Shown here: piece after piece, positions 1 to 64,000 of the stretch
Position numbering within the stretch: position 1 is the stretch's first letter
How the letters are laid out: every line of letters starts with the position of its first letter
Origin: Sphingomonas sanxanigenens DSM 19645 = NX02
Lineage (GTDB): Bacteria; Pseudomonadota; Alphaproteobacteria; Sphingomonadales; Sphingomonadaceae
DNA: 64,000 bases
NCBI RefSeq assembly: GCF_000512205.2
Contig: NZ_CP006644.1
Location: forward strand, 5,663,501-5,727,500
Direction of reading: 5' to 3'
Translations under genes and position numbers: made by a program
Notes under the pieces: generated by a model
What the model was told of the DNA's origin: nothing
Databases searched by the model: none
Seen by the model: the letters and a program-made list of their open reading frames with translations, nothing else

Positions 1-660
1 GTCACGCAGATCGCGCTGGTGGAACTGATGATGGCCGCCAATCGTAGACTGGCGAAGGAACGCGAGACCAGCGCGCTGCTGTTTCGCGAACTCCAGCACC
101 GCGTGTCCAACAACATCCAGATGGTGGCGGCGCTGCTGAGCCTGCAGAAACGCGGCATCACCGATCCGACGGCGCTCAATGCGTTGGACGAGGCATCGCG
201 TCGCCTCGGCGTGATCGGCCGCATCAGCCGCCAATTGCACGATCCGGATGGCGGCGGCCTGGGGCTGCGCACGTTCCTCGAGCAGCTTTGCGCTGATATC
301 GTCGAGGCCAATGGGCATGGCGGGGTAAGCCTGGAGATCGATGCCCCGGCCGATCTTCGGCTGGAGCCCGACGCGGCAATCCCGGTCGCGCTGATCGTGG
401 CCGAGGCCGTCGCCAACGCGATCGAGCACGGCTTTTCCGGGCGCGCCAGTGGCCGGATCACGGTGCGGGTGGTCGACGATGCGCGCGGCGTGGTCGTCAG
501 CATCCGCGACGATGGCCATGGTCTTCCTGCAGGCTTCTCGCTCGCTTCGTCGCCCAGCCTCGGGCTGGGTATCGCGTCGATGCTGGCGAAGCAGCTCAGG
601 GGGCGGTTCGAACTGATTGCCGAAGGCGGCACCGAGGCGCGGCTCTCGATCCCGCACTGA
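1..660 (+). CDS. Sensor histidine kinase, HisKA_2 type (5' end outside window)
   Basis: This is the C-terminal part of a signal-transducing histidine kinase. The frame is open to base 1, so the start and any sensor domain lie upstream of the window; the GTG at 19 is unlikely to be the real start. A HisKA_2 phosphoacceptor segment is visible (RELQHRVSNN, with the His expected to be phosphorylated), followed by an HATPase domain with an N-box (EAVANAIEHGF), a G1-like DDGHGLP and a G2-like GLGIASML. This kinase class is frequent in alphaproteobacterial light, redox and general stress circuits; which circuit it serves cannot be told from this fragment. No response regulator lies next to it downstream. 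Confidence 0.85.
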   Translation, partial: VTQIALVELMMAANRRLAKERETSALLFRELQHRVSNNIQMVAALLSLQKRGITDPTALNALDEASRRLGVIGRISRQLHDPDGGGLGLRTFLEQLCADIVEANGHGGVSLEIDAPADLRLEPDAAIPVALIVAEAVANAIEHGFSGRASGRITVRVVDDARGVVVSIRDDGHGLPAGFSLASSPSLGLGIASMLAKQLRGRFELIAEGGTEARLSIPH

Positions 661-780
661 CGTCGCTCAGGCCGTCTCTCCTGCGCTGGACAGCGAAAGA
701 CCGGCGCGATGCTATGCACCACGCCGGCCCATGTGCGACCCGATTGGCTCGGTTTCTGACCTTGCTTACCATCCGGTACG

Positions 781-804
781 AAGGAACAAAGCAGATTGTT
801 CCTT
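781..804. repeat. Perfect 8-bp inverted repeat downstream of the histidine kinase
   Basis: AAGGAACA (781-788) and TGTTCCTT (797-804) flank an 8-nt loop. It lies 120 bp past the kinase stop in the 661-951 gap, where I see no convincing gene. There is no T-tract, so terminator function is doubtful; it could be a dyad operator. The rest of this gap holds nothing I recognise before the tmRNA hairpin at 952. Confidence 0.45.
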
Positions 805-951
805 AACCTCAGGCAACGAAGGCCGTCGGCGAGACGGATAGAACTGTTTTAACGATGAACCAAATGACATTTCGGTAACATCGGCAAACGGCGCGCGTCG
901 TTACCGTCTCATCCCTGAAGGGGCCGGCCGCGGGCATGCGATGAAGAAGGT

Positions 952-979
952 CGGGGGGTTCTGTTGCCCGGCCCCCCCG
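952..979 (-). terminator. G/C hairpin at the 3' side of the tmRNA gene
   Basis: On the minus strand CGGGGGG pairs with CCCCCCG (7 bp) around a 14-nt loop. It follows the ssrA coding piece and may be its 3' structure or processing/termination signal. No U-tract follows. The loop contains a second copy of the CCGGGCAACAGAA motif that also occurs 38 bp away. Confidence 0.4.
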
Positions 980-1302
980 GAGCCGCTGGAATCCGCTTCT
1001 GTTGCCCGGTGCGGCCCGAACCGCGTTCAAGCCTTGTAATCTAAGCCGTTAGGCCGTGATTACGCGGCAATCGCGAGCGCCTCGTTGTCGTTGGCACTTG
1101 TGGTTTCGAGCCTTTAACGGGTTACTCAGCCCGGGCAAAAACACCGTGTCCGTCCGCACGTCGATCCTGGTTCGGCCCCGTCAGGAGCCCCCGTTTCCGG
1201 AGGTTTCTGGTGGAGCCGCCGGGTACTGCCCCCGGGTCCGCTGCGCCGAAGCGCGGTATCATTTATCGCCATAGCCGGCCGTAGCCGGCAACGCCCTATA
1301 TA
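972..1302 (-). ncRNA. ssrA: Circularly permuted two-piece tmRNA
   Basis: tmRNA rescues stalled ribosomes by adding a degradation tag. On the minus strand the acceptor part comes first: a T-arm-like CCGGG-loop-CCCGG followed by GGCGGCTCCACCA, with the encoded CCA ending at 1208. A 16-nt intervening segment follows, then the coding part beginning with GGGGCTCC near 1191, which can pair with the acceptor 3' strand. A resume codon at 1095 opens an 11-residue tag with stop at 1062-1060. This acceptor-before-coding order is the permuted form known from alphaproteobacteria, where the precursor is cut into two RNAs. A TATATA at 1302-1297 could be the -10 and overlaps the stop codon of the upstream amidohydrolase gene. 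The exact 5' and 3' ends are estimates. Confidence 0.93.
1060..1095 (-). other. tmRNA proteolysis tag reading frame (ANDNEALAIAA)
   Basis: Eleven codons from GCC at 1095 to GCG, then TAA at 1062-1060, encode ANDNEALAIAA. The A-N-D-N start and the hydrophobic A-A end are the hallmarks of bacterial SsrA tags read by ClpXP/ClpAP. The tag fixes both the identity and strand of the RNA. Confidence 0.95.
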
Positions 1303-2078
1303 GGCGAAGTTGCAGCGAAGGGAAGGGCGGCGCGAAACAGCCGCGCGAGCCGCGCGGCCCAGCCCGCAACACCCGCGCCCGACACCAGCAAATCCTGCCG
1401 AATCTCGAGCTCCAGATAAGGCAGACCGGTCGGATAGGCGTGGCGTGGCACACTGTGGTCGGTCGCGTCCATCCGGTAGGGCTCGTTGTCGCCAACAAGC
1501 AGGTCGGGCTCGGTTCGGAGCGCCGCGAGCATCGCGCGTGCAAAGCGCGTATCGCCGCCATCATGCAACACGCCGGCATGCCAGGGGCGGCCGATGCCGC
1601 CCATGACGGGGGTGAAGCTGTGCAATGAAATCAGCACGATCCGCCTCTCGCTGGCCAGACGATGCGCGATCAGCGCGGCGATCGCCGCATGATAAGGGGC
1701 GTGGATCGCGCAGGTCCGCGCCGCGCGGTCGGCGGGCGAGAGCGCCGCGTTGGCGGGAATCACGGTGCCGTCGCTCACCGCCGGCATCGCATCCGTCGAA
1801 GCGGGATCGCGATTGCAGTCGATCACCAGCCGCGAATAGGTCTGCGCGACGAAGGGCGCGTCAAGCGCCGCCGCAAGCAGCATGCCCAGTCGCGCGGTGC
1901 CGATGTCGCGGCCGATATGCCGCGCCCGTTCGGCCGCACTGACCCCCAGTCCGTCGAGGCTGGCGGGCACGGCATCGCCGGCATGATCGCCGATCAGCAG
2001 GAACGATGCCTGGCCTTCGGGGTTGATGATGGTGAAAGGCGGCGGGTCATCGGGTCCGATCAGCGCCGTCCGTCGCAT
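1296..2078 (-). CDS. N-formylglutamate amidohydrolase family protein
   Basis: A 260-residue protein of the N-formylglutamate amidohydrolase (HutG/FGase-like) family, zinc-dependent hydrolases that in histidine degradation release formate from N-formylglutamate. Family signatures visible are the early GDHAGDAVP, the RDIGT segment, SRLVIDCNRDP and the late LISLHSFTP and LELEIRQDLL blocks, which carry likely metal and carboxylate ligands. I chose the ATG at 2078 because AAGAGG sits just upstream and the protein then begins like the family; an in-frame start 54 bp upstream would overlap the divergent gene. No other hut genes are nearby, so the true substrate may differ. Its stop codon lies inside the -10 region of ssrA. 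Confidence 0.85.
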   Translation of the reverse strand: MRRTALIGPDDPPPFTIINPEGQASFLLIGDHAGDAVPASLDGLGVSAAERARHIGRDIGTARLGMLLAAALDAPFVAQTYSRLVIDCNRDPASTDAMPAVSDGTVIPANAALSPADRAARTCAIHAPYHAAIAALIAHRLASERRIVLISLHSFTPVMGGIGRPWHAGVLHDGGDTRFARAMLAALRTEPDLLVGDNEPYRMDATDHSVPRHAYPTGLPYLELEIRQDLLVSGAGVAGWAARLARLFRAALPFAATSPI

Positions 2079-2100
2079 ATCCTCTTGATCCACGGTGGCG

Positions 2101-3021
2101 ATGCCCCTTCTCAATCTCTCGCACCTCACCACCTACAACTACAAAAAGCCGGTTTCGTTCGGCGAGCATCGCATCATGGTGCGCCCGCGCGAGAGCTATG
2201 ACCAGCATGTGCTGGAAGCCACGCTCGACATCGATCCGCCGCCGTCCGAGTTGCGCTGGCTGCACGACGTGTTCGGCAATTCGGTGGCGGTGGCGACCTT
2301 CGATCGCCGCGCCGACCGGCTGGTCTTCGACAGCCGGGTGCGCATGCACCATCGCCCCGCCGATCTGCACGACGTGCATATCGAGGATTATGCGCGGACC
2401 TATCCCTTCACCTATTCGTCGGAGGACATGCCGGACCTGCTGCGCTCGATCGAGCGCCAGCATCTCGATCCCCAGCGCCGGATCGATCGATGGGCGCGCC
2501 GCTTCGTCAACGGCAGCGGCCCGACCGAGACGCTGACGATGCTCAAGACGATGACCACGGCGATTCGCGAGGAATTCACCTACGTCGCGCGGCATGAGAA
2601 GGGCACCCAGAGCCCGATCGAGACGATGACGAGCCGCAAGGGCACCTGCCGCGATTATGCGATGTTCATGATCGAGGCGGTCCGCGCGCTCGGTTTCGCC
2701 GCGCGCTTCTGCTCGGGCTATGTCTACAGCCTTAAACCGCGGACGCAGCGGCGGCTTGGTGGGGGCAACACGCATGCCTGGGTACGCGTCTATCTGCCGG
2801 GATCGGGCTGGGTCGAATTCGATCCCACCAACGGCATCATCGGCAATCATGACCTGATCCGCGTCGCGATCGCGCGGGATATCTACACCGCCGTGCCGAT
2901 CTCGGGCACCTGGATGGGGTTTCCGGGAAGCTTCATCGACATGAATGTTTCGGTCGACATCGAGGTCGAGGCGGATACGCCCGAACCGATCCCCGAAGGC
3001 GTCGCGGCGGTGGAGGAATAG
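2101..3021 (+). CDS. Transglutaminase-like cysteine peptidase family protein (intact triad)
   Basis: A 306-residue cytoplasmic transglutaminase-like protein with the usual N-terminal beta-rich extension (SHLTTYNYKKPVSFGEHR) and a C-terminal papain-fold domain. All three catalytic positions are present: Cys183 in KGTCRDYA, His225 in GNTHAW and Asp241 in FDPTN. Proteins of this type are thought to act as peptidases or amidases; the substrate is not known. The ATG at 2101 begins MPLLNLSH, the typical family start; a GTG two codons upstream is possible. It is only 22 bp from the divergent amidohydrolase start and 3 bp from the next transglutaminase-like gene, so the two transglutaminase-like genes are almost certainly one transcript. 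Confidence 0.9.
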   Translation: MPLLNLSHLTTYNYKKPVSFGEHRIMVRPRESYDQHVLEATLDIDPPPSELRWLHDVFGNSVAVATFDRRADRLVFDSRVRMHHRPADLHDVHIEDYARTYPFTYSSEDMPDLLRSIERQHLDPQRRIDRWARRFVNGSGPTETLTMLKTMTTAIREEFTYVARHEKGTQSPIETMTSRKGTCRDYAMFMIEAVRALGFAARFCSGYVYSLKPRTQRRLGGGNTHAWVRVYLPGSGWVEFDPTNGIIGNHDLIRVAIARDIYTAVPISGTWMGFPGSFIDMNVSVDIEVEADTPEPIPEGVAAVEE

Positions 3022-3024
3022 GCG

Positions 3025-3834
3025 ATGGCGATCCGCGCAGGCTATGAAATTCGCTACGAGACAGATGTCGCGACGCCGATGATGGCGATGCTCAGCGTGC
3101 ACCCGTCGCGCCATCAGGATCTGCTGACGCCGCACCGCATCGTAACCGCACCCGACGTGCCGATGTATGACTATATCGACGGTTTCGGCAATGTCTGCAC
3201 CCGCCTGACCATGCCGCCCGGGGCGCTGACGCTGTCATGCGATTTTCTGATCGAACGCGAGGCGCCGGTGGAGCCGCTCGGCGCCGACGCGCGCTGCCAC
3301 GAGGTTGCCGACCTCCCCGATGACGTCCTCGTCTATCTGCTCGGCAGCCGTTATTGCGAGACCGACCGGTTGGCGGATGTCGCCTGGTCGCTGTTCGGCG
3401 GGTTGCCGCGCGATGCCGTGCTGGTCCGATCCATCATTGACCATGTGCGTGGGCATCTCGACGTCGGCTACCAGCATGCACGGCCGACGCGCACGGCGTT
3501 CGAGGCCTATCGCGAGCAGGTCGGCGTCGCGCGCGACGTCGCCCATCTCGCCATCGCGCTGTGCCGTTGCATGAATGTTCCCGCGCGCTATTGCACAGGC
3601 TATCTGGCGGAGGGCAGCGATGCACCGACCGATTTCGCGGTCTGGCTCGAAGTCTATATCGGGCAGCGCTGGCATGCGCTCGATGCCGGATCCGGGGACG
3701 CCGCGCGGGAACGCATCCTGATGGCCCAGGGGCGGGATGCAACGGATACCGCCTTCACCACCAGCTTCGGCCGCGCGACGCTCACCGATTTCGAGGTCAG
3801 GACTGCGATATCGATCGATCCGCTTGTGCCATGA
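3025..3834 (+). CDS. Transglutaminase-like protein lacking catalytic Cys and His (probable pseudoenzyme)
   Basis: A 269-residue protein with the same two-part architecture as its upstream neighbour (N-terminal beta region including MYDYIDGFGN, then the papain-like core). The core motif reads GVARDVAHLAIALCRCMN: residue 169 is Ala where active relatives have the nucleophilic Cys. The His position reads DFAVW (Ala205) instead of F-H-A-W. Only the Asp (Asp220, ALDAG) remains. The frame is intact and the rest of the fold is well preserved, so this looks like a maintained non-catalytic paralogue rather than a decaying gene. It starts 3 bp after the active paralogue, which suggests a scaffold, regulator or heterodimer partner. 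The role is inference. Confidence 0.85.
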   Translation: MAIRAGYEIRYETDVATPMMAMLSVHPSRHQDLLTPHRIVTAPDVPMYDYIDGFGNVCTRLTMPPGALTLSCDFLIEREAPVEPLGADARCHEVADLPDDVLVYLLGSRYCETDRLADVAWSLFGGLPRDAVLVRSIIDHVRGHLDVGYQHARPTRTAFEAYREQVGVARDVAHLAIALCRCMNVPARYCTGYLAEGSDAPTDFAVWLEVYIGQRWHALDAGSGDAARERILMAQGRDATDTAFTTSFGRATLTDFEVRTAISIDPLVP

Positions 3835-3857
3835 CCGGCAGGCTCTATCTTTAGGTC

Positions 3858-4289
3858 ATGCTCACCCAGCGCTCACGCTATGCCTTGCGTGCGATGATGG
3901 TGCTGGCGGCCCTGCCGTCGGCCGGCCGGCCGATGGCGATGGCGCGCATCGCGGTAGAGGCACAGGTGCCGCGCAAGTTTCTCGAATTCATCCTTGCCGA
4001 TCTGCGCGACGCGGGGCTGGTCGATAGCCAGCGCGGCAAGTTGGGCGGCTATCGGCTTTCCCGGCCGCCGCATCTGGTGAGTTTCGGCGATATCATCCGG
4101 GTGATTGAAGGGCCGCTGGCGCTGGTGCCCTGTGTCAGCCGCACCAGCTATCGTCGCTGCCCGGATTGCCGGGACGAGACGGCCTGCGCCATTCGCCACG
4201 CGATGGCGCGCGTGCGGGACGAGACCGCGCGTATCCTGGATGGCACCAGTCTTGCGGATGCGGCGGGCAGGACGCTCGAAGCCGCGTAA
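3858..4289 (+). CDS. Rrf2-family transcriptional regulator with cysteine cluster
   Basis: A 143-residue Rrf2-type winged-helix regulator. The N-terminal helix-turn-helix region (MLTQRSRYALRAMM, then VPRKFLEFILADL and the wing GKLGGYRLSR) is typical. Residues 91-112 hold four cysteines in LVPC..., RRCPDC and TAC, in the area where IscR and NsrR bind an iron-sulfur cluster, so a redox- or NO-sensing role is plausible. It follows the transglutaminase-like pair by 23 bp and could be co-transcribed with it, but the targets are unknown. Confidence 0.88.
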   Translation: MLTQRSRYALRAMMVLAALPSAGRPMAMARIAVEAQVPRKFLEFILADLRDAGLVDSQRGKLGGYRLSRPPHLVSFGDIIRVIEGPLALVPCVSRTSYRRCPDCRDETACAIRHAMARVRDETARILDGTSLADAAGRTLEAA

Positions 4290-4389
4290 TGCGGCGTGCG
4301 TGCCACAGTCTCGGAAAATTCACACGGCAACGGATAATAAAGGCTGCTCGCGCATTCTTAGGCAGCACAAACGGCCAGATTGCGGGAAT

Positions 4390-4776
4390 ATGAGCAAACG
4401 TTTCCTGATCGTCGAAGACGAAATTTTCGTGGCGCTCGACATGGAGCATATCCTCACCTCGCTGGGCTGCGAGGTCGTGGGCATTGCTGCCGACCAGGAA
4501 ACCGCGCTGTCGCTCGGCCCCACCGCCGATGCCGCGCTGGTGGATGTCAATTTGCGCGACGGACATACGGGTCCGGAGATCGGCCGCCGCCTCGCCAACG
4601 AATTCGGCGTGCGGGTGGTTTTCGTCACCGCCAACCCGGCGCAACTGGGTGACGGGATCAAAGGCGCCCTGGGCGTGGTCAGCAAGCCGATCTCGGACAA
4701 TTCGCTGATCGCGACAGTCAACTATCTTGCTGCCGCCGACGGTCCGCCCCCCACCGAGCTTCGGCTTTTCGCTTGA
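4390..4776 (+). CDS. Single-domain response regulator
   Basis: A 128-residue stand-alone receiver domain: acidic pocket VEDE near residues 8-11, phosphoacceptor Asp52 in ALVDVNL, Thr in VFVTANP and the conserved Lys in VSKPIS. There is no output domain, so it probably passes phosphate to another protein or acts by protein contact. The ATG at 4390 gives the standard receiver start; the in-frame sequence upstream overlaps the Rrf2 gene and does not look coding. It converges on the HWE-type kinase gene that ends 31 bp away, and the two are a plausible signalling pair. Confidence 0.9.
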   Translation: MSKRFLIVEDEIFVALDMEHILTSLGCEVVGIAADQETALSLGPTADAALVDVNLRDGHTGPEIGRRLANEFGVRVVFVTANPAQLGDGIKGALGVVSKPISDNSLIATVNYLAAADGPPPTELRLFA

Positions 4777-4807
4777 CGGCTGTCGGCGACTGGCCCGAAG
4801 CCAGCCG

Positions 4808-6322
4808 TCAGTGGCGAACCAGCGATGCAGCCGGGATCGTCACGTCCACTTCCAGCCCCGATGGCTGCCACCGCCGTTCGAGCCTTCCCTTGAGCTGGGC
4901 CTCGACGCTGAGCGCGATCAGGCGGCCACCGAAGCCGGTTCCGCCGTTGCCGTCCGTAGCGACCGGCGGGCCGTCATGCTCGATCCAGCGAAAGCGATAG
5001 GCGGCGCCTTCTTCTTCTTCGGCGATCGAAAGATCGACATGGCCCACCATGTTGGAAAGCGCGCCATATTTCGCCGCGTTGGTCGCCAGTTCGTGGAACA
5101 GCAGCGCGAGCGGCGTTGCCGAACGATCGTCGATATCGGGGTTCACGCCACCCACCAGCACGCGCGGCTGCTCCTCGGCGCGATACGGGCTGAAAAGCGC
5201 CTCGAGCAGCCCGTGCAGCGCTGAGCCGACCAGCGTCGGCCGCGATACCTCGCTGTGCGGACGCACGAAATCATGCGCGCGTCCCAATGCCATGATCCGT
5301 TCGCGCAGATCGTCGGCGAGCGGCCTGATCTCGGGATGGGTCCGCGCGGAAAAACCGACAAGTCCGGCGATCACCGCGAAGATATTCTTGATGCGATGGC
5401 TGAGTTCGTGGGCGACGATGTCGCGCTGCTCGCGCGCCTGCTTCGACTCGTCGATGTCGGTGCATGTGCCGAACCAGCGCGTGATCCGGCCATCCTCTCC
5501 CCGCATCGGCAGCGCGCGGCCCAGCGCCCAGCGATAGACGCCGCTGTGGTGGCGCAGGCGATATTCGACCTCATAGGGCTCGCCCGTATCGAGCGCATGC
5601 CGCCAGGCAGCCCAGGCGTGGGCTTGATCATCGGGATGAACCATGCCGTTCCAGCCCTCGCCATCGGTCGACCCCGGTGGCACGCCGGTGAAGTCGTACC
5701 AGCGCGCATTGTAATAGTCGTGATAGCCGTCCGGCAGCGTCGACCACACCATTTGCGGCATCGCATCCGCAAGCAGGCGGAACTTCTCCTCGCTTTCGGC
5801 GCGCGCGCGCGCATTCTGCAGGCCCTGCGCTTCGTGCTCGATATCCTGCCGGCGCTGCGACAGCCGCGCCATGATCTGCGCGGCGAGCACCGTCAATCCA
5901 TGGCCCTGCAGCGGCGTCAGCCCGTCACGGGGCTGCGTGTCGATCACGCAGAGCGCGCCCAGAGCCGTGCCGTCAGGCGTGCGCAGCGGCGCGCCGGCGT
6001 AGAAGCGGATGCCGATTCCGCCGGTGACGAGCGCATTGTCCGCAAAGCGGGGATCGCGCGTGGCATCGGGCACCACCATCAGGTCGTCGGCGCGCATCGC
6101 ACGGTCGCAGAACGACAGCGATCGCGCGGTTTCCGTGGCGTCGAGACCGATGCGCGCCTTGAACCATTGCCGGTCGCGGTCGACGAAGCTGATGAGCGCG
6201 GTCGGCGTCTCGCACAGCGCGGCGGCGAAGCCGACAATCTCGTCGAAGCCCTGTTCCGGCGGCGTATCCAGGATGCGATAGGCTGCGAGCGTGTCGAGCC
6301 GATGATGTTCGTCGAGTGTCAC
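4808..6322 (-). CDS. GAF-PAS sensor histidine kinase, HWE/HisKA_2 type
   Basis: A 504-residue soluble hybrid sensor kinase with no membrane segment. An N-terminal GAF domain (about 1-160, starting RLDTLAAYRILDTPPE) is followed by a PAS domain (about 175-290, with VWSTLPDGYHDYYNARW and a PAC-like GTCTDI) and an HWE-type transmitter. The probable phospho-His is His309 in ELSHRIKN; the ATPase N-box is HELATNAAKYGAL and a WIEHDGP block marks the HWE group. The GAF domain has the same type of start seen in many two-component and phosphodiesterase proteins; ligand unknown. It points at the lone response regulator on the other strand, a likely partner. Confidence 0.92.
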   Translation of the reverse strand: MTLDEHHRLDTLAAYRILDTPPEQGFDEIVGFAAALCETPTALISFVDRDRQWFKARIGLDATETARSLSFCDRAMRADDLMVVPDATRDPRFADNALVTGGIGIRFYAGAPLRTPDGTALGALCVIDTQPRDGLTPLQGHGLTVLAAQIMARLSQRRQDIEHEAQGLQNARARAESEEKFRLLADAMPQMVWSTLPDGYHDYYNARWYDFTGVPPGSTDGEGWNGMVHPDDQAHAWAAWRHALDTGEPYEVEYRLRHHSGVYRWALGRALPMRGEDGRITRWFGTCTDIDESKQAREQRDIVAHELSHRIKNIFAVIAGLVGFSARTHPEIRPLADDLRERIMALGRAHDFVRPHSEVSRPTLVGSALHGLLEALFSPYRAEEQPRVLVGGVNPDIDDRSATPLALLFHELATNAAKYGALSNMVGHVDLSIAEEEEGAAYRFRWIEHDGPPVATDGNGGTGFGGRLIALSVEAQLKGRLERRWQPSGLEVDVTIPAASLVRH

Positions 6323-6420
6323 GCGGTCTGGTCTTCCCTAACTGTCCACCCAAACGCGTTGCCCCACAAAAGGAGCCATTGCGGCATGGGCGATCGAATG
6401 TCGACAGCAGGGGGCCGTGC

Positions 6421-7104
6421 TCAGCAGTCGGCCCAGCGTCGCAGCAGATTGTGATAGCATCCCGTCAGCGTGACGAGCGACGGGTGGTCGTCGCCGACAT
6501 CGGCGCGCAATCGCTGGATCGCCATGTCCATGTCGAACAGGATGCCGCGCTGCGCATCTTCGCGGATCAGGCTCTGGATCCAGAAGAAGCTGGCGACGCG
6601 CGCGCCGCGCGTCACCGGCGCCACGCGGTGCAGGCTGGTCGCGGGATAGAGGATCATGTCGCCGGCCGGCAGCTTGACCGACTGGGCGCCATAGACATCC
6701 TCGATCAACAGTTCGCCACCGTCATAGTCGGCGGGATCGGCGAGGAACACCGTGGCGGACAGATCGGTGCGGATCCGCTCTCCCGTGCGCGGCACGATGC
6801 GGATCGCATTGTCGACATGCGTGCCGAAATCATGCCCGCCTTCATAGCGGTTGAACAATGGCGGGAAGATGCGCGCCGGCAGCGCCGCCGCCTGGAACAG
6901 CAGGCTGCGCGCCAGCGCCGCCTCGATCGCTCCGCCCAGTTCGCGTGCCGCCGCGCAATCCTCCGGCAGTTGCAGGTTGCGCTTGGCGATCGCCGACTGA
7001 TAGCCGGCGGTTACCCTGCCGTCGGCCCACGGCGCATCGGCCAGCATATGCCGAAACCGCGCCAGCGCCGCGCCATCCAGCACCTTCTCGATATGGAGGA
7101 TCAT
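6421..7104 (-). CDS. piuC: PKHD-type hydroxylase (Fe(II)/2-oxoglutarate dioxygenase)
   Basis: A 227-residue dioxygenase of the PiuC/YbiX family. The facial triad is seen as His96 and Asp98 (GTHVDNA) and His159 (TSLHRVAP), with the 2-oxoglutarate-binding Arg expected in GARVASFFW (about 169). The start MILHIEKVL is typical. Family members are often iron-regulated and sit next to siderophore receptors; here it instead follows ligA on the same strand with a hairpin in between, so it probably has its own promoter. Its substrate is unknown. The gene symbol is by family, not proven orthology. Confidence 0.87.
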
Positions 7105-7135
7105 GCGGTGCTGATAACGGCTCGCAATAGGCGAG

Positions 7136-7160
7136 GCAATGGGCGGTTCCGCCCCATTGC
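7136..7160 (-). terminator. Hairpin between ligA and piuC
   Basis: GCAATGGGCGG and CCGCCCCATTGC form an 11-12 bp stem with one bulge and a TT loop, 20 bp past the ligA stop. A smaller CTCGC/GCGAG stem at 7121-7135 adjoins it. There is no U-run, so this is a candidate terminator or mRNA 3'-end stabiliser for ligA. Confidence 0.5.
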
Positions 7161-7179
7161 ATACCCCCGCGGCCCCGTT

Positions 7180-9345
<2,166 letters not shown>

Positions 9346-9972
9346 CTACTTGGCCTGATCCGGATGCGCCGCGGCGAATGCGTCGATCTCCTGCGCGGCG
9401 GCATCGATCCTGACGAGCGTGGGAAAATCGTCGAGCGGCAGTTCGAAGCGGCGGGCATTGTACATCTGCGGCACCAGGCAGACATCGGCCATATCGGGCG
9501 CGTCGCCGCCGAGGTAGCGGCCGGAACCGGTGGCCATGGCTTCCAGCGCGAGCAGACCCTCACGCAGCCAATGGCGATACCAGTCGTCGCGCGCGGCGTC
9601 GTCGACGCCGAATTCGCGCTTGAGATGCTTGAGCACGCGAAGATTGTTGAGCGGATGGATGTCGGCGACGATCGTCAGCGCCTGCGCCAGCGTCTTGGCG
9701 CGCCGGGCGGGATCCTTCGAGACCATCGGCGGGTCGGGATAGTTGGCGTCGAGATAGTCGATGATCGCAAGGCTCTGCGTCAGTTCGATCCCGTCGATCT
9801 CCAGGGTCGGCACGAAGCCCTGCGGGTTGCGCGCGAGATGCCCAGGCGCGCGCTGTTCGCTGGCCAGCAGATCGACCGCGACCCGCTCATAGGCGACGCC
9901 CTTGAGGTTCAGTGCGATGCGAACGCGATAGCTGGCAGATGAGCGCCAATAATCGAACAGGCGAATGGGCAT
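9346..9972 (-). CDS. maiA: Zeta-class glutathione S-transferase / maleylacetoacetate isomerase
   Basis: A 208-residue GST with thioredoxin-fold N-terminus and helical C-terminus. The motif SSASYRVRIAL matches the zeta-class SSC-x-x-RVRIAL active-site signature, but with Ala in place of the usual Cys; DYLDANYP and the Q-x-FVPTLEIDG region fit the G-site. Zeta GSTs isomerise maleylacetoacetate in tyrosine degradation. No other tyrosine-catabolic genes are adjacent, so the physiological substrate is uncertain. The ATG at 9972 follows a GGGGAGAG ribosome-binding sequence, which itself borders a palindromic repeat. It ends 48 bp before the ligA start on the same strand. Confidence 0.8.
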   Translation of the reverse strand: MPIRLFDYWRSSASYRVRIALNLKGVAYERVAVDLLASEQRAPGHLARNPQGFVPTLEIDGIELTQSLAIIDYLDANYPDPPMVSKDPARRAKTLAQALTIVADIHPLNNLRVLKHLKREFGVDDAARDDWYRHWLREGLLALEAMATGSGRYLGGDAPDMADVCLVPQMYNARRFELPLDDFPTLVRIDAAAQEIDAFAAAHPDQAK

Positions 9973-9990
9973 CTTCTCTCCCCTTCTTTT

Positions 9991-10086
9991 CCTCCCTTTC
10001 AGGGGAGCGGTTGGGGTGAGGGTCTGTCGCCAGGTTCGGAGCAGCCGGTCATTCCCCACCCCAACCCCTCCCCTGAAGGGGAGGGG
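9991..10086. repeat. Pair of inverted GC-rich palindromic repeats
   Basis: Two copies of one sequence in opposite orientation (9991-10022 and 10054-10086) flank about 31 bp. The right copy folds as CCCCTCCCCT-GA-AGGGGAGGGG, a perfect 10-bp stem, and both carry the adjoining GGTTGGGGTG arm. The doublet fills the gap between lexA and maiA. Related copies occur at 31624-31694 and 62945-63064 and a cousin inside the E2 gene at 41925-42051, so this is a dispersed REP-like family. Confidence 0.85.
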
Positions 10087-10097
10087 CTTAGTTGGCA

Positions 10098-10784
10098 TCA
10101 ATGATAGCGGCGCAGCAACCCGGCCAGCTTGCCCTGGATGCGCACCTGGTCCGGCGCGTAGCGTTGCGGATCATAGGCGCGGTTGGCCGGGTCGAGGCGG
10201 ACCATCGAGCCTTCGCGGCGGAAATATTTGAGCGTCGCCTCGGCATCGTCGACCAGCGCCACGACGATCTCGCCATCGCGGGCGATGTCGGTGCGGCGGA
10301 TCAGCGCATAGTCGCCGTCGAGAATGCCGGCCTCGACCATCGAATCCCCGGAGACTTCCAGCGCATAATGATCGCCGGTGCCGAGCAGGGCGGCGGGCAC
10401 CGAGAGCATGCGGTCGCTCTCCATCGCCTCGATCGGCACGCCAGCGGCGATACGGCCGTGCAGCGGGATTTCGACCACGTCGTTCGCGGCAATCGGCACC
10501 GCGCGGGCCGGCGCCCTGGCGGGCGCGGCCACCGGGGCGGATGCCGCCGCAGCCGGCTTGCGCTCGGCGCGCTCGGGCATCTTGACGACTTCGAGCGCGC
10601 GGGCGCGGTTGGCCAGACGGCGGAGGAAGCCGCGCTCCTCGAGCGCGCTGATCAGGCGGTGGACACCCGATTTCGACTTCAGGTCCAGCGCTTCCTTCAT
10701 CTCCTCGAACGAAGGCGACACGCCGGTTTCGGCGAGCCGGTCGTGGATGAAGCAGATCAGCTCATGCTGCTTGCGGGTCAACAT
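10098..10784 (-). CDS. lexA: SOS repressor LexA
   Basis: A 228-residue LexA: winged-helix DNA-binding domain ([12 protein letters not shown]..., [20 protein letters not shown]), a long Ala/Pro linker, and a serine-protease dimerisation domain. The self-cleavage bond is Ala114-Gly115, catalytic Ser148 (SGDSMVEAG) and Lys186 (ATLKYF). The in-frame sequence upstream to 10835 carries the operator and is not coding; the start at 10784 matches the family. A LexA box lies 19 bp upstream, indicating autoregulation. Gene order moaC-moeA-lexA is a common alphaproteobacterial arrangement. Confidence 0.97.
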
Positions 10785-10802
10785 CGCCAGCACCTTCCAA
10801 AG

Positions 10803-10817
10803 GAACGAATGGCGAAC
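10803..10817. promoter_or_regulatory. LexA box (SOS operator) of lexA
   Basis: GAACGAATGGCGAAC is an exact GAAC-N7-GAAC, the direct-repeat SOS box of alphaproteobacteria (GTTC-N7-GTTC on the other strand). It sits 19 bp upstream of the lexA start. A further GAAC half-site lies at about 10830. Confidence 0.9.
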
Positions 10818-10841
10818 ACGTAAAGCGCGGAACAAAAGGTG

Positions 10842-12023
10842 TCAAGCGAGCGGCAGAAAGAAGCACGACTCGCCGGTTTTTGCGGGTTCGGCGTGGGCTT
10901 CGCGAAAGATCAGCGCATCGGCGCGGGCGAGCGCGCGCATCGCCGCGCTGTCCTGGGTGGCGCTGGGAACCAGGCGGCCGTCGACGATGCGCGCGCGCAC
11001 ATATTCGGCGCGGTTGGCGGTTGCCGCCAGGTCGCCGCCGAGCACGCCGGGCAACGGCGTGGGCGCAGGCTGCGCGGCCCCGGACAGCGCCGCCACCAGG
11101 GGCACGAGGAAGAGGCGGGCGGTGACGAAGGCGGAGACCGGATTGCCAGGCAGCCCGAGCGCGACGGTGTTGCCGAGGCGTCCCGCCATCAGCGGCTTGC
11201 CCGGTTTCATCGCGATCCGCCAGAAGTCGATTTCGGCGCCGGCCGCGGCCAGCGCGGGGCGGACGAGGTCGTGATCGCCGACGGACGCGCCGCCGGTGGT
11301 GACGAGGATGTCGGCCTCGACGGCGCGAAAGGCGTCGGCCAGGACGTCGAGCCGGTCGGGAAGGATGCCGAGGTCGACGATCTCGACCGGCAATCCGGCG
11401 AGCAGCCCGCGCAGCATGGGGCCGTTGGAGGCGGGCAGGACGCCTTCGACCAGCGGCGCCCCGGGCAGCGCCAGTTCATCACCGGTCGCGACCATCGCCA
11501 CGCGCACGCGGCGCCGGACGGGCAGGCGGCCATGCCCGCCCATCGCCGCGAGGCCGAGCTGCGCCGGGCCGAGGCGGATGCCGGCTTCGATCAGCATGTC
11601 GCCGGTAAGAAAGTCCGAACCGGCGCGGCGGATGTGGGCGCCCCGGCGCAACGGGCCTTCGCCGTCGAGCCACAGCGCGTCGCCCTCGCGCCGTGCCTCT
11701 TCCTGCAGCAACACGGTATCCGCGCCCGGCGGCAGCGCCGCACCGGTGAAGATGCGGGCCGCCTGGCCGGCGCCGACATCGCCGTCGAACGGGCGTCCCG
11801 CGGCGCTTTCGCCGATCACCGTCAGCTTGTCTTCGAGGTCGGCGAAGCGCAGTGCATAGCCGTCCATCGCGGAAAGGTCGCGCCACGGCTGGGTGCGCAG
11901 CGCGACGATCGGCTCGGCGGTCCAGCGGCCGGCGGCGTCATCGATGGCGACGCTTTCGATCGCAACCGGCGGTGCCAGCGCGAACAGCCGGGCCTGCGCC
12001 TCGCTGACCGGCAGCAGGCTCAT
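10842..12023 (-). CDS. moeA: Molybdopterin molybdenumtransferase
   Basis: A 393-residue MoeA, which inserts molybdate into adenylylated molybdopterin to finish the molybdenum cofactor. Family blocks visible: AMDGYALR near the N-terminus, [21 protein letters not shown], and [11 protein letters not shown] and [11 protein letters not shown] in the MoCF domain. The start ATG at 12023 overlaps the moaC stop by 4 bases, which decides the start over longer in-frame options and implies translational coupling. Confidence 0.95.
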
Positions 12024-12493
12024 GCGTCGGCGTGCCAGTCTCCGGACTTGCCGCCGCGCTTGGCGAGCAGCCGGATGCCCTCGATCCGCATCGCCTTGTC
12101 GAGCGCCTTGGCCATGTCGTAGACGGTCAGCAGCGCGACCGAGACCGCGGTCAGCGCTTCCATCTCGACGCCGGTCTGCGCGGCGATGCGCGCGGTGGCG
12201 GTGGCGGCGACGCCTTCTTCGGTGACGTTCAGGTCGATCTCCACCGATGACAGCGGCAGCGGATGGCACAGCGGGATGAGATTGCTGGTCTGCTTGGCGG
12301 CCATGATCCCGGCGACGCGTGCGACCGCGAGCACATCGCCCTTCTTGACCAGCCCGTCGCGGATCGCGTCGCGCGCCATCGCGCTCATCAGGATGCGGCC
12401 CTCGGCGACCGCCTCGCGCGTGGTGACCGCCTTCGCCGAGACATCGACCATCCGCGCCGCGCCATCGGCGTCGAGATGGGTGAGGCCGCTCAT
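12020..12493 (-). CDS. moaC: Cyclic pyranopterin monophosphate synthase
   Basis: A 157-residue MoaC, which converts the MoaA product to cyclic pyranopterin monophosphate in molybdenum cofactor synthesis. Typical blocks: [55 protein letters not shown] and GKSGDW. It overlaps trpC upstream and moeA downstream by 4 bases each, so it sits within one coupled transcript with the trp genes. Confidence 0.97.
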
Positions 12494-13278
12494 CCGACGA
12501 TCAGCGCGCGCGTCGCCGCCTCGACATCGTCCTGCCGCATCAGCGCCTCGCCGACGAGGAAGCAGCGGACGCCGCGCGCCGCCATCGCATCGAGATCGGC
12601 CTTGTCGCGCAGCCCGCTCTCGGCGACGAAAGTGCAGCCGGCGGGGGCGCGATCGACCAGTTCGTAGGTCCGCTCGAACGAGATCGAGAAATCGCGCAGG
12701 TCGCGATTGTTGACGCCGATCAGCCGCGACCGCAGCTTCAGCGCCCGTTCGAGCTCGTCGGCGTCATGCACCTCGACCAACGCGTCCATGCCCCAGCGGA
12801 TCGCCTCCGCCTCGATATCGGCCATCTGCGCATCGTCGAGCGCGGCGGCGATGATCAGGATGCAGTCCGCCCCCAGCGCGCGCGCCTCGGTCACCTGCCA
12901 CGGATCGACCAAGAAATCCTTGCGCAGGCAGGGCAGCGACACCGCCGCGCGCGCCGCGACGAGATAATCGTCATGCCCCATGAAATAGGGCTCGTCGGTC
13001 AGCACCGAGAGGCACGCGGCGCCGCCGGACTGGTAGGCGAGCGCGTGCGCGTGCGGATCGAAATGCTCGCGGATCAGCCCCTTGGAGGGGCTGGCCTTCT
13101 TCACCTCGGCGATCAGCGCATGGCCGGTCGCAGCCTTGGCGTCCAGCGCGGCGCGGAAGCCGCGCGGCGGCGTCGCCGCGCGCGCGCGGGCTTCGAGATC
13201 GGCGAACGGCGTGTGCGCCTTGCGGCGATCCACCTCGAGGCGCTTGGTCGCGCAGATTTCGGCGAGCATGTCGGTCAT
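12490..13278 (-). CDS. trpC: Indole-3-glycerol phosphate synthase
   Basis: A 262-residue TIM-barrel TrpC of tryptophan synthesis. Signature regions: [14 protein letters not shown] with the catalytic Lys, [20 protein letters not shown] and FVAESGL. It is monofunctional (no fused TrpF). It shares one base with the trpD stop (TGATG) and four with moaC. Confidence 0.97.
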
Positions 13279-14270
13279 CAGAACGCAATCCAGCAGTCGA
13301 GCAGCGCGTTGGCGAGGCCGTTGTCGAGCACCTCGCCGGCCTCCTCGATGCCCTCCGGCCAGCCATCGACGCGGCCGGCGACGATCAGCGCGGCCGCGGC
13401 GTTGAGCAGCACCGCGTCGCGATAGGGGCCGGGTTCGCCCAGCAGCAGCCGGCGCAGCGCGGCGGCGTTATACGCCGGGTCGCCGCCATGGATGCTGCTG
13501 GTCGGGTGCGCGCGCAGGCCGGCCTCGGTGGGCGAGATGCTGGTGCCGACGGGCAGGCGGCCGATCGCGGCGATGCGGCTTGGGCCGGCGCCCGAAAGCT
13601 CGTCCAACCCTTCCTCGCCGGAGACGACCATCGCCGCCTCGGTGCCGAGCAGCGCCAGTGCCTCGGCATAGACCGGCACATAGTCCGGCCGGGCGATGCC
13701 GATGAGCTGGCGGGTGACGCGGGCCGGGTTGGCGAGCGGGCCCATCAGGTTGAAGATCGTCCGCTTGCCGATCTTGCGGCGGATCGGCGTGATCCGCTTC
13801 ATCGCCGGGTGATGGTTCGCCGCGAACAGGAAGGCGATGCCGATCTCGTTCAGGCTTTCCTCGGCGAGGCGACCGGCACGGTCGAGGTCCAGGCCGAGCG
13901 CTTCCAGCGTGTCGGCGGCGCCCGCCTTGGACGATGCGGCGCGATTGCCATGCTTGGCGACGGGCACGCCGCACGCGGCAACGATGATCGAGACGGCGGT
14001 GGAAACGTTGAGGCTGTGGTGGCCGTCGCCACCGGTGCCGCACACGTCGACCGCACCCACGGGCGCCGAGACCGCGATCATCCGTTCGCGCATCGCCTTG
14101 GCGGCGGCGGCGATCTCGACGCTGGTCTCGCCGCGCTCCGTGAGGCCGACGAGGAAGGCGATGATCGCCTCCTCGCTCGCCTTGCCGTCGAGGATGTCGG
14201 CGAAGGCGGCATAGGCGCTCTCGGTCGAAAGCGGCGAATTGGTATCGGGCAGCAGCGCGACCGTGGTCAT
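13278..14270 (-). CDS. trpD: Anthranilate phosphoribosyltransferase
   Basis: A 330-residue TrpD, transferring phosphoribose from PRPP to anthranilate. Visible motifs: [19 protein letters not shown] (the PRPP-binding GTGGD), [12 protein letters not shown] and [11 protein letters not shown]. It is separate from trpG, with which it overlaps by 4 bases, and touches trpC by one base. Confidence 0.97.
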
Positions 14271-14854
14271 GCGCGCTCCTTCACCGCGATGCCGGCGATC
14301 GCGAGGAAATTGGCGAGCATCGCATGACCGTGCTCGGTGGCGATGCTTTCCGGGTGGAACTGCACGCCGTGGATCGGCAGGCTTTCGTGGCGGAAGCCCA
14401 TCACCGTCCCGTCCGCGGTGCGCGCGTTGACGACGAGCGAGGCGGGGATGTCCTCGACCACCAGCGAATGATAACGGGTGGCGGTGAAGGGGGAGGGCAG
14501 GCCGGCATAGAGGCCTGTGCCGTCATGCCCGACCGCGCTGGTCTTGCCGTGCATGAGCTGCGGGGCACGCACCACCTTGCCGCCGAAATGCTGGCCGATC
14601 GACTGGTGGCCAAGGCAAACGCCGAGCAGCGGCCGTCCGGCATCCGCAACGGCGGCGACGAGATCGAGCGAGACCCCCGCCTCGTTGGGCGTGCACGGCC
14701 CCGGCGAGATCAGGAACGCCTCCGCGCCGGACGACAGCGCCTGGCCCGCGGAGATCGCGTCGTTGCGCACGACCTCAACCTCGGCGCCCAGCTCCATCAG
14801 ATAATGGACGAGGTTCCAGGTGAAGCTGTCATAATTGTCGATGACGAGGATCAT
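14267..14854 (-). CDS. trpG: Anthranilate synthase glutamine amidotransferase component
   Basis: A 195-residue class I glutamine amidotransferase supplying ammonia to TrpE. The catalytic Cys is in [12 protein letters not shown], the His-Glu pair in GVQFHPES, and the N-terminus ([19 protein letters not shown]) is typical of TrpG/PabA. It heads the trpG-trpD-trpC-moaC-moeA series. The expected partner trpE is not upstream; an S9 peptidase gene ends 70 bp away instead. A role shared with folate synthesis (PabA) cannot be excluded. Confidence 0.94.
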
Positions 14855-14924
14855 GAAGAGGCCTTAGAACGTGGTGCGGCGCAACGGAAGGGGCGTGAAC
14901 CGCTGCCGCCGCGCACCCCGCGCG

Positions 14925-16865
14925 TCAGGCCGGATTGTGCTTGTCGAGAAAGCGCCCCACGCGTTCGAGGAAATCCACCGAATTCTCCGGCTTGTCGAAG
15001 CCGTGGCCCTCGCCCTCATAGATGACATAGTCATGCGCCCTGCCCGCCTTGGTCAGCGCTTCGTGCAGCCGGCGCGATTGCGACATCGGCACATTGCTGT
15101 CCTTCGATCCGTGCGCGATCAGGATCGGCACGGTCATGCGGTCGACCGCGGACAGCGGCGAGATCTGGTCGAGCTGGAAATTCCTGTCGCCCGCCACGCG
15201 TTCGCGCCAATCGCTGAAATAGCGCGGTGCCGAGAATTGCCTGCGATCGTAGCGCAGCATCGAGCCGACATCCGAAATGCCCGCGAAGCTGATCGCGCAG
15301 CGATAGATATCGGGGTTGCGCGCCGCCGCCCACATCGCCGCGTAGCCGCCGAACGACGCGCCCATGATGCAGACGCGCTTCGCATCGGCGACGCCGCTGC
15401 TCGCAAGCCATTTGGCGCCATCGTCGATATCGTCCTGCATGCCGCGCCCCCAGGCGCCGGTGCCGCGTTCGACGAACGCCTTGCCGAACCCGGTGGAGCC
15501 GCGGAAATTGGGCTGCAGCACGGCATAGCCCTTGCTCGCGAGATACTGCACCCATGGGTCATAGCCCAACGCGTCGCGCGCGAAGGGGCCGCCATGCGGC
15601 ATCACGATCAGGGGCAGGTTCTTGGCATCCCGGCCCGGCGGCAACGTCAGATAGCCACGGATCTCCAAGCCGTCGCGCGCCTTGTAGCGAACGGGTTTCA
15701 TCGGCGCGAGCTGCTTGTCCGCCAGTCGGTCGAACGGCGTGAAGGCATGGGCCAGCACGTTGGTGGTCTTGTCGAACAGGAAATAGCTTCCCGGATCGTC
15801 GGATCCGCCCGCCCAGACCAGATACCGCGTACGATCGCGGTTCGTGGAAACGATACGGACGATGCTGCCCGGCAGCGCCTTGTTCAGCCGGGCCTGGAAC
15901 GATTTCAGCGCGGGATCGAACCATTCGACCATGCCATGCTCGTCGGTATAATAGACCGCGCGCAGCTTGCCGCTTGCGTCGATATCATAATCGTCGATGT
16001 CGACTGCGGGGTTCTCATAGACCAGCGCGCCGAGCGCGTCGGTCCTGAAATCATAGCGATAGAGCGAGAAGCGCCCGGCGGGGCTGGTGGCCACCGCATA
16101 GCCGCTGTCCTGTCCCGTGGTCGGTTCAAAACGATCGACCTCGGTGCCACCGCCGCCGGCCTTGCGCTGGATCGTGCGCTTGAACGGCGCGTCGGCGGCG
16201 CTGCGATAGACCACCCACCAGTTGCCGCCGGTCTGTCCGATCCCGCCCCGCACGACGCCGCTCGCATCCGCGAACCAGCGCCATACATATTGCGCCTGGG
16301 CAACGATCTGGCGCGATTTCCCGGTCGCCAGTTCGATGCGATGGACCGATGGATAATCGTAGATCGTCGCCTGCGTGCTGAGCAGGATATAGGCGCCGGC
16401 GGGATCGACATAGATCACGTCGTCGCCATCCATGCCCTGCGTCTTGGGGCCGGCGACGATGGTGCTGCTGGTGGCGATGTCGATCACCACCACGCGGGTG
16501 AGGCGCACTTCCTCGCCCTCGAACCGGCTCAGCCGGCTGATGCTTACCAGCAGCTTGCCATCGCCCGCCCAGCGATACCACTCGACCTGATGGTCGGCAG
16601 GCAGTGGCAGCGTGACGCTCGTGGTGTCGGTCGCCGAAAACGTGCTCACGACCATCACCGTACGGCCCTCGATATGGCCGCGCGCCGCCATCCTGGTGCC
16701 GTCGGGTGACAGCGCGGGCAGGTTCATGAAGGGCAATGCGCCGAGATCGGCCGCGGTCGGCTTCGCCAGCGCGACGGGTGCCGCAGCCGGCGGCGCGGCC
16801 TCTGCCGACGCGATTGCCGGCTGCGCCGTCCAAAGCGTGGACGCCAGAAAAACGATCGATCGCAT
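14925..16865 (-). CDS. Secreted S9-family prolyl oligopeptidase-type peptidase
   Basis: A 646-residue exported serine peptidase: signal peptide at the N-terminus (MRSIVFLASTLWTAQPAIASAEA), a beta-propeller region to about 390, then an alpha/beta-hydrolase domain. The triad is readable: Ser504 in GASFGGYA, Asp589 in GSKDSNVP and His621 in GEGHGFD, preceded by the oxyanion region MPHGGP. Such enzymes act as acylaminoacyl or dipeptidyl peptidases in the periplasm. The start at 16865 is chosen for the signal peptide; the upstream in-frame sequence is not coding-like. It is divergent from the sugar dehydrogenase gene. Confidence 0.93.
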   Translation of the reverse strand: MRSIVFLASTLWTAQPAIASAEAAPPAAAPVALAKPTAADLGALPFMNLPALSPDGTRMAARGHIEGRTVMVVSTFSATDTTSVTLPLPADHQVEWYRWAGDGKLLVSISRLSRFEGEEVRLTRVVVIDIATSSTIVAGPKTQGMDGDDVIYVDPAGAYILLSTQATIYDYPSVHRIELATGKSRQIVAQAQYVWRWFADASGVVRGGIGQTGGNWWVVYRSAADAPFKRTIQRKAGGGGTEVDRFEPTTGQDSGYAVATSPAGRFSLYRYDFRTDALGALVYENPAVDIDDYDIDASGKLRAVYYTDEHGMVEWFDPALKSFQARLNKALPGSIVRIVSTNRDRTRYLVWAGGSDDPGSYFLFDKTTNVLAHAFTPFDRLADKQLAPMKPVRYKARDGLEIRGYLTLPPGRDAKNLPLIVMPHGGPFARDALGYDPWVQYLASKGYAVLQPNFRGSTGFGKAFVERGTGAWGRGMQDDIDDGAKWLASSGVADAKRVCIMGASFGGYAAMWAAARNPDIYRCAISFAGISDVGSMLRYDRRQFSAPRYFSDWRERVAGDRNFQLDQISPLSAVDRMTVPILIAHGSKDSNVPMSQSRRLHEALTKAGRAHDYVIYEGEGHGFDKPENSVDFLERVGRFLDKHNPA

Positions 16866-17003
16866 GTACCTGCCCCCGCAAGACCCCTTGCGGACGCTAT
16901 GCGGCGCCACGCGATCCATGCAAGAAGGGAAACGGTCCGTGATGGATGGATCCGCGCTGCGCCGCGGGCGTTCGCAGGCCAAGGATAGAGGAAGGCTGAA
17001 ATC

Positions 17004-18122
17004 ATGGCTTCACTGCGCGTGCTGATTCCCGCCGCGGCGCTGCTCGCCGCCTGCACCCAGACCGGCGTCTCCGCGCAGTCGGATGGCGCGCGGCCGTTCA
17101 AGGCGGAGGTGGTCGCCGATCTCGATTCGCCCTGGGCGATGACCTTCCTGCCCGACGGGCGCATGCTGGTGACCGAGAAGCAGGGGCAGATGCTGCTGCT
17201 GTCCGCTGACGGCAAGAGCCGCGCGGTCGTCTCAGGCACGCTGCCGGTCGACAGCGCGGGGCAGGGCGCGTTGATGGACGTGGTGCTGCACCCCAAATTC
17301 GCCGAGAACAAGCTGGTCTATTTCAGCTTTTCGGAGACCGGGCAGGGCGGCAAGGGCGTCGCGCTCGCCCGCGGCGTGCTGCAGGATGGCGCGGCGCCCG
17401 CGCTCGGCAATGTCCAGGTGATCTTCCGCGCGACGCCGTATCTGGAGGGCAATGGCCATTATTCGGGCCGCATCGCCTTCGCGCCCGACGGCCATCTCTT
17501 CTTCACCAACGGCGAGCGGCAGAAATTCGATCCGGCGCAGGATCCCAAGGCGACCCTGGGCAAAGTGCTGCGCCTCAACGACGATGGCACCCCGGCCGCG
17601 AACAATCCGCTCGCCGCCAAGGGCTTCCACCCCGCAATCTGGTCCTATGGCCATCGCAACCTGCTCGGCCTCGCCTTCGACAGCGCCGGCAACCTCTGGG
17701 AACAGGAAATGGGGCCGAAGGGCGGGGACGAGGTCAACCTCATCCGCCCGGGCCTCAACTATGGCTGGCCCAAGGCGTCGAACGGCGACCATTATGACGG
17801 CCGCGACATCCCCGATCATCGCGCCGGCGACGGGTTTGAGCCGCCCAAGGTCTGGTGGAACCCGGCGATCTCGCCCGGCGGGCTGATGATCTATTCGGGC
17901 AAGCTGTTCCCGCAGTGGAAGGGCGATGCCTTTATCGGCGGCCTCTCCAGCAAGGCGCTGCTGCGCGTCGATCTCGACGGCACCAACGCGAAGAAGGGCG
18001 ACCAGTGGGATATGGACGCGCGTATCCGTGAGGTGGAGGAGGGGCCCGATGGCGCGATCTGGCTGCTCGAGGATGGCGGCGACTCGCAAGGCCGGCTGCT
18101 CAAGCTGACGCCGGCGGGCTGA
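17004..18122 (+). CDS. PQQ-dependent soluble aldose sugar dehydrogenase-like lipoprotein
   Basis: A 372-residue six-bladed beta-propeller of the soluble glucose/aldose sugar dehydrogenase family (YliI-like). Family blocks: LDSPWAMTFLPDGRMLVTEK, GHYSGRIAFAPDGHLFFTNGER and the AIWSYGHRN and QEMGPKGGDEVN segments that build the PQQ and calcium site. The N-terminus MASLRVLIPAAALLAACTQ has a lipobox (LAAC), so it is probably anchored in the periplasm. The substrate range of this family is broad; no pqq genes are in this window. It converges with phzF only 4 bp away. Confidence 0.9.
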   Translation: MASLRVLIPAAALLAACTQTGVSAQSDGARPFKAEVVADLDSPWAMTFLPDGRMLVTEKQGQMLLLSADGKSRAVVSGTLPVDSAGQGALMDVVLHPKFAENKLVYFSFSETGQGGKGVALARGVLQDGAAPALGNVQVIFRATPYLEGNGHYSGRIAFAPDGHLFFTNGERQKFDPAQDPKATLGKVLRLNDDGTPAANNPLAAKGFHPAIWSYGHRNLLGLAFDSAGNLWEQEMGPKGGDEVNLIRPGLNYGWPKASNGDHYDGRDIPDHRAGDGFEPPKVWWNPAISPGGLMIYSGKLFPQWKGDAFIGGLSSKALLRVDLDGTNAKKGDQWDMDARIREVEEGPDGAIWLLEDGGDSQGRLLKLTPAG

Positions 18123-18126
18123 GCGG

Positions 18127-18924
18127 TCAGCGGCGCAGGACGCCCTCGATCGTGGTGATGCAGCGACCGCGCAGGATGACGCGGTCGCCCTCCACCCGGC
18201 AATCGAGCCGCCCGCCCCGCCGCGAGGCCTGAAAGGCGCTGAAGTGGCTGCGGCCGAGCCGCGCGGCCCACCAGGGCGCCATCGCCGCATGCGCCGATCC
18301 GGTCACCGGATCCTCGTCCACCCCGGCGCCGGGCGCGAAGGCGCGGCTGATGACGTCGGTGTCGTCGCCGGGGGCGGTGATGATGGTCAGGATATTGCCC
18401 TCGGCCGCCAGGCGGCGAAAGTCGGGGGCGGCGCGCCGTACGACGTCGGCATCGGCCAGCACGATCAGCGCATAGCCCTGCGCGTGCCACAGCGTGGCGA
18501 CGGGTTCGTCGGCCAGGCCGAGCGCGGCGACGAACGCCGGCAAGGGGTGCGGGCAAAGCGCCAGCGTTGGCAGTGCCAGTTCATAGCCGTCCCCGTCGCG
18601 CGTCACCGTCAGCACGCCGGAGTGCCGTGTCCGGAAATCGACCCGCGTCCGTAGCGGATCGACGGAGAGGATGATGTGCCCGGTGGCAAGGGTCGCATGG
18701 CCGCACAGCGCCACTTCGGTTGCCGGCGAGAACCAGCGCAAGTCGATCGTGCCATTCTCGGCGACGCGGTGAAAGGCGGTCTCCGGCTGGTTGGTCTCCG
18801 CCGCGATCGCCTGCAGCAGCGCGTCCTCGGGCCACGCGCCGTCGATCCGCACCACGGCTGCCGGATTGCCGGTGAAGGGCCGGTCCGCAAAGGCGTCGAC
18901 CAGCGCGTAATGCAGCCCCGTCAC
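18127..18924 (-). CDS. PhzF family epimerase/isomerase-like protein
   Basis: A 265-residue protein of the PhzF/YddE fold (two DapF-like halves). The conserved acid is expected in ETNQPETAFH, followed by LRWFSPATEVALCGHATL and, in the second half, GVDEDPVTGSAHAA. PhzF of phenazine synthesis is an isomerase, but most members have unknown substrates and no phenazine genes are here. It overlaps the CDF gene start side by 4 bases and is the last gene of a pdxH-CDF-phzF operon. A second, diverged PhzF protein is encoded near 61.8 kb. Confidence 0.9.
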   Translation of the reverse strand: MTGLHYALVDAFADRPFTGNPAAVVRIDGAWPEDALLQAIAAETNQPETAFHRVAENGTIDLRWFSPATEVALCGHATLATGHIILSVDPLRTRVDFRTRHSGVLTVTRDGDGYELALPTLALCPHPLPAFVAALGLADEPVATLWHAQGYALIVLADADVVRRAAPDFRRLAAEGNILTIITAPGDDTDVISRAFAPGAGVDEDPVTGSAHAAMAPWWAARLGRSHFSAFQASRRGGRLDCRVEGDRVILRGRCITTIEGVLRR

Positions 18925-19832
18925 CCCAGCCGCGCCGTCTCGTCGGTTTCGGCGAGCGGGTTGCCGGGCTCGTCGACCTGACCCTCGGGATCGGGGTGGA
19001 TGATGATCCCGGTCTCCGGGAAGGCCGCCTTCAGCCGCGCTTCCGCCGCCTCCATCAGGTCATGCGCTTCGGCGATCGTCATCTTCGGATCCACCCAGAT
19101 GTGGAACTGGACGAAGTCGGTGTTGCCGCTGGTGCGGGTGCGCAGATCATGGATGCCGATCAGGCCGGGGTCGGCGGCGGCGATTTCAAGAAAGCGCCGG
19201 CGCTTCTCCTCGGGCCATTCATGGTCCATCAACTGGTCGATCGCGTGCGACGAGGCGCGCCAGGCGCCGAAGAGCAGCCACAGCGCGATCAGCACGCCGA
19301 ACACCGGATCGGCCCCGGGCACGCCCACATACTGGTCCAGCACCAGCGCCACGATCACCGCGCCGTTGAGCAGCAGGTCTGACTGGTAATGGACATTGTC
19401 GGCGCCGATCGCGACCGATCCGGTCGCGGCGATCACGCGCCGCTGATAGGTGAGCAAGGCCGTGGTGATGACGAGTGCTGCGATCGAGACGGTGATGCCA
19501 TATTCGGCGTTGGCGGTGGTCGAGCCTTCGACGAGCCGGTCGATCGCCTGCCAGGCGATACCGCAGGCGGAGGCGGTGATCACGATCACCTGGAACAGTG
19601 CCGCGAGCGCCTCCGCCTTGCCATGGCCGAAGCGGTGGGTGCGATCGGCGGGGCGTGCCGCGACATGGACGCCGAGCAACGTGACCAGCGAGGCGATCAG
19701 ATCGAGCGCGCTGTCCGCCAGCGAGCCCAGCATCGCGACCGAACCGGTGCTCAGCACCGCCCAGCCCTTGAGCGCCATCAGCGCCAGCGCGGTGGCGACG
19801 CTGGCGAGCGCGGCGCCCCGCGCGCTGATCAC
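18921..19832 (-). CDS. Cation diffusion facilitator family transporter
   Basis: A 303-residue cation/proton antiporter, exporting divalent metals such as Zn or Fe. It has about six membrane helices: the first half carries DSALDLIAS in TM2 and HRFGHGKAEA in the loop, TM5 carries YQSDLLLNGAV with the D-x3-D type site. A cytoplasmic C-terminal domain from about 205 contains FVQFHIWVDP and a late HPDP metal site. I favour the GTG at 19832, which overlaps the pdxH stop as GTGA and matches the tight coupling of neighbours; an ATG at 19856 would overlap pdxH by 28 bases. Metal specificity is not readable. Confidence 0.92.
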   Translation of the reverse strand: MISARGAALASVATALALMALKGWAVLSTGSVAMLGSLADSALDLIASLVTLLGVHVAARPADRTHRFGHGKAEALAALFQVIVITASACGIAWQAIDRLVEGSTTANAEYGITVSIAALVITTALLTYQRRVIAATGSVAIGADNVHYQSDLLLNGAVIVALVLDQYVGVPGADPVFGVLIALWLLFGAWRASSHAIDQLMDHEWPEEKRRRFLEIAAADPGLIGIHDLRTRTSGNTDFVQFHIWVDPKMTIAEAHDLMEAAEARLKAAFPETGIIIHPDPEGQVDEPGNPLAETDETARLG

Positions 19833-20407
19833 GGGTAGAGCAGCCCGTCCTGCCATCCACCGTCGACGCGGGTGAACAGCCGGCGTTCGTGCAGGCGGAA
19901 CTCGCGATCCTGCCAGAATTCGATGCGCGTCGGGCTCAGCCGATAGCCGGACCAATGCGGCGGGCGCGGAATGTCGCCACCGGCGAAGCGCGCCTGGGCC
20001 TCTGCGAAGCGCGCCTCGAACGTCTCGCGGTCGGGCAGCGGCGCCGACTGGTCCGATGCCCAGGCGCCGAGCTGCGAAAAGGGATGGCGGCTGGCGAAAT
20101 AGGCATCGGCCAGATCGTCAGACACGGTTTCCACCGCCCCTTCGATGCGCACCTGCCGGCGCAGCGACTTCCAGTGGAGCAGCAGCGCGACATTGGGATT
20201 GCCGGCGATGTCGGTCGCCTTGCGGCTGCGCTGGTTGGTGTAGAACACGAAGCCCTCGGGCCCATGCCCCTTCAGCAGTACCATCCGCACCGACGGGCGC
20301 GCTTCGGCATCCACCGTGGCGAGCGCCATCGCGTTGGCATCATTGGGCTCGCTGACCTGCGCTTCGGCATACCAGCGGTCGAACAGCTTGATCGGATCGT
20401 CGGTCAT
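19829..20407 (-). CDS. pdxH: Pyridoxamine 5'-phosphate oxidase
   Basis: A 192-residue FMN enzyme that makes pyridoxal phosphate from pyridoxine or pyridoxamine phosphate. Seen: ATVDAEARPSVRMVLLKG, FYTNQRSRKATDI, LHWKSLRRQVRIEG and the C-terminal signature FWQDREFRLHERRLF. It opens the pdxH-CDF-phzF operon and is divergent from ku with 91 bp between starts. Confidence 0.96.
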   Translation of the reverse strand: MTDDPIKLFDRWYAEAQVSEPNDANAMALATVDAEARPSVRMVLLKGHGPEGFVFYTNQRSRKATDIAGNPNVALLLHWKSLRRQVRIEGAVETVSDDLADAYFASRHPFSQLGAWASDQSAPLPDRETFEARFAEAQARFAGGDIPRPPHWSGYRLSPTRIEFWQDREFRLHERRLFTRVDGGWQDGLLYP

Positions 20408-20498
20408 GGCGCTGATCTAGGCGTGCGTCCTGCCCAAGTCGAGGGAACGACTCCGCGCGCCGGGGATTGAATCGCCGCCGCAACGAAGGAGAGCCGCA

Positions 20499-21416
20499 AT
20501 GCCCGCGCGCGCCTATTGGCAGGGACAAATCCGCCTGGCCCTGGTGTCGATACCGGTTGAGATCTATCCGGCGACCCGGTCGACCGCCGCGGTCACCTTC
20601 CGCCAGATCCACGAGCCGTCCGGCAAGCCGATCAAATATGAGAAGGTCGTCCCCGGCATCGGCCCCGTCGATACCGACGAGATCATGAAGGGGTTCGAGG
20701 TCGGCAAGGGCGATTATGTGCTGCTGAGCCCGGAAGAAATCGACGCGGTCAAGCTGGAGAGCAAGAAGACGCTCGAACTCACCCAGTTCGTCGATGCCGG
20801 CGACATCGACGTGCTCTATTATGAGAAGCCCTATTTCGTCGTGCCGGCGGACGACCTTGCCGAGGAAGCCTATATCGTCCTGCGCGAGGCGCTGAAGCGG
20901 AGCCGCAAGGTGGGGCTCGGCCAATTGGCCATGCGGGGTCGCGAATATGTCGTCAGCCTCAAGCCCTGCGGCAAGGGCATGGTGCTCGAGACGCTGCGCT
21001 ATGCCGATGAGGTCAACCGCGCGCAGACCTATTTCCGCGAGATCGGCAGCACCGCGCCCGACGCCGAACTCCTCGAACTCGCCGAGACCTTGATCGAGAA
21101 AAAGGCCAAGCCTTTCGATCCGACCAGGTTCGCCGACCATTATACCGATGCGGTCAAGCAACTCGTCGCGCGCAAGCAGAAGGCCAAGGGCCGCAAGATC
21201 ACCGCGGAGCCGGACGAGCCGCGGCCGAGCGGGGCCAATGTCGTCGATCTGATGGCGGCTCTCAAGAAATCGCTTGAGAAGCCGGGCGCCGCCGGTTCGC
21301 GATCGCGCGCGAAGACCAGTGCTGCGGCGAAACCGGCTGCCGCAAAATCCGCCCCCTCGAAATCCACCCCTTCGAAGCCGACGGCGAAGAAGCCGGCGGC
21401 GCGTAAGCGGGCCTGA
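20499..21416 (+). CDS. ku: Non-homologous end-joining protein Ku
   Basis: A 305-residue bacterial Ku that binds DNA ends as a homodimer and recruits LigD. The core runs from ARAYWQGQIRLALVSIPVE to about residue 250 (EKPYFVVPADD, GMVLETLRYADEV, LIEKKAKPFDP). The last 50 residues are a Lys/Ala/Pro/Ser-rich tail (KPAAAKSAPSKST...), like the basic C-terminal extensions of other Ku proteins that modulate DNA binding. An AAGGAGAG ribosome-binding site precedes the ATG. ligD follows after 4 bp. Confidence 0.96.
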   Translation: MPARAYWQGQIRLALVSIPVEIYPATRSTAAVTFRQIHEPSGKPIKYEKVVPGIGPVDTDEIMKGFEVGKGDYVLLSPEEIDAVKLESKKTLELTQFVDAGDIDVLYYEKPYFVVPADDLAEEAYIVLREALKRSRKVGLGQLAMRGREYVVSLKPCGKGMVLETLRYADEVNRAQTYFREIGSTAPDAELLELAETLIEKKAKPFDPTRFADHYTDAVKQLVARKQKAKGRKITAEPDEPRPSGANVVDLMAALKKSLEKPGAAGSRSRAKTSAAAKPAAAKSAPSKSTPSKPTAKKPAARKRA

Positions 21417-21420
21417 TCCG

Positions 21421-23916
21421 ATGGCGGCGGCCGATCCCCTTGGCACCTACAACGCCAAGCGCGACTTCGCGAAAACGGCCGAGCCCGCCGGCAAGCGCGG
21501 TCGCGCGAAGGGCAACGGTTTCATCGTCCAGAAGCATGATGCGACCCGGCTGCACTACGACTTCCGGCTGGAACTGGATGGCGTGCTCAAGAGCTGGGCG
21601 GTGACGCGCGGCCCCAGCCCCAATCCCGAGGACAAGCGCCTCGCGGTGCGGACCGAGGATCATCCGCTCAGCTATGGCAGCTTCGAGGGCACGATCCCCA
21701 AGGGTGAATATGGCGGTGGTACGGTGATGCTGTGGGACCGCGGCACATGGACGCCGGTGCCGGGCAAGGATCCGCTGAAGACCATCGAGGAAGGCCATCT
21801 CCACTTCACCCTCGATGGCGAACGAATGAAGGGTGAATGGCTGCTGATCCGGCTGAAGCCGCGTCCGGGCGAGAAGCGCGAGAACTGGCTGCTGCGCAAG
21901 ATCGACGATGCTTTTGCCGACGCGTCCGACGCGCTGGTCGGCCGCGCGCTGACCAGCGTGAAGACGGGCCGGACGATGGCGGAGATCGAAGCCGGCGCGC
22001 CCGAGACCTCGCTGAAGGGCAAGCGCGGCAGGGCGTTCGACAAGGCGATGCAGACGGCGGATGCGGCGACGCCCGCGCCGAAGGCCAGGGCCGCGCCTAC
22101 CCGCCGAAAGGGGCGGTTGCCCGGCTTTCGCGCCGTGCAGCTCGCGACGCTCGTCGACCATGTCCCATCGGGGAATGGCTGGCTGCACGAGATGAAATAT
22201 GATGGCTATCGCTGCCTGCTCGCGATCGGCGGCGGCAAGGCGCGGGTCTTCACGCGCAGCGGCCTCGACTGGACGGACAAATTCTCCGACCTCGCCGAGG
22301 CCGCGCTGGCGCTGGAGACGCCGGCGGCGCTGATCGACGGGGAAATCGTCCGGCTGGATGCGAAGGGCAAGCCCGATTTCTCCGCGCTGCAGGCGGCGCT
22401 GTCCGAGGGCGAGCAAGGCTTCCTGATGTTCGCTTTCGACCTGCTGGCGCTCGACGGCAAGGATCTGACGGGTCTGCCCAACATCGCCCGCAAGGAAAAG
22501 CTCGCCGCCCTGCTCAAGGGCGTCGAAGCGCCGCTGGTCTATGCCGAGCATGTGCTCGGCGCCGGCGAGAAGCTGTTCGAGGCGATGTGCGCGGCGGGGC
22601 AGGAGGGCATCGTCTCCAAGAAGGCCGATGCCCCCTATCGCGGCGATCGCACCAAGTCCTGGCTCAAGGTCAAGTGCACGCGCCGGCAGGAATTCCTGAT
22701 CCTCGGCTGGCAGCCGAGCAGTGCCCGCGGTCGCGCGTTGAAATCCTTGTTCCTCGCCACGCATGCGGATGGCGTGTTGCGCTATGCCGGCAAGGTCGGC
22801 ACCGGCTTCGACGCGCGCACGATGGACATGCTGATGACGCGGCTCGGGCGGATCGAGCGCATGTCGCCGGCGGCCGAGATTCCCCGCGCGGTCGCGCGCG
22901 GCGGTCGCTGGGTGACGCCGAAGCTGGTCGCCGAAATCGCCTTCGCCGAATTCACCGCGGAGGGGGTGGTGCGCCACGCGAGCTTCCTGGGGCTGCGCGA
23001 CGACAAGGAGGGCAAGGACGTGACCGTCGAAACCGCCACCGCCGCACCTGAGGCGCCGGCTGTCCGGATCAGCAATCCGGACCGGCTGATCTTTCCCGAA
23101 GCCAAAGTCACCAAGGGGGATCTCGCCGCTTATTATGAGGAAATCGGCCCGGCCATGGCGCCCTGGGCGCTCCACCGCCCGCTCAGCCTCGTGCGTTGTC
23201 CACAGGGTCGGGCGCGCAAATGCTTCTTCCAGAAGCATGATGCCGGCAGCTTCGGCGATGCGGTGAAGCATGTCGACATCCGCGAGAAGGATGGCGGCAC
23301 CGAGCCCTATCTTTACGCCGAGAGCGTCGAGGGGCTGATCGCCTGCGTGCAGATGGGAACGATCGAGTTCCACGGCTGGGGATCGTCGGTACCTGCGATC
23401 GAGAAGCCCGACAGGATGGTGTTCGACCTCGACCCGGACGAGGCGGTCGGCTTCGGCGAGGTCAAAAAGGCCGCGCGCGACATCCACGACTATCTCGAGG
23501 ATATGGGGCTGGCGAGCTTCCCGATGCTCTCGGGCGGCAAGGGCGTGCACGTCGTGGTGCCGCTGACGGCCGATGCCGAATGGCCCGCGGTCAAGGATTT
23601 CGCGCAGCGCTTCGCGCTGTCGCTCTCGCAGGCGGAGCCGGAACGCTTCATCGGCACCATGTCCAAGGCGAAGCGCAAGGGCCGCATCTTCATCGACTGG
23701 CTGCGCAATCAGCGCGGTGCGACCGCGATCCTTCCCTACGCAGCCCGCGCCCGCCCCGGCGCACCGGTGGCGGCACCGGTGAGCTGGAACGAACTGCGCA
23801 AGATCGAGAGTCCGGCGACCTTCAGCGTGAAGGATGCGAAGAAACTGCTGCGACGGGCATCATCGGCCGCGCTGCAGGGATGGGGAGAGGCCGCGCAGCG
23901 ACTGCCGGAGGTGTAA
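21421..23916 (+). CDS. ligD: Multifunctional DNA ligase/polymerase/phosphoesterase LigD
   Basis: An 831-residue LigD with three catalytic modules in the order phosphoesterase-ligase-polymerase. The N-terminal phosphoesterase (about 10-180) shows QKHDATRLHYDFRLE and PKGEYGGGTVMLWD. The ATP-dependent ligase follows, with adenylated Lys259 in HEMKYDGYR and motif V-like KSWLKVKC. The polymerase/primase domain (about 550-831) includes FDLDPDEAVGF and GGKGVHVVVPL. With Ku it forms a complete two-component NHEJ system. The ATG at 21421 follows the ku stop by 4 bp and yields the family start; an in-frame extension upstream lies within ku and is not used. Confidence 0.96.
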   Translation: MAAADPLGTYNAKRDFAKTAEPAGKRGRAKGNGFIVQKHDATRLHYDFRLELDGVLKSWAVTRGPSPNPEDKRLAVRTEDHPLSYGSFEGTIPKGEYGGGTVMLWDRGTWTPVPGKDPLKTIEEGHLHFTLDGERMKGEWLLIRLKPRPGEKRENWLLRKIDDAFADASDALVGRALTSVKTGRTMAEIEAGAPETSLKGKRGRAFDKAMQTADAATPAPKARAAPTRRKGRLPGFRAVQLATLVDHVPSGNGWLHEMKYDGYRCLLAIGGGKARVFTRSGLDWTDKFSDLAEAALALETPAALIDGEIVRLDAKGKPDFSALQAALSEGEQGFLMFAFDLLALDGKDLTGLPNIARKEKLAALLKGVEAPLVYAEHVLGAGEKLFEAMCAAGQEGIVSKKADAPYRGDRTKSWLKVKCTRRQEFLILGWQPSSARGRALKSLFLATHADGVLRYAGKVGTGFDARTMDMLMTRLGRIERMSPAAEIPRAVARGGRWVTPKLVAEIAFAEFTAEGVVRHASFLGLRDDKEGKDVTVETATAAPEAPAVRISNPDRLIFPEAKVTKGDLAAYYEEIGPAMAPWALHRPLSLVRCPQGRARKCFFQKHDAGSFGDAVKHVDIREKDGGTEPYLYAESVEGLIACVQMGTIEFHGWGSSVPAIEKPDRMVFDLDPDEAVGFGEVKKAARDIHDYLEDMGLASFPMLSGGKGVHVVVPLTADAEWPAVKDFAQRFALSLSQAEPERFIGTMSKAKRKGRIFIDWLRNQRGATAILPYAARARPGAPVAAPVSWNELRKIESPATFSVKDAKKLLRRASSAALQGWGEAAQRLPEV

Positions 23917-23953
23917 GGGGTAAGGTTCCATCCAATGACCGCCAGCGTACGCC

Positions 23954-25948
23954 TTACTGGACGGACTTGAACCAGATCATCTCCGACCGCCAGTTCTGGT
24001 CCGCCGCGGCGCTGGCGAGCCGGGTCTGCCATTCGGTGCCGCGCGCGCCAAGCGCGGGCTCGGTCAGTTCCTTGTCGAACGGCCCCCTGCCGGTGACGAG
24101 GATCAGGCCGGACCAGCCGGCATGGTCGAGGTCGATGCTGACATCATAGCGATCATTGCCCAATGCCCTGATCGGATAGCCGGTGTGCGGAATCCCGGCG
24201 AAGGCGGCGCGGTTGGGAAAGATTTCGGAGATCACGCCCGAGGGTTCGATGCCGACCAGCGTGAAATCCAGCGCGGGATCGCCGATGTCCATCGTCACGA
24301 TCGAATTCGCCGCCATCTTGCCTTCATAGGCCTTGCCGGGGCCCTGCCGCGTCATCGGGAATTCGCGCTGCGGCACCGTCAGCTTGTGCGGGCCGGTCGA
24401 GCGGAACAGCTTGTAGCCGTTGAGCACCGAGCAGCCGGCCTGGGTGATCGTCGCGACCTCGCCGACATTGACGTCGGCACCGCCGCCGAGCGTCCGCACG
24501 ATCTCGCCGCGGGCATCGTCGACATTGCCGGCGACGCCGGTGAGGCGCACCTTGAGCTGGTCGCCGGACTGGCTGAGATCGACCACGTCGAGCCAGGCGC
24601 AGTTGATGTTGGGCATCGCCGAATCGATCCGCCCGCGCGCGAGCGCCACGGGATCGCCCGGATCGACAGCGCCGATCTCCGTGTCGCGCTGCGTCAACCA
24701 CCACACGCCGACCGCGACCAGCGCGAGCAGCAGCGCCGCGACGATGCCGATGATGAGACCCGTCGAGCTGCCACCGCCGCCGCGCGACCCGCCCGCGCGC
24801 CCGCCCAGCGATGATGCCGGGCCGTTGTCCAGCGCGTCGATCACCGCTTCCATCGAGCGCAGCCGCTCGGCGGGGTTGGCCTTCAGCATCTGCGACAGCA
24901 CCGGGCGCAGCGGCGCGGGTGCCGCCGAGACGTCGATGCCGGCGCGCCGCTTATCGACCGCATCGACCAGCGACCCGCCGAGCGCGACGTTGCGGCCCAT
25001 CGCGGTGGCGAGGATGACGAGGCCCAGGCTGTAGACGTCGGTCCACGGCCCGATGTCCCGCCCGAAATCGCCGAGTTGCTCGGGCGCGACATAGTTGAGC
25101 TTGCCCGCAAAGCCCGAGCCGATGATCGTCGCGGTGTTGTTCGCGACATCCTTGGCGATGCCGAAGTCGATCACCTTCGGCTGGTCGATCCGGCCATCCT
25201 TGAGCAGCACATTGTCCGGCGAGAGATCGCGGTGGATCGCACCCAGCGAATGCGCGGTGGCAAGGCCGGAGGCGAGGCGGCGGAGCAATGTCGCCAGATC
25301 CTGCGGCGTCGGGTTCTGCGTCGCGAGCACATCGGACAGGTTGGTGCCGTCGATATATTCGGTGACGATGTAGAGCACGCCGAGCTGCGGCTCCTGCGCG
25401 ATCGTGCGGTACTGCACCAGCGATTCATGCTGCAGCCGGGTGAGCGTGCGCGCTTCCTTCCGGAACATCGCCTGCACATTCTCGTCGGCCGCGAGCGAGG
25501 GCAGCATCACCTTGATGGCGACGCGTTCCTCGCTGTTGACGTTGATGCCCTCGAACACCTCCCCCATGCCGCCGCGCGCGATGAAGCGCTTCACCTCGAA
25601 CATGTGGTTCAGCACGTCGCCGACCTGGATCGAGCGGCCGTCCGAGCGCACCTGGAAATCGCTCTGGAAATCCACCGGTGGCACGGGCGCCGCAGGAGGA
25701 GGTGGTGGTGGTGGTGGTGGCGACGGCGGGGGCGGCGCCGCCGCTTCGGGCGGCGCGGCCTTGCGCAGCGAGGACGCCATCACGGTCGGCGGCTCGGCTT
25801 CCCCGTCATCGTCGCCCCGGCCGGCTGGCGGTGGCGCCGCTACGGGGCTGGTCGCGCCGCCGGGGCGGGGATGCATCGCAACCGTCTTGGGCTCGTCCTC
25901 ATCCTCGTTCGGTGTTGGCGGCTGCTTGTCGTTTTCGTCGATCATCAT
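23954..25948 (-). CDS. Membrane-anchored Ser/Thr protein kinase with proline-rich N-terminus
   Basis: A 664-residue Hanks-type kinase. Residues 1-95 are acidic then very proline-rich (a 9-Pro run). The kinase domain (about 115-375) has the glycine loop ARGGMGEVFEG, Lys146 in VAIKVM, the catalytic loop HRDLSPDN (Asp241, Asn246) and DFG at 261-263. The catalytic loop has Ser243 where most Ser/Thr kinases have Lys. One membrane helix (about 397-418) leads to a 245-residue periplasmic C-terminal region I do not recognise. The start overlaps the phosphatase stop by 4 bases, so kinase and phosphatase are a coupled pair. The pair resembles PpkA/PppA but no type VI secretion genes are seen. Confidence 0.9.
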   Translation of the reverse strand: MMIDENDKQPPTPNEDEDEPKTVAMHPRPGGATSPVAAPPPAGRGDDDGEAEPPTVMASSLRKAAPPEAAAPPPPSPPPPPPPPPAAPVPPVDFQSDFQVRSDGRSIQVGDVLNHMFEVKRFIARGGMGEVFEGINVNSEERVAIKVMLPSLAADENVQAMFRKEARTLTRLQHESLVQYRTIAQEPQLGVLYIVTEYIDGTNLSDVLATQNPTPQDLATLLRRLASGLATAHSLGAIHRDLSPDNVLLKDGRIDQPKVIDFGIAKDVANNTATIIGSGFAGKLNYVAPEQLGDFGRDIGPWTDVYSLGLVILATAMGRNVALGGSLVDAVDKRRAGIDVSAAPAPLRPVLSQMLKANPAERLRSMEAVIDALDNGPASSLGGRAGGSRGGGGSSTGLIIGIVAALLLALVAVGVWWLTQRDTEIGAVDPGDPVALARGRIDSAMPNINCAWLDVVDLSQSGDQLKVRLTGVAGNVDDARGEIVRTLGGGADVNVGEVATITQAGCSVLNGYKLFRSTGPHKLTVPQREFPMTRQGPGKAYEGKMAANSIVTMDIGDPALDFTLVGIEPSGVISEIFPNRAAFAGIPHTGYPIRALGNDRYDVSIDLDHAGWSGLILVTGRGPFDKELTEPALGARGTEWQTRLASAAADQNWRSEMIWFKSVQ
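25701..25720. repeat. GGT trinucleotide tract in the kinase gene
   Basis: Six GGT units plus GG. On the coding (minus) strand it encodes part of the nine-proline run of the Ser/Thr kinase. Being a trinucleotide repeat, length changes would keep the frame and alter only the proline linker. Confidence 0.7.
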
Positions 25949-26709
25949 TCCACCGTTTCAATCGGATTGGCCATTGCCGGCGACACCCGCGCGCGGGCGA
26001 CAACCGTCACCACCGTCACATTGTCCGGCGCACCCAGTTCGAGCGTCCGGGCAACCATCTCGTCCACCACCGTCCGATCGGCGGATGCGGTCAGGAAGTC
26101 ATGTATCTCATTTTCTTCCATCGTACCGTGCAACCCGTCACTGCATAGGAGGAACACGTCATCGGGGCGCATCATATCGACGATCACGTCGATCTCGACA
26201 TGCGGCTCGATGCCCACGGCGCGTGCCAGAACGTGCGACATCGGATGGCCGGCCGCGTCGGCCTCGCTCAATATGCCGCGCTCGATCAGCGCTTGGACCT
26301 GCGTGTGATCGCGCGTCAGCCGGCGCAAGACGCCGTCGCGCAGCAGATAGGCGCGGCTGTCACCCGCCCAGAGCACGGCGAAGTGGCCGTCGCGTGCGAG
26401 CAGCGCCACGACAGTGGAGCCCATCTGCGCCTTGCCTTCGGCGGCGCCGTCATGAATCCGGGCGTTGGCCGCCTGGATCCCCTCCGCAACCGCGCGGCAT
26501 GCCGCCTCGAACGGCGCGGCGACCCCGATGCCGTCCAGCGCCTCGACGATCGCCGAAGAGGCGAATTCGCCGCCTTCATGCCCGCCCATGCCGTCTGCGA
26601 CCGCCCACAGGCCGATATCGGGGCGCGCGCAATACGCATCCTCATTGTTGCGGCGGACGCGCCCGGGGTGCGTCGTGGCCGACGCGACGAGTTCGAACGC
26701 ATCACTCAT
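25945..26709 (-). CDS. PP2C-family Ser/Thr protein phosphatase
   Basis: A 254-residue PPM/PP2C phosphatase. Metal-binding Asp residues are in RRNNEDAYC, WAVADGMGGHEGGE, FLLCSDGLHGTM and GAPDNVTVV, the standard order for stand-alone bacterial PP2C enzymes such as Stp and PppA. It lies directly upstream of the kinase and overlaps it by 4 bases; the expected role is to reverse the kinase's phosphorylations. The upstream 71 bp to the CPBP gene hold the likely promoter. Confidence 0.95.
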   Translation of the reverse strand: MSDAFELVASATTHPGRVRRNNEDAYCARPDIGLWAVADGMGGHEGGEFASSAIVEALDGIGVAAPFEAACRAVAEGIQAANARIHDGAAEGKAQMGSTVVALLARDGHFAVLWAGDSRAYLLRDGVLRRLTRDHTQVQALIERGILSEADAAGHPMSHVLARAVGIEPHVEIDVIVDMMRPDDVFLLCSDGLHGTMEENEIHDFLTASADRTVVDEMVARTLELGAPDNVTVVTVVARARVSPAMANPIETVE

Positions 26710-26780
26710 CCGCGCGCCATCTGCTCATCGACGTCCTCCCCGCTGACGGTCCACTGCTTTGCATGAGCCGTGCAGCGCGC

Positions 26781-27698
26781 TCATCTAAGCACAGTGCGGC
26801 GGCGCCATAAAGCCGGTGCGTCGTCCGATCCGCCGGCCAGCATGCGCCGCGCGGCGATCGCCTGCGGCACGATCAGCGCGATCAGCGCCAAGCTCATCGC
26901 CAGCGACGCGTTGAGCCCCTCGGCCGACCCGCCCAGCCACCCCGGCCCGGCCAGATCGAGGTCGAGCAGCGCGCCGAAGCCGCCGGTGCCGGGGTTGGGC
27001 TGCAACCCGAACAGCAATTGCTCCGTGGCATTCCAGCCGAAATGCAGGCCGAATGCGCCCGCGATGCCCCGGCCATGCGCGGCGGCGAGCCCGAACATCA
27101 CGCCACCCAGCAGCAGGTTGAGCAGCGACAGCGGGCTGCGCACGCCGCCGGCAAGGTGGAGCCCGGCGAAGAGCAGGGCGGTGACGAGCACCGCCAGCGC
27201 GGTTCCGAACCGCTCCGCGAGCACCGGCTGCACCCAGCCGCGGAAGAAAAGTTCCTCGCTGCCGGCCTGCACCGCAACCAGCGACAGGCCCCACAGCAAC
27301 GGCACCAACGAGATTCCCGGTGAACCGCCCGGCACCAGCGTGCCCGCCGCGGCACTCACCGCGACAGCGGCGATCAGCCCGGTGACGCCGGCGAACAGCC
27401 CGAGCGCGATGCAGCACAGCGGCTTGTCGCCAACCTGCCAGGCACTGCGGCCGAACAGCCGGGCGCCGACCAGCGCACAGGCGGCCAATGCGCCATAGAC
27501 GAGCAGCATGAACAGCGTCTCGACGACGCGATGGTCGCCGGCCAGCGCAGCGGGCAACAGCGCGGATACCGCCGAGGCGCAGCGCGGCCCAAGCAGCAGC
27601 ACGGCCAGGCCGGACAGCAGCGCCGACGCGAGCGCCAGTGATGGTCGCACCCCGAAATTCCCCTGACCACGCGATGCCGCCGAGCCCCCCCGCGACAC
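26781..27698 (-). CDS. CPBP family intramembrane glutamic endopeptidase
   Basis: A 305-residue polytopic membrane protein of the CPBP (CAAX protease and bacteriocin-processing; Rce1-like) family. The diagnostic motifs are GSEELFFRGW (EE-x3-R) and, in later helices, FAGLHLAGG and LHFGWNATEQ (H-x3-N). Several hydrophobic helices precede and follow. Bacterial members cleave membrane-bound peptides or have unknown targets. The start used is a GTG at 27698 preceded by little ribosome-binding signal, so the first ~20 residues are uncertain. It is divergent from acylphosphatase. Confidence 0.88.
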   Translation of the reverse strand: MSRGGSAASRGQGNFGVRPSLALASALLSGLAVLLLGPRCASAVSALLPAALAGDHRVVETLFMLLVYGALAACALVGARLFGRSAWQVGDKPLCCIALGLFAGVTGLIAAVAVSAAAGTLVPGGSPGISLVPLLWGLSLVAVQAGSEELFFRGWVQPVLAERFGTALAVLVTALLFAGLHLAGGVRSPLSLLNLLLGGVMFGLAAAHGRGIAGAFGLHFGWNATEQLLFGLQPNPGTGGFGALLDLDLAGPGWLGGSAEGLNASLAMSLALIALIVPQAIAARRMLAGGSDDAPALWRRRTVLR

Positions 27699-27806
27699 CG
27701 CTTTTTCCTCTCCCGATGCCCGGCTTATCCGCCATCCCTGCCCGGCGCGCGATGATCTGCGTCACAGTTTCGGGATCGCAAACGGGATTGCCGCGTTGGC
27801 GCTGGC

Positions 27807-28082
27807 GTGATCGATCGTCGCCTGAGCATCACCGGCCGCGTTCAGAACGTCTCCTACCGGGACTGGTTCGTGCGCGAAGCGTCCGGCCTCGGCCTTACCG
27901 GCTGGGTGCGCAACCGGGGCGACGGCAGCGTCGAGGCCTATGTCCGCGGCTCGGAGGAGGCGGTGGCGGCGATCGTCGCCGCCGCCCGGGAGGGCTCGGC
28001 CGCGGCGCGCGTGGAGAGCGTGGTCGTGGAACCGACCCCGCCCGAGGCGGTCGAAGGGTTCGAGCGGCGCGCGACGCTCTGA
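27807..28082 (+). CDS. acyP: Acylphosphatase
   Basis: A 91-residue acylphosphatase hydrolysing carboxyl-phosphate bonds. The phosphate-binding loop reads GRVQNVSYRDWF, with the catalytic Arg retained but Asn in place of the Gly common after GRVQ; the catalytic Asn is in GWVRNRGDGSVE. The start is a GTG at 27807. It ends 16 bp before the convergent CoA transferase. Confidence 0.92.
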   Translation: MIDRRLSITGRVQNVSYRDWFVREASGLGLTGWVRNRGDGSVEAYVRGSEEAVAAIVAAAREGSAAARVESVVVEPTPPEAVEGFERRATL

Positions 28083-28098
28083 TACGCTGCGATCGGCG

Positions 28099-29229
28099 TC
28101 AGCCGCTGCCCAGCCGAGGGCTCCGGTGCTCCGCCACCATGCGTTCGCCGTCGATCATGATCGGGCAGGCGAGACCCGGGCGTCCGTCCGCGTCGGCATC
28201 CAGCATCATCCCCCGCGCCACCACCTGGGGATCGGCGAACACCTGGTCGATCCGATTGATCGGCCCCGCCGGGATCCCGGCCGCCTCCAGCGCCTCCGAA
28301 AGCTCCGCCATGCCGCGCCCGGCGATCAGTCCGCTCAGGATCGGCAGCAGTGCGGCGCGGTTGACGACGCGGCCGGGGTTGGTGGCGAAGCGTTCGTCGC
28401 GCGCGAGCCCCTCGCAGCCGAGAATCGCGCAGAGCCGCTCGAACTGGCGATCATTGCCGACCGCGATGATGACGTCGCCGTCGCGCGTCGCGAAGCTCTG
28501 ATAGGGAACGAGGTTGGCGTGGCCGTTGCCCATGCGGTGCGGCACCGTGCCCGACGCCATCCAGTTGAGCGCCTGGTTGGCGAGCACGCCCACCTGCGTA
28601 TCGAGCAGCGCCATGTCGATATGGCCGCCCGTGCCGGTGCGCTCGCGCCGCCGCAGCGCCGCGAGGATCGCGACCGTCGCATAGACCCCGGTGAAGATGT
28701 CGGCATAGGCGATCCCCGCTTTCTGCGGTGCGCCGTCCGGCTCGCCGGTCAGCGACATCGCGCCGCCCATGCCCTGGATGATGAAGTCATAGCCCGCGCG
28801 CGGGGCATAAGGGCCGGTCTGGCCGAAGCCGGTGATCGAGCAATAGACGAGCCGCGGGTTGAGCGCCGTGAGCGACGGCTGGTCGAGCCCGTAGCGCGCG
28901 AGCCCGCCGACCTTGAAATTCTCGATCAGCACGTCGCTTTCAGCGGCGAGCCGACGGATCGCGGCCTGCCCCTCGGGCGTCGCCATGTCGATCGCCACCG
29001 ATCTCTTCCCGCGGTTGCAGGCGTGGAAATAGGCGGCGCCGAGATCGGCGCCATCGCTGCCGGTCACGAAGGGCGGGCCCCAGTGGCGCGTATCGTCGCC
29101 CGCGCCGGGACGCTCGATCTTGACCACCTCCGCCCCCAGGTCCGCCAGCAATTGCCCCGCCCACGGCCCGGCGAGGATCCGCGCCAGTTCCAGCACCTTC
29201 ACACCGGCGAGCGGCTTCTCCGTCTCCAT
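28099..29229 (-). CDS. CaiB/BaiF-type (family III) CoA transferase
   Basis: A 376-residue family III CoA transferase moving CoA between acyl groups. Typical pieces: PLAGVKVLELARILAGPWAGQLLADLGAEVVKIE at the start, the middle GYDFIIQGMGGAMSLTGEPDG, and the conserved Asp of IAYADIFTG expected to form the aspartyl-CoA intermediate. No acyl-CoA dehydrogenase or racemase lies beside it, so the substrate (for example formyl-, succinyl- or carnitine-type) is open. It is divergent from the TonB receptor. Confidence 0.9.
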   Translation of the reverse strand: METEKPLAGVKVLELARILAGPWAGQLLADLGAEVVKIERPGAGDDTRHWGPPFVTGSDGADLGAAYFHACNRGKRSVAIDMATPEGQAAIRRLAAESDVLIENFKVGGLARYGLDQPSLTALNPRLVYCSITGFGQTGPYAPRAGYDFIIQGMGGAMSLTGEPDGAPQKAGIAYADIFTGVYATVAILAALRRRERTGTGGHIDMALLDTQVGVLANQALNWMASGTVPHRMGNGHANLVPYQSFATRDGDVIIAVGNDRQFERLCAILGCEGLARDERFATNPGRVVNRAALLPILSGLIAGRGMAELSEALEAAGIPAGPINRIDQVFADPQVVARGMMLDADADGRPGLACPIMIDGERMVAEHRSPRLGSG

Positions 29230-29313
29230 AGCTTCTCCTCGTTCAGGTGGTGAGGACTATCGCAGGTGCCTGCGCCGATCCATGTTGCAGCGCGGCCACA
29301 GTCAGGAGACAAA

Positions 29314-29334
29314 GTATCAGACACATATTGATAC
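29314..29334 (+). promoter_or_regulatory. Inverted repeat (candidate operator) before the TonB receptor
   Basis: GTATCA-N9-TGATAC is a perfect 6+6 dyad, 54 bp before the receptor start. A TACAAT at 29332-29337 is a good -10 and overlaps the right arm, so a bound repressor would block it. Given the receptor type a metal repressor such as Zur is possible, but the match to a known Zur site is not clear. Confidence 0.55.
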
Positions 29335-29388
29335 AATGTAACATCTCCCATAGGCACGGCCGATCACAGCCAAAGGGTCGCACCTGTA

Positions 29389-31551
29389 ATGATTCGTTCG
29401 CTTCTGCTCGCCGGTTCGGCCTTTTTCTTCGTCCAGCCCGCCTTCGCCCAGCAGGCAGAGATCCCCGTTCCCTCCACAGCCGACGAACAGCCGCAGTCGG
29501 GTACTGCCGGCAGCGATGCCCGGCCCGCGCGCGGCGGCGACTTCCACGCCGCCCCGTCCAACGACCTGATCGTCACCGCGCCGTTCCAGCGCCGGCGCGA
29601 GGATGTGCTTTCGGGCACCTCGGTGCTGAGCGGCGAGGCGCTCACCCTGGCGCTGCGCCCGAGCATCGGCGACACGCTGACCCACGTTGCGGGCGTTTCC
29701 GCCACCTCTTTCGGCCCGAATGCCTCGCGGCCGATCCTGCGCGGCTTCCAGGGGGATCGCGTCCGCATCCTGACGGACGGCATCGGCAGCTTCGACGTCT
29801 CCAACACCTCGGTCGACCATGCCGTCGCGATCAACCCGCTGACCGCTGACCGCATCGAGGTGCTGCGCGGTCCTTCGGCGCTGCTTTACGGCTCCTCGGC
29901 GATCGGCGGCGTCGTCAACGTCGTCGACAGCCGCATCCCGCGCAGCGTTCCCGACGAGCCGATCCATGTCGAGGCGGTCGCCGGCTATGGCTCGGCCGCG
30001 AACGAGCGCTCGATCTCGAGCGCGGTGGTCGCGCCGATCGGCAGCAAGTTCGTCGTCCATGTCGACGGCAGCTATTCGAAGACCGACGATCTTGAGACCG
30101 GCGGTTACATCCTCTCCCGCGAACGCCGCGCCGAAGCGCTGGCGAGCGGCGACGCCGAGATCGCCGCGCTCGCCGACCTGAAGGGCAAGCTGCCCAACAG
30201 CGCCGGCCGCACCTGGGAGGTCGCCGGCGGCGCCGCGATCATCACCGACGGCGGCAATCTCGGCATCTCGGTCAACCATCTCGACAGCCTTTATGGCGTG
30301 CCGGTGCGCTATGCGCTCACCCCCGGCGGGGAGGCCGAGCAGGTCCAGCTCGACATGAAGCAGACCCGTGCCGATCTGCGCGCCGAGGTCAACACCGGCG
30401 GCGGCTTCCTCGACAAGGTGCGGCTGCGCGCGGGCTATGCCGATTATCAGCACAGCGAACTGGAAGACACCGGCGAAGTCGGAACCACCTTCTATGCCGA
30501 GGGCATCGAGGCGCGCCTGGAACTGGTGCAGGCCAAGCGCGGCGGCTGGGAAGGCGCGTTCGGCGGCCAGTTGCTGATCCGCGACTTCAACGTGGTCGGC
30601 GAGGAGAAATTCCTGCCGAAGAACGAAACCCAGCAATATGGCGTGTTCACGCTGCAATCCTTCGATTTCGGTGCGCTGCGTGCCGAAGCGGGCGCGCGCT
30701 ACGAATATTCGAGGCTCTCTGCGATCGCAGACGGCGATCTCGGCAACCCGGCCTATGCGCGCAGTTTCGATGCGTTCTCCGGCTCGCTCGGCGCCAGCTA
30801 TGAGCTGGCCCCGGCGTGGCGGATCGGCTTGAACCTGTCCCGCAGCGAGCGCGCGCCTTCGGCGGAGGAGCTGTTCTCGCGCGGCAATCATGCCGGCACG
30901 CAGGCGTTCGAGCTCGGCGATCCCACCCTCACCAAGGAAAAAAGCTGGGGTATCGAGGGCACGCTGCGCGGCAAGGGGGAGGGCTACAGCTTCTCCGCCT
31001 CGGTGTTCCACAACTGGTTCGACGACTATATCTATGAAACGCAGGTCGATCCGTCGGTGTGCGAGGCGGTCTCCGGCGGCGAGCTGGAATTCCCCTGCTT
31101 CAACATCCGCCAGGCCGATGCCCGCTATTATGGTTTCGAGGTCGAGGGATCGGCGCGGGTCTTCACGCTCGGCAACTATACGCTGAACGTGGACGGTCTC
31201 GCCGACTATGTCCGCGCCAAGGTCACGCATGTGGGCGATGCACCGCGCATCCCGCCGCTGCGCATGCTCGGCGGCCTCGAACTGCAGGCGGGTTCGGCGA
31301 CCGGCCGGGTCGAGGTCGAGCATGTCTTCGATCAGAAGAAGCTCTCGGCGTTCGAGACCGAGACCGATGGCTATACGATGGTCAACGCCGCGGTGTCGGT
31401 GAAGCCGTTCGGCTATGACAGCGCGACGAGCATCAGCCTGTCGGCGAACAACATCTTCGACGTCGTCGCCCGCCGCCACGCCAGCTTCCTCAAGGATTTC
31501 GCCCCGCTCGCCGGACGCGACATCCGCGTGACCGCCCGCGTCGCGTTCTGA
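29389..31551 (+). CDS. TonB-dependent outer membrane receptor, ZnuD-like
   Basis: A 720-residue outer-membrane receptor: signal peptide (MIRSLLLAGSAFFFVQPAFA), plug domain (about 55-180; VTAPFQRRRED, SRPILRGFQGDRVRILTDGI, DRIEVLRGPSALLYGSSAIGG) and a beta-barrel ending in the C-terminal Phe of VTARVAF. The barrel end ARRHASFLKDFAPLAGRDI resembles zinc receptors of the ZnuD type, which end with a similar H-x-SFLKD...GR segment. It stands alone, with an inverted-repeat operator candidate in front. Zinc as substrate is inference. An uncommon Cys pair (SVCEAVSGGELEFPCFN) suggests an extracellular loop disulfide. Confidence 0.92.
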   Translation: MIRSLLLAGSAFFFVQPAFAQQAEIPVPSTADEQPQSGTAGSDARPARGGDFHAAPSNDLIVTAPFQRRREDVLSGTSVLSGEALTLALRPSIGDTLTHVAGVSATSFGPNASRPILRGFQGDRVRILTDGIGSFDVSNTSVDHAVAINPLTADRIEVLRGPSALLYGSSAIGGVVNVVDSRIPRSVPDEPIHVEAVAGYGSAANERSISSAVVAPIGSKFVVHVDGSYSKTDDLETGGYILSRERRAEALASGDAEIAALADLKGKLPNSAGRTWEVAGGAAIITDGGNLGISVNHLDSLYGVPVRYALTPGGEAEQVQLDMKQTRADLRAEVNTGGGFLDKVRLRAGYADYQHSELEDTGEVGTTFYAEGIEARLELVQAKRGGWEGAFGGQLLIRDFNVVGEEKFLPKNETQQYGVFTLQSFDFGALRAEAGARYEYSRLSAIADGDLGNPAYARSFDAFSGSLGASYELAPAWRIGLNLSRSERAPSAEELFSRGNHAGTQAFELGDPTLTKEKSWGIEGTLRGKGEGYSFSASVFHNWFDDYIYETQVDPSVCEAVSGGELEFPCFNIRQADARYYGFEVEGSARVFTLGNYTLNVDGLADYVRAKVTHVGDAPRIPPLRMLGGLELQAGSATGRVEVEHVFDQKKLSAFETETDGYTMVNAAVSVKPFGYDSATSISLSANNIFDVVARRHASFLKDFAPLAGRDIRVTARVAF

Positions 31552-31623
31552 TCAACGCCCGTCCTCCGCGGGGCCGGGGCTTGTATATGTGCTCGGGGGC
31601 TCGACGCCCCCGTTGACGCTTTC

Positions 31624-31694
31624 TTCCGGCGTTGCCGGAAGCTCGCTGCGCTCGCCTCCACCCCGACCCCTCCTCTGAAGAGGAGGGGCAGAAG
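31624..31694. repeat. REP-like repeat between convergent genes (copy 1)
   Basis: Bases 31624-31689 match 62997-63062 over 66 bp with three differences. It contains two hairpins: TTCCGGC-GTT-GCCGGAA and CCTCCTCT-GA-AGAGGAGG. It sits between the stops of the TonB receptor and tag, so it may also end transcription from both sides. The rest of the 31552-31698 gap includes a GGGGGC/GCCCCC stem at about 31596-31611. Confidence 0.88.
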
Positions 31695-31698
31695 GGCG

Positions 31699-32262
31699 TC
31701 ACGCCTGTTCGCGGCGGAAGCAGGTGAGGCTGTGGTCGTTGACGATGCCGACGGCCTGCATCCATGCATAGACGATCGTCGGCCCGACGAACTTGAAGCC
31801 GCGGCGCTTCATGTCCTTCGAGATCCGTTCGGAGAGCGGTGAGGTCGCGACCCAGCTCTTGCCGTCACTGACGATCGGCTCCCCGTCGGTGAACGACCAG
31901 CAGTAGTCTGCGAAGCGTTCGCCGGCGTCTTCCATTTCGCAATAGATCTGCGCACCGCGGATCGTCGCCTCGATCTTGGCGCGTGCGCGAACGATGCCGG
32001 GGTCGGCCATCAGCCGATCGATATCGTCCGGGCCGAACGCGGCGACCTTGCGCGGGTCGAAGCCGGCGAAGGCCTTGCGGAAGGCTTCGCGCTTGCGGAG
32101 GATGATGATCCAGGCGAGCCCCGCCTGGAATCCCTCCAGCATCAGCATCTCCCACAACATGCGCGAATCGCGCTGGGGCACGCCCCATTCGGTGTCGTGA
32201 TAGGCCCGGTAGAGCGGCTCCTCGCTTACCCAGGAACAACGCTGGAGATGGTCGGCCGTCAT
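31699..32262 (-). CDS. tag: DNA-3-methyladenine glycosylase I
   Basis: A 187-residue Tag glycosylase removing 3-methyladenine from alkylated DNA. The start block RCSWVSEEPLYRAYHDTEWG holds the Cys and His zinc ligands, completed by VNDHSLTCFRR at the C-terminus; FQAGLAWIIILRKREAFR and the aromatic pocket FKFVGPTIVYAWMQA are typical. I chose the ATG at 32262 (MTADHLQRC); a start 27 bp upstream is possible. Confidence 0.95.
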   Translation of the reverse strand: MTADHLQRCSWVSEEPLYRAYHDTEWGVPQRDSRMLWEMLMLEGFQAGLAWIIILRKREAFRKAFAGFDPRKVAAFGPDDIDRLMADPGIVRARAKIEATIRGAQIYCEMEDAGERFADYCWSFTDGEPIVSDGKSWVATSPLSERISKDMKRRGFKFVGPTIVYAWMQAVGIVNDHSLTCFRREQA

Positions 32263-32307
32263 GCAATCTCCTGAATTCTGGCCGACCATCCATAGCCGAT
32301 CAATGCG

Positions 32308-33747
32308 TCAGCGCGATGCCGCGGGCGCGCCGCCGGCCGCGTCGGCCTGCCAGCCGCCGCCGAGCGCGCGGAACAGGTCGACCTGCGCCGTCGCCACGCG
32401 CGCATCGGACAGGGCGAGATCGCCCTCGGTCTGCGCCAGCGAGCGTTCGGCGTCGAGCACCGCGAGCGAGTCGGTCTTGCCCTCGCGAAGCTGCGCGCGG
32501 GCGAGGCGGGCGGCGGTGTCCGCTGCGGTGCGCGCGTCGTTGAGTGCGACGCGGCGGTCGAGCTCATTGGCGTAGACCGACAGCGCCGTCTCGGTCTCGC
32601 GCAGCGCGGTCAGCACCGTGCCGTCGAACGCGGCGAGCGCCGCGGCCGTTCCGGCCTCCGCCTGCTCGATCCGCGCGCGGTTGGCCTCCTGGTTGGGGAA
32701 GGACCAGTTGAGCAACGGCCCGAGCAGCCAGCGGAACGGACCGCCGGTGAACAGGTCTCCCAGCGACGTCCCGGTCGCGCCGACCGACCCGCCGAAATTG
32801 ATCCGCGGATAGAGATCCGCGGTGGCGATGCCGATGCGGGCGGTCGAGGCGGCGAGGCGGCGTTCGGCGGCGCGGACGTCCGGCCGGCGCGCGAGCAGCG
32901 CGCGGCCGTCGCCGATCGGGATCGGCTGGTCCAGTTTCAGCACGGTTTGGCGCGCACCCGCCGAGGGGGGCAGATCGGCGGGTGCGCGGCCGGTGAGCGT
33001 GGCGAGGCGGAACAAGGCCCCGTCACGCTCGGCTCGAAGCGGCGGCAACACGGCACGTTGCTGGTCGCGTAGGGCGGCGACCCGGGCAACGTCGAGCCGG
33101 GTACCGCGACCCGCTTCGAAACGCTTGGTGGTGATGGTGAGCGTCTGGTCGATCAGCGACACGGTACGCTCGGCGACGGTCAGCCGCTGCGACGCGGCGC
33201 TGGCATCGGCATAGGCACGCGCGGTTTCCGCGGCGACGGCGACGCGAACCGCATCGCGCGTGCCTTCGGCAGCCGCGGCATCGCCGCGCGCCGCCTCGAT
33301 CGAGCGGCTGACGCGGCCGAACAGGTCGACCTCATAGGAGATGTTCAGCCCGACATCGAATTGCGAATTGGTGCGGTCGAACCCCTGCACCGACTGGATT
33401 TCGGGCACGCGGCCATATTGGCCGCTGGCACCGATACTGGTCTGCGGCAAGCGGCCGTTGCGGGTCTCGCGCAGCACCGCGCGGGCCCGATCGAGATTGG
33501 CGACCGCCTGGCGCAGATCGGTGTTGTGGGCCAGCGCGTCGGAGACGAGGCCGTCGAGCACCGGATCCTTGTAGAGCCGCCACCACTCGCCGCTCACCTC
33601 TTCCTGGGTGAAAGCGGGGCTGGCGCTCTTGACGAAGGCGCCCGCTTCGGCCGGCTTCGGCGTCGGGGCGACATGGTTCGGGCCGACCGCGCAGGCGGCC
33701 AGCGTCAGCAGGCTTGAAACTGCCAGCAGGCGCAAAGTGCGGGTCAT
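32308..33747 (-). CDS. RND efflux outer-membrane factor (NodT/OprM family lipoprotein)
   Basis: A 479-residue TolC-like outer-membrane channel. The N-terminus MTRTLRLLAVSSLLTLAACAVGP has a lipobox (LAAC, Cys19), as in OprM and CusC. Two repeats of the outer-membrane-factor fold follow (WWRLYKDPVLDGLVSDALAHN, DLRQAVANLDRARA and later RPDVRAAERRLAAS, DLYPRINFGGS). It is the last gene of the operon unknown gene-adaptor-pump-OMF, behind a hairpin that separates it from the pump gene. Confidence 0.95.
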   Translation of the reverse strand: MTRTLRLLAVSSLLTLAACAVGPNHVAPTPKPAEAGAFVKSASPAFTQEEVSGEWWRLYKDPVLDGLVSDALAHNTDLRQAVANLDRARAVLRETRNGRLPQTSIGASGQYGRVPEIQSVQGFDRTNSQFDVGLNISYEVDLFGRVSRSIEAARGDAAAAEGTRDAVRVAVAAETARAYADASAASQRLTVAERTVSLIDQTLTITTKRFEAGRGTRLDVARVAALRDQQRAVLPPLRAERDGALFRLATLTGRAPADLPPSAGARQTVLKLDQPIPIGDGRALLARRPDVRAAERRLAASTARIGIATADLYPRINFGGSVGATGTSLGDLFTGGPFRWLLGPLLNWSFPNQEANRARIEQAEAGTAAALAAFDGTVLTALRETETALSVYANELDRRVALNDARTAADTAARLARAQLREGKTDSLAVLDAERSLAQTEGDLALSDARVATAQVDLFRALGGGWQADAAGGAPAASR

Positions 33748-33772
33748 GATCGAAAACTCCCTTCAAGGTCCC

Positions 33773-33794
33773 CCCTCCCGCGTGGGCGGGAGGG
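33773..33794 (-). other. Intercistronic hairpin between pump and outer-membrane factor genes
   Basis: CCCTCCCGC and GCGGGAGGG form a 9-bp perfect stem with a 4-nt GTGG loop in the 60-bp gap. No U-tract follows, so it more likely slows decay or attenuates than terminates. Confidence 0.6.
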
Positions 33795-33807
33795 AGGTTC
33801 AATGCTG

Positions 33808-36800
33808 TCATTCGGCGGGCTGCAGATGGCCCTGCGGTTCCGGGGCCTGGCCGCGCTTCCAGCGGAGGCTGCGCAGCGCGACGTAGAACACCGGGGTGAA
33901 GACCAGGCCGAACAGCGTCACCCCGATCATCCCGAAGAACACCGCGGTGCCGAGCGCCTGGCGCAGCTCCCAGCCGGGGCCCGAGGCGGTGACCAGCGGC
34001 AGCACGCCCAGGATGAAGGCGAAGCTGGTCATCAGGATCGGCCGCAACCGGGCGCGGGCCGCTTCCACCGCCGCGGCGAGCGGCGTCGCGCCGCGCTCCT
34101 CGGCCTGTTTGGCGAACTCCACGATCAGGATCGCGTTCTTGGCGGCGAGCGCGATCAGCACGATCAGGCCGATCTGGGTCAGGATGTTGTTGTCCAGACC
34201 CCGCAGGTTCACGCCCGCCATCGCCGCCAGCAAGGTCATCGGCACGATCAGGATGATCGCCAGCGGCAGGATCAGGCTTTCGAACTGCGCTGCGAGCACG
34301 AGGAAGACGAACACCACGGCCAGCCCGAAGACGATCGCCGCGACATTGCCCGCCGACTTCTGCTCATAGGCGATCCCGGTCCATTCGGCCTGGAAGCCCT
34401 GCGGCAGCTGCTTGGCGATCACCTCCATCGTGCCCATCGCCTGGCCGGTGGAATAGCCGGGCGCCGGCTCACCATCGATCTCGACCGCGGGGAACAGGTT
34501 GTAGCGCGTCACGCGATACGGACCCGTCTTGTCCTCGAAGGTCGCGACCGCGCCGATCGGCACCATGCCGCCGCCGTTGGAGCGCGTCTTGAGCTGGGCG
34601 ATGTCCGACGGGTCGTCACGGAACGGCGCGTCGGCCTGCGCGGTCACCCGGAAGGTGCGGCCCAGCAGGTTGAAGTCGTTGACGTAGGTCGAGCCCAGAT
34701 AGGTCTGCAGCGCCTCGAACACGCGCGCCGGCGGCACGCCGAGCATGTCGGCCTTGGCGCGGTCGATGTCCGCGTAGATGCTGGGCGTTGCGGTGTTGTA
34801 GAGCGTGAAGACGTTGGCGAGGCCCTTGTCCTGATGCGCCGCGCCGATCACGCCGCCCGCCGCCTGCTCGAGCGCCTGCGGGCCTGCCGCGTTGCGGTCC
34901 TGCACGATCATGCGCCAGCCGCCGCCATTGCCGATGCCCTGGATGACGGGCGGGGCGACGACGAACACCATCGCATCGTCCATGTCGGCCAGCGCCTTGC
35001 GCATGTCGTTCTCGATGTTGAGCTCGGTGCGGTCGGTGCCGGTGCGCTCCTCGAACGGCTTGAAGGTGATGAAGGCCGCCGCCGCGTTGGGCGCCTGGGT
35101 GTTGGAGGCGCCGTCGAATCCGGCGAACATCACCGCCGCTTCGGTGCCCGGCACCTGCAGCAGCTTCTTCACCGCCTTCTTGAGCACGCGGTCGGTCTGC
35201 TCCAGCGAACTGCCCGGGGGCAGCTGGATCGCGGCCAGCGCATAGCCCTGGTCCTGCGAGGGCACGAAGCCGACGGGGGTGGACCAGAACAGGGCGATCG
35301 TCGCCGCGATCAGGCCGCCATAGGTGAGCAGCATCTTCCTGGGCGCATTGGCGACGCGGTGGGTGAAGCCGCCATACCAGTTGCTCAGCTTGTCGAAGCC
35401 CTGGTTGAAGCGGGTGCCCGCCAGCCAGACCCAGCGGCGCGGGCCGCGGGCCGGTTCCACGGTCGACTTGGGCTGCAGCAGCCGCGCGGCGACCGCCGGA
35501 GACAAGGTGAGCGACAGGACCAGCGAGATGATCGTGGCGACCGCGATGGTCACCGCGAACTGGCGATAGAACTCGCCCGAGATGCCGGTCAGGAAGGTGG
35601 TCGGCACGAACACCGCGCACATCACGAGCACGATCGCGACGAGCGCCCCCGCCACCTCGTCCATCGACTGATGCGCCGCCTCCCTTGGGCTGAGGCCATG
35701 TTCGATGTTGCGTTCGACATTCTCGACGACGACGATCGCGTCGTCGACGACGATGCCGATCGCCAGCACCAGGCCGAACAGCGAGAGGGTGTTGAGCGAA
35801 TAGCCGAGCCCTGCCAGCACCGCGAAGGTGCCGATCAGCGAAACCGGGATGGCGAGGATCGGCACCACCGCCGCACGCCAGCTCTGCAGGAAGATGATGA
35901 CGACGATGGCGACGAGGATCACCGCTTCGAGCAATGTGTGCTGCACGGCGGTGACCGATTCGCTGATGAACTCGGTCGGGTTCCAGACGATCTTGTATTC
36001 GAGGCCGGCGGGGAAGCTCTTCGCCGCGTCCGCAAGCTCAGCCTTGATCGCTTCCGAGGTGGCGAGCGCGTTGGTGCCGGGGCGCTGGGTGACCGCCATG
36101 ATCAGCGAGTCCTGGCCCGACAGATAGGCGTTCACGCCATAATCCTCGGCGCCCAGTTCGACGCGTGCGACGTCCCGCAGGCGGGTGATCGCACCGCTCT
36201 CGTCGGTGCGGACGATGATGTTGGCGAATTCCTCGGCGGTCTTGAAGCGGCCCTGCGTCTCGACGTTGAACTGGTGCGCGGCACCCGTGTCGTAGGGCGG
36301 CTGGCCGATCGTGCCGGCAGCGACCTGCACGTTCTGCGCGCGCAGCGCCGAAACGATCTCGCCCGCGGTGAGGCCGAGGGTGGCGGCGCGGCCGGGATCG
36401 ATCCACACGCGCATCGCGAAGTCACGCGCGCCGAACACCTGCACGTCGCCGACGCCGTCGACGCGGGTCAGCCGGTCCCTGAGCTGGGTGAGCGCATAGT
36501 TGGAGACGTAGCTGCGATCGAGCGAGTTGTCGGGCGACTGCAGGTTGACCGCCATCAGGAAGGATGGCGATGTCTTGCGGACGACGACGCCCTGGCGCCG
36601 CACCTCTTCCGGCAGGTTCGGCTCGGCGAGCGCGACGCGGTTCTGGACCAGCACCTGCGAGGTATCGAGGTCGGTCCCGACCTTGAACGTTACGGTCACG
36701 GTCAGCCTGCCGTCGCCGGTCGACTGCGACGACATGTAGATCATGTTGTCGACGCCGTTGATCTGCTGTTCGAGCGGCGCCGCCACCGTATCCGCCACCG

Positions 36801-36972
36801 TCTCGGCGTTGGCGCCGGGATAGGTGGCGGACACCGTGACCGTGGGCGGCACGACGTTGGGATATTGCGAGATCGGCAGGCCGAAATAGGCGGCCGCGCC
36901 GATGATCGTGATGATGATCGCGATCACGCCCGCGAAGATCGGGCGCCGGATGAAGAAGTGACTGATGCCCAT
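33808..36972 (-). CDS. RND multidrug efflux permease (HAE1 family)
   Basis: A 1054-residue inner-membrane proton/drug antiporter with twelve helices and two large periplasmic loops. Signatures: MGISHFFIRRPIFAGVIAIIITIIGAAAY start, SQYPNVVPPTVTVSATYPGA, and the TM4 segment GLVLAIGIVVDDAIVVVENVER containing the proton-relay Asp-Asp. It belongs to the AcrB/MexB/TtgB branch, so substrates are probably hydrophobic drugs, solvents or secondary metabolites. Its operon is controlled by the divergent TetR. A strong hairpin separates it from the adaptor gene. Confidence 0.97.
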   Translation of the reverse strand: MGISHFFIRRPIFAGVIAIIITIIGAAAYFGLPISQYPNVVPPTVTVSATYPGANAETVADTVAAPLEQQINGVDNMIYMSSQSTGDGRLTVTVTFKVGTDLDTSQVLVQNRVALAEPNLPEEVRRQGVVVRKTSPSFLMAVNLQSPDNSLDRSYVSNYALTQLRDRLTRVDGVGDVQVFGARDFAMRVWIDPGRAATLGLTAGEIVSALRAQNVQVAAGTIGQPPYDTGAAHQFNVETQGRFKTAEEFANIIVRTDESGAITRLRDVARVELGAEDYGVNAYLSGQDSLIMAVTQRPGTNALATSEAIKAELADAAKSFPAGLEYKIVWNPTEFISESVTAVQHTLLEAVILVAIVVIIFLQSWRAAVVPILAIPVSLIGTFAVLAGLGYSLNTLSLFGLVLAIGIVVDDAIVVVENVERNIEHGLSPREAAHQSMDEVAGALVAIVLVMCAVFVPTTFLTGISGEFYRQFAVTIAVATIISLVLSLTLSPAVAARLLQPKSTVEPARGPRRWVWLAGTRFNQGFDKLSNWYGGFTHRVANAPRKMLLTYGGLIAATIALFWSTPVGFVPSQDQGYALAAIQLPPGSSLEQTDRVLKKAVKKLLQVPGTEAAVMFAGFDGASNTQAPNAAAAFITFKPFEERTGTDRTELNIENDMRKALADMDDAMVFVVAPPVIQGIGNGGGWRMIVQDRNAAGPQALEQAAGGVIGAAHQDKGLANVFTLYNTATPSIYADIDRAKADMLGVPPARVFEALQTYLGSTYVNDFNLLGRTFRVTAQADAPFRDDPSDIAQLKTRSNGGGMVPIGAVATFEDKTGPYRVTRYNLFPAVEIDGEPAPGYSTGQAMGTMEVIAKQLPQGFQAEWTGIAYEQKSAGNVAAIVFGLAVVFVFLVLAAQFESLILPLAIILIVPMTLLAAMAGVNLRGLDNNILTQIGLIVLIALAAKNAILIVEFAKQAEERGATPLAAAVEAARARLRPILMTSFAFILGVLPLVTASGPGWELRQALGTAVFFGMIGVTLFGLVFTPVFYVALRSLRWKRGQAPEPQGHLQPAE

Positions 36973-37064
36973 CGCTTTCGCTTTCCTGAAGGCGGGCGCA
37001 CGAAGCCGCTGGCGGCCCGATGGAGGGATCGGGCCGCCGCTTCGGCGTCATCATGAATGGTCCG

Positions 37065-37094
37065 CCCCCGCCCGCCCTATTCGGCGGGCGGGGG
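37065..37094 (-). other. Strong intercistronic hairpin between adaptor and pump genes
   Basis: CCCCCGCCCGCC and GGCGGGCGGGGG make a perfect 12-bp GC stem with a 6-nt loop, 9 bp past the adaptor stop. No U-run on the coding strand. It could set the stoichiometry of adaptor to pump by partial attenuation or 3'-end protection. Confidence 0.65.
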
Positions 37095-37102
37095 TCGGTC
37101 GG

Positions 37103-38407
37103 TCAGTGCGTGGCCAGCGTGGCCTGCGACGCGGCGGGCGCCCTGACCGGGCTCGATGCCGTCTTGAACTCGGCCGGCGGATCGATCTTGACCAGCCGCG
37201 GGGTGACCTTGCCGCCGGGGGCCGCGAACTGCAGCCCCTGGATGACGACGCGGTCGTTGCGGTTGAGGCCCGAACGGATCACGCGCAGCCCGCCGATCTG
37301 CGGGCCGGCTTCCACCGGCCGCGCCGAGACCGTGCCCGACTTGTCGACGACGAACACCACCTTGCGCGCCTGATCGGTGCGCACGGCGGCATCGGGGATC
37401 AGCAGCGCATCGCGCACGCCGCCGCCGGTCAGCCGCATGTTGCCGAACATGCCGGGGGTGAGGAAATAATCGGGGTTGGCGATCGTCGCACGGCCGCGCA
37501 TCGTGCCCGAACGCGGGTCGATCGCATTGTCGGTGAAGTCGACCTTGCCCTTCCAGCTATAGCCGGCCTCGTCCTGCAGGCGGATTTCCACCTGCTGGGC
37601 GGCGGCGGCGCCATTTTGCCGGTCGCGCTTCCCCTTGAGGAACAGGGCTTCCGAGCCATCGAAGGTGAAGTAGATCGGATCGAGCGCCAGCACCGTCGTC
37701 AGCAGGCTGTCATTGGCGCCGACGAGGTTGCCGACATCGACGCGACGATCGGACACGCGGCCGGTGACCGGTGAACGGACGCGGGTGAATTCGAGGTCGA
37801 GCGCGCGCTGGCGGACCATCGCCTGCGCGGCCGCCACGCCTGCCTCGCCCTGGCGGACGGCGGCGCGCAGCGAGTCGACTTCTTCCTGGCTCACCGCCTC
37901 GTCGGCGATGAGGCGGCCGGCACGGGCATATTCGCTGCGCGCGAGCGCAAGCTGGCTCGCCGCGGTGGCGGCACGCGCCTGCGCTTCGGCCAGCGCCGCC
38001 TGGAACGGCCGCGGATCGACGGTGAACAGCAACTGGCCCTTGCGGACGATATCACCGTCCTTGAAATGCAGCGCGACGAGCTGGCCCGTCACGCGCGGGC
38101 GGATTTCGACCGACTGGCTGGCTTCGAAGCGGCCGGTATAATCATCCCATTCGGTCACCGCGCGCACCAGCGGCTGGCCGACGGTGACGGTGGGCGGCGC
38201 CGGCGCATCGGCCTGCGCCTCGTTGCCGAAGCCCTGGATGCCGGCGTAGGTGGCGCCGGCGACGAGGACCGCGGCGATCGCCGCCTGGCCGGCACGGGGA
38301 ACGCGCCAGCGGCGGGTGGACGCAGCCGCGCCCGGCCCCTGCTGGTCGGCGCCGCCGGTATCGGCGACGCTGCCATCGGGATTGAAGGACTTGTACATAA
38401 GCGACAT
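37103..38407 (-). CDS. RND efflux periplasmic adaptor (membrane fusion protein)
   Basis: A 434-residue HlyD/AcrA-type adaptor bridging pump and outer-membrane channel. A cytoplasmic N-terminal stretch of about 35 residues precedes one membrane helix (AAIAAVLVAGATYAGIQGF). The lipoyl/barrel-sandwich halves (VEIRPRVTGQLVALHFKDGD and VRSPVTGRVSDRRVDVGNLV) flank a coiled-coil hairpin, then the beta-barrel and membrane-proximal domains. It lacks the lipobox of AcrA, being helix-anchored. The first gene of the operon ends 3 bp upstream. Confidence 0.95.
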   Translation of the reverse strand: MSLMYKSFNPDGSVADTGGADQQGPGAAASTRRWRVPRAGQAAIAAVLVAGATYAGIQGFGNEAQADAPAPPTVTVGQPLVRAVTEWDDYTGRFEASQSVEIRPRVTGQLVALHFKDGDIVRKGQLLFTVDPRPFQAALAEAQARAATAASQLALARSEYARAGRLIADEAVSQEEVDSLRAAVRQGEAGVAAAQAMVRQRALDLEFTRVRSPVTGRVSDRRVDVGNLVGANDSLLTTVLALDPIYFTFDGSEALFLKGKRDRQNGAAAAQQVEIRLQDEAGYSWKGKVDFTDNAIDPRSGTMRGRATIANPDYFLTPGMFGNMRLTGGGVRDALLIPDAAVRTDQARKVVFVVDKSGTVSARPVEAGPQIGGLRVIRSGLNRNDRVVIQGLQFAAPGGKVTPRLVKIDPPAEFKTASSPVRAPAASQATLATH

Positions 38408-38410
38408 CTT

Positions 38411-38782
38411 TCAGCTCGACGGATTGGACAGCGCGCGCGCTGCGCGTGCCGGGAAGCCGGCGGAGAGGAAGGAAGCGACCTCATCCTCCGGCGGGCGGCC
38501 GCGGCTGGTGCGCGCGATCACCGCGAAGCGGCGCAGCGCCTCCAGCCGGGGATCGGCCAGCGGATTGGCTGGTGCGAAGCCGAACAACCGTTCGACCAGC
38601 CGTCCGAAGAAGCCGCGCTCGCGCACGCTCCAGCGTGTGTCGAAAGCGGCAAGCGCAATCACGCGCTCTTCCAGCGCATCGAAGACGGGCTGATCGTCGG
38701 CCGCGGGTGCGGCTACCGGCGCGGTCGCCACCGCACGGGCGGCAGACGCGTACGACCAGTCGTCGAAGGCAACATATGCCAC
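38411..38782 (-). CDS. Unknown small protein heading the RND efflux operon
   Basis: A 123-residue protein I do not recognise. No signal peptide or membrane helix is visible. An Ala-rich N-terminal 30 residues lead to a likely helical region (FDALEERVIALAAF, ERGFFGRLVERLFGF, LEALRRFAVIARTS). It is the promoter-proximal gene, with its stop 3 bp before the adaptor start, and lies under the TetR-controlled promoter at 38848-38876. That position argues for a role linked to efflux, either sensing, assembly or an envelope-stress function; this is inference. Confidence 0.75.
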   Translation of the reverse strand: MAYVAFDDWSYASAARAVATAPVAAPAADDQPVFDALEERVIALAAFDTRWSVRERGFFGRLVERLFGFAPANPLADPRLEALRRFAVIARTSRGRPPEDEVASFLSAGFPARAARALSNPSS

Positions 38783-38847
38783 CGGACTACTCCCTGTTTG
38801 AAACTGTCTCTAAGCCGAATCAGATGTGACTGACCGGTACGTCCGCC

Positions 38848-38876
38848 TTAATATGTACCGATCGGTAACATGACAA
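38848..38876 (-). promoter_or_regulatory. Promoter of the RND operon with TetR operator in its spacer
   Basis: On the minus strand TTGTCA (38876-38871), a 17-bp spacer and TATTAA (38853-38848) form a good sigma-70 promoter. The spacer holds TACCGATCGGTA (38856-38867), a perfect 12-bp palindrome within GTACCGATCGGTAAC. The same 15-mer recurs with two changes in the divergent tetR promoter. Confidence 0.82.
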
Positions 38877-39044
38877 GCCTTTTCGTGCTGCGGGTGCGAA
38901 CGAAACCCCGATAGAAAAGCTTCATCGGTAGCAAGCTGCGGCGCATTTGCGCGGCTAAGCCACGGATTGATCCGGGAAAAGCTCGGCTTGTCGCTCGCGT
39001 GCGGAACCGGCCGTCATCCTTGCGGTTCACCAAGTGTCAACTAT

Positions 39045-39073
39045 TTGCAACGTAAGTACCGATCTGTTACATC
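39045..39073 (+). promoter_or_regulatory. Promoter of tetR with second operator copy in its spacer
   Basis: TTGCAA (39045-39050), 17 bp, TACATC (39068-39073). The sequence GTACCGATCTGTTAC at 39056-39070 matches the operator in the RND promoter at 13 of 15 bases and fills the spacer end and the -10 start. About 30 bp remain before the tetR start. Confidence 0.75.
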
Positions 39074-39102
39074 GGATTCGAAATTAGGATGCCATTTGTG
39101 AA

Positions 39103-39726
39103 ATGAAGACGGGGACCAAGGCGGGCGCGCCGAAGGACGGATGCTGCGAAGCGCCGCGCAAGGCGGCGGGCGAGCGCATCTTCGATGTCGCCCGAGACCT
39201 TTTCTATAAACGCGGGATCCGCGCCGTCGGGGTCGATGAGATCGTCGGCCAGGCCGGGGTGACCAAGCCCAGCCTCTATCGAAGCTACGAATCGAAGGAT
39301 GCTCTCGTCGCCGCCTGCCTCGAAAGCTTTCGCGACGACAAGGACCTTAAGGTCGATGCGGTGATCGCGGCAGCCGGAGACGATCCGCGCAGCCAGCTCC
39401 GCGCGGTGATCCAGCTTTACGCCGCCGACATGATGGCGCCCGATTTTCGGGGCTGCCCCATGTCCAACACCGCGGTCGAGTTCCCCGAGGCTCACCCGGC
39501 GCGCGCGGTGCTCGAAGACTGCAAGATCGGGTTCCGCGACCGGCTGGTCGGCATCACCCGCCAGATGAGCGTGCGCGAGCCGGAGGCGCTGGCCGACGGC
39601 ATATTGATGCTCATCGAGGGCGCCTACAGCACGCACCACATCTTCGGATCGCAGGGCCCCTGCCAGGCGCTGGTCCGTGCCGCCGACGCGCTCATCGAGG
39701 CGTATACGCCGATCCGTACGGCGTAA
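39103..39726 (+). CDS. TetR-family transcriptional repressor of the efflux operon
   Basis: A 207-residue TetR regulator. The N-terminal DNA-binding domain (about 20-65) reads ERIFDVARDLFYKRGIRAVGVDEIVGQAGVTKPSLYRSYESKDAL; the C-terminal domain carries two notable Cys (RGCPMSN, LEDCK) and another near the end. It is divergent from the RND operon across a 320-bp gap that contains two copies of one palindromic site, each inside a promoter spacer, so it very likely represses both itself and the pump. Its ligand is unknown, probably a pump substrate. I see no further gene in that gap. Confidence 0.93.
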   Translation: MKTGTKAGAPKDGCCEAPRKAAGERIFDVARDLFYKRGIRAVGVDEIVGQAGVTKPSLYRSYESKDALVAACLESFRDDKDLKVDAVIAAAGDDPRSQLRAVIQLYAADMMAPDFRGCPMSNTAVEFPEAHPARAVLEDCKIGFRDRLVGITRQMSVREPEALADGILMLIEGAYSTHHIFGSQGPCQALVRAADALIEAYTPIRTA

Positions 39727-39751
39727 ACCGCCGCTCCGCGGCACGGGCGGT

Positions 39752-40270
39752 TCAGCCGAGCAGCGTGCGCACCTTCGCCTCGCTTTCTTCGTGCGTCACC
39801 CAGAAATTGCGCGGGGTACGCCCCGCGACGACATCCTCCATGATCGCCAGATGGCTGGTCCAGCCGCCCGAAACGTCGCGCATCGCGTCGAGATTCGGCA
39901 GCCGACTGTGGGTCAGGGTGAGCCGGGTGCCGCCGGCATGCGGTGCGAGCTCGAAGGTGACGATCGATCCGTCGCCCCAATCGTGCCGGAGCAGGTGCGG
40001 CGGCTCGATGTCGATGATGGTCATCTCGCCGCGATGGCCGATCGCACCCTTGTGGCGCTCGGGCACCGCGCCGGGTTCGGGCGAGAGCGTGTTGTGATCG
40101 AACACGCAGATGATCCGCCCGCCCGGCCGCGGATCGACCGCGCCGGCGGCAAACCATTTCGCGCGCTTCCCGGGATCGACCAGCCAGGTCCACACCTGCT
40201 CGACCGGTGCCGCGAGGACGCGGACGATGCGGACGGTGTCGTCGGACAGTTTCTCGGCGAAAGCGCTCAT
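39752..40270 (-). CDS. SRPBCC/AHSA1 domain protein
   Basis: A 172-residue START-like (Activator of Hsp90 ATPase homologue 1) protein. Typical is the opening RVLAAPVEQVWTWLVDPGKRAKWFAAG and the central GEMTIIDIEPPHLLRHDWGDGSIVTFEL; this fold binds hydrophobic ligands. It is third in an ArsR-VOC-SRPBCC operon and overlaps the VOC stop by 4 bases. ArsR regulators paired with AHSA1 proteins are frequent in proteobacteria, but their ligands are generally unknown. Confidence 0.9.
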   Translation of the reverse strand: MSAFAEKLSDDTVRIVRVLAAPVEQVWTWLVDPGKRAKWFAAGAVDPRPGGRIICVFDHNTLSPEPGAVPERHKGAIGHRGEMTIIDIEPPHLLRHDWGDGSIVTFELAPHAGGTRLTLTHSRLPNLDAMRDVSGGWTSHLAIMEDVVAGRTPRNFWVTHEESEAKVRTLLG

Positions 40271-40665
40271 CCTTTGGGCTCCTCGTACAGCATGATCCAG
40301 TTGCCGCAGCCATCGTCGAAGGTGGCGACGGTGGGCATCGCCGCATCGCCCTGCGACGGCGGCGCCTTGAAGGTCACGCCGGCGGCGGTCAGCCGGGCGT
40401 GGTCGGCGTGGATGTCCGCGGTTGCGAAGGCGGTCAGCGGCACGCCATTGGCCTTGAGCGCGCGCTGATAGTCCCTGGCGAAGTCGAAGCCCGCCGGTTC
40501 GAGCGTGATCTGCGCGCCATCCTCATCCTCGGGCGAGGCGAGCGTGATCCAGCGCGCGCTGCCGGCGGGACTGTCGGTCTTGACGACGAAACCCAGCACG
40601 TCGCGATAGAAGGCGATCGCCTTTTCCTGATCCTCGACGATGATCGACGACAATGTGATCCTCAT
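40267..40665 (-). CDS. VOC (glyoxalase/bleomycin resistance/dioxygenase) superfamily protein
   Basis: A 132-residue vicinal-oxygen-chelate protein with two beta-alpha-beta-beta-beta modules: SSIIVEDQEKAIAFYRDVLGF in the first and VATFDDGCGNWIMLYEEP in the second, where metal ligands normally lie. The start ATG at 40665 overlaps the arsR stop by 4 bases. It may be a lyase, dioxygenase or binding protein; the sequence alone does not say which. Confidence 0.9.
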   Translation of the reverse strand: MRITLSSIIVEDQEKAIAFYRDVLGFVVKTDSPAGSARWITLASPEDEDGAQITLEPAGFDFARDYQRALKANGVPLTAFATADIHADHARLTAAGVTFKAPPSQGDAAMPTVATFDDGCGNWIMLYEEPKG

Positions 40666-40997
40666 GCTTCGTCTCCTGTCGCGTGTTCGGCCTTGATGAG
40701 CGCTTCGAGCAGATCGAGCCGGTTGTTCCAGAAATGCTCCCACTGGCGCAGCCATGCCTCCGCCTCGGCGAGCGGCGCCGGGGCGAGCGCGAGGCGGTGG
40801 ACGCGGCCCTCGACGCGGCGCGTCACCAGCCCGGCGCGCTCCAGCATGCGGACATGCTTGGAGGCGCCTTCGAAGCTGATGGCGAAGGGCTGGGCGAGTT
40901 GGCCGATCGAGCGTTCGCCGAGCGCGAGGTTCGCCAGCATCGCGCGGCGGGTGGGGTCGGCAAGCGCCTTGAAGGTCGCGTCGAGTCGTTCAACCAT
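40662..40997 (-). CDS. ArsR/SmtB-family winged-helix repressor
   Basis: A 111-residue ArsR-type regulator (LDATFKALADPTRRAMLANLALGERSIGQLAQPFAISFEGASKHVRMLERAGLVTRRVEGR). There is no metal-binding Cys motif, so it is not a classical metal sensor. It opens the ArsR-VOC-SRPBCC operon. The ATG at 40997 lies within one palindrome and about one base from the predicted transcription start, which suggests a leaderless mRNA. Two 18-bp sites nearly identical to each other flank the promoter and imply strong autorepression. Confidence 0.92.
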   Translation of the reverse strand: MVERLDATFKALADPTRRAMLANLALGERSIGQLAQPFAISFEGASKHVRMLERAGLVTRRVEGRVHRLALAPAPLAEAEAWLRQWEHFWNNRLDLLEALIKAEHATGDEA

Positions 40998-41006
40998 AGG
41001 GTTGAA
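40989..41006 (-). promoter_or_regulatory. ArsR operator A, over the start codon and -10 end
   Basis: TTCAACCATAGGGTTGAA is a near-perfect palindrome (TTCAACC/GGTTGAA). It covers the arsR start codon (40997-40995) and the downstream edge of the -10 hexamer TATCTT (41010-41005). Confidence 0.8.
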
Positions 41007-41027
41007 GATAGACGCGACCCTCTTTTC

Positions 41028-41046
41028 GATCAACCATTCGGTTGAA
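41028..41046 (-). promoter_or_regulatory. ArsR operator B, over the -35 element
   Basis: ATCAACCATTCGGTTGAA (41029-41046) matches operator A at 15 of 18 bases, 40 bp away. It overlaps the -35 hexamer TTGATC (41033-41028), which is separated by 17 bp from the -10 TATCTT. Together the two sites bracket the whole promoter. Confidence 0.8.
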
Positions 41047-41049
41047 TGA

Positions 41050-42375
41050 TCAGTCTGCGAACAGCAGCACCGGCGTTTCGAGCAGCGTCTTGACGGCCTG
41101 GACGAAGCTCGCCGCATCCCACCCGTCGACGACGCGATGGTCGCAGCTGATCGACAGGTTCATCAGCTTGGCCGCGACGATCTCGCCGTCCCGGATCACC
41201 GGCCGCTCGACGATGCGGTTGGGGCCGATGATCGCGACCTCCGGGCGGTTGATCACCGGGGTCGTCGCGATGCCGCCGAGCGGGCCGAGCGAAGTGACGG
41301 TCAGCGTCGAGCCCGACAATTCTTCCGACCTGGCCTTGCCGCTGCGCGCGGCGTCGGCCAGGCGGAGGATGTCGCTGGCGAGCTGCCAGACATTCTTCGC
41401 CTGCGCGTCGCGGATCACCGGCACCATCAGCCCGGCATCGGTCTGCGTCGCCATGCCGAGATGCACCGCGCCGTGGCGGGTGACGACACCCGCCTCGTCG
41501 TCAAAACGCGCGTTGATCATCGGGAAGCGCGGCACTGCCCTGCAGATCGCGACGATCAGCAGCGGCAGCAAGGTCAGCTTCGGCCGGCTGCCGCGATTGT
41601 CGTTGAGGTCCGCGCGCATGTCTTCCAGCGCGGTGACGTCGATCTCCTCGACATAGGTAAAGTGGGGTATGGCGCGCTTCGATGCCGCCATATTCTCGGC
41701 GATGCGGCGGCGCAGGCCGATGACCTTGACGGTCTCGTCCGCTCGCGCGGCGCCGGCGGGATGCAGGCCCTGCGCGGCGCCGTTGTAGGTGAGATAGGCG
41801 TCGAGATCGGCATGGCGCACGCGATCGCCCTGCGCGGGCTTCACGTCGGCGAGGTCGATGCCGAGCCTATGCGCGCGATCGCGCACCGCGGGGGAGGCGA
41901 GGATCTTCTTCCGCTCCTGCTGCTCCCTCTCCCCTTCGGGAAGAGGGCCGGGGAGAGAGGCAGTGTCCGTGTGACGGATTTCGGGGGCGGCACCGCTCGC
42001 TTCGCCTCGCTCGGCTCCCCTCTCCCCGCCCTCTCCCCAAAGGGGAGAGGGTGCCGCCGCTTCCTCGACCTTCTCGACCGTCTCCGCGTCAGGCGTTTCG
42101 GCGGCGATCCGCTCGGCGACCTCGCCGGCTTCACCCTCCACCTCGATCACCACCAGCGCGGAGCCGATCGCGATCACATCGCCGACCTCGCCGCCGACCT
42201 GAACGACCTTGCCGGCCACCGGCGATTCCATCTCGACCGTCGCCTTGTCGGTCATCATGTCGCAGATCTGCTGGTCTTCGGTGACCAGGTCGCCCACCGC
42301 GACGTGCCACGCGACGATCTCCGCCTCGGAAATGCCTTCGCCGATATCCGGCAGCTTGAACGTGAACAGCGCCAT
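41050..42375 (-). CDS. bkdB: Branched-chain 2-oxoacid dehydrogenase E2 (dihydrolipoyl acyltransferase) with repeat-derived insert
   Basis: A 441-residue E2: one lipoyl domain (1-80, lipoylated Lys in MTDKATVEME), a linker, a peripheral subunit-binding domain (about 158-195, ILASPAVRDRAHRLGIDLADV), and a catalytic acyltransferase domain ending with SISCDHRVVDGWDAA, the active-site His-Asp signature. The linker contains PSPLWGEGGERGAERGEASG...SLPGPLPEGER (about 109-150), translated from a palindromic repeat at 41925-42051 without breaking the frame. It is encoded after E1alpha and E1beta, 112 bp from the latter. The assignment as branched-chain rather than pyruvate complex rests on the E1 sequences. 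Confidence 0.93.
   Translation of the reverse strand: MALFTFKLPDIGEGISEAEIVAWHVAVGDLVTEDQQICDMMTDKATVEMESPVAGKVVQVGGEVGDVIAIGSALVVIEVEGEAGEVAERIAAETPDAETVEKVEEAAAPSPLWGEGGERGAERGEASGAAPEIRHTDTASLPGPLPEGEREQQERKKILASPAVRDRAHRLGIDLADVKPAQGDRVRHADLDAYLTYNGAAQGLHPAGAARADETVKVIGLRRRIAENMAASKRAIPHFTYVEEIDVTALEDMRADLNDNRGSRPKLTLLPLLIVAICRAVPRFPMINARFDDEAGVVTRHGAVHLGMATQTDAGLMVPVIRDAQAKNVWQLASDILRLADAARSGKARSEELSGSTLTVTSLGPLGGIATTPVINRPEVAIIGPNRIVERPVIRDGEIVAAKLMNLSISCDHRVVDGWDAASFVQAVKTLLETPVLLFAD
41925..42051. repeat. Palindromic repeat element inside the bkdB reading frame
   Basis: Two hairpins, CCCTCTCCCC-AAA-GGGGAGAGGG (42029-42051, perfect 10-bp stem) and CCCTCTCCCC-TTC-GGGAAGAGGG (41925-41947, one mismatch), flank about 80 bp. 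The design resembles the intergenic REP-like doublet near lexA. Here it is translated as a Gly/Pro/Glu-rich linker between two E2 domains. Confidence 0.85.
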
Positions 42376-42386
42376 TACCCGTTGCT

Positions 42387-42460
42387 CCGTTCGTCCCGAG
42401 CGCAGTCGAGGGACATTGTGGCCGCGGAAATCGTGTCTCGACTACGCTCGACACGAACGG
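42387..42460. repeat. Nested inverted-repeat element between E1beta and E2 genes
   Basis: Outer arms CCGTTCGT (42387-42394) and ACGAACGG (42453-42460) enclose two inner hairpins, GTCCC...GGGAC around 42393-42414 and GTGTC...GACAC around 42433-42454, each containing CGA and TCG arms. This compact 74-bp element looks like a mobile-repeat type of sphingomonads. It fills most of the 112-bp gap. Confidence 0.8.
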
Positions 42461-42487
42461 TGGAGAGGAGAAAGCGGTTCATCGCGA

Positions 42488-43501
42488 TCAGTCCTTCAGG
42501 ATCTTCTTGAGCGCCTCGCCGATGCGGACCGGGCCGGGGAAATAGGCCCATTCGAGGCTGTGGGGATAAGGGGTGTCGAACCCGGTGACGCGCTCGATCG
42601 GCGCTTCGAGGTGGTAGAAGCAGCGCTCCTGCACCAGCGCCGAAAGCTCCGCGCCGAAGCCGGCGGTTCGCGTCGCCTCGTGGACGACCATGCACCGGCC
42701 GGTCTTCTTCACCGACTCCTCGATCGTCTCGATGTCGAGCGGCAGCAAGGTGCGCAGGTCGATGATCTCGGCGTCGACGCCCAGATCCTCGATCGTGCTC
42801 GCGACGACGTGGACCATCGTGCCGTAGCACAGGATCGTCACCGCCTCGCCGGGGCGGACGATCGCCGCCTTGCCGAGATCGATGCGGTAATAGCCCTCCG
42901 GCACCTCGCCCGCGGGGTGCGCCGACCAGTTCCGGGCCGGGCGGTCGTAATGGCCGTCGAACGGGCCGTTGTAGATGCGCTTGGGCTCGAAGAAGATCAC
43001 CGGATCATTGTCCTCGATCGCGGCGATCAGCAGCCCCTTGGCGTCATAGGGGGTGGAGGGAATGACGGTCTTCACGCCGGAGACATGGGTGAAGATGCCC
43101 TCGGGGCTCTGGCTGTGCGTCTGGCCGCCGAAGATGCCGCCGCCGAACGGCGAGCGCACCGTCATCGGCGCGATGAACTCGCCGGCGGAACGGTAGCGCA
43201 GCCGCGCCGCTTCCGAGACGAGCTGATCGAGCGCGGGATAGATATAGTCGGCGAACTGGATCTCCGGCACCGGGCGCAGGCCATAGGCGCCCATGCCCAC
43301 GGCCACGCCGATGATGCCGCATTCGGTGATCGGGGTATCGAACACGCGGGTCTTGCCATATTTGGCCTGCAGCCCCGCGGTGGCGCGGAACACGCCGCCG
43401 AAATAACCGACATCCTCGCCCATCACGACCACCGCGGGGTCGCGATCCATCATCACGTCCATCGCGCTGTTGATCGCCTGGATCATGTTCATCCGGCTCA
43501 T
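42488..43501 (-). CDS. bkdA2: Branched-chain 2-oxoacid dehydrogenase E1 beta subunit
   Basis: A 337-residue transketolase-like beta subunit. Typical: MNMIQAINSAMDVMMDRDPAVVVMGEDVGYFGGVFRAT, FDTPITECGIIGVAVGMGAYG (with the E1beta catalytic Glu region) and GGGIFGGQTHSQSPEGIF, a form characteristic of branched-chain E1beta. With E1alpha it decarboxylates 2-oxoacids from Val, Leu and Ile. The start overlaps the E1alpha stop by 4 bases. Confidence 0.95.
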   Translation of the reverse strand: MSRMNMIQAINSAMDVMMDRDPAVVVMGEDVGYFGGVFRATAGLQAKYGKTRVFDTPITECGIIGVAVGMGAYGLRPVPEIQFADYIYPALDQLVSEAARLRYRSAGEFIAPMTVRSPFGGGIFGGQTHSQSPEGIFTHVSGVKTVIPSTPYDAKGLLIAAIEDNDPVIFFEPKRIYNGPFDGHYDRPARNWSAHPAGEVPEGYYRIDLGKAAIVRPGEAVTILCYGTMVHVVASTIEDLGVDAEIIDLRTLLPLDIETIEESVKKTGRCMVVHEATRTAGFGAELSALVQERCFYHLEAPIERVTGFDTPYPHSLEWAYFPGPVRIGEALKKILKD

Positions 43502-44796
43502 TTGCGCGCCCCCGGCCGGCCGGCGACGTCATATTCGGACAGCATTTGCGCGCGCTGTTCCTCGAGGTGCCAGGGGATCTCCTCGAACACCCCCTCGAAC
43601 AAGGTTTCCATCGGCTGGTGCATGCCGTGGCCGAGCACGCCGTTCTTCTCGGCGGTGCGCGCCGCCGCCTTCACATATTCGGCGAGTTCGAGGTCCATCG
43701 CTGCGTGGCGCTCGTCGTCCCATTCGCCGAGCGCGATCAGATGCTGCTTGAGCCGCGCGATCGGATCGCCGAGCGGCCATTCGCTGCGTTCGTCGGCGGA
43801 ACGGTAGGCGCTGGGATCGTCGGAGGTGCTGTGGCCCTCGGCACGATAGGTGAAATGCTCGATCAATGTCGGGCCCTGGTTCGTGCGTGCGCGTTCCGCC
43901 GCCCATTCGGTCGCGGCATAGACCGCGAGCGCGTCATTGCCGTCCACGCGCAGGCCCGCGATGCCATAGCCGATCGCGCGCGCCGCGAAGGTGGTCGATT
44001 CGGCGCCGGCAAAGCCGGAAAAGCTGCTGATCGCCCACTGGTTGTTGACCACGTTCATGATCACCGGCGCGCGATAGACGCTGGCGAAGGTGCAGGCGGA
44101 ATGGAAATCGCCCTCGGCGGTGGATCCCTCGCCGCACCAGGTGGCCGCGATGCGGGTGTCGCCCTTCGCGGCCGACGCCATCGCCCAGCCCACCGCCTGC
44201 GGATATTGGGTGGTGAGATTGCCCGAGATCGAGAAGAAGCTCGCCTCGCGCACCGAATACATGATGGGCAGCTGCTTGCCCTGCAGCCGGTCGCCCCTGT
44301 TCGAATAGATCTGGTTCATCATGTCGACGATGTCCCAGTCGCGCGCGATCAGCAGGCCTTGCTGGCGATAGCTGGGGAAGCACATGTCGTCGGGCTGCAG
44401 CGCGAAGGCGGCGGCGACGGCCACCGCCTCCTCGCCGGTGCACTTCATGTAGAAGCTGGTCTTGCCCTGCCGCTGCGCGCGGAACATCCGCTCGTCGAAC
44501 GCGCGGGTCAGCGCCATCGCGCGCAGCATCGCGCGCAGGCGATCGGGCGTCAGCCGAGGATCCCAGGGGCCCACGGCCTGACCATTGTCGTCGAGTACCC
44601 GCACCATGGTATATGCGAGGTCGTGAAAACTGTCCGGTGCCGCATCGGCGGCGGGGCGGGGGGCGGTACCGGCGGCGGGGATGGCGAGGTCGCCGAAATC
44701 CACCGAATCGCCCGGGCGAAACCGGGGTTCGGGTACATGCAGCCGAAGCGGCGGCAGGTTGCGGCGGTCGGGCACGCCTTCCAAGGCTCTCTCCAA
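43498..44796 (-). CDS. bkdA1: Branched-chain 2-oxoacid dehydrogenase E1 alpha subunit
   Basis: A protein of up to 432 residues binding thiamine diphosphate. The ThDP motif runs GEGSTAEGDFHSACTFASVYRAPVIMNVVNNQWAIS, and the phosphorylation-loop-like YRAEGHSTSDDPSAYR follows. The N-terminal 65 residues include LHVPEPRFRPGDSVDF, typical of bacterial BkdA1. The start is uncertain: the longest frame begins with TTG at 44796; a TTG at 44784 has GGAGAG 4 bp upstream and a GTG lies at 44775. The three bkd genes run together; E3 (lpd) is not in the window. Confidence 0.93.
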   Translation of the reverse strand: MERALEGVPDRRNLPPLRLHVPEPRFRPGDSVDFGDLAIPAAGTAPRPAADAAPDSFHDLAYTMVRVLDDNGQAVGPWDPRLTPDRLRAMLRAMALTRAFDERMFRAQRQGKTSFYMKCTGEEAVAVAAAFALQPDDMCFPSYRQQGLLIARDWDIVDMMNQIYSNRGDRLQGKQLPIMYSVREASFFSISGNLTTQYPQAVGWAMASAAKGDTRIAATWCGEGSTAEGDFHSACTFASVYRAPVIMNVVNNQWAISSFSGFAGAESTTFAARAIGYGIAGLRVDGNDALAVYAATEWAAERARTNQGPTLIEHFTYRAEGHSTSDDPSAYRSADERSEWPLGDPIARLKQHLIALGEWDDERHAAMDLELAEYVKAAARTAEKNGVLGHGMHQPMETLFEGVFEEIPWHLEEQRAQMLSEYDVAGRPGARK

Positions 44797-44975
44797 TTTG
44801 CTGTTCTCGGGCCTTGTTATAAAATTTCAAAGGCGCTGGCGAGCCGCATTCGGGCGCGCGAATCCAGCCGGCCGGCAGGAGTCTCGTCATCGCATTGCAA
44901 TAAATGATGCTGCAGTGCATCATGAACGCAACCGAATCATTCCATCGTCGTTGCTGTGCTGCGGAGAACAGGTGG

Positions 44976-47306
44976 ATGAAGATGTCATTGCGGGAGCGAA
45001 ATAGGACGGCGAAGATCGCCAACGATAGCGGCAGCGACAAGGCCGCGGCCGTTCGCCGCATCGCCCTGATCGGCAATTATTTGCCGCGTCGGTGCGGGAT
45101 CGCGACGTTCACGACGGACATTCATATTGCCTTTGCCGAACGTTTCCCGGGCGTCGCCGTTGACGTCTATGCGATGAACGACGGGCAGGGCTATGATTAT
45201 CCGGATGCCGTCGTCCATGCGATCGAGCAACAGGATCCCGAGGCTTATCTCGAGGCCGCGCGGCTGATCGAGGCCAGCGGCGCCGACCTTGTCTGGCTGC
45301 AGCACGAATATGGCATTTTCGGCGGTGATGCGGGACAGTTGATCCTCAGCCTGCTCGATCGCGTGTCGATGCCGGTCGCGGTCACGCTCCACACCGTGCT
45401 CGACGCGCCGGATGCGGCACAGCGTCACGTCATGGACCGGATCGTGCGCCTTGCCGACCGGCTGATCGTGATGGCGGACAAGGGCCGCGATACGCTCGTG
45501 CGCGTCTATGGCGCCAATCCCGCGCAGATCAGCGTCATCCCCCATGGCATTCCCGACCGGCCGTTCGTGCCGACCGGGCCGATGAAGGAGAAGCTGGGTC
45601 TCGCCGGGCACGATGTTGTTCTGACGTTCGGCCTGCTGTCGCCCGGCAAGGGCATCGAGACGATGATCGAGGCGATGCCGGCGGTCGTCGAGCGTTTCCC
45701 GAATGCGCTTTACGCGGTGCTCGGCGCAACCCATCCCCACCTCGTCGCCCACGAGGGAGAGGCCTATCGCGACCGGCTGAAGGCGCTGGCCGAAGCGCGC
45801 GGCGTGTCGGGCAACATATTGTGGGTCGACGCCTTTCTTGAGACCGAGGAACTTCTCGACTGGCTGGCGGCGGCGGACATCTACGTCACCCCCTATCTCA
45901 ATCCGGCACAGGTGACCTCCGGTACGCTTTCCTACGCGATCGGGCTCGGCAAGCCGGTGATCTCCACGCCCTATGTCCACGCCGCTGAACTACTCGGCAC
46001 CGGCGACGGCCGACTCGTGCCGTTCGGGGATTCGGCTGGCTTTGCCGCCGAGATCGTCGGACTGCTCGCCGATCCGGACGCGCTGGCGCGGTTGCGCGAG
46101 CGCAGCTATGCGCGCGGCCGGACGATGGTCTGGTCGTCCTCCGCCGATGCGCATATGGCCATTTTCCGTCCGCTCGCCCGCGCGCGACGGAGTCGCAAGC
46201 GCGCGAGCCAGGTCTTCCGCCAGGCCCGGCCCGACATCCCCGATCACGTGTCGTTCGACGCGATCGAACGGCTGAGCGATTCGACCGGGATGCTCCAGCA
46301 CAGCCTGTTCTCGATTCCCGATCGAACGCACGGCTACTGCGTTGACGACAACGCCCGCGCGCTGTTGCTGACCAGCCGCGACGATCAGCTTGCCGATGCG
46401 CGCTATGATCGCTGGACGCCGATTTATGCGGCCTTCGTCCAGCATGCCTGGAACCCCGCGACCGGATCCTTCCGCAATTTCATGGCCTTCGATCGCCGCT
46501 GGCTTGAAGAGAGCGGGTCCGAGGACAGTTTCGGCCGCACGCTGTGGTCGATCGGGGTGACCGCACGAGACGCCCGCCGCCCGCAGTTCAGGCGGTGGGC
46601 GACCAGCCTGTTCGATCAGGTCGCCGGCCACGCGCTCAAGCTGGGCGCGCCGCGGGCGCGCGCCTTCGCGATCCTGGGCGCGGCGGCGATGGCGGAGGCG
46701 CATCCGGGGCACGCCGGCGCGCTGCGCATCCTGCGCGAGTTCGGCGCCGACCTGATGGCGCTGCTCGATGCCAATGTGCGGCCCGACTGGGCCTGGTTCG
46801 AGATCGTCCTGGCCTATGACAATTGCCGGCTGCCGGAGGCGCTGCTCCGCGCCGGGCGGGCACTGGCCGATCCGGTGATGGTCAAGCGCGGGGTCGAGAC
46901 GATGGACTGGATCGTCGCGCATCAGACCAACGCCGAAGGGCGTTTCCGCGCGGTCGGCACCGAAAGCTTCGGCCGCGCGTTGCAGCCGCCGCTGCCGTTC
47001 GACCAGCAGCCGCTTGAGGCCTGGGCGACGATCGATGCCTGCGATGCCGCGTTCGACGCGACCGGCGATGCGCGCTGGCGCGACGTGGCGATGACCGCGT
47101 ATCGCTGGTTCGGCGGCGAGAATGATCTGGGGCTGGCGCTGGCCGATCCGGTCAACGGCGAATGCTTCGACGGGCTGATGCCCGGCGGGGTCAATTACAA
47201 TCAGGGGGCCGAATCGGTGCTTGCCTTTCATCTGGCGACATGCAGCATTCGTAAGCTATGTGGCGCGCAGGCGACGGGTCGGGCGACGGGTGTCGTTGCC
47301 GCCTGA
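44976..47306 (+). CDS. GT4-family glycosyltransferase fused to a C-terminal helical-toroid domain
   Basis: A 776-residue two-domain protein. The N-terminal half (about 25-410) is a GT-B glycosyltransferase of family 4: RRIALIGNYLPRRCGIATFT, ISVIPHGIPDRPF, LTFGLLSPGKGIETMIEAMP and VTSGTLSYAIGLGKPVISTPYVHAAELL. The C-terminal 350 residues (from FDAIERLSDSTGMLQHS) look like an (alpha/alpha) barrel of the type in glycoside hydrolases and epimerases, with HGYCVDDNARALL and NFMAFDRRWLEESGSEDSFGRTLW. The ATG at 44976 has GGAG 9 bp upstream; an ATG at 44904 is less likely. A GH130 gene follows after 29 bp. The pair is probably involved in a mannose-containing glycan, by inference from GH130. Confidence 0.88.
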   Translation: MKMSLRERNRTAKIANDSGSDKAAAVRRIALIGNYLPRRCGIATFTTDIHIAFAERFPGVAVDVYAMNDGQGYDYPDAVVHAIEQQDPEAYLEAARLIEASGADLVWLQHEYGIFGGDAGQLILSLLDRVSMPVAVTLHTVLDAPDAAQRHVMDRIVRLADRLIVMADKGRDTLVRVYGANPAQISVIPHGIPDRPFVPTGPMKEKLGLAGHDVVLTFGLLSPGKGIETMIEAMPAVVERFPNALYAVLGATHPHLVAHEGEAYRDRLKALAEARGVSGNILWVDAFLETEELLDWLAAADIYVTPYLNPAQVTSGTLSYAIGLGKPVISTPYVHAAELLGTGDGRLVPFGDSAGFAAEIVGLLADPDALARLRERSYARGRTMVWSSSADAHMAIFRPLARARRSRKRASQVFRQARPDIPDHVSFDAIERLSDSTGMLQHSLFSIPDRTHGYCVDDNARALLLTSRDDQLADARYDRWTPIYAAFVQHAWNPATGSFRNFMAFDRRWLEESGSEDSFGRTLWSIGVTARDARRPQFRRWATSLFDQVAGHALKLGAPRARAFAILGAAAMAEAHPGHAGALRILREFGADLMALLDANVRPDWAWFEIVLAYDNCRLPEALLRAGRALADPVMVKRGVETMDWIVAHQTNAEGRFRAVGTESFGRALQPPLPFDQQPLEAWATIDACDAAFDATGDARWRDVAMTAYRWFGGENDLGLALADPVNGECFDGLMPGGVNYNQGAESVLAFHLATCSIRKLCGAQATGRATGVVAA

Positions 47307-47335
47307 GCTGATCGCCGCTGGCGCGCGGGGGGACG

Positions 47336-48616
47336 ATGCTCGATCTGTACCATCACGAGTTGAAGTTGTTCGCCGATCCGTCGCGGGTGGTGGTGCGTCC
47401 CTTCCATCTGCCGTGGCAGCGCACCAGCGATGCGCCCAGCCGCACCGAGAAGCTCGTCGCCGAGGTGCTGGCGATGGACATGCGCACGGTGCGCGCCGAA
47501 CTCGGCCTCGTCTTTCGCGATTTCGAAGCGCGGCACTGGCAGACCCGCAAGGTGTTCGTGCAGCGCTTCGGCCAGATCGCCGACCATCTCGGGCTCGATG
47601 CCAGCACGATCCGGCCGGAGAAGCAGGAACTGATCGGCGCCTATTTCTGCCACGAATATAGCTATGCCGCCGCCGCGCTGATGAACCCCAGCGTGGTGCG
47701 CCATCCCGACCAGAGCGGGCTTTCCAACGGCGCGATCCGCATCTTGATGTCGCTGCGCTCGGTGGGCGAGGGCCATATCTCGTCGATCGCGTTCCGCGAG
47801 GGGATCATCTCGCCGGGCCGCGGCTTCGAACTGTCGCCCGAGCCGCCCTTCGCCACGGCGTGCCATGCGATCGACCTTGCGGTGGCGCGGCAGGATGGCC
47901 CCGTCACCGTCTATCGCCATCAAGACAGCTCGCTGTCGGGTACGGTGCTGTTCCCGATCACCGATGCGCAGCGCAACGGGCTGGAGGATCTCCGCCTGGT
48001 CGAATTCACCCACACCGACGGTTCGGTCGAGTGGATCGGCACCTACACTGCCTATTCGGGCCGCGAGATCGAGTCGCAGCTGCTGCGCACGCGCGATTTC
48101 GCGAGCTTCGATCTGGTACCGATGAAGGGCTCCGCGGCGCGCAACAAGGGTATGGCGCTGTTTCCGCGCACCTTCGACGGCGCCTACCGGATGATCGGCC
48201 GGCAGGACGGGCAGAACCTGTTCCTGCTCGAATCGGACGATATCGGCACCTGGGGCGAAGGGGTGCGGCTGCTCGAGCCGCGCTATCCGTGGGAACTCGT
48301 CCAGATCGGCAATTGCGGGCCACCCATCGAGACCGAAGAGGGCTGGCTGCTGCTGACGCATGGCGTGGGCGCGATGCGCAAATATTCGATCGGCGCGGTG
48401 CTGCTCGATCTCAAGAATCCGTCCCGCGTGCTCGGCCGCACCTCGCAGCCGATCCTTTCGGCCGCCGACGAGGATCGCGAAGGCTATGTGCCCAACGTGG
48501 TCTACACCTGCGGCGCGATGCGCGTCGGAGACGATCTGTTCATGCCCTATGGCGTCGCTGACAGCTCGGTGGCCTTCGCCACCATTCCGCTGCGCGAATT
48601 GCTGGCATTGATGTGA
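47336..48616 (+). CDS. GH130-family glycoside phosphorylase/hydrolase
   Basis: A 426-residue five-bladed beta-propeller of family GH130, whose characterised members are beta-mannoside phosphorylases or beta-1,2-mannosidases. Recognisable are NPSVVRHPD, MSLRSVGEGHISSIAFREG, GLEDLRLVEF (in place of the common EDPR motif that holds the catalytic Asp), IGNCGPPIETEEGWLLLTHGV, and REGYVPNVVYTCGA. About 90 N-terminal residues precede the propeller and are not recognised. The Asp is retained but Pro is Leu in EDLR. It follows the GT4 gene with 29 bp between them, a pair that recurs in bacterial genomes; product unknown. Confidence 0.88.
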   Translation: MLDLYHHELKLFADPSRVVVRPFHLPWQRTSDAPSRTEKLVAEVLAMDMRTVRAELGLVFRDFEARHWQTRKVFVQRFGQIADHLGLDASTIRPEKQELIGAYFCHEYSYAAAALMNPSVVRHPDQSGLSNGAIRILMSLRSVGEGHISSIAFREGIISPGRGFELSPEPPFATACHAIDLAVARQDGPVTVYRHQDSSLSGTVLFPITDAQRNGLEDLRLVEFTHTDGSVEWIGTYTAYSGREIESQLLRTRDFASFDLVPMKGSAARNKGMALFPRTFDGAYRMIGRQDGQNLFLLESDDIGTWGEGVRLLEPRYPWELVQIGNCGPPIETEEGWLLLTHGVGAMRKYSIGAVLLDLKNPSRVLGRTSQPILSAADEDREGYVPNVVYTCGAMRVGDDLFMPYGVADSSVAFATIPLRELLALM

Positions 48617-48688
48617 TGGAGAGGGTGTTCTCGTTCGGTTGAGCGGGGGCATGACGGCACGGGCGGCATGAATCGACCGGCCAGGGTT

Positions 48689-48743
48689 GGATGAGGGCGG
48701 TCCCGATGCCGTGCTCGATATACGGGGTCGCCCGTCCTCATCC
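48689..48743. terminator. Large inverted repeat downstream of the GH130 gene
   Basis: GGATGAGG (48689-48696) pairs with CCTCATCC (48736-48743), extended inward by further GC pairs. It could end the GT4-GH130 transcript, though no T-run follows. The remaining gap to 48846 shows no gene. Confidence 0.45.
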
Positions 48744-48846
48744 GCCTCGGCCGGTTCGCCCGCCAATCGCGCCACATTTGTCACTCTCGGCGGTTGACGC
48801 CCGCATGGCAGGGCGATGCCGTGAACCGAGAGGAGGCGTGAGCGCC

Positions 48847-49629
48847 ATGACATCATCGACCGAAACAGCGACGTTGCAGGACCTGCCCGACATGCAGGCG
48901 CCGCCGATCGTCTCGCATGACGCGTGGGCGGCCGCACATGCCGGGATGCTGGTGAAGGAAAAGGCGCTCACCCGCGCGCGCGACGCGCTGGCCGCCGAGC
49001 GGCGGCGCATGCCCTGGCTGGCGGTGGAGAAGGATTATCGCTTCGAGGGGCCGGACGGGAGCCTGAGCCTGCTCGACCTGTTCGAGGGCCGCCGCCAACT
49101 CATCGTCTATCGCGCCTTCTTCGAGCCGGGCGTGCATGGATGGCCCGATCATGGCTGCATCGGCTGCTCGATGGTCGCCGATCAGGTCAGCCATCCGGCG
49201 CACCTCAACGCGCGCGACACGACCCTGGTCTTCGCGTCGCGCGCATCGCAGCCGGACCTCGCCCGGCTGAAGGCGCGGATGGGCTGGACGATACCGTGGG
49301 TGACGATCACCGACGATTTCGACGCCGATTTCGGCGTCGACCAATGGCATGGCCACAACATGTTCATCCGCGACGGTGACCGCATCTTCCGCACCTATTT
49401 CATCAACAATCGCGGTGATGAGGCAATCGGCACGGTGTGGAGCTATCTCGACCTCACCGCGCTCGGCCGGCAGGAGGAGTGGGAGGATTCCCCCGCGGGC
49501 TACCCACAATCCCGTCCTTACAAATGGTGGAACTGGCACGACGACTATGTGCCAGGTGCCGCGCCCGACCGGAAATGGGTGGAGGTGTCGGATGCCGGGG
49601 AGGCGGCGTTCCGGGAGGACAGGGAGTAG
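48847..49629 (+). CDS. DUF899 family thioredoxin-like protein
   Basis: A 260-residue member of DUF899 (AhpC/TSA-like fold). It shows MPWLAVEKDYRFEGPDG, LIVYRAFFEPGVHGWPDHGCIGCSMVADQV with a C-x2-C at the active-site place, and the C-terminal RPYKWWNWHDDY. No function is established for the family; redox activity is suspected from the fold. The ATG at 48847 has AGGAGG ten bases upstream. It converges on the Lrp gene. Confidence 0.88.
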   Translation: MTSSTETATLQDLPDMQAPPIVSHDAWAAAHAGMLVKEKALTRARDALAAERRRMPWLAVEKDYRFEGPDGSLSLLDLFEGRRQLIVYRAFFEPGVHGWPDHGCIGCSMVADQVSHPAHLNARDTTLVFASRASQPDLARLKARMGWTIPWVTITDDFDADFGVDQWHGHNMFIRDGDRIFRTYFINNRGDEAIGTVWSYLDLTALGRQEEWEDSPAGYPQSRPYKWWNWHDDYVPGAAPDRKWVEVSDAGEAAFREDRE

Positions 49630-49644
49630 CTTTGCCGCCTTGCC

Positions 49645-50124
49645 TCAGATCGGCAGCGCGGTCGTGCTCTTCACCTGTTCCAGCACCGCATAGGTCCGCG
49701 TCTCGCGCACGCCCGGCAACATGCCGATCTCATGGCCGAGGAAGGTGCGATAGGCGTCCATGTCTGCCACGCGCACCTTCAGCAGATAGTCGAACCCGCC
49801 GGCCACCATGTGGCATTCGAGCACGTCGGGCACACGGCGGACATGCTCGGCGAAGGCGGTGAAGACATCGTCGGTGGTGCGATCGAGCAGGATCTCGACA
49901 TAGATCAGCAGCGCGCGGCCGAGCTTTGCCGGGTCCAGCGCCGCGGCGAAGCCGGTGATCACGCCGGTCTCGCGCAGCCGCTTGACCCGCTCGAAGGCCG
50001 CTGCAGGGGAGAGGCCGCAGCGCGCCGCCAGATCCTGGTTGGTGATCCGCCCATCCTCCTGCAGCACGCGCAGCAGGCGGCGATCGGTTTCATCGATCGA
50101 AGACTCTTTGGTGCGCGGCGCCAT
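49645..50124 (-). CDS. putR: Lrp/AsnC-family regulator, probable PutR activator of putA
   Basis: A 159-residue Lrp-type regulator: winged helix (DRRLLRVLQEDGRITNQDLAARCGLSPAAAFERVKRLRETG) then a RAM ligand-binding domain (DVLECHMVAGGFDYLLKVRVADM). It is divergent from putA with 110 bp between the starts. In other alphaproteobacteria an Lrp-like PutR in exactly this position activates putA in response to proline; by that precedent it should do so here, since PutA lacks its own DNA-binding domain. Confidence 0.85.
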   Translation of the reverse strand: MAPRTKESSIDETDRRLLRVLQEDGRITNQDLAARCGLSPAAAFERVKRLRETGVITGFAAALDPAKLGRALLIYVEILLDRTTDDVFTAFAEHVRRVPDVLECHMVAGGFDYLLKVRVADMDAYRTFLGHEIGMLPGVRETRTYAVLEQVKSTTALPI

Positions 50125-50234
50125 TGCTTCAAATCCTTCGGCGTGGAAGGGCTACTTACGAAGCACATTCGGCATTGGAAAGTATATGCTGGCGATCTGA
50201 CGGGCGATTGGCCCGCGCCGGAGTCCTGCCCGAC

Positions 50235-53200
50235 ATGCTCAACGACATTTCCGCCTGGGATGCGATCGACGACGCCAAATATGCGCCCGAGAACGACGTC
50301 ATCCGCGAGCTGCTGCACGCCAACCCGCTGAGCCCGGCGGACCGCGGCGCGATCGGAGCCGAAGCCGCGGCGCTTGTCGCCGCGGCGCGGCAGTCCGTGA
50401 AGAAGCAGGGTGTGGTGGAAAGCTTCCTGCAGGAATTCTCGCTCGGCACGCGCGAGGGGCTGGCGCTCATGTGCCTTTCCGAAGCGCTCCTCCGCACCCC
50501 CGATGCCGACACGCGCGACCGGCTGATCGCCGAGAAGATCGGCGCTGCCGACTGGGCGAGCCATATCGGCAAGTCCGACAGCCTGTTCGTCAACGCCTCG
50601 ACCTGGGGGCTGATGCTGACCGGCCGGCTGGTCGATGTCGACGAGGAGGTGCGGCGCGACTTCGGCGGCTTCTTCAAGCGGCTGACCGCGCGCGTGGGGG
50701 AGCCGGTGATCCGCCAGGCGGTGGGCGCCGCGGTCAAGATGATGGGCGAGCAGTTCGTGCTCGGCCGCACCATCGCCGACGCGCTGGCGCGCGCGCGCAA
50801 GGAAAAGACGCTTTGCTCGTTCGACATGCTGGGCGAAGGCGCGCGCACCGCCGCCGACGCCGAGCGCTACGAGACGATCTATGCCGATGCGATCATCGCG
50901 GTCGGCAAGGCGGCGGACGGCGCCGGGCCCGAGCTGGGCCATGGCGTGTCGGTGAAGCTGTCGGCGCTCAGCCCGCGCTACGAAGCGGTGCAGGAAGCGC
51001 GGGTGATGGAGGAACTCTATCCGCGCGTGAAGCGGCTGGCGCTGATCGCCGCGCGTTACGACCTCAACTTCGCGATCGATGCCGAGGAAGCGGATCGCCT
51101 CGTCCTCTCGCTCAAGCTGGTCGAGCGGCTTGTCCGCGAGCCCGAACTGGGGGCATGGCGCGGCCTCGGCGTCGTGGTGCAGGCCTATCAGAAGCGCGGT
51201 CGCCATGTCATCGCCGGGCTCGCCCGTCTGGCGCGCGAGAGCGGCCGGCGGATCATGGTCCGCCTCGTCAAGGGCGCCTATTGGGACAGCGAGATCAAGC
51301 GCAGCCAGATCGCGGGGCGCCCGGACTATCCGGTCTACACCACCAAGCCGGCGACCGACCTTTCCTACCTCGTCTGCGCGAAGGCGCTGATCGACGCCGC
51401 GCCCGATCTCTATCCGCAATTCGCCAGCCACAACGCCCACACCCTGGCGGCGGTGCGCCATATGGCGGCCGCGAACGGCGTGACGATCGAGCATCAACGC
51501 CTGCACGGCATGGGCGAGGCGCTCTATGCCGCGGCGGATGCGCGCTATGGCGGCATCATATTGCGCGCCTATGCGCCGGTCGGCGGGCATGAGGAATTGC
51601 TGCCCTATCTCGTCCGCCGCCTGCTGGAGAATGGCGCGAACAGCAGTTTCGTCCACGCGCTGCTCGACGAGCGGGTTCCGGTGGAGGATGTGGTGCGCGA
51701 CCCGATCGCGCTGGTCGAGGCGCAGCCCGGCCGGCATCCGCGCATCCCGGTGCCTGCCGACATCTATGGCCTCGCCCGGATCACCCCGCTCGGCCGCGAC
51801 TATTCGCTGTTCGACGCGCGCCAGGCGGCGCGGCTTGCCGCCGATGCGGCGCGCGACGAGCGCTTCGTATCCGGCGCGATCGTCGGCGGTGCGCTGGTCG
51901 TGACACCGGGCCAGCCGGTCGCGAGCCCCGCGGACGGCGCGCGCGTCGTCGGCACCGTCAGCGATGCGACGCCGGCCGATATCGACCGTGCGGTCGCGCT
52001 TGCGCGCAAGGTGCAGCCCGCATGGGATCGCGCCGGCGGTGCCGGCCGCGCCGCGGTGCTGCGCGCGATGGGCGACGCGCTCGAGCGCGAGATGGACGCG
52101 CTGATCGCGCTGCTGTCCGCCGAAGCGGGCAAGACGCTCAACGACGGCGTCGCCGAGGTGCGGGAGGCGATCGATTTCTGCCGCTACTATGCGCATCTCG
52201 CCGAGCGCCAGTTCGTCGGGCTGGAGCCGCTGAACGGCCCCGTCGGCGAGACCAACCAGCTCGAACTGCGCGGGCGCGGCCTGTTCGTGTGCATCTCGCC
52301 CTGGAATTTTCCGCTGGCGATCTTCACCGGCCAGATCGCCGCGGCGCTGGCGGCGGGCAATGCGGTGCTCGCAAAGCCCGCCGAACAGACCCCGCTGATC
52401 GCCGCCGCTGCGGTGCGGCTCTTCCACAAGGCCGGGCTCGATCCGGCGCTGCTGGCGCTGCTGCCGGGCGACGGCGCCACCGTCGGCGCGGCGCTGACCA
52501 GGCATCCCGGGATCGACGGCGTCGCCTTCACCGGCGGCACCGAAACCGCTTGGGCGATCAACCGAACGCTGGCCGAGCGGCGTGGCCCGATCGTGCCGTT
52601 CATCGCCGAGACCGGCGGCCTCAACGGCATGTTCGTCGACACGACGGCGCTGCGCGAACAGGTGGTGGACGATGTCATCCTCTCTGCCTTCGGCTCGGCC
52701 GGCCAGCGTTGCTCGGCACTTCGCCTGCTCTATCTGCCCGAGGAAAGCGCCGACGAGACGATCGCCACCCTGAAGGGCGCGCTCGACGCGCTGGTGACCG
52801 GCGACCCCGCCGACCCGTCGACCGACATCGGTCCGGTGATCGATGCCGAGGCGCGCGAGGCGCTGGAGGCGCATGTCGCGCGGCTGGAGCGCGAGGCGAA
52901 GATCGTCGCGCGGCGCGACGTCGGCGGACTTGGCGCGAAGGGCAGCTTCTTCGGTCCGGTGATCGCCGAGATCCCGACCGCGGACTTCCTCGAACGCGAG
53001 GTGTTCGGCCCGATCCTCCACGTCTATCGCTATCGTGCGGGCGAACTGCCGCAGGTCGCGGCCAGGCTGGCGGCGCGGGGCTATGGCCTGACCCTGGGCG
53101 TCCACAGCCGCATCGATCGTTTCGCGCAGGAGGTGCGGGCGCTGGTTCCGGCGGGCAACATGTACGTCAACCGCTCGATCATCGGCGCGGTGGTGGGCGT

Positions 53201-53342
53201 GCAGCCCTTCGGCGGGGAGGGGCTGTCGGGCACCGGCCCCAAGGCGGGCGGCCCGCACGCGCTGTTGCGCTTCGCCGTCGAGCGCGCGCTGTCCGTCAAC
53301 ATCACCGCGCAGGGGGGCGATCCCGCGCTGATGAGTCTGTGA
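50235..53342 (+). CDS. putA: Bifunctional proline dehydrogenase / glutamate-5-semialdehyde dehydrogenase
   Basis: A 1035-residue PutA oxidising proline to glutamate in two channelled steps. The FAD proline dehydrogenase barrel (about 90-480) shows VSVKLSALSPRY, FAIDAEEADR and VRLVKGAYWDSEIKR. The NAD aldehyde dehydrogenase domain (about 540-1020) has FVCISPWNFPLAIFTGQ, Glu792 in AETGG and nucleophile Cys826 in GSAGQRCSALR. There is no ribbon-helix-helix N-terminus, so it is the non-repressor class. The ATG at 50235 matches the family; in-frame sequence back to 50124 overlaps regulatory DNA. Confidence 0.97.
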   Translation: MLNDISAWDAIDDAKYAPENDVIRELLHANPLSPADRGAIGAEAAALVAAARQSVKKQGVVESFLQEFSLGTREGLALMCLSEALLRTPDADTRDRLIAEKIGAADWASHIGKSDSLFVNASTWGLMLTGRLVDVDEEVRRDFGGFFKRLTARVGEPVIRQAVGAAVKMMGEQFVLGRTIADALARARKEKTLCSFDMLGEGARTAADAERYETIYADAIIAVGKAADGAGPELGHGVSVKLSALSPRYEAVQEARVMEELYPRVKRLALIAARYDLNFAIDAEEADRLVLSLKLVERLVREPELGAWRGLGVVVQAYQKRGRHVIAGLARLARESGRRIMVRLVKGAYWDSEIKRSQIAGRPDYPVYTTKPATDLSYLVCAKALIDAAPDLYPQFASHNAHTLAAVRHMAAANGVTIEHQRLHGMGEALYAAADARYGGIILRAYAPVGGHEELLPYLVRRLLENGANSSFVHALLDERVPVEDVVRDPIALVEAQPGRHPRIPVPADIYGLARITPLGRDYSLFDARQAARLAADAARDERFVSGAIVGGALVVTPGQPVASPADGARVVGTVSDATPADIDRAVALARKVQPAWDRAGGAGRAAVLRAMGDALEREMDALIALLSAEAGKTLNDGVAEVREAIDFCRYYAHLAERQFVGLEPLNGPVGETNQLELRGRGLFVCISPWNFPLAIFTGQIAAALAAGNAVLAKPAEQTPLIAAAAVRLFHKAGLDPALLALLPGDGATVGAALTRHPGIDGVAFTGGTETAWAINRTLAERRGPIVPFIAETGGLNGMFVDTTALREQVVDDVILSAFGSAGQRCSALRLLYLPEESADETIATLKGALDALVTGDPADPSTDIGPVIDAEAREALEAHVARLEREAKIVARRDVGGLGAKGSFFGPVIAEIPTADFLEREVFGPILHVYRYRAGELPQVAARLAARGYGLTLGVHSRIDRFAQEVRALVPAGNMYVNRSIIGAVVGVQPFGGEGLSGTGPKAGGPHALLRFAVERALSVNITAQGGDPALMSL

Positions 53343-53385
53343 GTCCTTGGCTACGTATCCTTAACCCCGGGATGTAATACGGCGT

Positions 53386-53415
53386 TGCAGCGCGCAGGAT
53401 GGGCCGCGCGCTGCA
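53386..53415 (+). terminator. Hairpin after putA
   Basis: TGCAGCGCGC and GCGCGCTGCA give a perfect 10-bp stem with a 10-nt loop, 43 bp past the putA stop, followed by GTCTTTGG. This is a plausible terminator, or an RNA structure in the leader of the diguanylate cyclase gene 44 bp further on. Confidence 0.55.
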
Positions 53416-53459
53416 GTCTTTGGGGGGGCAGCCTTCGCGGATGTCCGCGAGGGCGGGCG

Positions 53460-54608
53460 ATGATGACGGGTGCAGCGTTCGCTCTGTCAGGCAATATTGC
53501 CTTCGCGCTGCTGTTCGCGATCGCGTTTCTGCTGATCGGCCTCAGTGATCGCGGCCACCGCAACGTGCTGCTGTTCGCGCTGACCTATGCCGTCGGCATC
53601 CTGACGCCCGCCAGCGAATTGCTGATCCCGCTGGTGCCGGCGCCGGCGCCATTCGTGTGGCTGAGCCATGCCGCGTTCGTCACCGCCTTCTTCCTGATGG
53701 CGATCGGGCTGTCGCGCTTCTTCGGCCTGCGTCCGCCATGGCGGCTGCTGTGCGGGCTGCTCGCCGCATCCTTTGCGCTACGGCTGGCGATCTGGGGCGG
53801 CGCGCGGGGGAGCTTCGCCTATGAGTTCCTCTATCAACTGCCTTTCGCGGCGATGCTGGCGGTGTGCGCTGGCATCGTCCTCGCCTCGCGTCGGCGCGAT
53901 GGCTGGACGATCGCGTTGTTCGCGATCTTCGCGCTGCTGTCCGGCCATTTCCTGCTCAAGCCGTCGATCGCGACCTGGTTCCATCCCGGCCAGACCGCGC
54001 GCGATTATGCCGGCAGCACCTATGCGCTGATCTCCCAGGTGACATCGGGCGTGCTGCTGATCGCCACCGGCCTGCAATTGATCCTCGTCGTGATGCGCGA
54101 GATGCTGATCACCACGCGATTGCAGGCGGATACCGATATGATGACGGGGCTGCTCAATCGACGCGGCTTCGACGATCGTGCCAGGCAGCTTCTCGCGCGC
54201 CGCGATGGCGGCGATGTCGCGGTGGTGATGATCGACATCGACCATTTCAAGTCGATCAACGACCGGTTCGGCCATGCCGCGGGCGATGTGGTGATCTGCG
54301 CGCTCGCCGATCTTCTGGGCAGCTTCGCGTCGCCGGCCATGTTGATCGGGCGGCTGGGGGGCGAGGAGTTCGCCATGCTGCGGCGGGGAAGCGACGCGGC
54401 CGAGATGGGGCTCGTCGCGGAAGCGGTGCGCGCGCGCTTCGCCCGGCTGGCATTCGACGGCCTGCCGGCGGCATTCCGGGCGACGCTGAGCGCCGGCATC
54501 GCCGAACGCGCGCATGCCGAACCCCTATCCCAGTTGATGCACCGCGCGGACGGCCTGCTCTATGAGGCGAAGCATGCCGGCCGGGACACGGTGATCGTTC
54601 AACGCTGA
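53460..54608 (+). CDS. Membrane-bound diguanylate cyclase (GGDEF)
   Basis: A 382-residue protein making cyclic di-GMP. Six to eight hydrophobic helices fill residues 5-215 (AFALSGNIAFALLFAIAFLLIGL and following), an MHYT/7TM-like sensor I cannot assign. The GGDEF domain (about 225-380) has DMMTGLLNRRGF, MIDIDHFKSINDRFGHAAGD and the active GGEEF. The inhibitory RxxD site five residues before GGEEF is absent (SPAM), so product feedback is not expected. The start MMTG at 53460 begins just before the first helix. Confidence 0.93.
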   Translation: MMTGAAFALSGNIAFALLFAIAFLLIGLSDRGHRNVLLFALTYAVGILTPASELLIPLVPAPAPFVWLSHAAFVTAFFLMAIGLSRFFGLRPPWRLLCGLLAASFALRLAIWGGARGSFAYEFLYQLPFAAMLAVCAGIVLASRRRDGWTIALFAIFALLSGHFLLKPSIATWFHPGQTARDYAGSTYALISQVTSGVLLIATGLQLILVVMREMLITTRLQADTDMMTGLLNRRGFDDRARQLLARRDGGDVAVVMIDIDHFKSINDRFGHAAGDVVICALADLLGSFASPAMLIGRLGGEEFAMLRRGSDAAEMGLVAEAVRARFARLAFDGLPAAFRATLSAGIAERAHAEPLSQLMHRADGLLYEAKHAGRDTVIVQR

Positions 54609-54623
54609 ACGGCCGGATGCGAT

Positions 54624-55649
54624 TCAGCGCGCCTCTTTCTCCGATGCGCGCACCACCCGTTCCAGCCCCTCGGTGACCCGCGCCAGTCGTCCATAATCCA
54701 GCTTGTCCGGCGTGTCCGCCTGGGCGTGGTAATAGGGATAGCGGAACGGCGCCGTGTCGGTGACCATCAGCGCCGGGATCCCGACCGCAGCGAAGGATCG
54801 GTGATCGGACCAGTCGATGCCGCGCACGAAGGCCGGCGCGGTGCCGCCGACCGAAGGGAAGGGCGTGGTCGCGCGGAAGGTGCCGACGGCATGGCGCACG
54901 AAATCGCGCGAATCGGTGGTGCCGACGAAGGCGATGAAATTGCCCGTGCCGGGGTAGAGCAGGCTCAGCGGCGGCGGATAATGCTGACTGCCCGGCCGGT
55001 CGGAATAATAGCCCATCGTTTCCAGTGACATCATGCCGATGACCGGCTCTCCCGATCGTTTCAGCCGCCGTGCATAGGCGACGCTGCCCATCCCCTCGGT
55101 CTCGAAGAAGGGCGGCTCCTCATTGGCGAACAGCACCAGCCGGATGCGCAGCGCCGAGCGCCCGTCGAGCGCGCGCAGCCGCCGCGCCAGTTCGATGACC
55201 GCGGCGGTGCCCGAACCATTGTCGTTCGCGCCGGGCGCATCCCCCGCGCTGTCGTAATGCGCGCCGATCACCAATGTCGGCGCGGACGTCGTGCGCGGCG
55301 CGACCACGACCTCGATGTTGCGGACGATCGGCAGGTCGGGCTGGAAGCGCTGGCGATGCACGGCGTAGCCGAGGCCGGCGAGGTGCCGCTCAATATAGCC
55401 CGCCGCGCGATCGAGCGCCTCGGGGTGGCCGACATTGTGCGGCGTGGTGCCGATCGCCGTTACATGCGCCGTCAGGCGTTCGGCGAGCAGCCGCTGTTCG
55501 GCGCTGATCGCGGGCAACGGACCCTTGTGCGACCTGCCCGGCACCGCCGTCGCCCACAGCAGGGCGGCGACCGGCGTGCCGAACAGAAGCAGGATGAGCG
55601 CCATCGCGACGATGCGCGATGGCCGTACACCGATCGATCGCAGGACCAT
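54624..55649 (-). CDS. M28-family metallopeptidase (membrane-anchored/exported)
   Basis: A 341-residue zinc peptidase. An N-terminal hydrophobic segment (IVAMALILLLFGTPVAALLWATA) exports or anchors it. The M28 metal motifs are VIGAHYDSAGDAPGANDNGSG (His, Asp), LVLFANEEPPFF (Glu-Glu), then MMSLETMGYYS and the late Asp and His in WSDHRSF. Such enzymes are periplasmic aminopeptidases. It starts 97 bp after the lysA stop. Confidence 0.9.
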   Translation of the reverse strand: MVLRSIGVRPSRIVAMALILLLFGTPVAALLWATAVPGRSHKGPLPAISAEQRLLAERLTAHVTAIGTTPHNVGHPEALDRAAGYIERHLAGLGYAVHRQRFQPDLPIVRNIEVVVAPRTTSAPTLVIGAHYDSAGDAPGANDNGSGTAAVIELARRLRALDGRSALRIRLVLFANEEPPFFETEGMGSVAYARRLKRSGEPVIGMMSLETMGYYSDRPGSQHYPPPLSLLYPGTGNFIAFVGTTDSRDFVRHAVGTFRATTPFPSVGGTAPAFVRGIDWSDHRSFAAVGIPALMVTDTAPFRYPYYHAQADTPDKLDYGRLARVTEGLERVVRASEKEAR

Positions 55650-55708
55650 GGTATCGGCTCTCCCCTCTTTGGGCGGCAGGCTAGCGCTGGGTCGGGAAAG
55701 CGGCGCTA

Positions 55709-55740
55709 CGCTTTTCGCTCCGTTTCCGAAGAGAAAAGCG
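55709..55740 (-). terminator. Inverted repeat after lysA
   Basis: CGCTTTTC and GAAAAGCG (8 bp) enclose 16 nt, 5 bp beyond the lysA stop on the minus strand. The A/T-rich arms could act as a terminator in either direction. Confidence 0.5.
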
Positions 55741-55745
55741 TTTGA

Positions 55746-57388
<1,643 letters not shown>

Positions 57389-57389
<1 letters not shown>

Positions 57390-57814
57390 TGCTCTATCTC
57401 GACACGTCGCTGATCGTTGCAGCGGTCGTCCATGAACCGATGACGTCGCGAGTCCAGCTATGGATGGAGGCGCAGGACCCGGAGCAGTTGTTGATCAGCG
57501 ACTGGACAATAAGCGAGTTATCCTCTGCGCTTTCCATCAAGCTGCGGACCGGTCAGGTCGATCTCGCACAACGCGCGGCAGCGCTGGCCAAGTTCAATCA
57601 GCTCGTGGCAAGCAGCTTTTCGGTGCTGCCTGTGGTCAGCCGTCATTTCCGGTTGGCTGCGACATTTGCCGACCAGCATCAAGTCGGTCTCCGCGCCGGC
57701 GATGCGCTGCACCTTGCCGTAGCATCGTCGCACGGTGCGATACTTCACACGCTCGATCGCCGACTTGCGGCGGCTGGCCCAGCGCTGGGCGCGCCTACGC
57801 AGCTCATCAACTGA
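57389..57814 (+). CDS. vapC: VapC-type PIN-domain ribonuclease toxin
   Basis: A 141-residue PIN-domain RNase. The four acidic residues of the active site are present: Asp5 (YLDTS), Glu43 (SELSSAL), Asp105 (AGDALHLA) and Asp123 (TLDRRL), so it is likely functional. It pairs with the Phd-type antitoxin upstream. The module is on the plus strand between lysA and the lipoprotein-argH genes, all of which run on the minus strand. It ends 13 bp from the lipoprotein stop. Confidence 0.93.
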
Positions 57815-57827
57815 CCCTTCTTACGCC

Positions 57828-58070
57828 TCAACCGGGCGGGGGCAGGTCGAAGCGGTCGTCCTTGCGCTGCTCGGAGCGGCGAAGGAGTTCGTCGCTGCGG
57901 GCGGGGCGGGACTGGGTGTCGGGGGTGACCAGTTCCTCCGCGGTCGGCGGTGTCGGGTCGCCGGCGGCGGCCGGCGGCATCGACGTGCCGGGGGGCGGGG
58001 TCAGCGCTTCGCGGCTGCCGCAGGCGGCCAGCGCCAGCAGCACCGCCGTTCCAAGGATCGCACGCTTCAC
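57828..58070 (-). CDS. Small conserved lipoprotein (LppL-like)
   Basis: An 80-residue lipoprotein: signal MKRAILGTAVLLALAACGS with lipobox Cys17, then a proline-rich chain ending RKDDRFDLPPPG. It begins 12 bp after argH. Small lipoproteins between argH and lysA are a recurring arrangement in alphaproteobacteria; their function is unknown. Here lysA is displaced by the toxin-antitoxin module. Confidence 0.82.
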   Translation of the reverse strand: MKRAILGTAVLLALAACGSREALTPPPGTSMPPAAAGDPTPPTAEELVTPDTQSRPARSDELLRRSEQRKDDRFDLPPPG

Positions 58071-58082
58071 CCGCTTACTCCC

Positions 58083-59450
58083 TCAATCCAGCGCCGCTTT
58101 CGCCTCGGCGATGCGCGCGCGCACCTGGTCGGGCGCGGTGCCGCCGAAACTCGCCCGGCTGGCGACCGACGCGTCCACCGTCAGTAGCGCATAGAGCCGC
58201 TCGTCGATACGCTCGTCGATTGCCTTCAGTTCGTCGAGCGAGAGGTCGGCGAGGCCAATCCCTTTTTCCTCGGCGCGCTTGACGATCCGGCCGGTCACAT
58301 GATGCGCCTCGCGGAAGGGCAGGCCGGCATCGCGCACCAGCCAGTCGGCAAGGTCGGTCGCGGTCGAGAAGCCGGCCATCGCCGCAATGCGCATGCGATC
58401 CGTGTCGAAGCGCAACGTCTCGACCATGCCGGTCATCGCCGCGATCGAGAGGCCGAGCAGGTCGTGCGCCTCGAACACCGGCGGCTTGTCGTCCTGCATG
58501 TCCTTCGAATAGGCGAGGGGCAGGCCCTTCATCGTCACCGACAGCGCGGTCATGCAGCCCATGATCCGCCCGGCATGGCCGCGGACCAGCTCGGCCGCGT
58601 CGGGGTTGCGCTTCTGCGGCATGATCGAGGAGCCGGTCGACCAGGCGTCGGACAGCTTGACGAAGCCGAAGGGCTGGCTCGCCCAGATGATGACCTCCTC
58701 GGCGAGGCGCGAGAGGTGGAGCGCGCACTGCGTCGCCGCCATCAGATAGTCGAGCGCGAAGTCGCGATCGCTGACCGAATCGAGCGAGTTGCGCGTCGGA
58801 CCGTCGAAGCCGAGCGCCGCCGCGGTCGCGTGGCGGTCGATCGGATAGCCGGTGCCGGCGAGCGCCGCGCTGCCGAGCGGGCACAGGTTCATCCGCGCGC
58901 GGGCATCGGCGAAGCGGCTGCGGTCGCGCGCGATCATCTCGAAATAGGCCATCAGATGATGGCCGAGCGTCACCGGTTGCGCGACCTGGAGGTGGGTGAA
59001 GCCCGGTATCACGCTCGCGGCATGTTCTTCCGCGCGCGCCAGCAACGCGGCCTGGAGGCCCTTCAGCCCGCTCCCGACCATGTCGACGGCGTCGCGCACC
59101 CACAGGCGGAAGTCGGTCGCGACCTGGTCGTTGCGGCTGCGCGCGGTGTGCAGGCGGCCGGCGGTCGGGCCGATCAGGTCGGCGAGGCGCGCCTCGGTCG
59201 CCATGTGGATGTCCTCGAGCGCGAGGTCCACCGGCACGCCGTTGGCGGCATAATCATCGGCGATGCGATCGAGCCCGGCGCCGATCGCCTGCGCGTCGTC
59301 GGCGGCGACGATGCCCTGCGCGCCCAGCATCGCGACATGCGCCTTGGATCCGGCGATGTCCTGCTGCCACATCCGCTTGTCGAAGGGGATCGAGGCGTTT
59401 ATCTCGCGCATGACCGATGCCGGGCCTTCGGCAAAGCGCCCGCCCCACAT
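58083..59450 (-). CDS. argH: Argininosuccinate lyase
   Basis: A 455-residue ArgH releasing arginine and fumarate from argininosuccinate. It starts [11 protein letters not shown] as usual; [25 protein letters not shown]-like [15 protein letters not shown] and the fumarase-superfamily signature [12 protein letters not shown] are present. The start ATG at 59450 is fixed by the family; longer in-frame sequence runs antisense through the TlpA gene. Its start codon lies at the same bases as a possible ATG of the divergent TlpA gene. Confidence 0.97.
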
Positions 59451-59466
59451 GCTGTTGGAGCTTTCC

Positions 59467-60075
59467 TTGCGGCCGCTGATCACCTTTCTCCCTCTGATGC
59501 TGCTGCCCTTGATCGCCGCGTGCGATAGGCAATCGGGCGATGCGCCGCAAGCAGCCGCGAACAGCGCGAACGCCAACGCCAGCGCCGAAGCGCCGGCTGG
59601 CGGCGGTCGCGAGTTCACCGGCACGCTGGACATCTCGAAGCGCGGCGCCCCCGCGCCCGCCGACGCCTTCATCGCGCCCAACGGCAAGACGGTGACGCTC
59701 GCCGACTTCAAGGGGAAGCCGGTGCTGGTCAATCTGTGGGCGACATGGTGCGGGCCATGCGTCGCCGAGATGCCGACGCTCGATACGCTGGCGGAGCGCG
59801 CGGGAGACCGCATGACGGTGCTGACCGTCAGCCAGGACAGCAAGGGGCCGGAACTGGTCGCGGACTTCTTCGCGCAGCGGAAGTTCAGGCACCTCCAGCC
59901 CTATCTCGATCAGGAAAGCGGCCTGGGCTTCGCCTTCGCCACCGGCATGCTGCCGACCACGGTGCTGTTCGATGCCGAGGGCAAGGAAGTGTGGCGCGTC
60001 GTCGGCGGCATGAACTGGGATGGTCCGCGCGCGAACACGCTGCTCGTGGACGTGCTCGACAAGAAGGCCGGGTAG
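59467..60075 (+). CDS. TlpA-like thiol:disulfide oxidoreductase lipoprotein
   Basis: A 202-residue periplasmic thioredoxin-fold protein with active site [12 protein letters not shown]. The N-terminus [18 protein letters not shown] is a lipoprotein signal. I prefer a TTG start at 59467: GGAG lies 6 bp upstream and a positive charge follows the first residue. An ATG at 59449 would overlap the argH start codon on the other strand and add a Glu before the signal. TlpA proteins reduce disulfides, often for cytochrome c or copper-site assembly. Adjacent divergent argH is a common arrangement in this group. Confidence 0.9.
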
Positions 60076-60136
60076 GCGGCTCGCCCACGGTGGGCGGGCG
60101 CGCGGATCGCCGTTAAATTTCGCTGACGGTCCGAGG

Positions 60137-60155
60137 CTGTCACAAAAACGTCAAT
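60137..60155 (+). promoter_or_regulatory. Pho-box-like site in the 337-bp gap before the phosphatase
   Basis: CTGTCAC and CGTCAAT (60137-60155) carry TGTCA/CGTCA half-sites spaced 11 bp, as in PhoB boxes. It is 258 bp before the phosphatase start, long for a direct promoter, so a long leader would be needed. I see no gene in the rest of the 60076-60412 gap. Confidence 0.45.
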
Positions 60156-60412
60156 CGCGCTGCCTAGGTCGCCATCCGACGGCGGCTGACGGCAGACGGT
60201 CGCGACGAATTTCAGCAGCTGGTCGCAATCGCCGGTGCGGGGCCGCATCTGCTCCCTGCGCGAGAACGGGGACGGTCAAGACGATGTGCCTTCCGATCGG
60301 CCACGGCCGGCGGCCCGGCGGTTCTGCTGGCGCTCGAAGACAATCAGGCGGGGTTGGACGCGCACCTCATTCGGCGCGCGGCTTCCCGCTATCCCCGACA
60401 AGGAGACAATAT

Positions 60413-61609
60413 ATGAAGATGTTCGGGAACAGGCAGAAGCGATCGATCCTCGCCCACCTGATGGTCGGCGCGCTTCTGGTCGGCGGCGGCGCGTCCGCCG
60501 GGGCGCAGCAGGCCCGGCCGGCGAAGGAAGCAAAGGGCGCGAAGCCCGCGCAACCGGCCACGCCGGCGAAGAAGGCGCGCAACGTCATCCTCTTTCTCGG
60601 CGACGCCGGCGGCGTGCCGACGATCAGTGCCGCCGGCATCCTCGCCAACAACCGCCCGCAGTCGCTGTTCCTCCACACCATGCCCTATCTCGGCCTGTCC
60701 GACACCTCGTCGCTCAACCGGTGGGTCACCGATTCGGGCGCGGGGATGACCGCGATCATGACCGGGCGAAAGACCAACAATTCGATGGTCTCGGCGGTGC
60801 CGACCGGCACCGGAGACACGGTGACCCCGGTCAAGACCCTGCTCGAATATGCCGAGCAGCGGGGGCTCTCGACGGGGGTCGTCACCAACATGCCGATCTG
60901 GGATGCGACGCCGGCCGCCTGCTACGCCCATGTCGGCACGCGCAAGAACAAGGATGAGATCTTCCGGCAGATGCTCGCGCCGCGCTTCGGCAATGGCGTC
61001 GACATCCTGATCGGCAAGGGCCGCGCGGATGCAACCGCCTCCTTCGCCGCGCGGCAGACGACCGCCGAACAGGCGTTCGCGGCGGCCGGCTATCGCTATG
61101 GCGAGGACCCGGCGCTGGTTCGCGAGGCGGGTCGCGCTGCGGTGCTGCGCGACAGCGATTTCGAACCGATTCCCGCGGTCGAGGCGACGATCGGCCAGCT
61201 CGCGCGCAACCCCAAGGGCTATTTCCTGATGGTCGAGTGGGACATGCACACCGACAATCCGCAAGCGGGGCTGCGTCACGTCACCGAGATGGACGACATG
61301 ATCCGCCGCGTCCGCGAGGTTGCCGGCGAAGACACGCTGATCCTGTTCACCGCCGATCACAGCTTCGGGCTGCGCATGGGCGGCGGCACCCGCGGCACCC
61401 CGCTGGCGGATCAATATGCGGCCGAGGCCGCCAAGCCCGGCGCGACCGCCGCCGCCAACGGCGTGATCAGCGTTGAGGACGGCCATACCGGCGAGGAAGT
61501 GATCGTCACCGCCTCGGGCCCGGGCGCGGAGCAGGTGCATGGCTTCTTCGCCAATACGCATCTGTTCGACATCATGCTCTCCGCCTTCGGCTGGACGCGC
61601 GAGGACTGA
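60413..61609 (+). CDS. Exported alkaline phosphatase family protein
   Basis: A 398-residue alkaline-phosphatase-fold hydrolase. A signal peptide (about 1-31, ending GASAGAQQ) is followed by an Ala/Lys/Pro linker (34-55). The first metal Asp is Asp64 in FLGDAGG (most relatives have GDGMG) and the nucleophile Ser108 in VTDSGAGMTA. Later metal ligands are probably in VEWDMHTDNP, FTADHSFGL and EDGHTGEE. The motif changes suggest a diverged subgroup, so phosphomonoesterase activity is likely but the substrate may differ. AAGGAG lies 9 bp before the ATG. Confidence 0.88.
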   Translation: MKMFGNRQKRSILAHLMVGALLVGGGASAGAQQARPAKEAKGAKPAQPATPAKKARNVILFLGDAGGVPTISAAGILANNRPQSLFLHTMPYLGLSDTSSLNRWVTDSGAGMTAIMTGRKTNNSMVSAVPTGTGDTVTPVKTLLEYAEQRGLSTGVVTNMPIWDATPAACYAHVGTRKNKDEIFRQMLAPRFGNGVDILIGKGRADATASFAARQTTAEQAFAAAGYRYGEDPALVREAGRAAVLRDSDFEPIPAVEATIGQLARNPKGYFLMVEWDMHTDNPQAGLRHVTEMDDMIRRVREVAGEDTLILFTADHSFGLRMGGGTRGTPLADQYAAEAAKPGATAAANGVISVEDGHTGEEVIVTASGPGAEQVHGFFANTHLFDIMLSAFGWTRED

Positions 61610-61617
61610 ACGGGGTG

Positions 61618-61651
61618 AATGGGGCGGCCGGCACATCGCTGGCCGCCCATT
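61618..61651 (+). terminator. Hairpin terminator-like structure after the phosphatase
   Basis: AATGGGGCGGCC and GGCCGCCCATT form an 11-bp stem with one bulge, 9 bp after the stop codon. No U-tract follows. Confidence 0.55.
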
Positions 61652-61664
61652 CGATCGATCCTGC

Positions 61665-61690
61665 CAGTACGGTTTGACGGAATCGTACTG
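61665..61690 (+). promoter_or_regulatory. Inverted repeat upstream of the second phzF gene
   Basis: CAGTACG and CGTACTG (7 bp each) enclose 12 nt containing a -35-like TTGACG. It lies about 60 bp before the phzF start and could be an operator. No clear -10 was found. Confidence 0.4.
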
Positions 61691-61752
61691 AACTGTCTCT
61701 GTTACCAGCACGGGAATGGCGCCATCCAGCGGCTCGGTTAATGGAGGCGATG

Positions 61753-62598
61753 ATGATCGACAGGCGCTACGGGCTGGTGGACGTGTTCCACGACGGTCCC
61801 TTCTCGGGCAATCCGCTGGCGGTGGTCCATGCCGCCGAAGCGCTCGACCCCGAGACGATGCAGCGCATGGCGCGCTGGTTCAACCTGTCCGAAACCACCT
61901 TCCTGCTGCCCCCGACCGCGCCGGGCGCGGATTATCGCGTGCGCATCTTCACGCTGGAGCGTGAACTGCCCTTCGCCGGTCACCCGACGCTCGGCACCTG
62001 CCATGCCTGGCTGGAAGCCGGCGGCGTGCCGCGCGACGCGGGCCGGATCGTCCAGCAGTGCGGCGCCGGGCTGATCCCGATCCGACGGGATGGTGAACGC
62101 CTCGCCTTCGCGCCGCCGCCACTGCTGCGCGCCGGCGCGGTCGATGCCGTCGCGCTCGACCAGGTGGTCGAGGTGCTGCGCATCGATCCGGCCGATATCG
62201 TCGAATGCCGCTGGGCGGACAATGGCCCCGGCTGGATCGGGGTGATGCTGAAGTCGGCGGAGGCGGTGCTCGCCGTCGAGCCGCTGCGCTTCCACGAGGC
62301 CCGCATCGAGATCGGCCTGGTCGGCGCGCATCCCGCGGGCGCACCGGTCGACTGGGAAATCCGCACCATCTTCAGCGATGCCACCGGCACCTTGATCGAG
62401 GACCCGGTGACGGGCAGCTTCAACGCCGCCGTCGCGATGTGGCTGCGCGAGACCGGCCGCGCGGATGACGCCTATATCGCCGCGCAGGGCACGCGCCTCG
62501 GCCGCCGCGGCCGTGTGTTCGTCGACTATGAAGGGGATGTCGCGTGGATCGGCGGCCGGGTGCGGACGATGGTGGCCGGCACGCTCGACGCCGGCTGA
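61753..62598 (+). CDS. PhzF family protein (second paralogue)
   Basis: A 281-residue PhzF/YddE-fold protein with both halves: VDVFHDGPFSGNPLAVV, the acid in NLSETTFLL, TLERELPFAGHPTLGTCHAW, and later LIEDPVTGSFNAAVA and GTRLGRRGRV. GGAGG lies 5 bp before the ATG at 61753; ATGs at 61741 and 61750 are alternatives. It is distinct from the paralogue at 18127-18924. Substrate unknown. Confidence 0.9.
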   Translation: MIDRRYGLVDVFHDGPFSGNPLAVVHAAEALDPETMQRMARWFNLSETTFLLPPTAPGADYRVRIFTLERELPFAGHPTLGTCHAWLEAGGVPRDAGRIVQQCGAGLIPIRRDGERLAFAPPPLLRAGAVDAVALDQVVEVLRIDPADIVECRWADNGPGWIGVMLKSAEAVLAVEPLRFHEARIEIGLVGAHPAGAPVDWEIRTIFSDATGTLIEDPVTGSFNAAVAMWLRETGRADDAYIAAQGTRLGRRGRVFVDYEGDVAWIGGRVRTMVAGTLDAG

Positions 62599-62653
62599 CC
62601 TCTGGCAATCCGCCTGCGCGACCCCATCTCGGCCATATGCTGAGGAGACGATC

Positions 62654-62935
62654 ATGGTGAAGGCAGTGTGGAATGGCGCGACGATCGCCGAATCGGACGA
62701 GACCATCGTCGTCGAGGGCAATCATTATTTCCCGCGCGACGCGGTGAATGCCGAACTGCTGGTGCCGAGCGGGACGACCACCGTCTGCCCTTGGAAGGGA
62801 ACGGCGAGCTATTACAGCCTCGTCGTCGATGGCGCCGAGAACCGCGATGCGGCCTGGTACTATCCGGAGACCAAGCCGGCGGCGGACGAAATCCGGGACC
62901 GGATCGCGTTCTGGAAGGGTGTGGACGTGGGGTGA
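62654..62935 (+). CDS. DUF427 family protein
   Basis: A 93-residue DUF427 protein (KAVWNGATIAESDET, EGNHYFPRDAV, TTTVCPWKGTASYYSLVVDG, AAWYYPETKPAADEI). The CPWKG motif is diagnostic. No biochemical role is established. GAGGAGA precedes the ATG. It probably follows phzF in one transcript (55-bp gap). Confidence 0.9.
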   Translation: MVKAVWNGATIAESDETIVVEGNHYFPRDAVNAELLVPSGTTTVCPWKGTASYYSLVVDGAENRDAAWYYPETKPAADEIRDRIAFWKGVDVG

Positions 62936-62944
62936 GCTTCATAA

Positions 62945-63064
62945 TCCCTCCCCTTCAGGACCTTTCAGGGGAGGGAACGGGAGGGGCGGCGCTGCTTTCC
63001 GGCGTTGCCGGAAGCTCGCTCCGCTCGCCTCCACCCCAACCCCTCCTCTGAAGAGGAAGGGCTG
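62945..63064. repeat. REP-like repeat between convergent genes (copy 2)
   Basis: The right part (62997-63062) matches 31624-31689 over 66 bp with three differences. The left part (about 62945-62985) is a degenerate inverted copy of the CCCCTCCCCTTCAGGGGAGGGG core. It separates the stops of the DUF427 gene and dapD. Confidence 0.87.
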
Positions 63065-63071
63065 AAATCGA

Positions 63072-63910
<839 letters not shown>

Positions 63911-63914
<4 letters not shown>

Positions 63915-64000
63915 TCGTCCCCCAGGATCTCATCCAGCCAGGCGCCGATATCGGCGGTTTCGAAATCGATAAAATCATGCGCATGGTCGATATCGCCCAT
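63911..64000 (-). CDS. C-terminal end (or short ORF) of a gene upstream of dapD
   Basis: A minus-strand frame open from the window edge encodes 29 residues, ending [11 protein letters not shown], and stops inside the dapD start (ATGA overlap at 63914-63911). The first codon at the edge is ATG, but the gene may well begin beyond the window. The sequence is acidic and not recognised. Confidence 0.6.

Follow-up and report, generated by a model that had tools for sequence, protein, structure and literature searches.

Introduction

REPINs are made of two hairpin repeats in inverted orientation, occur in many copies that are mainly intergenic, and bear a GTAG or GTGG tag at the foot of the hairpin. 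Rickettsia palindromic elements (RPEs), as described in PMC2229807 and PMC10969869, measure about 105-150 bp, lie in frame within genes of functional proteins and have been reported from many unrelated genes. Regarding REP sequences, PMC3733652 describes GTAG and CGTC elements, single or dimeric, within the genes of many bacteria, the tRNA synthetases of S. alaskensis included; its authors propose that insertion into a flexible linker or loop is neutral, and different REPs near the same recB site are described for two Xanthomonas.

Here, we describe a palindromic repeat inside an E2 acyltransferase gene in a window (the whole stretch of DNA analysed, 64,000 nucleotides) of the Sphingomonas sanxanigenens genome. 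As compared by description, it resembles the RPEs, being a palindromic element of 139 bp (fold z -6.8) carried in frame by the gene of a conserved protein, and differs from them in that one linker recurs across the family as the site and several repeat types are found there. It resembles a REPIN as an inverted hairpin doublet with many, mostly intergenic copies, but its repeat type (A1) is devoid of the GTAG/GTGG tag, and our search gave no RAYT gene with A1 on its flanks. Palindromes read in frame have been described before, also within linkers (PMC3733652 and the RPEs); what is new is the recurrent exchange of several types at one linker. Repeats in E2 linkers are not described in the literature searched, which omits most subscription papers and the gene table of PMC3733652; the main text of that paper contains none of the words "lipoamide", "lipoyl", "acyltransferase" and "dehydrogenase", and an E2 may still be in its gene table (Additional file 3).

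Results

A palindromic doublet translated in the linker of a branched-chain E2

The E2 frame of 441 residues is open throughout, with no stop in its translation, and Pfam assigns Biotin_lipoyl to residues 5-77, E3_binding (the E3-binding domain) to 158-191 and 2-oxoacid_dh (the catalytic domain) to 212-439 (Table 1). The sequences HRVVDG and DKA, which we take to be the catalytic and lipoyl motifs, are both found in the translation. The complex is taken as branched-chain because the E1 alpha gene has a 2-oxoisovalerate dehydrogenase E1 alpha N-terminal domain.

Table 1. Features of the E2 locus, in window coordinates.
Feature	Position	Strand	Evidence or remark
E2 acyltransferase gene (bkdB-like), 441 aa	41050..42375	-	Pfam domains; adjoins E1 subunit genes
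Interdomain linker, predicted disordered, residues 93-155	41911..42099	-	AlphaFold2 pLDDT<50
Palindromic repeat doublet, 139 bases, in frame, residues 107-153 (47 aa)	41919..42057	-	Arms, fold z, genome matches
Hairpin 1, 23 bases, one stem mismatch	41925..41947	.	Sequence reading; resembles repeat-family core
Hairpin 2, 23 bases, perfect	42029..42051	.	Sequence reading
Second palindrome, E2/E1 beta intergenic gap	42387..42460	.	Arms 42387-42410 and 42437-42460, 24 nt, 88% complementary
E1 beta subunit gene	42488..43501	-	Transket_pyr and Transketolase_C
E1 alpha subunit gene, start codon provisional	43498..44796	-	E1_dh and OxoDH_E1alpha_N

The two hairpins are mutually inverted, their outer arms (41919-41952 and 42024-42057) being 85% complementary over 34 nt, and the coding-strand RNA of 41919-42057 folds at -96.9 kcal/mol, whereas 200 dinucleotide shuffles average -65.7 +/- 4.6 and none of them is as low as the native sequence (z -6.8). 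AlphaFold2 (28-sequence alignment, mean pLDDT 71.0) gives a pLDDT below 50 over residues 93-155. The first-pass annotation had read two hairpins translated in frame inside bkdB, between the lipoyl and subunit-binding domains, and both points are confirmed. The place that it gave was right, while its bounds (41925-42051, residues 109-150) are better set at 41919-42057 and residues 107-153. Its comparison with RPE insertion into protein linkers holds as an analogy, supported by an in-frame palindrome in a disordered linker.

A scan of 40000-44000 against Rfam yielded no match at gathering scores. The palindrome of the intergenic gap is of another type than the E2 element and resembles by eye the B2 repeat of other linkers.

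The element is a repeat of its own genome

Across the 6.58-Mb genome, the element yields at least 73 rows of matches (E<=10), a count that includes the two strands and its own place and comes from 40 scored candidates out of 80. The best match elsewhere has an E-value of 7.8e-10, with 93% identity along 40 nt; a complete doublet is found at C1:5773236-5773349. The likeness to intergenic repeats is hence borne out at the DNA level. The refuting case named by the first-pass annotation, in which all relatives would carry the same segment and its DNA would bear no likeness to intergenic repeats, is not what is found, because the segment matches the intergenic repeats of its own genome.

A copy was called genic when a single frame was open and coding-like on both of its flanks. 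After examination of 38 loci, nine of which were dropped as chance matches (L206, L209, L214-L220), none of the 32 other elements tested (doublets and single hairpins) was genic by this approximate criterion, which does flag bkdB but recovered four of five known bkdB inserts, missing L260 in genome G049, and flagged L243, which by eye precedes a gene start. The bkdB copy is therefore the sole genic one among those tested in this genome, and the RPE trait of the same repeat in many genes of one genome is not seen here.

Regarding the tags of known REPs, the hairpins of 20 own doublets, read on both strands, contain GTAG or GTGG in none of 66 readings and CGTC in one of 66, which sets A1 apart from the GTAG and CGTC REPs. 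Class C linkers do share with the CGTC REP the CGTC tag, a short stem starting with AT and an unpaired CCA tail; these features are found in the two arms of the L039 linker as well as in nine arms of five copies in its genome, the first two stem bases being variable.

Several repeat types occupy the same linker in relatives

Of 199 genomes of the same family, 158 have an E2 orthologue at E<=1e-100. From 29 and 80 loci plus the window, 110 linkers were collected, of which 105 were distinct after removal of five duplicates. By hand labelling, 85 of these 105 carry a repeat and 20 carry none, in a set that over-represents repeats because both of its parts were ranked by similarity to the query, two search peptides lying within the linker. 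The labels, given after visual inspection of translations and hairpin cores, comprise eight hairpin types (A1 in 32 linkers, A2 in 7, A3 in 6, A4 in 6, A5 in 1, B1 in 16, B2 in 4, C in 12, and A1 with A3 in 1), among which A1 to A5 perhaps derive from a single stock. Labelling by regular expressions gave false class C labels and was rejected in favour of the by-eye labels.

Placed on the flanking-domain tree, the type labels require at least 54 changes, compared with a mean of 65.0 for shuffled labels (0 of 200 shuffles as low), while presence or absence of a repeat alone requires 17. The median linker is 63.5 aa long without a repeat and 71.5-77 aa with one, the window's element itself encoding 47, figures that suggest replacement by the insert more than addition.

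The comparison of bkdB among relatives, proposed as a check by the first-pass annotation, revealed that the contents of the linker do differ. L019, the E2 placed closest on the tree, has an Ala/Pro linker devoid of repeats, and L016 shares the left flank of the window's E2 with the slot filled by a different repeat. Conserved flanks with unlike contents are also found for L112 (S. echinoides, A1) and L095 (Sphingomonas sp. PsM26, C), L048 (A3) and both L098 and L090 (none), L017 (A1) and L106 (none), L026 (A4) and L076 (B2), and, in Sphingopyxis and its kin, L040 (B1), L117 (A2) and L061 (A1). With this variation and the low pLDDT of the linker, the proposal of a flexible E2 linker as a site tolerant to an inserted repeat is supported. 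The picture is broader than the one first drawn, since several repeat types occupy one slot, and the E2 linker has the look of a permanent target for mobile DNA.

Inserts of five types are resident repeats of their hosts

In searches of host genomes, the counts include both strands and the place of the query itself, and at most 40 candidates were scored, which makes them lower bounds. The B1 insert (L040) has at least 20 rows in G121, at least 62 in G167, at least 39 in G148 and 2 in G047, and none in the window's own genome (G000) or in G106, whose linker is repeat-free. The C insert (L039) has at least 18 rows in G049 and no match in G000, G126 or G106; the A2 insert (L043) at least 47 in G154 and 1 in G106; and the A3 insert (L048) at least 32 in its own host and at least 65 in G170. 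Five repeat types (A1, A2, A3, B1 and C) are multi-copy in host genomes. As for the repeat-free L019 linker, it finds in its genome itself and two pieces of 34 and 38 bases.

When 60 copies from four relatives were submitted to the genic test, four were the bkdB inserts themselves, and the remaining 56 gave six flagged copies, five of which were upheld by eye. The search for copies inside genes, empty in the own genome, is thus positive in three relatives: in-frame repeats are carried by RecF (L231, G154), ArgS (L259, G049) and, in G167, methylmalonyl-CoA mutase (L261), IleS (L266) and MurD (L274), as named by NCBIfam, whose full-length mutase and IleS models are below cut-offs on these partial frames. 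In G167, three genes besides bkdB carry a B1 repeat. The presence of repeats in other enzymes of G167, G154 and G049 makes the E2 slot a favoured site, not the sole one. The IleS and ArgS inserts agree with the intragenic REPs described for tRNA synthetases in PMC3733652. The MurD frame contains by eye a second, class C-like stretch.

Extent of the phenomenon and paralogous linkers

Among the 30 linkers formed by the 29-locus set and the window, 21 were labelled with a repeat and 13 fold at z<-3; the 80-locus set, in which the window's nearer relatives are mostly Sphingomonas, Sphingobium and Sphingopyxis, gave 64 and 49 of its 75 distinct linkers, respectively. Only 7 of 87 further, lower-ranked family members fold at z<-3, about 14 having repeats recognisable by eye, so that the habit is strong mainly among the window's nearer relatives and sparse among the other family members sampled. 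Outside the family, 12 alphaproteobacterial E2 linkers (from 13 loci, L288 being left out) showed no repeat by eye.

A fold at z<-3 is found in 62 of 105 branched-chain E2 linkers, compared with 2 of 28 for PDH-E2 (28 of 30 loci being used, with L142 and L148 left out) and 1 of 30 for OGDH-E2. For the 30-linker set the difference from PDH-E2 (13/30 vs 2/28) has a Fisher p of 0.002, with rows that are related by descent. Other E2 linkers are not immune, since by eye the PDH-E2 linkers L138 and L143 have B1-like motifs and L139 has A5-like hairpins. A pooled blastn search with the linkers against 873 kb of flanks (matches for 92/110 branched-chain, 18/28 PDH and 17/30 OGDH linkers) was not retained as a measure, because linkers rich in Ala and Pro match too.

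Discussion

Taken together, these data make it quite probable that the flexible linker of the branched-chain E2 received a mobile or once-mobile repeat and has retained it, and that this slot has been refilled repeatedly in sphingomonads. A palindromic repeat would insert between the lipoyl and E3-binding domains, through what we infer to be a REP-type transposition process, and the copy would be kept because its frame is open and the linker tolerant, that is, presumably through tolerance rather than benefit. The older linker sequence would then be lost or eroded, the total length staying within range, and the inserted copy would drift under weak purifying selection until another repeat, often of another type, replaces it.

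Regarding the first of these steps, about half of the six frames are open through sampled genomic copies (65/120 in the own genome with 20 of 32 elements, 57/102 in G154 with 17 of 20, 39/60 in G121 with 10 of 13, 68/114 in G167 with 19 of 20 and 15/30 in G049 with 5 of 7), and a frame-keeping insertion would therefore often be readable through. Regarding the drift, pooled pN/pS over 19 pairs is 0.36 for linkers with a shared insert and 0.12 for the domains, which were compared gap-free, single ratios being rough; the slot evolves under relaxed but real constraint.

Against this explanation, no target-site duplication was defined for the inserts. Moreover, the linkers of PDH-E2 and OGDH-E2, although likewise rich in Ala and Pro, mostly lack such a fold, and plain tolerance alone does not explain this; weaker selection on the branched-chain E2 is our guess for its excess over the paralogues. 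As to a transposase, the own genome has one Y1_Tnp match, in a gene resembling a REP-associated tyrosine transposase (60.3 bits for a cut-off of 80), and the A1 core is absent from the 3.3-kb locus of this single RAYT-like gene. The gene itself (L014, 341-2154; G000:C1 about 103271-105084) has GTGTCCC motifs on both sides.

Selection might instead keep the slot filled, the repeats providing linker length or their mRNA hairpins slowing the ribosome between domains. The enrichment in one of three E2 paralogues, the convergence of several repeat types on one place and a total linker length held within range all suit such a function. The 20 of 105 linkers that lack both a labelled repeat and excess structure (median z 0.33) indicate, however, that a hairpin is not required, and the preference for acidic frames, being equal in repeat-free linkers (19/20 vs 75/84), does not mark the repeats out; we regard selection for the repeat as unlikely. 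That one ancient insertion was inherited by all and later diverged appears very improbable: A1 is indeed the most frequent type and several clades have an insert in common, but the hairpin cores differ between types, B1 and C queries match nothing in the A1-rich own genome, and A1 alone needs 17 gains or losses on the flanking-domain tree, at least nine of them forced by starred branches. Least credible of all is an ordinary low-complexity linker made repeat-like by its GC-rich composition. Ala/Pro linkers do also yield weak blastn matches; nevertheless, no dinucleotide shuffle folds as well, the genome copies match most or all of the doublet and a repeat-free linker has no such copies, which refutes this reading for the window's copy.

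The repeated insertion that we favour would have a wider, more tentative corollary, which we hold as possible rather than as our expectation: the branched-chain E2 linker of sphingomonads would be an exchange slot, with active repeat families converging on the same replaceable part of a protein. The locus offers a multi-species natural record of mobile DNA turning into protein in one gene, and, as close relatives occur with and without the repeat, questions on repeat tolerance, on the erosion of new peptides and on linkers as safe harbours in multi-enzyme complexes become askable. It is also a warning that linker length and sequence are poor homology markers in such proteins.

A special acidic-frame reading of the repeats was considered and rejected, repeat-free linkers preferring acidic frames just as strongly; the most acidic open frame is the one used in 75/84 repeat linkers, 19/20 repeat-free ones, 23/30 of OGDH-E2 and 14/28 of PDH-E2. 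As to GGGAGAGG, its basic phase is rarer in A1 linkers, with 10 of 71 occurrences (a raw count, uncorrected for kinship).

Finally, several linkers have particular features. The one of L081 (S. gilva) contains two unlike repeats in tandem, A3 then A1, and in L112 another palindrome is nested within the left A1 arm. A GCGTCT microsatellite, read as Ser-Ala repeats, stands ahead of the class C repeat in L039. Between L058 and L068, the hairpin loops differ from one species to the other, yet left and right are complementary within each, as if they had changed together.
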